A model generated the notes under the pieces. It was not told the origin of the DNA and did no database searches. It was given only the letters and a program-made list of their open reading frames with translations. Source: a virus. From it: a DNA stretch of 22,189 nucleotides. This document shows positions 1 through 22,189 of the stretch, one piece after another. How positions within the stretch are numbered: the stretch's first letter is position 1; each line of letters starts with the position of its first letter. Both the position numbers and the translations under genes were made by a program. The stretch is taken from positions 1 to 22,189 of the IMG/VR virus record IMGVR_UViG_3300038397_000066; one strand, given 5' to 3'.

Positions 1-3000
1 TCATCGTTAATTAAGTATTCGTAAAATTCTGGTGTAGCGGAAACTTCTCTATCCGTTATTCCCCCTATCAAATCACCAGCTCGTTTTCCTTCTGTTTGTT
101 TTTCGTAGAGTGTCTTGAAGAACGACCAAACCGTCTCCTGCACTTCAGCTGGTTCCCAGCCTAACTTCTTTGCTACCCGTCGCATCTTGGCGGTAAAACC
201 GAGATAGCCAGACTTTGTTCCGAATATGCTTTGAGACACGCCACCGAACAAAGCCATCCAAGTGTCGTTGGTTGAGGCAGACAAGTCACCTAAAAGATTT
301 TTGCGGAACGACTCGACCTTGAAGCCGGAAAGGTTGATTAACGCTTCGCCGCGCAGCGCCCTGTTAGCGTTGCCAACCCGTGCGCCAAGTGAAGCGCCAC
401 CAACCTTTTTGTAAATAGCCAAAAGCTCGGCATCGCTGGATGGTCTTCCAGCGTTTATCCACTCCGCCCAAGTGCTTAAACTCATACGAAGATTTTCAAG
501 CACAGATTGCTGCGGGCTGTGTGCAGCCAATAGCGCAACAAACTGGTCTGTGTCACCTCCGAACATTTGACGCAGAGCAACACCAGCACGTTTGTACCAA
601 CCGCGCTTCGCTTCGCCCAATCTAGCTGCTGTAATAAAGTTCTGGTCTGGCGGAAGACTGTTAAAGACATCGACAATATCTTGCGCCGTGTTAACCCGCA
701 TCTTCACCCTCTCTTCTTCCGTAAGAAACTTTGCAATCTTTTTGTACGACGGAGGAAGGTTGTTGCTGGGCGCGTTCGGATCAGCTGCAAACGCCACACC
801 GGCATCGAAGGCATCGTCCATCTCGGCGTTGCGAACGAACACCGTGTTGCCGATGCTCACCGCTTCCGTCCCCCTAGTGACACGCATCGCGGGGTTGGCG
901 CGGTTGTAAAAGTAGCTGTGTCGTTCGGGATCAAACCCGACCTGTGTCCACTCTGCGCCGGTCACGTCTGGGATGACAGTTGTGGAAGCTACCGCACCTC
1001 TGGCGCGTGCGAAGGAGGACTTGTTGCCTCTGCCACCCTTAACGCCCGTAGCTATGTTGATCTTCTTTGTGTCTTTACCTTCAATAAATTCGACTTTGCC
1101 CAGTTCCCCAAAGCCGGTTAGGTGAACAAACGAATCGTGTCCGACAACGGCTGTTTTGCCGTCAGCCGTCCCGTGGAAAGTGACAACGTATTCTCCAGTC
1201 TTGTTGTAGGCGGGTATATCAATCCTCACATCAATCACCTCGCCGACGATTGTTTGCCCGCTGTCCTGCCTGTCGAAATAGGCTTGCGCCCTTTTTGCGC
1301 CATCAGCTTTCAGCGCACTTAAAATCTGACCCCTCGACAGCAGCGTCTCCATTGTCGGCTGCGGGTAATCTTTTGCGATAGCCTTAAACTCGTCTATCGC
1401 TGCGTTCAGCTCGTTCCAGTCGGCGCGTGTTTGCTTGCTTGCTTGGTATTTTCTCTGTGCCTCGACCAGTCCGGCGACTCGATCCGGCCGAATGTTCGGG
1501 TCGGCAGCTGAAGCAATCTTGACGGCCGCTATAAAATTCTGTGGGTTCTGGGCGGACTCAACTAGCAGAGCTAATAGCTCTGGGTTGGTGTCGGCTGCTT
1601 TTCGCAGTTTTGCTACCATACTGCTTTTAATCTGCGAGGCTCTGCCTTCAGACACGTTCAGCTGCCCAGCAAATGTTCTATTGTCGGTGTTCAAGAGGAA
1701 CGACTGCACGGCCACCCTCTCTTGCACCGTGAGGCCGATCTCGTCATTGTAAGAGACGATGGTGCTATACATACTTTCACCAGCTGGAGTGAATGTGGCG
1801 GGTTCGACGCCCTCGTCTTTCAGCGTGTCTGCCGACGTGAAGGCAATATCTTTGCCGCGCTTCTCTGTGCCGAACTCGGACTGTGCGAGATTTATGGCTT
1901 TACGGGTGGCCACCGTCCAGAAGTAGGCGGAGGGAGGAACGTCCGCGTTCCTAAAATCGTCATCCGAGTTGTATCGCTTCAACCAAGCATCGTATGTTTC
2001 GTCAACAACCCTAGCCCCGTAGTCTTGCCCTCGTTCCGTGGCAAGCCATTTGCCGCTTTCCGTGTGCGAAAACTTGGCAACCGCCTCAACAATGCGGGAG
2101 TAGGCCGTCTCTTGATCTTTCGCCTTCTTCCCGACCGACTGCTTGCGGGCAGCTTTCTCGTCTTTGAGGCGCTGCTTTGTTTCGGCGGTGGTAGTCTCCT
2201 TCGACTCAAGCCGGTAGGTTCGTTCTAGGAAAGATTCAACATTCGCAACGTGCGCTTGCAGCGGGCCAGACAGACCTATACGGCTGAACATACGGCTGAA
2301 GATGTCCAGCAGTTTGCGTATTGGTTTTCCTCGGTAAGACTCCTCGGTGATCGTCTTCGTGTGGCGCTTCTGGATTAGCTGGCGAACAAACTCCTGCGCC
2401 ATATGGACGCCATCAATGAAATCGTTTCCGTACAGAACTCGTGCAGCTGCCTTCTCGTCAGCTGTCATATTGTTGTAGATGTCGTTGTATTTGCTCTCGA
2501 TAAACGAGCGCACGTCAACTGTCGGACTCAACTGTCCGCTGGTGATAAGGCGGGCGTATTCTGCGCGTAACGCCTGACCATCCAGATTGTGGATCAGCTC
2601 CTCCTCGAGCGCCTTCTCTAGCGAGAACTTCTTGTTGCTCGTGCTGGACATCAGCTTCTCGATGTCAACGAGGATCGCGTCCGTCACACCAGAACGTGCG
2701 ATACTTGCCACACCGGCCCCTCCAGCCAACTTGGTCAGCTGGATTTCTGACAGGTTGAGAAGTGTGCCAAACCGTTTTGAAATCTTTACAAGAGCAGCTT
2801 CAACTTGTTTCAGCAGCGCAGGCTCCATCTGCTGTGCGGTTATGGAAGGACGCGCTGCGCTTGCCACACCGCTGATACCGCTCGAGCGATTGACAACCTT
2901 AATCTCGGTGTCGCCAATCTTCATCGTTGTGACTGGCTCCGGCTCTGGTTCGGTCGGCGCTGGTTCGACAGCAACATCCTCGAACGTGCTTTGCATCGAA

Positions 3001-5435
3001 GCGAGATCAGCCTGTGTGGCAGGAGTGGCTCGCTCTGTTCCAAGCAGATCGGCAATCTGATTGTCAATCTGCACAACTGATTGGACAAAATTATCCTGCT
3101 GCTGCGGGTCTTTGATGCCGTAGCTGTCGGCCACAAGGTTGGCTTTGCGCTCCAGCAGACGGTTAAGGACGGTGCGGTCTGTGGGGGTTAGGCTTGTTCC
3201 TTCCAGCTGTTCCTCGGCCAGTTGCCCCAGCTGTTGCGAGTTTCTTGGGGCGCGGGTGTCTCTACCGCGAAGGGCGGGAGGAACACCGGCCTCGTCCTCT
3301 GCGGCAGTTCTTTCCGTGTCCGCCTCCCTCTCCAGACCGAGACGCATCTCGGTGTCGGATGTGATGACATCTGCTTGCAACTTCGCAGAGATCAGCTCGG
3401 CTTCCAACTGTGCTCGATCTCGCTCTACCTTTATCTCCGCCGCTCTAGCTTCCGCCTCGTCTTGAATCTTACGGCTTTCGCCCAGCTCCGAGAAAGGCGT
3501 CTTTGCGGATTGCCGACGTATCTGTTCAGCTTTGTTGAGGAACTCGCGAATGCCAGCACCCTCTGGTGCATAGCGCAGTTCGTTTACCATCTCCTGTGTG
3601 ATATTCAGACCGCTGTACTTCAAGTCTTCAACCGTGATACCCAGCTTCTCCGCAATAAATTGCTTGTCTTCGTCGCTAATAACTTCCGGCGTTGTGGCCA
3701 GCTCGGCTTCAGCTGTGCGCTGTTTAGCCAAGTCCAGCTGGCTTTGGTACAGATCGTCCAGCTTGCCCAACTCTGACAGCTTTTTGGTAAATTCTTTGTA
3801 TCGCTTTATCCGCGCTTGCGTTTTCTTCGACACAGCTTTAAGGGCCATCTCCCGAGCCGCATCGCGGGCCTGTTCTTCAGACTCAAAAGCGCCAACCACC
3901 TCGCCTTTGCGAAGAACAGCCCACTCTTCAAATTCTGGATGCTTCTCAACTTCAAATTGCGACAACTCATTGTACGCTTCCTGCTCCTCAATAAAGCGAT
4001 CCACCGTTGCTTGGTCGGCGTGCCGCAAGCCGGACGGAACCGTTGAATCGTCTGGCCCAACGGAATCCTCGTAGCGATCCCACCAGAGGGGGAGCGTTCC
4101 TTTTTCCTGTGCATCTTGAACAACTTTCTCTCGTCCGCTCTCTGGGAACACGGGCTTTGTCTCGCCTTCCGCTGGCAGAGGAATAGCCAAAGGTTCCAGA
4201 GAGCCGACCTCTTCCCCTTCCGGCAGCACAAGTGATGCTGCGTTTCTCGCGTCAAGCCTCGCAGCTGTGGCTGGAGCGACAGATCGTATCGTCTCTCGAC
4301 GTGCAGCTTCGCGTGCGGCGGCTGTCACGTCATCGTGCGTGTCCAGCTTTTGAGCCATACCCAAGCCACCGCCCAAGCCAGCCCCGACAACCCAAGACTT
4401 CCACGCTTCCTGACCAGCTTGTTCAAGAGTCACGGTTGGGTCGAAAGAGTTTCTTGCGATAAAGTATTCGCCGATAAAGTTGGCCGGAGCCTCCTCAATC
4501 GTTCCCTCGATAAGCGCACCTTTCGTGGCCGCTTTGAGCTTTAGGCCGAGTTTGCCAGAGAGAGTCTTGACGCCATCACGAAATCCGGCCGAACGAACCG
4601 CCGTGCGAAGCGCCTCGATGTCGGTGGCCCCTGTTTTTTTGGCCAGCATCCCTCCAGCCTTTGTCAGCAGCATATCAACTGATGCCTGACCTAAAGCCGG
4701 AATCATTGCCGACTGCGCAGCCTCCTCGGCGGACAGCCCTTGTTCCTCGTAGGCGCTTCTTGCCCGATGATAGGTTGCTCCAAACGACTGAAGGCCAACT
4801 GTTGGGATAGCTGCGCCAACCCCAAGCGGGCCGGTGGCGATGATCGGAAGCAAGCTGGCTGCACCAGAGCCGAAAGCCACACCCCAGCTTTCTGGGTCAG
4901 CACCACGGTCAAATTTTAGGTCGCCGACGTTAACATTTACATCTCCTACTAGGGGAACATCAAAACCAAATAACCCTTGGGAAAATTGTGATAAGGTGTT
5001 ATCCCCCTCAAGCCCTTTGGCATATTCGCCAGTTTCCAGAACAGCTGCTCCCATCTTCGCTGACTGGTCTGCCATCCCAGCCAAGATGTCCGCTGCGCCG
5101 TCCCGCATCGACTTGGCTGTTTCTGGGGCGAACAGTTTCATCCCCAGCTGCAACGGGGATAAATCTGACAGCGACATATCGCCAACTATCGGCCTGTGGT
5201 ATGCCTCACCAGCGCCGTACATAAACGTGCCGATGTTGTAGATGCCGCTTACAAAACCTTTGCCTAAATTTTCACCAAAGCCAGCTTCGCTCTCTGGCTC
5301 AACTGGTGGGGGTTGGGGTCGTTCCGTGGCAACTCCCGCAGTAGGTCGGCTTTCCCAGCCGTCCTCCCACGGGTTTACAGCTGCGCTAGTGCTTCCACTA
5401 CTCTCCCACCCGTCTTCCCAAGGATTTTTTGGCAT
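1..5435 (-). CDS. Giant polyvalent-type virion (ejection) protein, 3' end beyond window
   Basis: One uninterrupted frame runs from ATG 5435-5433 to the window edge (1811 codons, no stop), so the C-terminus is missing. The start overlaps the stop of the upstream gene as TAATG. The N-terminus holds a tandem NPWEDGWES (residues 4-12 and 21-29), similar to short NPW/NPF motifs opening other large phage virion proteins. Hydrophobic, Gly/Ala-rich stretches lie near residues 180-215 and 350-360, and a long charged helical part near 480-760. Residues about 1110-1285 look like sigma-70 region 2 followed by region 4 (see findings). Later segments (about 1387-1410, and VGFDPERHSYFYN near 1500) resemble domains recurrent in large polyvalent phage proteins. 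Family knowledge: such proteins are packaged and enter the cell with the DNA. It is last in the tail/ejection operon, as large internal proteins often are. No catalytic domain was identified with certainty. Confidence 0.85.
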   Translation of the reverse strand, partial: MPKNPWEDGWESSGSTSAAVNPWEDGWESRPTAGVATERPQPPPVEPESEAGFGENLGKGFVSGIYNIGTFMYGAGEAYHRPIVGDMSLSDLSPLQLGMKLFAPETAKSMRDGAADILAGMADQSAKMGAAVLETGEYAKGLEGDNTLSQFSQGLFGFDVPLVGDVNVNVGDLKFDRGADPESWGVAFGSGAASLLPIIATGPLGVGAAIPTVGLQSFGATYHRARSAYEEQGLSAEEAAQSAMIPALGQASVDMLLTKAGGMLAKKTGATDIEALRTAVRSAGFRDGVKTLSGKLGLKLKAATKGALIEGTIEEAPANFIGEYFIARNSFDPTVTLEQAGQEAWKSWVVGAGLGGGLGMAQKLDTHDDVTAAAREAARRETIRSVAPATAARLDARNAASLVLPEGEEVGSLEPLAIPLPAEGETKPVFPESGREKVVQDAQEKGTLPLWWDRYEDSVGPDDSTVPSGLRHADQATVDRFIEEQEAYNELSQFEVEKHPEFEEWAVLRKGEVVGAFESEEQARDAAREMALKAVSKKTQARIKRYKEFTKKLSELGKLDDLYQSQLDLAKQRTAEAELATTPEVISDEDKQFIAEKLGITVEDLKYSGLNITQEMVNELRYAPEGAGIREFLNKAEQIRRQSAKTPFSELGESRKIQDEAEARAAEIKVERDRAQLEAELISAKLQADVITSDTEMRLGLEREADTERTAAEDEAGVPPALRGRDTRAPRNSQQLGQLAEEQLEGTSLTPTDRTVLNRLLERKANLVADSYGIKDPQQQDNFVQSVVQIDNQIADLLGTERATPATQADLASMQSTFEDVAVEPAPTEPEPEPVTTMKIGDTEIKVVNRSSGISGVASAARPSITAQQMEPALLKQVEAALVKISKRFGTLLNLSEIQLTKLAGGAGVASIARSGVTDAILVDIEKLMSSTSNKKFSLEKALEEELIHNLDGQALRAEYARLITSGQLSPTVDVRSFIESKYNDIYNNMTADEKAAARVLYGNDFIDGVHMAQEFVRQLIQKRHTKTITEESYRGKPIRKLLDIFSRMFSRIGLSGPLQAHVANVESFLERTYRLESKETTTAETKQRLKDEKAARKQSVGKKAKDQETAYSRIVEAVAKFSHTESGKWLATERGQDYGARVVDETYDAWLKRYNSDDDFRNADVPPSAYFWTVATRKAINLAQSEFGTEKRGKDIAFTSADTLKDEGVEPATFTPAGESMYSTIVSYNDEIGLTVQERVAVQSFLLNTDNRTFAGQLNVSEGRASQIKSSMVAKLRKAADTNPELLALLVESAQNPQNFIAAVKIASAADPNIRPDRVAGLVEAQRKYQASKQTRADWNELNAAIDEFKAIAKDYPQPTMETLLSRGQILSALKADGAKRAQAYFDRQDSGQTIVGEVIDVRIDIPAYNKTGEYVVTFHGTADGKTAVVGHDSFVHLTGFGELGKVEFIEGKDTKKINIATGVKGGRGNKSSFARARGAVASTTVIPDVTGAEWTQVGFDPERHSYFYNRANPAMRVTRGTEAVSIGNTVFVRNAEMDDAFDAGVAFAADPNAPSNNLPPSYKKIAKFLTEEERVKMRVNTAQDIVDVFNSLPPDQNFITAARLGEAKRGWYKRAGVALRQMFGGDTDQFVALLAAHSPQQSVLENLRMSLSTWAEWINAGRPSSDAELLAIYKKVGGASLGARVGNANRALRGEALINLSGFKVESFRKNLLGDLSASTNDTWMALFGGVSQSIFGTKSGYLGFTAKMRRVAKKLGWEPAEVQETVWSFFKTLYEKQTEGKRAGDLIGGITDREVSATPEFYEYLIND

Positions 5436-6466
5436 TATTGAACTTTCAACCAGCTGGTTTTCTTTGAGGCATCACCGCCAACATATACAACGACGTTACC
5501 GTTCGCGTCCTCCTTCTTATCTCCGATGTACAGCAACGCAATTACGCTTCCGTCTATGTCTTTTTTAACCCCGTCGGGAGGGAACTCTCGCTGTATGATT
5601 GCGTTGATATTGTTCGGGTCTACTTCTCCGTCATCCGTGAGTTTTTGCCGCCTCTTTCTGGCTTCGTCTTTTATTTTGACACCCCTCTCAAGCGCCGTCT
5701 TGGCGGTGTAGGATTGCGCCTTTCTGTTAATAGCGTCCTTTGTGGTATAGGTCTTCGACGCTCCTCCAGATGGATGCGTTGTTGTGCTGGTCATCACAAG
5801 TGTTGAGCGTGGTTGGATCGCAGCGCGAAACCTATCTTCATCTAGCTTACCTGTGTCTGGGTTGAAAAAGTGTTCCAGTTTAACGTCTTGAATATCGACT
5901 TCCCGAACGCCCATCTCGTAAGCAATCTTTGAGGCTGTTGTTAGCGCCCTATTTTTTTGTGCGCTCTCTAAACTCATATCCCGTGCTAACGGTTCCCTAG
6001 CCTGCCAATCAGCAGCAAGGCCGTAGTTGTCTATCAGATCGTTCTTGTCCTCCACATCTGCAACGTGGCGCAGATAGTCGCGGTCGTTTTGGCGCGAACT
6101 CAAATACCCTTGGTGTGCGGTGAAGGCGTCTTGCTGGTGCTTGCCGTGCAGCCCTGCGGGTGGTTGCGGTAGCTTGGTGAAACCCTCATTATTAGCAGCG
6201 TCAGCAAGCTGCTCTTTATATGTCTTTAGCGCATCCAGTTGGAACGTGGTCTCGTTGTCATCGGTTTTTTGCTGGGTGTAGTCATAGTCCAGCTGTTTGT
6301 TCAGAAGGTTCAGCCGAGACATATTCGCGTCAGCTTGCCTCTCACTAATGTCCAGCTGGCGGTTTGTCTGCGCTGCACGCTCGGCGAGGTTGGTGTGCCG
6401 CACTCGTTGATCCGAGACGCGCAGTCCCAGCTCTGCTCCTTTGTAAAATTCGTCCATTTGTCCCAT
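5435..6466 (-). CDS. Hydrophilic helical protein, putative internal virion protein
   Basis: A 343-residue protein of no family I can name. It is highly charged, rich in Gln, Asp and Lys, and predicted by eye to be mostly helical. Residues about 20-90 (many Q, N, E, L) have coiled-coil character. It has no signal peptide and no membrane segment. A second Met at residue 4 is an alternative start, and neither start has a strong ribosome site. It lies between the glycine-rich internal-protein candidate and the giant polyvalent gene, and its stop overlaps the next start (TAATG). In podoviruses this slot is usually held by internal virion or ejection proteins, so that is the inferred role. The gene itself is well supported by its length and operon fit. 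Confidence 0.8.
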   Translation of the reverse strand: MGQMDEFYKGAELGLRVSDQRVRHTNLAERAAQTNRQLDISERQADANMSRLNLLNKQLDYDYTQQKTDDNETTFQLDALKTYKEQLADAANNEGFTKLPQPPAGLHGKHQQDAFTAHQGYLSSRQNDRDYLRHVADVEDKNDLIDNYGLAADWQAREPLARDMSLESAQKNRALTTASKIAYEMGVREVDIQDVKLEHFFNPDTGKLDEDRFRAAIQPRSTLVMTSTTTHPSGGASKTYTTKDAINRKAQSYTAKTALERGVKIKDEARKRRQKLTDDGEVDPNNINAIIQREFPPDGVKKDIDGSVIALLYIGDKKEDANGNVVVYVGGDASKKTSWLKVQ

Positions 6467-6481
6467 AACTATAAATTCTTT

Positions 6482-7303
6482 TTACCAGCCGGGTGGTAGT
6501 GTCGAAGGTCTTGTGCCGTAGGCTGCCCCGCCGCCCCCCGAGAATCTGTGCATTGTTTGATTAGCTGGCCCAGCTACCGTAGCTGGCGATCCAGTTCCTC
6601 CAAACATACTGCCGATCATTCCGCCAATGCCTCCGCCGCCGCCACCGCCTCCAAACATACCGCCAGCCATCATACCTCCAACACCCTGTAAAGCCCCGCC
6701 CAGCTTATTGCCGAAGCTGTTCGCAGCTTTGGCCTTGGCCATCGCGATTGCGTTCTTATGCGCGTAGCGGTTCTCGCCTATAGCGTTCTGTGTCCATTGA
6801 GCTGGGTTGACATACGACGCGCCAACGCTCATCGGGTTCGCGACAGCTGTGCTACGCACGGTGGACAGGAAAGGATTGAGCGCACCCAACCCGCTTTGCG
6901 TCATCTGCATCTGGCTCAACCCGAGGTCGCGTGCCACGAGGTTGCGTCCAGCTTGACTACCACCCATACCACCAGCCATACCCCCTTCGGCAGCTCGGCG
7001 CATTATCATCCCTTGGTCTGCCATCGGCAGTTCGCCACGGATCATACTGCCAATCGCACTACCAGCTCCGCCAATCAGCTTGCCATAACCGGGCATAGCT
7101 TTCTCCAGATTGGCCATCAGTATGTCTTGGTCAGCTGCGCTGGTCTGTGCAGCCAGCTGCTTTGATTTGTCAAAGCTCGCCAAGTTACTGGAGATTGATG
7201 CCTCTTGCTCCTTCGCTTGGTCTACTTTTTTGTACTTGGGAACTTTCGCGCCTTTTTTCATTAGCCCGCCAATAACCCCCATTGCTGCTCCGATTCCTAT
7301 CAT
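6482..7303 (-). CDS. Glycine-rich internal virion protein, T7 gp14-like in style
   Basis: A 273-residue protein. A hydrophobic Gly/Ala N-terminus (MIGIGAAMGVIGGLM) is followed by the basic stretch KKGAKVPKYKKVD. Next come a helical part (about 30-80), a glycine-rich middle (GGMAGGMGGSQAGRNLVARDLGL, about 108-131) and a long poly-glycine run near 210-235 with repeated MFGG. Phage proteins of this pattern (N-terminal hydrophobic Gly patch, KVPxYKxVD, GRNLxARDLGL) occur beside tail and ejection genes. They may be small internal proteins that help form the channel for DNA entry. Assignment is by pattern and gene position only. The gene starts 4 bases after the upstream stop and ends 15 bases before the next start. 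Confidence 0.75.
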   Translation of the reverse strand: MIGIGAAMGVIGGLMKKGAKVPKYKKVDQAKEQEASISSNLASFDKSKQLAAQTSAADQDILMANLEKAMPGYGKLIGGAGSAIGSMIRGELPMADQGMIMRRAAEGGMAGGMGGSQAGRNLVARDLGLSQMQMTQSGLGALNPFLSTVRSTAVANPMSVGASYVNPAQWTQNAIGENRYAHKNAIAMAKAKAANSFGNKLGGALQGVGGMMAGGMFGGGGGGGGIGGMIGSMFGGTGSPATVAGPANQTMHRFSGGGGAAYGTRPSTLPPGW

Positions 7304-7307
7304 ATTG

Positions 7308-8315
7308 TTATATTACGCTTTCAATTCCCCCACCGCCGTGGGTGTTTAAGTTGGTCATTTGTAAAACTGGAACAACCCCGTCACCCATATGGTTGGCGAG
7401 TTGATTCTGTAATGATTCAATTGCCAAATTGCGGTACTCGGTGGCTGCTCCAAAGTCTCTGTTCTCCTCCAGCTTGATTGCGACAGCCATATTCTTTATG
7501 GCGTACAGATCGCTAACCATCAGCACGTCCGTGTCGTTGACGGCGTTGATAAAACGCAGCTTGGCTATGACTGTAACGGCGACTTTCTTGTCTTCTCCGT
7601 CCTCACAACCAGCCGCCCCGCCGAGGCTGGGGATCAGAGATCGGCGGTAGCTGGGCAAAGTTTCGTCTGGCTCGTAAGTGGCAATGTCAACAAGTGTGGG
7701 GGTAGCGGCGGTCAGCTCGTACATCTGGACATTCCCTTCGGTCGTGTCTTTCAGCACGCCTGTGATGCTTTTGAAGCTGGTGCTTGTGTCAGCGTAACCG
7801 TTTACGAGCGTCACTATCTCCCCGTCTTGGTATGTGGCCCCAGCTCCGCTTCCGCTTTTTAGCGTCCTCACCCAATTGTCGTTGCTGTCATAGCCTTGAA
7901 CGGTGATTTTCTTACCAGCGTCAGCTTCGAGGAATGCGTAAATTCTTACCGGCTTACCAGCCCCGCTCATATCTTTATGCGTGGGCGACTCACCCCTATC
8001 AAGCAGCTGGTATCCAACATTGTCCTTATTGTCCAGCAGGCCGTAGCCGCTTTCGACAAACTCAAACCAGCCGTTGCGAACTACACCAACATTCTCTGAT
8101 ACAGCTACCGTCTCGATAGTCTCGATCTGGCGGGGCCACGCGATGCACCCGCTGGTCGCGCAGATGTTGAACCGTCCGTATGTTCCCTTCCACTTTCCGC
8201 TCTCGACAAGACGCCGTTGCGCCTCGTTGATGTACTCGGTAGTACGGGCGTCGGTGGCGCAAAGATTGAGATGCTTTGCAATGCGTGTCTTTGCTGTGCC
8301 GAGATTAACCTTCAT
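7308..8315 (-). CDS. Head-tail adaptor / tail tubular A-like structural protein (candidate)
   Basis: A 335-residue protein. The start ATG (8315-8313) overlaps the stop of the collar-type gene (TAATG). The N-terminus (KTRIAKHLN, then TTEYINEAQRRLVESGKWKG, about 9-44) has the helical layout seen in connector/adaptor and tail-tubular proteins. The conserved-looking CIAWPRQIETIETVAV stretch at about 57-72 and a beta-rich middle follow. The helical C-terminal part (about 265-310) includes MAVAIKLEENRDFGAATEYR. Phage proteins of this pattern are found next to the large tail protein in the same order as here, so I infer a role at the portal-tail junction. The exact ring is not proven. Odd point: adhesin genes precede it, whereas adaptors often come first in a tail cluster. 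Confidence 0.7.
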   Translation of the reverse strand: MKVNLGTAKTRIAKHLNLCATDARTTEYINEAQRRLVESGKWKGTYGRFNICATSGCIAWPRQIETIETVAVSENVGVVRNGWFEFVESGYGLLDNKDNVGYQLLDRGESPTHKDMSGAGKPVRIYAFLEADAGKKITVQGYDSNDNWVRTLKSGSGAGATYQDGEIVTLVNGYADTSTSFKSITGVLKDTTEGNVQMYELTAATPTLVDIATYEPDETLPSYRRSLIPSLGGAAGCEDGEDKKVAVTVIAKLRFINAVNDTDVLMVSDLYAIKNMAVAIKLEENRDFGAATEYRNLAIESLQNQLANHMGDGVVPVLQMTNLNTHGGGGIESVI

Positions 8316-9010
8316 TAGACGGTGTAATAAATCCTAGATGTGCGCTTAATAAAGTAGACGCCGTAGTAGGGCGGGAGGTTGGTGAATGATTCTGACGTTT
8401 GGCTGGAGCCAGCTGCAATCATTCCGTTGACTGTCTTTGACCCAGATATGAAATGGCCTTCTCCGGCGTTTTGTGCGCCCCCTGTGTTTTTAAGGGGGCT
8501 TTCGGTGTATTTAAGATCGTGGGTGTGTGGCGGTAAATTCTTTTCTTCCAGCGTTGTGTCCTTTTCGCCGCCCGTATCTGTTACCGCAGCAGCAAAATCG
8601 CCAACACCAACCGGGAACCTCGCAGACATATCTGTGTCTACTGTCCAGAACGGCCCCGCCATATCCTTTGCTGTGCCGCTCTCGCCGCCGTCGTATGTTT
8701 CCAGCGCAACCTCTGACCCGACCCACATCTGTCTCACATTACCGCCCGCCGGAATGGAGTGCTTTGAAACCCATTCGCCGTCTACAAAAGAATATAGCCG
8801 ATCTGGCTTCCCCCCTATTGTCCTTATCCACGGGCGGTCTTGATCGTCCACGGCGGGCGTTGAGTCGCCGTAGTTAAACAAGCTGTAACCACCCGCGACG
8901 TAGGCGGTGGTGTTGTTTATGAACGTGTTGTAAAGCTGCTGTATGCTTTCAAAGCACGTCTCGGTCGGGACTGAACCCGCTTGGAGAATTACTTGCTGGT
9001 TAGATGCCAT
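8315..9010 (-). CDS. Tail collar-type adhesin / short tail fibre protein
   Basis: A 231-residue protein. The C-terminal half shows the phage tail-collar pattern: RFPVGVG (131-137), TGGEKDTTLEEKNLPPHTHD (146-165), a Gly/Ser loop, then NLPPYYGVYFIKR (211-223). In known collar and fibre-tip proteins the HTH histidines bind metal ions along the trimer axis, and the PPYY...F.KR segment closes the domain. Here His162 and His164 are the candidates. The N-terminal half (about 1-120) probably attaches to the tail. The start ATG lies 3 bases after the 36-residue ORF, preceded by a modest AGGA. It probably acts in receptor recognition at the host surface. Confidence 0.82.
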   Translation of the reverse strand: MASNQQVILQAGSVPTETCFESIQQLYNTFINNTTAYVAGGYSLFNYGDSTPAVDDQDRPWIRTIGGKPDRLYSFVDGEWVSKHSIPAGGNVRQMWVGSEVALETYDGGESGTAKDMAGPFWTVDTDMSARFPVGVGDFAAAVTDTGGEKDTTLEEKNLPPHTHDLKYTESPLKNTGGAQNAGEGHFISGSKTVNGMIAAGSSQTSESFTNLPPYYGVYFIKRTSRIYYTV

Positions 9011-9013
9011 ATC

Positions 9014-9124
9014 CTAAAGTTCTTTCTGTGTGTCGTTGCAGCTGCCCGTGATGCTGTAAGTGTACCGCGTGTTCGCGCTCGCACTGGCGCAGCTGATTAT
9101 TAGTTCTGTGTAAGTAATGTTCAT
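9014..9124 (-). CDS. Small 36-residue protein of unknown function
   Basis: ATG at 9124-9122 and TAG at 9016-9014 give 36 residues beginning MNITYTELIISC and ending NDTQKEL. It contains two cysteines (11 and 29) and a Ser/Thr/Tyr-rich middle. The fit is notable: it starts 3 bases after the stop of the 818-residue tail gene and ends 3 bases before the ATG of the collar-type gene. It therefore fills the only sizeable gap in a tightly packed operon. No domain is recognisable. The alternative is a short non-coding linker whose frame is open by chance. Confidence 0.5.
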   Translation of the reverse strand: MNITYTELIISCASASANTRYTYSITGSCNDTQKEL

Positions 9125-9127
9125 AAA

Positions 9128-11584
9128 TTATACGCAATCGCCCACCGTACCACAGTCACCATACGGCTCTTCCACGATTGGGTAGGCGTGCAGTCTGAAA
9201 GTCTTTATTCGTGCGTGGCCAACCCACTCGATGCGTGAGGAGAACTCGTAACCGTTTCGCATTGGCACACCGTTAGTAGCCTCACAATCGTCAGCTGGTT
9301 GTGGTAGCCGCATTCTTGATCGGTACTGTGGCTTGTAATTCTTTAGTGTGAGGCACGAACCAGCGACAGGGTTGCACGTCTCCGCTTTCGCGCACTCTGT
9401 CCAGCTGTTCCAATCCACCCAAGCTGGGTACTGGTTTGGCTTGTAGCGAATAGTGAAGTCCACCTCGCCACGAAGGTCATCGACCCACATCTCCCCGTAC
9501 TCAAGCTGCTTCATCTCGAGCGGGTTTTCAAAGCTGTAGCTGGGTGTTTCGATATAGCAACCGATGCGGCTACTGTCCGCGTCCTTTATCCCGTCTTTTG
9601 TCAGCTCCCACAGCTGGATGTTGCAGCTGCTATTCAAGTGGAATACGAAACACCGTTCCTCCGCCTTGATCTCGGCGGTAAGTATTTGCAAGAAGTTCAA
9701 CCCTGTCCAAAGACCCTCCCAAGCTGGCGGCATCTTATCGCCCGTTCCTCCAACGGTGTCAAAGTCAAGTGGGGCAATGCCCCGAAAATACACCCCTTGC
9801 GATGTGTTCTGCGGCGTGACCGTTGTGAGCAGGCGGTTATCGAAAAGAACAACGCTGGTGCGCTGCGCTATCTCGTGATCCTTCTCATCGCGCAGTACCG
9901 GCCCGATCTCGCGACTCACGGGAATCTGCCCGTACTCCTGCCACTCGCGGCGGCTGGAGATGTAGCTGCGTATTCCGTCTGGCGCACGGTAGAACATATC
10001 ACCGTTGACCAAAGCGCAGCTGCGGTCGCTGACGGAGCCGTAGTTGATTGCCACGATACGGACTGTGGGATACTCCAGATTCTTCCAGCTGTCGCGGCTG
10101 GTCGGCACGTTGACAGCAAACACAGCGCGAGACGTGTGAACCAGCAGCTCGCCTTGTCCGAGGCTTGAGTCTGGCTGGTTCATAAACCGCATTGCCGTGA
10201 TGTCGCCGGTATCCAGCGGGACAGCGAACGCGCCGCCCTCTGCGATGTAGGTGTTCTCTGTAAATTTAATAACGTCGGTCGGGCCACCAACGATGTCGCC
10301 AGCAACAAACTCACGCCCACGCGCTACCCACAACCGACCATTCCCGTAGGCCATCACTTTGCCGGTGGGAACCTCGTCGCCGGACGGGTTGGCTCTGCGG
10401 GAGGTTGCGCCGTCAAAGATGATAGCGGCTGACTCACCGTTTTGTATGATGAGATAATGCTCGGCCTGCTGGAAGTAGGACACCTCGATGTCCGATGCGT
10501 TCGGATCGTAGATAGTCTCCCCAAGGCTGTTAACACCGTTGGTTGGGGTGATGTCCTGCACCATCCCCGTCTCCGTGTTGATCTTATAGATGTGGCCACC
10601 TATGGAGGTGACTAGGTAACTGTTTTTCCCGTGGTTATAGCTGTACGCACCTTGGAACCGATCTGCCTCGAAGGCTGTCTTTATCCTTTCATCCGACTCG
10701 TCGATGGTGGCCAGCTCGAACATCGTGGTGGACACCTCGCCTGTGCCAGTTGACCCCGTGTCGCCAACTGCTAAAATCTCAACAAGATGCGTGCCTCCAT
10801 CTAGGTCAATGTTTGCTTGGCTGGACGAGTTTGTGATTATCCTCAACTCCCCGCCGTTCAAATTGATTGTATAAGTTTTGACCCCACTTTCAACCACTTG
10901 CTGGTCGCCAGCTGCGTTTGTTAGATACCAGTCGTTTGAGTTTGCGAAGTTAGAACCGGCTTCCAGTTTGATTGTAACTATATCAAGATTGTTTGGGTTC
11001 AACCATTTAATACCAATGCCAGATGCGTACACGTTGGGGCCGGTCGATACCTTATTAGACATATCCAGCACATTGCTGGCAAGTACGCCAACGTCTAACT
11101 GATCCGCCATAGCTGACCCTACCGACTCCCAATCATCATATGCTGCGTTAAATGCCGCCTTGTCCGCAGCGGCTATACCCCAGCTTGCAGCGTTAGTCTC
11201 GTTGTTCTGGTTGCCATCGACTGCTCCTCCACCGCTGGTTGCACCCCAGCTTGTTGGGGTTGTTCCTGTCGCTGTAAAAACAGTTCCAACATTATTATTA
11301 GCTGCCCCAATGTTGGTGACATCAAAGCTTGTGCCGGTTTTTGTGATCTTATATTTCTTACCGACAACAAGCGTTCCGCCGCTAATCAGCTTGAACGATC
11401 TGTCGAACTCAAGAGGAATGTTAACGAAGGAGGGGCGCGTCTTTGCGTAGCCGCCGCGCATTGTCACGTTGCCAGCGAAGGAGGCTTGGTTGCGGGCCAG
11501 CAAACTAGGCGACCGACCAGCGTCCACCCCGCGTTCCAGCGTAAGGAACCCGTCGCTAATCCGCTGGCGGTCGATTACTGGCAT
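9128..11584 (-). CDS. Large tail structural protein, putative tail nozzle/stub with beta-propeller-like body
   Basis: An 818-residue protein with ATG overlapping the stop of the upstream fibre gene (TAATG). The opening (DGFLTLERGVDAGRSPSLLARNQ, then a GGYAKTRPSF segment) is typical of tail proteins that begin with a DGGI/GVSP-type anchor and an RP(G/S)F strand. From about residue 288 onward come repeated beta-strand units (SYLVTSIGGHIYKIN; HYLIIQNG; GKVMAYGNGRLWVARGREFV; CALVNGDMFYRAPDGIRSYI; TSVVLFDNRLLTT) consistent with a propeller. The C-terminal part carries several cysteines, ending GDCGTVGDCV. By position and architecture it is the likely distal tail tube or nozzle, comparable to tail tubular protein B of podoviruses. 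Residues about 67-287 look like an insertion between the anchor and the propeller. Confidence 0.75.
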   Translation of the reverse strand: MPVIDRQRISDGFLTLERGVDAGRSPSLLARNQASFAGNVTMRGGYAKTRPSFVNIPLEFDRSFKLISGGTLVVGKKYKITKTGTSFDVTNIGAANNNVGTVFTATGTTPTSWGATSGGGAVDGNQNNETNAASWGIAAADKAAFNAAYDDWESVGSAMADQLDVGVLASNVLDMSNKVSTGPNVYASGIGIKWLNPNNLDIVTIKLEAGSNFANSNDWYLTNAAGDQQVVESGVKTYTINLNGGELRIITNSSSQANIDLDGGTHLVEILAVGDTGSTGTGEVSTTMFELATIDESDERIKTAFEADRFQGAYSYNHGKNSYLVTSIGGHIYKINTETGMVQDITPTNGVNSLGETIYDPNASDIEVSYFQQAEHYLIIQNGESAAIIFDGATSRRANPSGDEVPTGKVMAYGNGRLWVARGREFVAGDIVGGPTDVIKFTENTYIAEGGAFAVPLDTGDITAMRFMNQPDSSLGQGELLVHTSRAVFAVNVPTSRDSWKNLEYPTVRIVAINYGSVSDRSCALVNGDMFYRAPDGIRSYISSRREWQEYGQIPVSREIGPVLRDEKDHEIAQRTSVVLFDNRLLTTVTPQNTSQGVYFRGIAPLDFDTVGGTGDKMPPAWEGLWTGLNFLQILTAEIKAEERCFVFHLNSSCNIQLWELTKDGIKDADSSRIGCYIETPSYSFENPLEMKQLEYGEMWVDDLRGEVDFTIRYKPNQYPAWVDWNSWTECAKAETCNPVAGSCLTLKNYKPQYRSRMRLPQPADDCEATNGVPMRNGYEFSSRIEWVGHARIKTFRLHAYPIVEEPYGDCGTVGDCV

Positions 11585-12627
11585 TAGGCGAAGATGGCAA
11601 AAGTAAACTCTTTGGTCGTGGCTGTGGCGGGTAACTGAACAGTCATCGCCGACGTGGTAATCGAGGCGACATATAAGCCAACGCCGTTGGCGTCATTTGG
11701 TGTCAGTATAGCCTTTGGGAACGATGAGGTTATGCTCGTGGTGAAATTAACCGTAACAACGTGTGTGCTCAACGTAGGCACTCCCGCACAGTTCGTGGGT
11801 GTTCCGCTGTAAGCTACAGAGGGACTGCCCGAGGTTGTGTAGATCACACGCCCCATCGCCTCCATATTAACATCGCTGGCAGTGACGGTGGCCCATTGCG
11901 GAGCGTTTGACCCCCCTTGCTCAAGCCGCTGCCCTGTGGCTCCCTTTGCCAGCTTAACCCACGCGCTGCCGTTCCAGTAGGCTATGTCTCCAGCTGCCCC
12001 GCCTGCGTTAGCTATGCCCGCCAGAGGCAACTGGCCGCTGGTTGTGACAGTGTTAAGCGCGAGTGTGCCGCCAAGATCACTGTACTGGACAGTATCCCAC
12101 TCTAGCCCAGTTGCGGCGCTGCTGTTCGCCCCGAGGAACTTGTTGTTGGCCCCAACTGACAAGGCGATATTCTGGGTGCTGTAGGTGGCCAGACCTCCTT
12201 TAGCGAGTGTTACTAGGCTTGACCCAGACGTGCCGGTCGAGCCGGTATCACCCTTAACTCCAGCGGCGCTGATAGTGTTTGAGGCGGTGACGGTAGTCCC
12301 GACAGCCACGTTCGTCGGTGTTGCGTAGAGGTTTTTGACCGTGATTGATGTGGCAGACGCTTTAGCTGTAACCTCAAAATAACCACCACCGCTCACATAC
12401 AAAGTCTGACCGACAGACATCCAGCTTGAGTCTCCCACCGTGACCGCAACCGTCGAGTTGACGGCTGGCGTTACGAAGTCTGCACTAACCGTTGTGTAGG
12501 CGCTTGACCCATTCGTACCGTTTGATCCAGCTGCGCCAGCTGCGCCAGTTGCGCCAGCTACGTTTGTGGTGGAAGTGGCACAAGTTGTTTCGCAGCAGTC
12601 GGTGTTTTGATTTAAGGTAATAGCCAT
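11584..12627 (-). CDS. Collagen-like tail fibre / adhesin
   Basis: A 347-residue protein. I place the start at ATG 12627-12625. The open frame continues upstream to 12705, but that would enter the palindromic promoter region and the terminase start. It has a Cys-rich head (DCCETTC, 10-16) and a first collagen-like Gly-X-Y run (about 25-40). A beta domain (about 43-100) carries the pattern SWMSVGQTLYVSGGGYFEV, common in phage fibre proteins. A second Gly-X-Y run (GVKGDTGSTGTSG, 123-135) follows, then AYWNGSAWVKLAKGATGQRL (216-235) and a beta-rich C-terminal domain. It is probably a trimer reaching the host surface. As first gene of the leftward block it is expressed from the divergent region. 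No clear Shine-Dalgarno precedes it. Confidence 0.8.
   Translation of the reverse strand: MAITLNQNTDCCETTCATSTTNVAGATGAAGAAGSNGTNGSSAYTTVSADFVTPAVNSTVAVTVGDSSWMSVGQTLYVSGGGYFEVTAKASATSITVKNLYATPTNVAVGTTVTASNTISAAGVKGDTGSTGTSGSSLVTLAKGGLATYSTQNIALSVGANNKFLGANSSAATGLEWDTVQYSDLGGTLALNTVTTSGQLPLAGIANAGGAAGDIAYWNGSAWVKLAKGATGQRLEQGGSNAPQWATVTASDVNMEAMGRVIYTTSGSPSVAYSGTPTNCAGVPTLSTHVVTVNFTTSITSSFPKAILTPNDANGVGLYVASITTSAMTVQLPATATTKEFTFAIFA
12522..12557. repeat. 9-base tandem repeat encoding the collagen-like run
   Basis: Four consecutive 9-base units are visible on the plus strand: ttgatccag, ctgcgccag, ctgcgccag, ttgcgccag. They encode Gly-X-Y triplets of the collagen-like segment in the fibre gene on the minus strand. 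Such short in-frame repeats can gain or lose units and change fibre length. Confidence 0.75.
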
Positions 12628-12713
12628 CGTTTGACAGTTAGCAAAAGTTGTGAGGTATATCCCCCGTAGGGGGAGTATAGCCTCACTATACCTTCTTATT
12701 GTCAAACGGTTTG
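12628..12713. promoter_or_regulatory. Symmetric palindromic divergent promoter/operator region
   Basis: This is the only space between the leftward fibre gene and the rightward terminase gene. Outer arms CGTTTGACA (12628-12636) and TGTCAAACG (12700-12708) are perfect 9-base inverted repeats. Each contains TTGACA, the sigma-70 -35 consensus, pointing inward. Exactly 13 bases inside each arm lies a hairpin (12650-12686): GTGAGG-TATA-T-CCCCC, loop GTA, returning with two single-base bulges to CCTCAC. Candidate -10 boxes lie within the hairpin: TATATC at 12656 for rightward transcription, and TATACT (12679-12674) for leftward. Spacers are 19-20 bases, longer than ideal. I read it as overlapping divergent promoters with an operator. 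The sequence symmetry is certain, but the function is inferred. Confidence 0.65.
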
Positions 12714-14387
12714 ATTAAGCACAAATATGGCTTGGCGTTTGACGTGCAACTAAACGAGATCGAGTTGGAGTTGTACGCATTCAGAATCAACCACTCGCCG
12801 GATCGTGGTGGGCTGGGTGCATTCCGCCACTTTAAGAACGTGGTCGCTCACCTGTGGCCAAAGATGATCTGGAATCCGTGGTTGGAGAAGCAGATCGAGA
12901 GCCTCTGCGAGAACCAATGGGTGTGCTGGGCGGGGTGCGGTGCAAGCGGGAAGACCTACGCTGCAAGCCTTTACTCTATGGTTTATTTCCTAGCTGCCCC
13001 GCTCCAGACCTCGATCATCCTCACCTCCACCACCGCAAAGATGATACGGAAGAGGGCGTGGCCGGTCATCCAAGACCTTTACCGAACGTGCAAGGGCGGC
13101 TACCCCTCACATATGGTGGACAGCAAGACCACTTTGCAGGCGATTCGTGGCGACGATAAGCACGCGATATTCGCCATCCCCGTGCTGGACGGGGCCACCT
13201 CGAAGGCGGTTGCCAACATACAAGGCATACGATCCCCGCGAACTATGGTGATTGTAGACGAAGCCACCGACACGCCCGAGGCGGCGTTCGAGGCGTGCTC
13301 AAACCTCCAGAAGGGAACCACCGAGTTCAAGTTTCTGGCAATAGGGAACCCACACAGCAAGTTCGACCAGCACGGACGGTTCGCCACCCCAAAGAGCGGG
13401 TGGTCGGGTATCAGTATTGAGGATGAGGAGTGGGAGACAGAGCGCGGTGTGTGCCTACGCTTCGACGGGTTGAGGTCGCCTAACGTGCTGGCGGGTAAAA
13501 CGAAGTACAGCTTCCTCATATCGGACGATCAAGTGAGGCAGGCGCAGAAGTATGACGGCGAGGATAGCCCCAAGTTCTGGAAGTACACGAGAGGGATGTG
13601 GTCGCCCGAGGGGGTGTGCAAAACGGTGTTAAGCGAAAACTTGGTCGAGAAGTATAGAGTGATGTTTCCTGCTGTTTTTGTGAAAAAGAGCCACATGATG
13701 GCCGGTTTAGACCCTGCTTTTAACGGGGGCGACAGGTGCGTCATCCAGCTGGGACGTTACGGAGACTTTGAAAACGGGAAGATGGGCATATCGCTGGAAA
13801 AAAACGAGATCATCCAGATTGACGCGAAAAGCAGCGAGCCGGTTCACTTCCAGATTGCCAGCCGAGTGCAGGCCATCTGTGAGGAGAACAATGTCAAGCC
13901 GCAGCACCTAGCCATAGACGCCACCGGCGAGGGAGGAGGGCTGTGCGATATACTGGCCAAGACGTGGAACCCGTCCATCCAGCGGGTGGAGTTCGGGGGG
14001 AAAGCCAGCGACCGCCCCGTCAGCCCCGAGGATCACCGCAAGAGCAGCGAGGTGTATGCCAACAAAGTGACCGAGCTTTGGTTCAGCGTGCGCCAATGGG
14101 TTATCAATGAGCAGCTGCGTGGAATGCACCACGAGGCGGTGATCGAGTTCTGTGCAAGGGTGTTCGACGATAAAAAACGTATGACAATCATCGAAAGAAA
14201 GGTTGATATGAAGGCTCGCACCGGCAAGTCGCCAGACTTTGCGGACGCGATCACGCTGGTAGTGGAGATGGCCCGCAGGCTAGGCGGGTATGCCTCGGCA
14301 ACACGCCAACGCGGCGGGGTGTCCAGCTGGGATCAGATGGTTAAGGATTGTGACAGTATTTATCACGATACATTCGCTGTAGTGTGA
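12699..14387 (+). CDS. Terminase large subunit (packaging ATPase/nuclease)
   Basis: 562 residues if begun at TTG 12699. No early ATG exists, and TTG 12711 or 12729 are alternatives that would free the promoter arm. It shows the two-domain terminase plan. ATPase: Walker A GCGASGKT (79-86), Walker B MVIVDEAT (183-190, Asp187/Glu188), and the coupling-type segment LAIGNP (213-218). RNase H-like nuclease: GLDPAFNGGD (336-345, Asp338), LAIDATGEGGG (404-414, Asp408) and SPDFADAI (511-518, Asp513/Asp516), giving the expected acidic cluster. It translocates phage DNA into the prohead through the portal and cuts it. It is first gene of the rightward block. The small subunit is not in the window. The weak start context (no Shine-Dalgarno, non-ATG) is unusual for a virion-block gene. 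Confidence 0.93.
   Translation: MSNGLIKHKYGLAFDVQLNEIELELYAFRINHSPDRGGLGAFRHFKNVVAHLWPKMIWNPWLEKQIESLCENQWVCWAGCGASGKTYAASLYSMVYFLAAPLQTSIILTSTTAKMIRKRAWPVIQDLYRTCKGGYPSHMVDSKTTLQAIRGDDKHAIFAIPVLDGATSKAVANIQGIRSPRTMVIVDEATDTPEAAFEACSNLQKGTTEFKFLAIGNPHSKFDQHGRFATPKSGWSGISIEDEEWETERGVCLRFDGLRSPNVLAGKTKYSFLISDDQVRQAQKYDGEDSPKFWKYTRGMWSPEGVCKTVLSENLVEKYRVMFPAVFVKKSHMMAGLDPAFNGGDRCVIQLGRYGDFENGKMGISLEKNEIIQIDAKSSEPVHFQIASRVQAICEENNVKPQHLAIDATGEGGGLCDILAKTWNPSIQRVEFGGKASDRPVSPEDHRKSSEVYANKVTELWFSVRQWVINEQLRGMHHEAVIEFCARVFDDKKRMTIIERKVDMKARTGKSPDFADAITLVVEMARRLGGYASATRQRGGVSSWDQMVKDCDSIYHDTFAVV
12701..12713 (-). promoter_or_regulatory. 13-base element CAAACCGTTTGAC, copy 1
   Basis: On the minus strand 12713-12701 reads CAAACCGTTTGAC. 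It includes the palindrome CAAAC-C-GTTTG, and its right end forms part of the leftward -35 box. The identical 13 bases occur on the plus strand at 19731-19743 in the capsid-gene leader. A dimeric regulator site or a phage promoter element is the likely meaning. Confidence 0.5.
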
Positions 14388-14414
14388 AACAAAAAAGGTT
14401 GTCGTGGTCGGTTT

Positions 14415-15401
14415 ATGAAAAGGTTGGCTAGTGCTGGCAAGGGTTTCACCTTGATTGAGTTGCTGGTGGTGATTGCAATTATAGCGATCTTGGCGGCGTT
14501 GTTATTGCCGTCGTTAGCGTCAGCGCGTCAGACGGGGTGGCAGGCACAATGCCTTAACAACCACAGGCAGCTAAATTTGGCTATGACCGAGTTCGCTGGC
14601 GACCATCACGACAGGTTCACATACGCATCGGCGTGGCACAATGAACCGAGCGCAAGATGGGCTTGGGTGGCAGACTCAATGAGTGGCTCAAGCGCGTGGT
14701 CAACTTGGGCGCAAACTGATAGGGCGCTGTTCTGGAGTCCGCTAAAACCCTACACGGGAATGCGGATATTTAGATGCCCCGGTGATAAGTCCACCGTCAA
14801 GTGGACGGGCCGGTGGGAGGCAGTTGACCCAGAAGAAAACGACAAGACATTTAATCAGCAACTTCGTCCGCGCAGTTACTCAATGAATATATTCGTTGGT
14901 GGCTGGAGCGGCTGGCCTTTCTTGTACGACTCACAATTCAAGACGCATCATCTTTATTCTGACGTTGCCTCTCCAAGCCGGTTGTTCAGTTTCATTGAGA
15001 TGCCAGCCGCCAGTATTAACTCTGGTAATTTCCGAGTCGTACCACTCACGCCGAGGGGCGACGAGATGTTCTCCCAAGATTGGCCGGGAATTTACCACAA
15101 TGGGGGCAGCGTAGTTTCGTTTGTCGATAGTCACGTTGAATTTAGGAGATGGCTTGAGGAGGACACCAAGTATATTCCGCTGGGAGCTGGTTCACCAACT
15201 TCAATGGATTCCCGAATGGTTTCAAAGGACAACCGCGATCTGGCGTGGTTGCGGGATCGCGCCACGGTGTCTGACCCTAACACGCACGAATGGTTTGCCT
15301 TTATGGGGGGTATCGGGAGATACCACCGAGATGGCAATGTGCGCACAGTCGGCGGCAAAAAGTATGTTTCTTGGGCGTGGTTTTGGAACAACAGCTGGTG
15401 A
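14415..15401 (+). CDS. Type IV pilin-like / pseudopilin protein with prepilin cleavage-methylation signal
   Basis: A 328-residue protein. The N-terminus is a textbook class III (prepilin peptidase) signal: a short basic leader ending KG10, then F11TLIE15[11 protein letters not shown] and a hydrophobic helix to about residue 32. Cleavage would fall between Gly10 and Phe11, and Glu15 is the conserved +5 glutamate. The body matches the large pseudopilin families of Verrucomicrobiota, Planctomycetota and Lentisphaerota: ARQ...[18 protein letters not shown] (37-63), FRCPGD (119-124), RSYSMN (153-158), [14 protein letters not shown] (191-204) and [17 protein letters not shown] (227-243, DSH where relatives often have DGH). 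It should be an inner-membrane-anchored, periplasm-facing or pilus-incorporated protein. Its neighbours are terminase and a zinc-binding phage protein in the same direction. Leucine codons TTG/TTA are more frequent here than in flanking genes, which hints at acquisition from a host. Confidence 0.92.
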
Positions 15402-15431
15402 GTTGTGGCTGTATTCTAGTGGTGGCAAAGT

Positions 15432-16025
15432 ATGAAAAAGCTGGTTGAAACAAGTGTTGTGCCTCCTAACGGGTACGGCTACGAGCAAGAGGAGACGGGC
15501 ATCAAGCTGACAGCTAACAACTTTGGCCAGCTGGTGGTGAGGGTGGCTGACCATAGGCGGGCCAACAATCTGCCTATCCCTTTCAACATCGCCGACATTG
15601 TTGAGGCCCAAGTCTGCGAGAACAGGCCAGAGCTGTGCGAGGGGTATGTTCCAAAGCCACCGCCGAACCAGAAGCTAACGCTTAATCTGGCTGTGCGCCT
15701 CACTCGGACGCTCTTTGCTGCGGGAGGAAAGAGGGTGGAAGATCAAGCCGAAGCCGACCAGCGGGCGGCAATCTGCGCGATGTGTCCCGACAATATCGAG
15801 CCGGAGGGGTGTACCGGCTGCGGCAACAGCATCATCAAGAAGACTATCGAGTTTATTGTTGGTGGCAGGAAAACATTGTATGACAGCACCCTTAAATCGT
15901 GCAAGCATTGCGGTTGCTTTAACGCGGCACAGGTTTGGTTGCCGCTCGATGCGCTACAAAAGACGATTACTGACAGCGAGAATGAGGCTTTGCCAGATCA
16001 TTGCTGGAAACGAATATACAAATGA
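15432..16025 (+). CDS. Cysteine-rich zinc-binding phage protein of unknown function
   Basis: A 197-residue protein. The C-terminal half holds paired cysteines: CAMC (115-118), CTGC (127-130), CKHCGC (157-162) and a final HC (190-191). This suggests one or two structural zinc sites, in the order CxxC...CxxC...CxxCGC followed by VWLPLDAL. The N-terminal part (1-100) is proline-rich with no motif I recognise, and has extra Cys at 62 and 69. Proteins with an ICxxCPxN...CxxC...CxxCGC pattern occur in phages close to terminase and portal genes. The stop overlaps the portal start as ATGA, so the two are probably translationally coupled. A role in DNA binding or packaging is only a guess. Confidence 0.75.
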   Translation: MKKLVETSVVPPNGYGYEQEETGIKLTANNFGQLVVRVADHRRANNLPIPFNIADIVEAQVCENRPELCEGYVPKPPPNQKLTLNLAVRLTRTLFAAGGKRVEDQAEADQRAAICAMCPDNIEPEGCTGCGNSIIKKTIEFIVGGRKTLYDSTLKSCKHCGCFNAAQVWLPLDALQKTITDSENEALPDHCWKRIYK

Positions 16026-18217
16026 ACAACAACTCTCTGCCGCTTGACAACATAGACGAAAGCGGTACGCCACCGAAAGCCAGACTCTCCTCCGCAGAGG
16101 CCGTGGTTGATCTGGTGAAAATGCTGGCCCGAGCCGACCAAGACCGTAGCCGCGTGAGGGCGAAGGTGAAAGGGATTGTGGACGGCAACCCGCCGTACAG
16201 CTCGGCGCAGCTCAAGCGTACCGGCCAATCGTACCGCACCAATGTCAACTTTAGGGAGGCCGAGGCTTTCTTCGCGATTGCGCTCACCGCCTTTTATGAC
16301 GTATTCAGCGAAACCCCCACCTACGCCACCGTCAAGACCAACGTCGGGACGGACGCCGAGCGGGTACAGTATAGCCGAGTGTTGACCGAGGAGTTTGACC
16401 GGCTACAGAAGAACGACAGAGAGTTTGATTACACGATGCAGCTCTCGCAGCACGAGATGGTGCTGTTCGGGTCTGGGCCGCTGACGTTCGAGAACCCCAC
16501 CAGCTGGAAAGCCAGAGCGATCAAGTCGGGCGATCTTCTGCTACCAGAGAACACCCGCAGTAACCCGAGCGATTGGGAGGTTGCGGTCGTTCGTCGGCGC
16601 TACCAAGCGCACGAGATTTATGCGTACATTCGTGACACGAAGGCAGCCACCACGGTGGGCTGGGACGTGGAGGCGACCCGCAAAGCCATCATCCAGTCGG
16701 GGCCGGAAAGCTATCAGCGCCACGGTAACTGGGAGTGGCATCAGCAAAAAATCAGAAACAACGATCTACACTACTCTGCCCAATGCAGCTTGATTAGTGC
16801 CGCCCACGTTTATGTGCGGGAATACCCGCAGGCCGACGAGGCGGAGGGAAAGATCAGCTGCTACATTGTGCAAGAGGACGGGAAGGATTTCCTCTACAAG
16901 CACGTCGGCAAGTACGACAGCTGGGATCAAGTGATGCACCCGATGTACTACGACAAGGGCGACGGCCAGCATCACAGCGTCAAGGGGTTGGGCGTGAAGA
17001 TGTACCCCATCATTGAGCTGAAGAACCGGCAGAAGTGTCATATGATTGACGTAGCAGCGACCGCGTCATCTATGCAACTGCAAGCCGAGACGCCCGAGGC
17101 GATGCAGAAGGCAAGCGTTGTTCAGATGGGGCCATACTCCATCCTACCAGCCGGTTATCGTGTTGTGCAGAGGCAATTCTCCGGCATTGTGGATGCACCG
17201 ATGGCGGTGGATCGCGAGCTGGAAGGTGTGATGCAGTCCAACCTCTCGCAGTACAGACAGCGCCTAGACAAGCCGCAAGGGAATCCAAAGACAGCGACCG
17301 AAGTTCAAGCAATTGTGCAGCAGGCCAGCGTGTTGGGTAAAACGCAGATCGCCCGATACTACCAACAGCTGGATCACTTTTTTTCCGAGCGATATAGACG
17401 GGCGGCGAACCCTAACGTGACGGATGCGGAGGCGGTTGAGTTTCAGAAAAGATGTGTGGGGCGTGGTGTGCCGAAGGAGGCACTCACCAACCTCGACTAT
17501 GTTCAAGCCTCGCGCAACTACGGCCAAGGGTCGGCATTCCTTCGGATGCAGACAATCTCCGGCCTAATGCAAATAGCTGGACAGCTGCCCGAGTCTGGGC
17601 GGGACGCTTTGTTGCGGGACTACATTGCCGCGCTGGCAGGCCAACAGCAAGTGGGCCGCTATATGGTGGGGCCGGAGCAGGATATTTACGCCAAAGACCA
17701 AATTGCGGAGGCGAACATTGAGAACGCCGTTATGCAAATGGGAAACCCAGTCATCATTACCGACTCGCACAACCACTCGCTGCACGCCCAAACACATCTA
17801 GCAAAAGGTACAGAAATGGCGCAGGCGATCCAGCAGGGGGGCGATCCGGCATCTGCTGCACAGTTTTTCAGTTTGCTGATCCCGCACACCGAGGAGCACC
17901 TCGGTATGTTGGGGGCTGACGATTCTCGCAAGGACGAGGTGAAACAGCTGGGCGAGCAGCTGCAAGAGTTGTCTGGTTTCGCCAACGAGGTGGCCAACCA
18001 AGTGGCGCAGCAGATGGAGCAGGCTCAAGCCGCGCAGATGGAACAGCAAGCGCAGGCTGAAGCTGGGCCAGCGCCGGAGGAGCAGATGAAGATGGCCTCT
18101 ATGGAGAGAGACGAGGCTCGCAAGGACGCCGCGCTGCAAGCAGAGATAGGCAGAAGCGAGGCGAAGATGAGGCAAGAGATGGCGCTGGCTGATGCTAAAT
18201 CAGCCGCCGCTTTGTAA
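16022..18217 (+). CDS. Portal protein (head-tail connector)
   Basis: 731 residues. I choose ATG 16022, which overlaps the upstream TGA as ATGA, rather than the TTG 21 bases earlier. Features of podovirus-type portals: an N-terminal helical part, KGIVDGNPPYSSAQLK with QSYRTNVNFREAEAFF soon after, and EMVLFGSGPLTFENPTSWKA. A wing/stem follows, then the helical part PKTATEVQAIVQQASVLGKT and YYQQLDHFFSERYRRA. The C-terminal tail is Gln/Ala/Glu-rich and probably coiled coil (MEQAQAAQMEQQAQAEAG). It forms the dodecameric ring at one capsid vertex through which terminase pumps DNA. The gene order terminase, zinc protein, portal, small protein, scaffold, capsid supports this. Confidence 0.88.
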   Translation: MNNNSLPLDNIDESGTPPKARLSSAEAVVDLVKMLARADQDRSRVRAKVKGIVDGNPPYSSAQLKRTGQSYRTNVNFREAEAFFAIALTAFYDVFSETPTYATVKTNVGTDAERVQYSRVLTEEFDRLQKNDREFDYTMQLSQHEMVLFGSGPLTFENPTSWKARAIKSGDLLLPENTRSNPSDWEVAVVRRRYQAHEIYAYIRDTKAATTVGWDVEATRKAIIQSGPESYQRHGNWEWHQQKIRNNDLHYSAQCSLISAAHVYVREYPQADEAEGKISCYIVQEDGKDFLYKHVGKYDSWDQVMHPMYYDKGDGQHHSVKGLGVKMYPIIELKNRQKCHMIDVAATASSMQLQAETPEAMQKASVVQMGPYSILPAGYRVVQRQFSGIVDAPMAVDRELEGVMQSNLSQYRQRLDKPQGNPKTATEVQAIVQQASVLGKTQIARYYQQLDHFFSERYRRAANPNVTDAEAVEFQKRCVGRGVPKEALTNLDYVQASRNYGQGSAFLRMQTISGLMQIAGQLPESGRDALLRDYIAALAGQQQVGRYMVGPEQDIYAKDQIAEANIENAVMQMGNPVIITDSHNHSLHAQTHLAKGTEMAQAIQQGGDPASAAQFFSLLIPHTEEHLGMLGADDSRKDEVKQLGEQLQELSGFANEVANQVAQQMEQAQAAQMEQQAQAEAGPAPEEQMKMASMERDEARKDAALQAEIGRSEAKMRQEMALADAKSAAAL

Positions 18218-18230
18218 GTTAAGCAACTAG

Positions 18231-18515
18231 ATGACACTAACAGAATGGACTGGCTCGTCTTCCGCAGTAGAGGAGGCGAGGGAGCTTATGGGTGGGGCAA
18301 CCTTTCAAGCGATGAAAGAGGTGCTACGCGAGGAGTCGCCGATGGTGAGGGTTCCCCTACCGTTCGGCTCGTCGGCCACCGACTACGCCTACGCTCACGG
18401 GATGCAAAAGGGATATGAATTTTCGCTGAAGGTTCTGAAGGCAATGGGGCAAAGTACCCCAGAGATGCCGGAAGAGCCGGAGGCGACATTTAGCAGGAGC
18501 AATAGCAATGAGTGA
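18231..18515 (+). CDS. Small hypothetical protein between portal and scaffold
   Basis: A 94-residue soluble protein beginning MTLTEWTGSSSAVEEAREL, with a helical middle (AHGMQKGYEFSLKVLKAMG) and an acidic, disordered-looking tail (PEMPEEPEATF). It starts 13 bases after the portal stop and overlaps the scaffold start by 8 bases. Small uncharacterised genes at this spot are frequent in podovirus-like genomes. I recognise no family. The tight overlap supports it being real. Confidence 0.7.
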   Translation: MTLTEWTGSSSAVEEARELMGGATFQAMKEVLREESPMVRVPLPFGSSATDYAYAHGMQKGYEFSLKVLKAMGQSTPEMPEEPEATFSRSNSNE

Positions 18516-19602
18516 AGACACACTAACCGAGGCAAGTCCGGCGGCAGTTAAGGGAAACCCTAGCTTGTTGGCGGAAACGAACGACAACATCACCAGTATG
18601 GCAGACGCTTTCAAGGAAGCGATGTCGAGTGATCCAGCCCCCGCTGCCGAGCCAGCTGAACCAGCACCCGCTGCCGACCCACCACCGGCGGAGGATAAGG
18701 CAGAGTCCAGATCGTCGAAGGACTTCAAGCTCATCAAGCAAGAGCGCGACGAAGCCCGCAGCCAGATCGAGGAGATACAAGGCAAAGTCTCCGAACTGGA
18801 GCTGAAGACTTCTACTACAGAGGAGTACGACAGCCTCAAGACGCAGTTCGACGAGTTGAGTGAGGCGTTGAGTGTCTCCAATCTGGAGCGACACCCAAAG
18901 TTTAAGGAACAGTTTACCAAGCCAATCAACGACCAGATCGAGCGTGCGCTGGTGTATGTGCCGGAGGAGCAGCGGTCGGAGATGATTAAGCTCTTAAAGC
19001 TGCCAGCTAGCCCGCGCCGTGCGGACGCGCTGGACGAGCTGACGGGCGACTTGCCCGCCTCACGGCAGGCATATCTCCAGAGTGCAATCAGCCGCATTGA
19101 TGAGATTGCGCACCAACGGGATGAGAAGCTGGAAAGCAGCAAGTCCAGCTACGATCAGCTGGTGGCTGATGAGAAGGCTGGCAGCGAGGCGCAGTCTGCG
19201 GAGCGCAACAAAGCGCTGGAGCGTTCGTTTGGCACGATGTTGCGCGAGGCTCAAGAGAATATCCCGATCTACCAGACCCGCGAAGGGGATGAGGAGTGGA
19301 ACTCTGGGGTCAAGGAGCGCGTCGGCTTGGCGAGGCGAATACTTATGGAGCAGAACAGCTTCGAGGATGCGGCAACTGCCGCCCTATGGGCCGCAAGCGG
19401 CGGGGCGCTGGTGGAACAGAACGCTGGACTGGTGGAACACAACCGCCGCCTTCAAGCGGAAGTCAACAAGTTGACAGGCGCAGAGCCAAGCACGGCGGGC
19501 ATATCCGCAGACGGCAAGCCGAAGGCGGTGGAGAACAGCTCGTTCAGCGATAAAGTGATGGGCGAGCTGCGCGACTTGGGTATCCGAGGCGCAACGCGAT
19601 AA
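18508..19602 (+). CDS. Capsid scaffold protein (candidate)
   Basis: A 364-residue, highly charged protein directly upstream of the capsid gene. Residues about 43-68 form a Pro/Ala/Glu low-complexity linker (DPAPAAEPAEPAPAADPPPA). Residues about 70-125 form a strong heptad-type coiled coil (QERDEARSQIEEIQGKVSEL), with more helix and coiled coil to about 340. The C-terminus ends KVMGELRDLGIRGATR, basic and helical as expected for a capsid-contacting scaffold tail. Length, composition and position all fit a scaffold that guides prohead assembly and then leaves. AGGAG about 10 bases before the ATG is a good ribosome site. No protease motif was seen. Confidence 0.8.
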   Translation: MSEDTLTEASPAAVKGNPSLLAETNDNITSMADAFKEAMSSDPAPAAEPAEPAPAADPPPAEDKAESRSSKDFKLIKQERDEARSQIEEIQGKVSELELKTSTTEEYDSLKTQFDELSEALSVSNLERHPKFKEQFTKPINDQIERALVYVPEEQRSEMIKLLKLPASPRRADALDELTGDLPASRQAYLQSAISRIDEIAHQRDEKLESSKSSYDQLVADEKAGSEAQSAERNKALERSFGTMLREAQENIPIYQTREGDEEWNSGVKERVGLARRILMEQNSFEDAATAALWAASGGALVEQNAGLVEHNRRLQAEVNKLTGAEPSTAGISADGKPKAVENSSFSDKVMGELRDLGIRGATR

Positions 19603-19700
19603 GGCTTAATTGACGGTAATACGGGGCCGTGGATGGCGGCGTAACCTATTGGTTGCCTCAATCGCTGTCATTAGTTGCACCCCAGCTGGCTGCGTCTACG

Positions 19701-19727
19701 GGTAAGCCGGTTGCCGTCATTTTTTTT
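19701..19727 (+). terminator. Weak intrinsic terminator candidate after scaffold
   Basis: GGTAA (19701-19705) can pair with TTGCC (19711-19715) using one G-U pair and a 5-base loop. After four more bases comes a run of eight T (19720-19727). The stem is short, so termination would be partial at best. Confidence 0.3.
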
Positions 19728-19730
19728 CAA

Positions 19731-19743
19731 CAAACCGTTTGAC
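19731..19743 (+). promoter_or_regulatory. 13-base element CAAACCGTTTGAC, copy 2
   Basis: Identical in all 13 bases to the minus-strand element at 12713-12701 in the divergent promoter region. It contains the palindrome CAAAC-C-GTTTG and a TTGAC core pointing toward the capsid gene. No matching -10 box sits 16-18 bases downstream, so a regulator-binding site is at least as likely as a -35 box. Confidence 0.45.
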
Positions 19744-19778
19744 GAAACCGGGAACTCGTTGCACAACAAAAACGCGCT

Positions 19779-19811
19779 GTGAGTTAGGCGCATAAATTTA
19801 GCTCACTTTTT
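19779..19811 (+). terminator. Intrinsic terminator candidate or leader hairpin
   Basis: GTGAGTTA (19779-19786) pairs with TAGCTCAC (19799-19806) over 8 pairs including one G-U, with a 12-base loop, directly followed by TTTTT (19807-19811). It could end transcripts from the terminase-scaffold operon, or act as partial attenuation so that capsid message is made separately. Confidence 0.45.
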
Positions 19812-19929
19812 AGCCTTATAGCGAGTGGCAATCGCACCGGCCCAATCGGGACTGGCCGACCGAACAAGAGGCGTATGCGCCCCCTTCCGTGTGGGAGTGT
19901 GGTGTTGCGTCATTAGTTAGAACCCTTTT

Positions 19930-19939
19930 AAGGAAAGGA
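19930..19939 (+). promoter_or_regulatory. Strong ribosome binding site that fixes the capsid start
   Basis: AAGGAAAGGA lies 6 bases before ATG 19946. It is by far the best Shine-Dalgarno in the window and decides the start against the longer GTG-initiated frame at 19889. It fits the high output expected of a capsid gene. Confidence 0.85.
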
Positions 19940-19945
19940 TTTATT

Positions 19946-21199
19946 ATGGCTTGTTCAAATGTATTTGATGCTTTTGCGATTGCTACCGAAAATCTTTCGG
20001 ATGAGGTTTTTCGCAATGCTTCTTATCGTTCTGTGTGGCTTAATGCTATTCCTCGCGGAACTTTTGAGACGGGTGTTGGAACCACCAAGACTACGTTCGC
20101 TATCGAGAATAGCGAACCAACGGATGACACGGAAACGTGGGCGGCAATCACCAACACCCAAGTGATTGGTGGTTCAGATGGCGGGGCCGGTGGCTCTTGT
20201 GCCAGCTCATACACCGATGTGGAAGTGGGCTACACCAGCCGCACTTATAACCCAGAGGAATTTGCCCTTCGCGGGCCAATTATCTGTAAGGATGATCTGA
20301 TTTACGATCATAACGTGGACACGTTCCTTCGCGCCTATGTGGAGGAAATGACCAAGCGAGCGCAGCGCAGCTGGGAGAAACGCTACGAGAATCTCTATAT
20401 GAAATTCGCGTCGAAAGTTCCAGCTGGCAACGGCTTGTCGATTGTGGACACAGAAGGAGAGGTTGAGGCGGTTGCCGTAGAGGCGGCCACTTCCACAGTC
20501 ACGCAGCAGCTGCTTGACCAGCTGGCGGTTGATCTGATTGACCGTGGCGCGACTAACCCAGACAGCAATGGCTGGATTGGTTATGGCGAAGCTGGCCCCG
20601 TGTTTCCGCTCTTGATCGGGCTGGAAGCTAGTCAGCAGCTTGCGCTGCACGGCGAACTGCGGAACGACTTCCGTCACGCCGAATCGGGTAAAGGATCAGC
20701 TTCCGAGCTGATGAGCAGATTGGGTGCTACGCGGCAGATTAAAAACTTCCGCCACATCCCTAACCTTCGCCCAGCTAGGTTCTCCTATGCATCCGGCAAA
20801 TACGTTCGCGTACCGCAGTATTTGATGAGTAGTGCCACGAAGGGCAAGAAGGCGGTATTGAACCCCTCTTGGCAGACAGCCGTTTATGAGGCTGCAATCA
20901 TACTGAACCCATCGGTGTTCACCTCGGAGATTGTTCCGCCGGTAAACTCTGCTGGTGGTGTCAGCTGGAATCCCACCACCTATATGGGTGAGTGGAAATG
21001 GGTCACAGGCGGCAGCAAGATTCAAGCTGCGAACGCGGACTGTGAAGACCCGCTGGATAAGCTGGGTCGGCATTATGCCGAGTTCAAGCACGCTGCTAGG
21101 CCCGAGTTCCCGAACCACGGGATGACGGTTATATTCAAGCGTGCCTGCGGCCTGACGAATGACATCACGATAAGTGATGTCACCGCCTGCACCGTTTAA
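19946..21199 (+). CDS. Major capsid protein
   Basis: A 417-residue protein begun at ATG 19946 after the strong ribosome site. It opens MACSNVFDAFAIATENLSDE and runs through alternating helix and strand: WLNAIPRGTF (31-40), EEFALRGPIICKDDLIYDHN (104-123), then a long helix DTFLRAYVEEMTKRAQRSWE (125-144) like the spine helix of HK97-fold capsids. Later parts include GPVFPLLIGLEASQQL and a C-terminal beta region (YMGEWKWVTGG, HGMTVIFKRACGL). Position after the scaffold, between a leader and a strong terminator, supports major capsid protein. The HK97 fold is inferred; no signature motif proves it. Codons are smooth (GCT, GTT, CTT early), as in a highly expressed gene. Confidence 0.87.
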   Translation: MACSNVFDAFAIATENLSDEVFRNASYRSVWLNAIPRGTFETGVGTTKTTFAIENSEPTDDTETWAAITNTQVIGGSDGGAGGSCASSYTDVEVGYTSRTYNPEEFALRGPIICKDDLIYDHNVDTFLRAYVEEMTKRAQRSWEKRYENLYMKFASKVPAGNGLSIVDTEGEVEAVAVEAATSTVTQQLLDQLAVDLIDRGATNPDSNGWIGYGEAGPVFPLLIGLEASQQLALHGELRNDFRHAESGKGSASELMSRLGATRQIKNFRHIPNLRPARFSYASGKYVRVPQYLMSSATKGKKAVLNPSWQTAVYEAAIILNPSVFTSEIVPPVNSAGGVSWNPTTYMGEWKWVTGGSKIQAANADCEDPLDKLGRHYAEFKHAARPEFPNHGMTVIFKRACGLTNDITISDVTACTV

Positions 21200-21216
21200 G
21201 GCGTAGTAGTTTATAG

Positions 21217-21260
21217 CTGGTGGCTCGCTCCGTTATGCGAGCGGGCTGCCAGTTTTTTTT
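21217..21260 (+). terminator. Strong intrinsic terminator after the capsid gene
   Basis: GCTCGC (21223-21228) pairs with GCGAGC (21237-21242), enclosed by CTGG (21217-21220) and CCAG (21249-21252). Eight T (21253-21260) follow at once. It isolates the capsid transcript from the fibre genes downstream. Confidence 0.88.
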
Positions 21261-21295
21261 AATTTAGATAAAGTTGAAGCAGTAGAAAACACTTT

Positions 21296-21706
21296 ATGAA
21301 CAATCCACAAATATATTCAGACGGAGTAGTTAACTCCATTCAAGACTCCCCCCTCCGCGTACAGAACAAGATACTTGGTGCGCTTAAAAATATGGGTGGG
21401 GCGGCAAGCACGATCAGTACAGACGATGTTATTGGCGTCACCGCGACAGCGGGGCAGGCGTTAGCGGCTAATGCGTCTCGAAAATTCCTTACCGTCCAAA
21501 ACGTCGGAACCTCAAAGGTTTATATTCGGTTTGGGTCGGCCCCAACGATAGGAGCCACGCAGAATTTCTCTTATATTTTAGCGCCAGCGAGCGGGCAAGA
21601 TGAGGGCGATGGTGGGGTGATGACATTAGAAGGCTACATCGGCTCTGTCTGGGTTGTGTGCGCCGCCGGTAAATCTTCCACAGTTACCGCAACCGACTTC
21701 AATTGA
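21296..21706 (+). CDS. Small beta-rich virion protein (decoration or fibre-associated, candidate)
   Basis: A 136-residue protein. After a helical start (VVNSIQDSPLRVQNKILGAL, 11-30), residues about 45-136 form a beta-sandwich-like pattern: FLTVQNVGTSKVYIRFG (64-80), YILAPASG (93-100), GYIGSVWVVCAAG (113-125), ending STVTATDF. Similar small beta domains with a VQNxGTxxVYxRFG strand and a closing VWxxCAAG strand occur in phage head-decoration and fibre-base proteins. The gene follows the capsid terminator and ends 1 base before the next ATG. Weak ribosome site. Function is inferred from position. Confidence 0.65.
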   Translation: MNNPQIYSDGVVNSIQDSPLRVQNKILGALKNMGGAASTISTDDVIGVTATAGQALAANASRKFLTVQNVGTSKVYIRFGSAPTIGATQNFSYILAPASGQDEGDGGVMTLEGYIGSVWVVCAAGKSSTVTATDFN

Positions 21707-21707
21707 T

Positions 21708-22189
21708 ATGAGTGTAAAACTTACAAATCTTGGGGGCGCTGGCATCCGCTCTGGCGGCGTAACAGTCGAAAACGAGCCGATCATCAAATCCGATGGTGCT
21801 GGCGAGGTGATGCAATGGCAACCGTCTGACGGTGCGGCTGATGGTATTTTCATAGCAGAAGGTGGTTCTGCGGGTGATCCGTTGCGATTGGGTATTGGTG
21901 TCGCGTCACCGACAGTACCATTAGATGTAGCTGGTAATGTTAATATTTCAAGTGCTAGTTATGGGTATCAAATTCAAGGAACAAGCGTATTAGGTTATGC
22001 GGGTGGCAATGTTGTTGTTGGCGATCTTGGGGGTGGTGTTGCTTTAGAGTATATTGGTGCGTCCAAACTAACCACAACCGCAACGGGAATCACAGTCGGC
22101 AATCTGGACATTGGCCACGGTTTAAGTGGCAACGTGGAAAGCACGGCAGTTGGTTACACTGCGCTGGATTCAAATGCAACCCACATAAC
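21708..22189 (+). CDS. Tail fibre / trimeric adhesin, N-terminal part only
   Basis: ATG 21708 opens a frame that stays open for 160 codons to the window edge. The N-terminus (MSVKLTNLGGAGIRSGGVTV) leads into a beta-rich Gly/Val part (DPLRLGIGV, PLDVAGNVNISSA, VVVGDLGGGVALEYIGASKL). It ends in STAVGYTALDSNATH, the start of a TAVGxxAL-type repeat known from trimeric autotransporter heads and phage fibres that often end in an intramolecular chaperone domain. I infer a second host-recognition fibre. The C-terminus is outside the window. It starts 1 base after the upstream stop. Confidence 0.75.
   Translation, partial: MSVKLTNLGGAGIRSGGVTVENEPIIKSDGAGEVMQWQPSDGAADGIFIAEGGSAGDPLRLGIGVASPTVPLDVAGNVNISSASYGYQIQGTSVLGYAGGNVVVGDLGGGVALEYIGASKLTTTATGITVGNLDIGHGLSGNVESTAVGYTALDSNATHI

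Follow-up and report, generated by a model that had tools for sequence, protein, structure and literature searches.

A conserved symmetric element between the terminase and tail-side operons of an uncultivated phage family is a probable pair of overlapping divergent promoters

In the window, the 22,189-nucleotide stretch of viral DNA analyzed here, a symmetric element (12628–12708) takes up the whole space separating the start codons of two divergent genes. Judged from its sequence and that of its relatives, this element is probably an overlapping divergent promoter pair for a host sigma-70-type RNA polymerase, feeding two virion operons. Each outer arm would carry the -35 of one promoter, and each promoter would read inward over the center and exit via the opposite arm into the gene on that side, i.e., the rightward promoter (TTGACA-19-TATATC) into the terminase/head operon and the leftward promoter (TTGACA-20-TATACT) into the tail-side operon. 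The features of the element and its flanking genes are as follows.

11584–12627, minus strand: first gene of the leftward tail-side operon, matching phrog_31840 (function unknown)
12628–12636, plus strand: left arm CGTTTGACA, conserved in 36 related loci
12631–12636, plus strand: rightward -35-like TTGACA, within the left arm
12650–12686: central hairpin of 16 pairs with GTA loop and two bulged Gs, covering both -10-like regions
12650–12665: left hairpin arm GTGAGGTATATCCCCC
12656–12661, plus strand: predicted rightward -10-like TATATC, 19 bp after TTGACA
12666–12668: hairpin loop GTA
near 12667, minus strand: predicted leftward transcription start
near 12668, plus strand: predicted rightward transcription start
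12669–12686: right hairpin arm GGGGGAGTATAGCCTCAC
12674–12679, minus strand: predicted leftward -10-like TATACT, 20 bp after TTGACA
12700–12708: right arm TGTCAAACG, conserved, its minus strand reading CGTTTGACA
12705–12700, minus strand: leftward -35-like TTGACA, within the right arm
12711–14387, plus strand: terminase large subunit (phrog_2, E 4e-17), first gene of the rightward operon

The arms, the loop and both hairpin arms were checked base by base. The check agreed with a preliminary description of this DNA, including the distance of exactly 13 nt between arm and hairpin on both sides; the 16-pair hairpin with its GTA loop is also present, although two unpaired Gs on its right side had been overlooked. 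The left arm abuts the ATG (12627) of the leftward gene, and the right arm ends two bases short of the terminase start codon. The latter is a conserved TTG (12711), which is retained in relatives in which the frame is broken upstream (L028). Coding across the gap was rejected, as the gap length differs by single bases among relatives.

The symmetry had been regarded as too regular for chance. Perfect 9-base inverted repeats with 40–90 nt between arms occur 7 times in the window compared to a mean of 5.7 in shuffled windows; repeats of this type at such distances are therefore not rare, and a single sequence is too little to assess the arms. Of 2210 sampled 89-nt stretches of the window, 6 equal or surpass the element in raw RNA folding energy. 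It is conservation in relatives that sets the arms apart from chance, and the preliminary description had itself named conservation in close relatives as the property to check. A terminase query of IMG/VR yielded 59 loci, 36 of which carry the arms (L001–L034, L038 and L040; terminase identity 76–100%), these and the following counts being of related sequences and not of independent events. Synonymous sites are saturated in the more distant members of the 36, and in relatives with fourfold-degenerate sites 21–27% identical to the window, each arm retains 7–10 of 10 bases. Substitutions inside the nine arm bases are transitions. The arm motif typically occurs as one inward-facing pair per record with few additional single matches, and no further exact copy of it was found in the 48,854-base, apparently complete relative G017; with essentially just one pair, the arms were rejected as a genome-wide repeated late-promoter motif. 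When viral contigs were scanned for the arm pattern, the matches listed were mostly due to chance; among those listed and fetched, the element lies beside a terminase relative in L102 and L145, in addition to the re-found L016 and L038.

Conservation of the arms extends past TTGACA (CGT before, G after) and is thus wider than a -35 requires, which counts against a promoter pair. It leads to an alternative that we consider unlikely, in which a phage repressor or activator of both operons recognizes the arms as its half-sites and TTGACA is partly coincidental or a sequence shared with the -35. Consistent with half-sites, conservation reaches beyond the hexamer to CGTTTGACAG, some changes are matched on both sides (L020, TGTTTGACA/TGTCAAACA; L028, TGCTTGACA/TGTCAAGCA), and G017 encodes an Arc-like regulator (L260 17806–18063, phrog_3887, E 2.5e-4). 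However, the distance between the arms varies between 67 and 75 bp in relatives and reaches about 116 bp in L028, without helical phasing, which argues against a rigid bridge and leaves the previously suggested dimeric regulator bridging the arms unsupported. Moreover, the sister clade described below keeps the TTGAC core alone, as a -35 would.

The position of the putative -10 elements argues for promoters. When similarity to TATAAT was anchored on the arms of 16 distinct relatives, it peaked at a single spacer in each direction, 19 bp rightward and 20 bp leftward, with a leftward TAT at spacer 20 in 10 of the 16. The -10s of L028 are 53 bp apart in comparison to 12 bp in the window, yet its TAT hexamers still lie 19 and 20 bp from the arms. 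Because the 19/20 spacing holds despite the longer central gap, the element is better read as two separate units, each made up of an arm and its -10, than as a single symmetric complex. Extra conserved positions (AAA.TT.TG.GG.AT....CCC) are found in the rightward unit. L026 and L032 lack a recognizable -10 at the expected spacing, and the -10 of L021 and L040 is weak.

The TTGACA of a sigma-70 promoter is exact on both sides in the window and conserved, but the -10 falls outside 16–18 bp in the window clade (19 bp on the plus and 20 bp on the minus strand), and a simple sigma-70 scan of the window with spacers of 16–18 bp did not list the site. The optimal spacer is 17 bp, and opposing polymerases cannot co-bind overlapping sites of this type (PMC12825309). 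Spacers of 19 and 20 bp count against the promoter pair and suggest weak basal activity or the need for an activator. The footprints of two polymerases bound here would share about 40 bp, so that a single polymerase at a time would occupy the site.

An alignment-based search added relatives with 55–63% terminase identity, among them a sister clade (L213–L227) that retains the divergent gene order. Here the -10 does lie at 17–18 bp: L213–L217, L226 and L227 have sigma-70-type pairs in both directions, mostly with 17–18 bp spacers, while L220, L221, L223 and L225 have a leftward pair with weaker rightward partners. The pairs are of the form TTGAC-17/18-TAnnnn, and in the members that have them the leftward -35 core TTGAC again adjoins the terminase start codon. 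Taken singly, these promoters score modestly against shuffled sequences (p between 0.000 and about 0.3), and the argument from the sister clade therefore rests on position and repetition. Several of the contigs L214–L219 end 0.4–1.4 kb past the terminase start. At 56% identity, L036-type relatives have divergent ATGs 14 bp apart and no arms; at 37% identity, the gap of L042-type relatives measures 65 bp and has TGTCAAA only on its terminase side. The element itself is thus confined to the clade of the window. Taken together, conservation of the arms, the arm-to-10 distances, the gene order and the sigma-70-type pairs of the sister clade support the promoter pair; from these we infer transcription itself, the polymerase type, the start sites, mutual exclusion and regulation at the element.

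Our search of the literature on divergent phage late promoters found nothing directly comparable. The late promoters PP and PQ of phage P2 are divergent and start at the terminase gene, as would the promoters described here. P2 late promoters require Ogr and a TGT-N12-ACA site near -55; in contrast, the sole TGT-N12-ACA near the element (12565–12582) is misplaced, and no match for an Ogr/Delta zinc-finger gene was found in 15 related records, mostly fragments, in which search the E. coli control matched. The promoters pR and pL of phage 186 are face-to-face and decide between the lytic and lysogenic pathways. The element resembles them in that two phage promoters are opposed over a short distance and could interfere, but both of its sides are virion operons.

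Bacterial bidirectional promoters, at which one polymerase excludes the other (Warman, Grainger and others; PMC12825309, PMC10268837), share with the element a pseudo-symmetric site between two divergent genes, with the -35s on the outside and the -10s on the inside. They are defined by shared or overlapping -10s and starts 7–25 bp apart on opposite strands (PMC10268837). The window departs from this definition, with -10-like hexamers 12 bp apart and predicted starts about 1 bp apart, and sister-clade members such as L216, in which the two -10 hexamers overlap, are nearer to it.

Spacers of 19 and 20 bp are also a property of the activator-dependent MerR-type promoters (PMC1526738, PMC11049809), and to that extent the element resembles them. 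Unlike those promoters, its spacers show no clear palindrome by eye, and the same 15 records, mostly fragments, gave no match to a MerR gene (MerR_1), with the positive control matching. It is possible that a host MerR acts on the element. A search for sigma region 2 likewise gave no match in these 15 records, again mostly fragments, and a matching positive control, while neither the records nor the positive control matched in the search for a T7-type polymerase gene. We also entertain, as a rather improbable variant, a symmetric late-promoter pair that is out of register in both directions and stays silent unless a single factor, of the phage or the host, brings both into register, in which case the operons would be co-activated and polymerase would be shared in a fixed proportion.

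The arms might alternatively pair in RNA, with a leader across the entire gap, folded by closure of the arms, controlling how the terminase and the leftward gene are translated from their adjoining starts. In an alignment of 17 sequences, all cells (100%) of the arm helix are paired on the plus strand, where the three single changes without a match on the other side all give G-U, and the arms abut both start codons of genes that show no Shine-Dalgarno sequence. Nevertheless, we regard RNA pairing as quite unlikely: it would require promoters inside the neighboring genes, all three wobble changes would fall on one strand by chance in 1 case out of 8, most predicted genes of the window (3–22189) have no obvious Shine-Dalgarno sequence either, and the outer arm pairs are not kept in the sister clade. 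No known RNA family reached the gathering score for the element.

The central hairpin had been proposed, as a hairpin or DNA cruciform, to be a working part of the element. As single-stranded DNA, the element segment folds at -19 kcal/mol (z = -5.7, with none of 200 shuffles as good), and the hairpin is strong in the window, L001–L004 and L019 and partial in L020. The gaps of the relatives repeatedly contain one inverted repeat or another (mean z of -2.5 on one strand and -2.8 on the other); in L028, a long inverted repeat, perfect and surrounding TTAG, lies in the longer gap between the -10s (3871–4020). In most relatives, however, the hairpin is lost or moved, and different inverted repeats lie elsewhere in the gap. 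The hairpin helices are paired in just 64–65% of cells of the 17-sequence alignment, and the consensus fold retains the outer arms only. We therefore rejected the hairpin or cruciform as a conserved part, and consider it extremely unlikely to be the switch itself. Being confined to close relatives, it is probably not the working part, and probably arises incidentally, because two similar -10 regions, GTGAGG-TATA-TCCCCC and GTGAGGCTATACTCCCCC, face each other. Of the promoter reading in the preliminary description, the arms as -35s, the -10s inside the hairpin and the position between terminase/head and tail-side operons are retained, while the roles given to the hairpin and to a dimer are not.

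The genome setting agrees with a divergent promoter pair. In G017, the site has the terminase and head genes on one side (from 35.05 kb downward) and the tail-side genes on the other (35.06–47.6 kb), and genes run outward from it both ways, meeting near 8.4 kb, with the exception of a short segment with an integrase and the Arc-like regulator and of some small ORFs. This segment (L260 17806–19183) is an opposing one inside a long leftward block, and based on it the phage family may be temperate. The ends of the G017 contig (48,854 bases, classed linear) match over 174 bases with one mismatch, and the genome appears to be complete at about 48.7 kb. A switch between head and tail gene expression, as suggested previously, is not supported, as both operons apparently encode virion parts and joint expression is expected. 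Palindromes at a turning point of GC skew could also mark a replication origin or a packaging site, at which replication or DNA cutting starts. The skew does change sign at the site in the window, the cumulative skew of G017 is lowest near it, and the terminase gene adjoins it. We find this very unlikely: skew tracks gene direction and hence does not discriminate, the hairpin is unconserved, and the repeated ends of G017 lie about 13 kb away, giving no support for a cut at the element.

Other observations concern the operons and the host. The second rightward gene (14415–15401) encodes an N-terminal prepilin-type methylation motif (Pfam N_methyl, E 2e-7). Prepilin methylation motifs of this style are common in Planctomycetes and Verrucomicrobia, and the motif in a phage operon is a possible clue to the host. 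One relative is part of a short contig in a Planctomycetes MAG, which is weak host evidence. A strong intrinsic-terminator-like hairpin followed by a T run (21215–21254) lies right after a 436-aa gene (19889–21199).

As a probable promoter pair, the element provides a concrete conserved candidate for the start point of late transcription in an uncultivated phage family. The two clades form a natural series, with spacers of 17–18 bp in one and 19/20 bp in its sister, in which the geometry changed and the gene order did not. Through competition between polymerases, a site of this type may determine how strongly head genes are expressed relative to tail genes.
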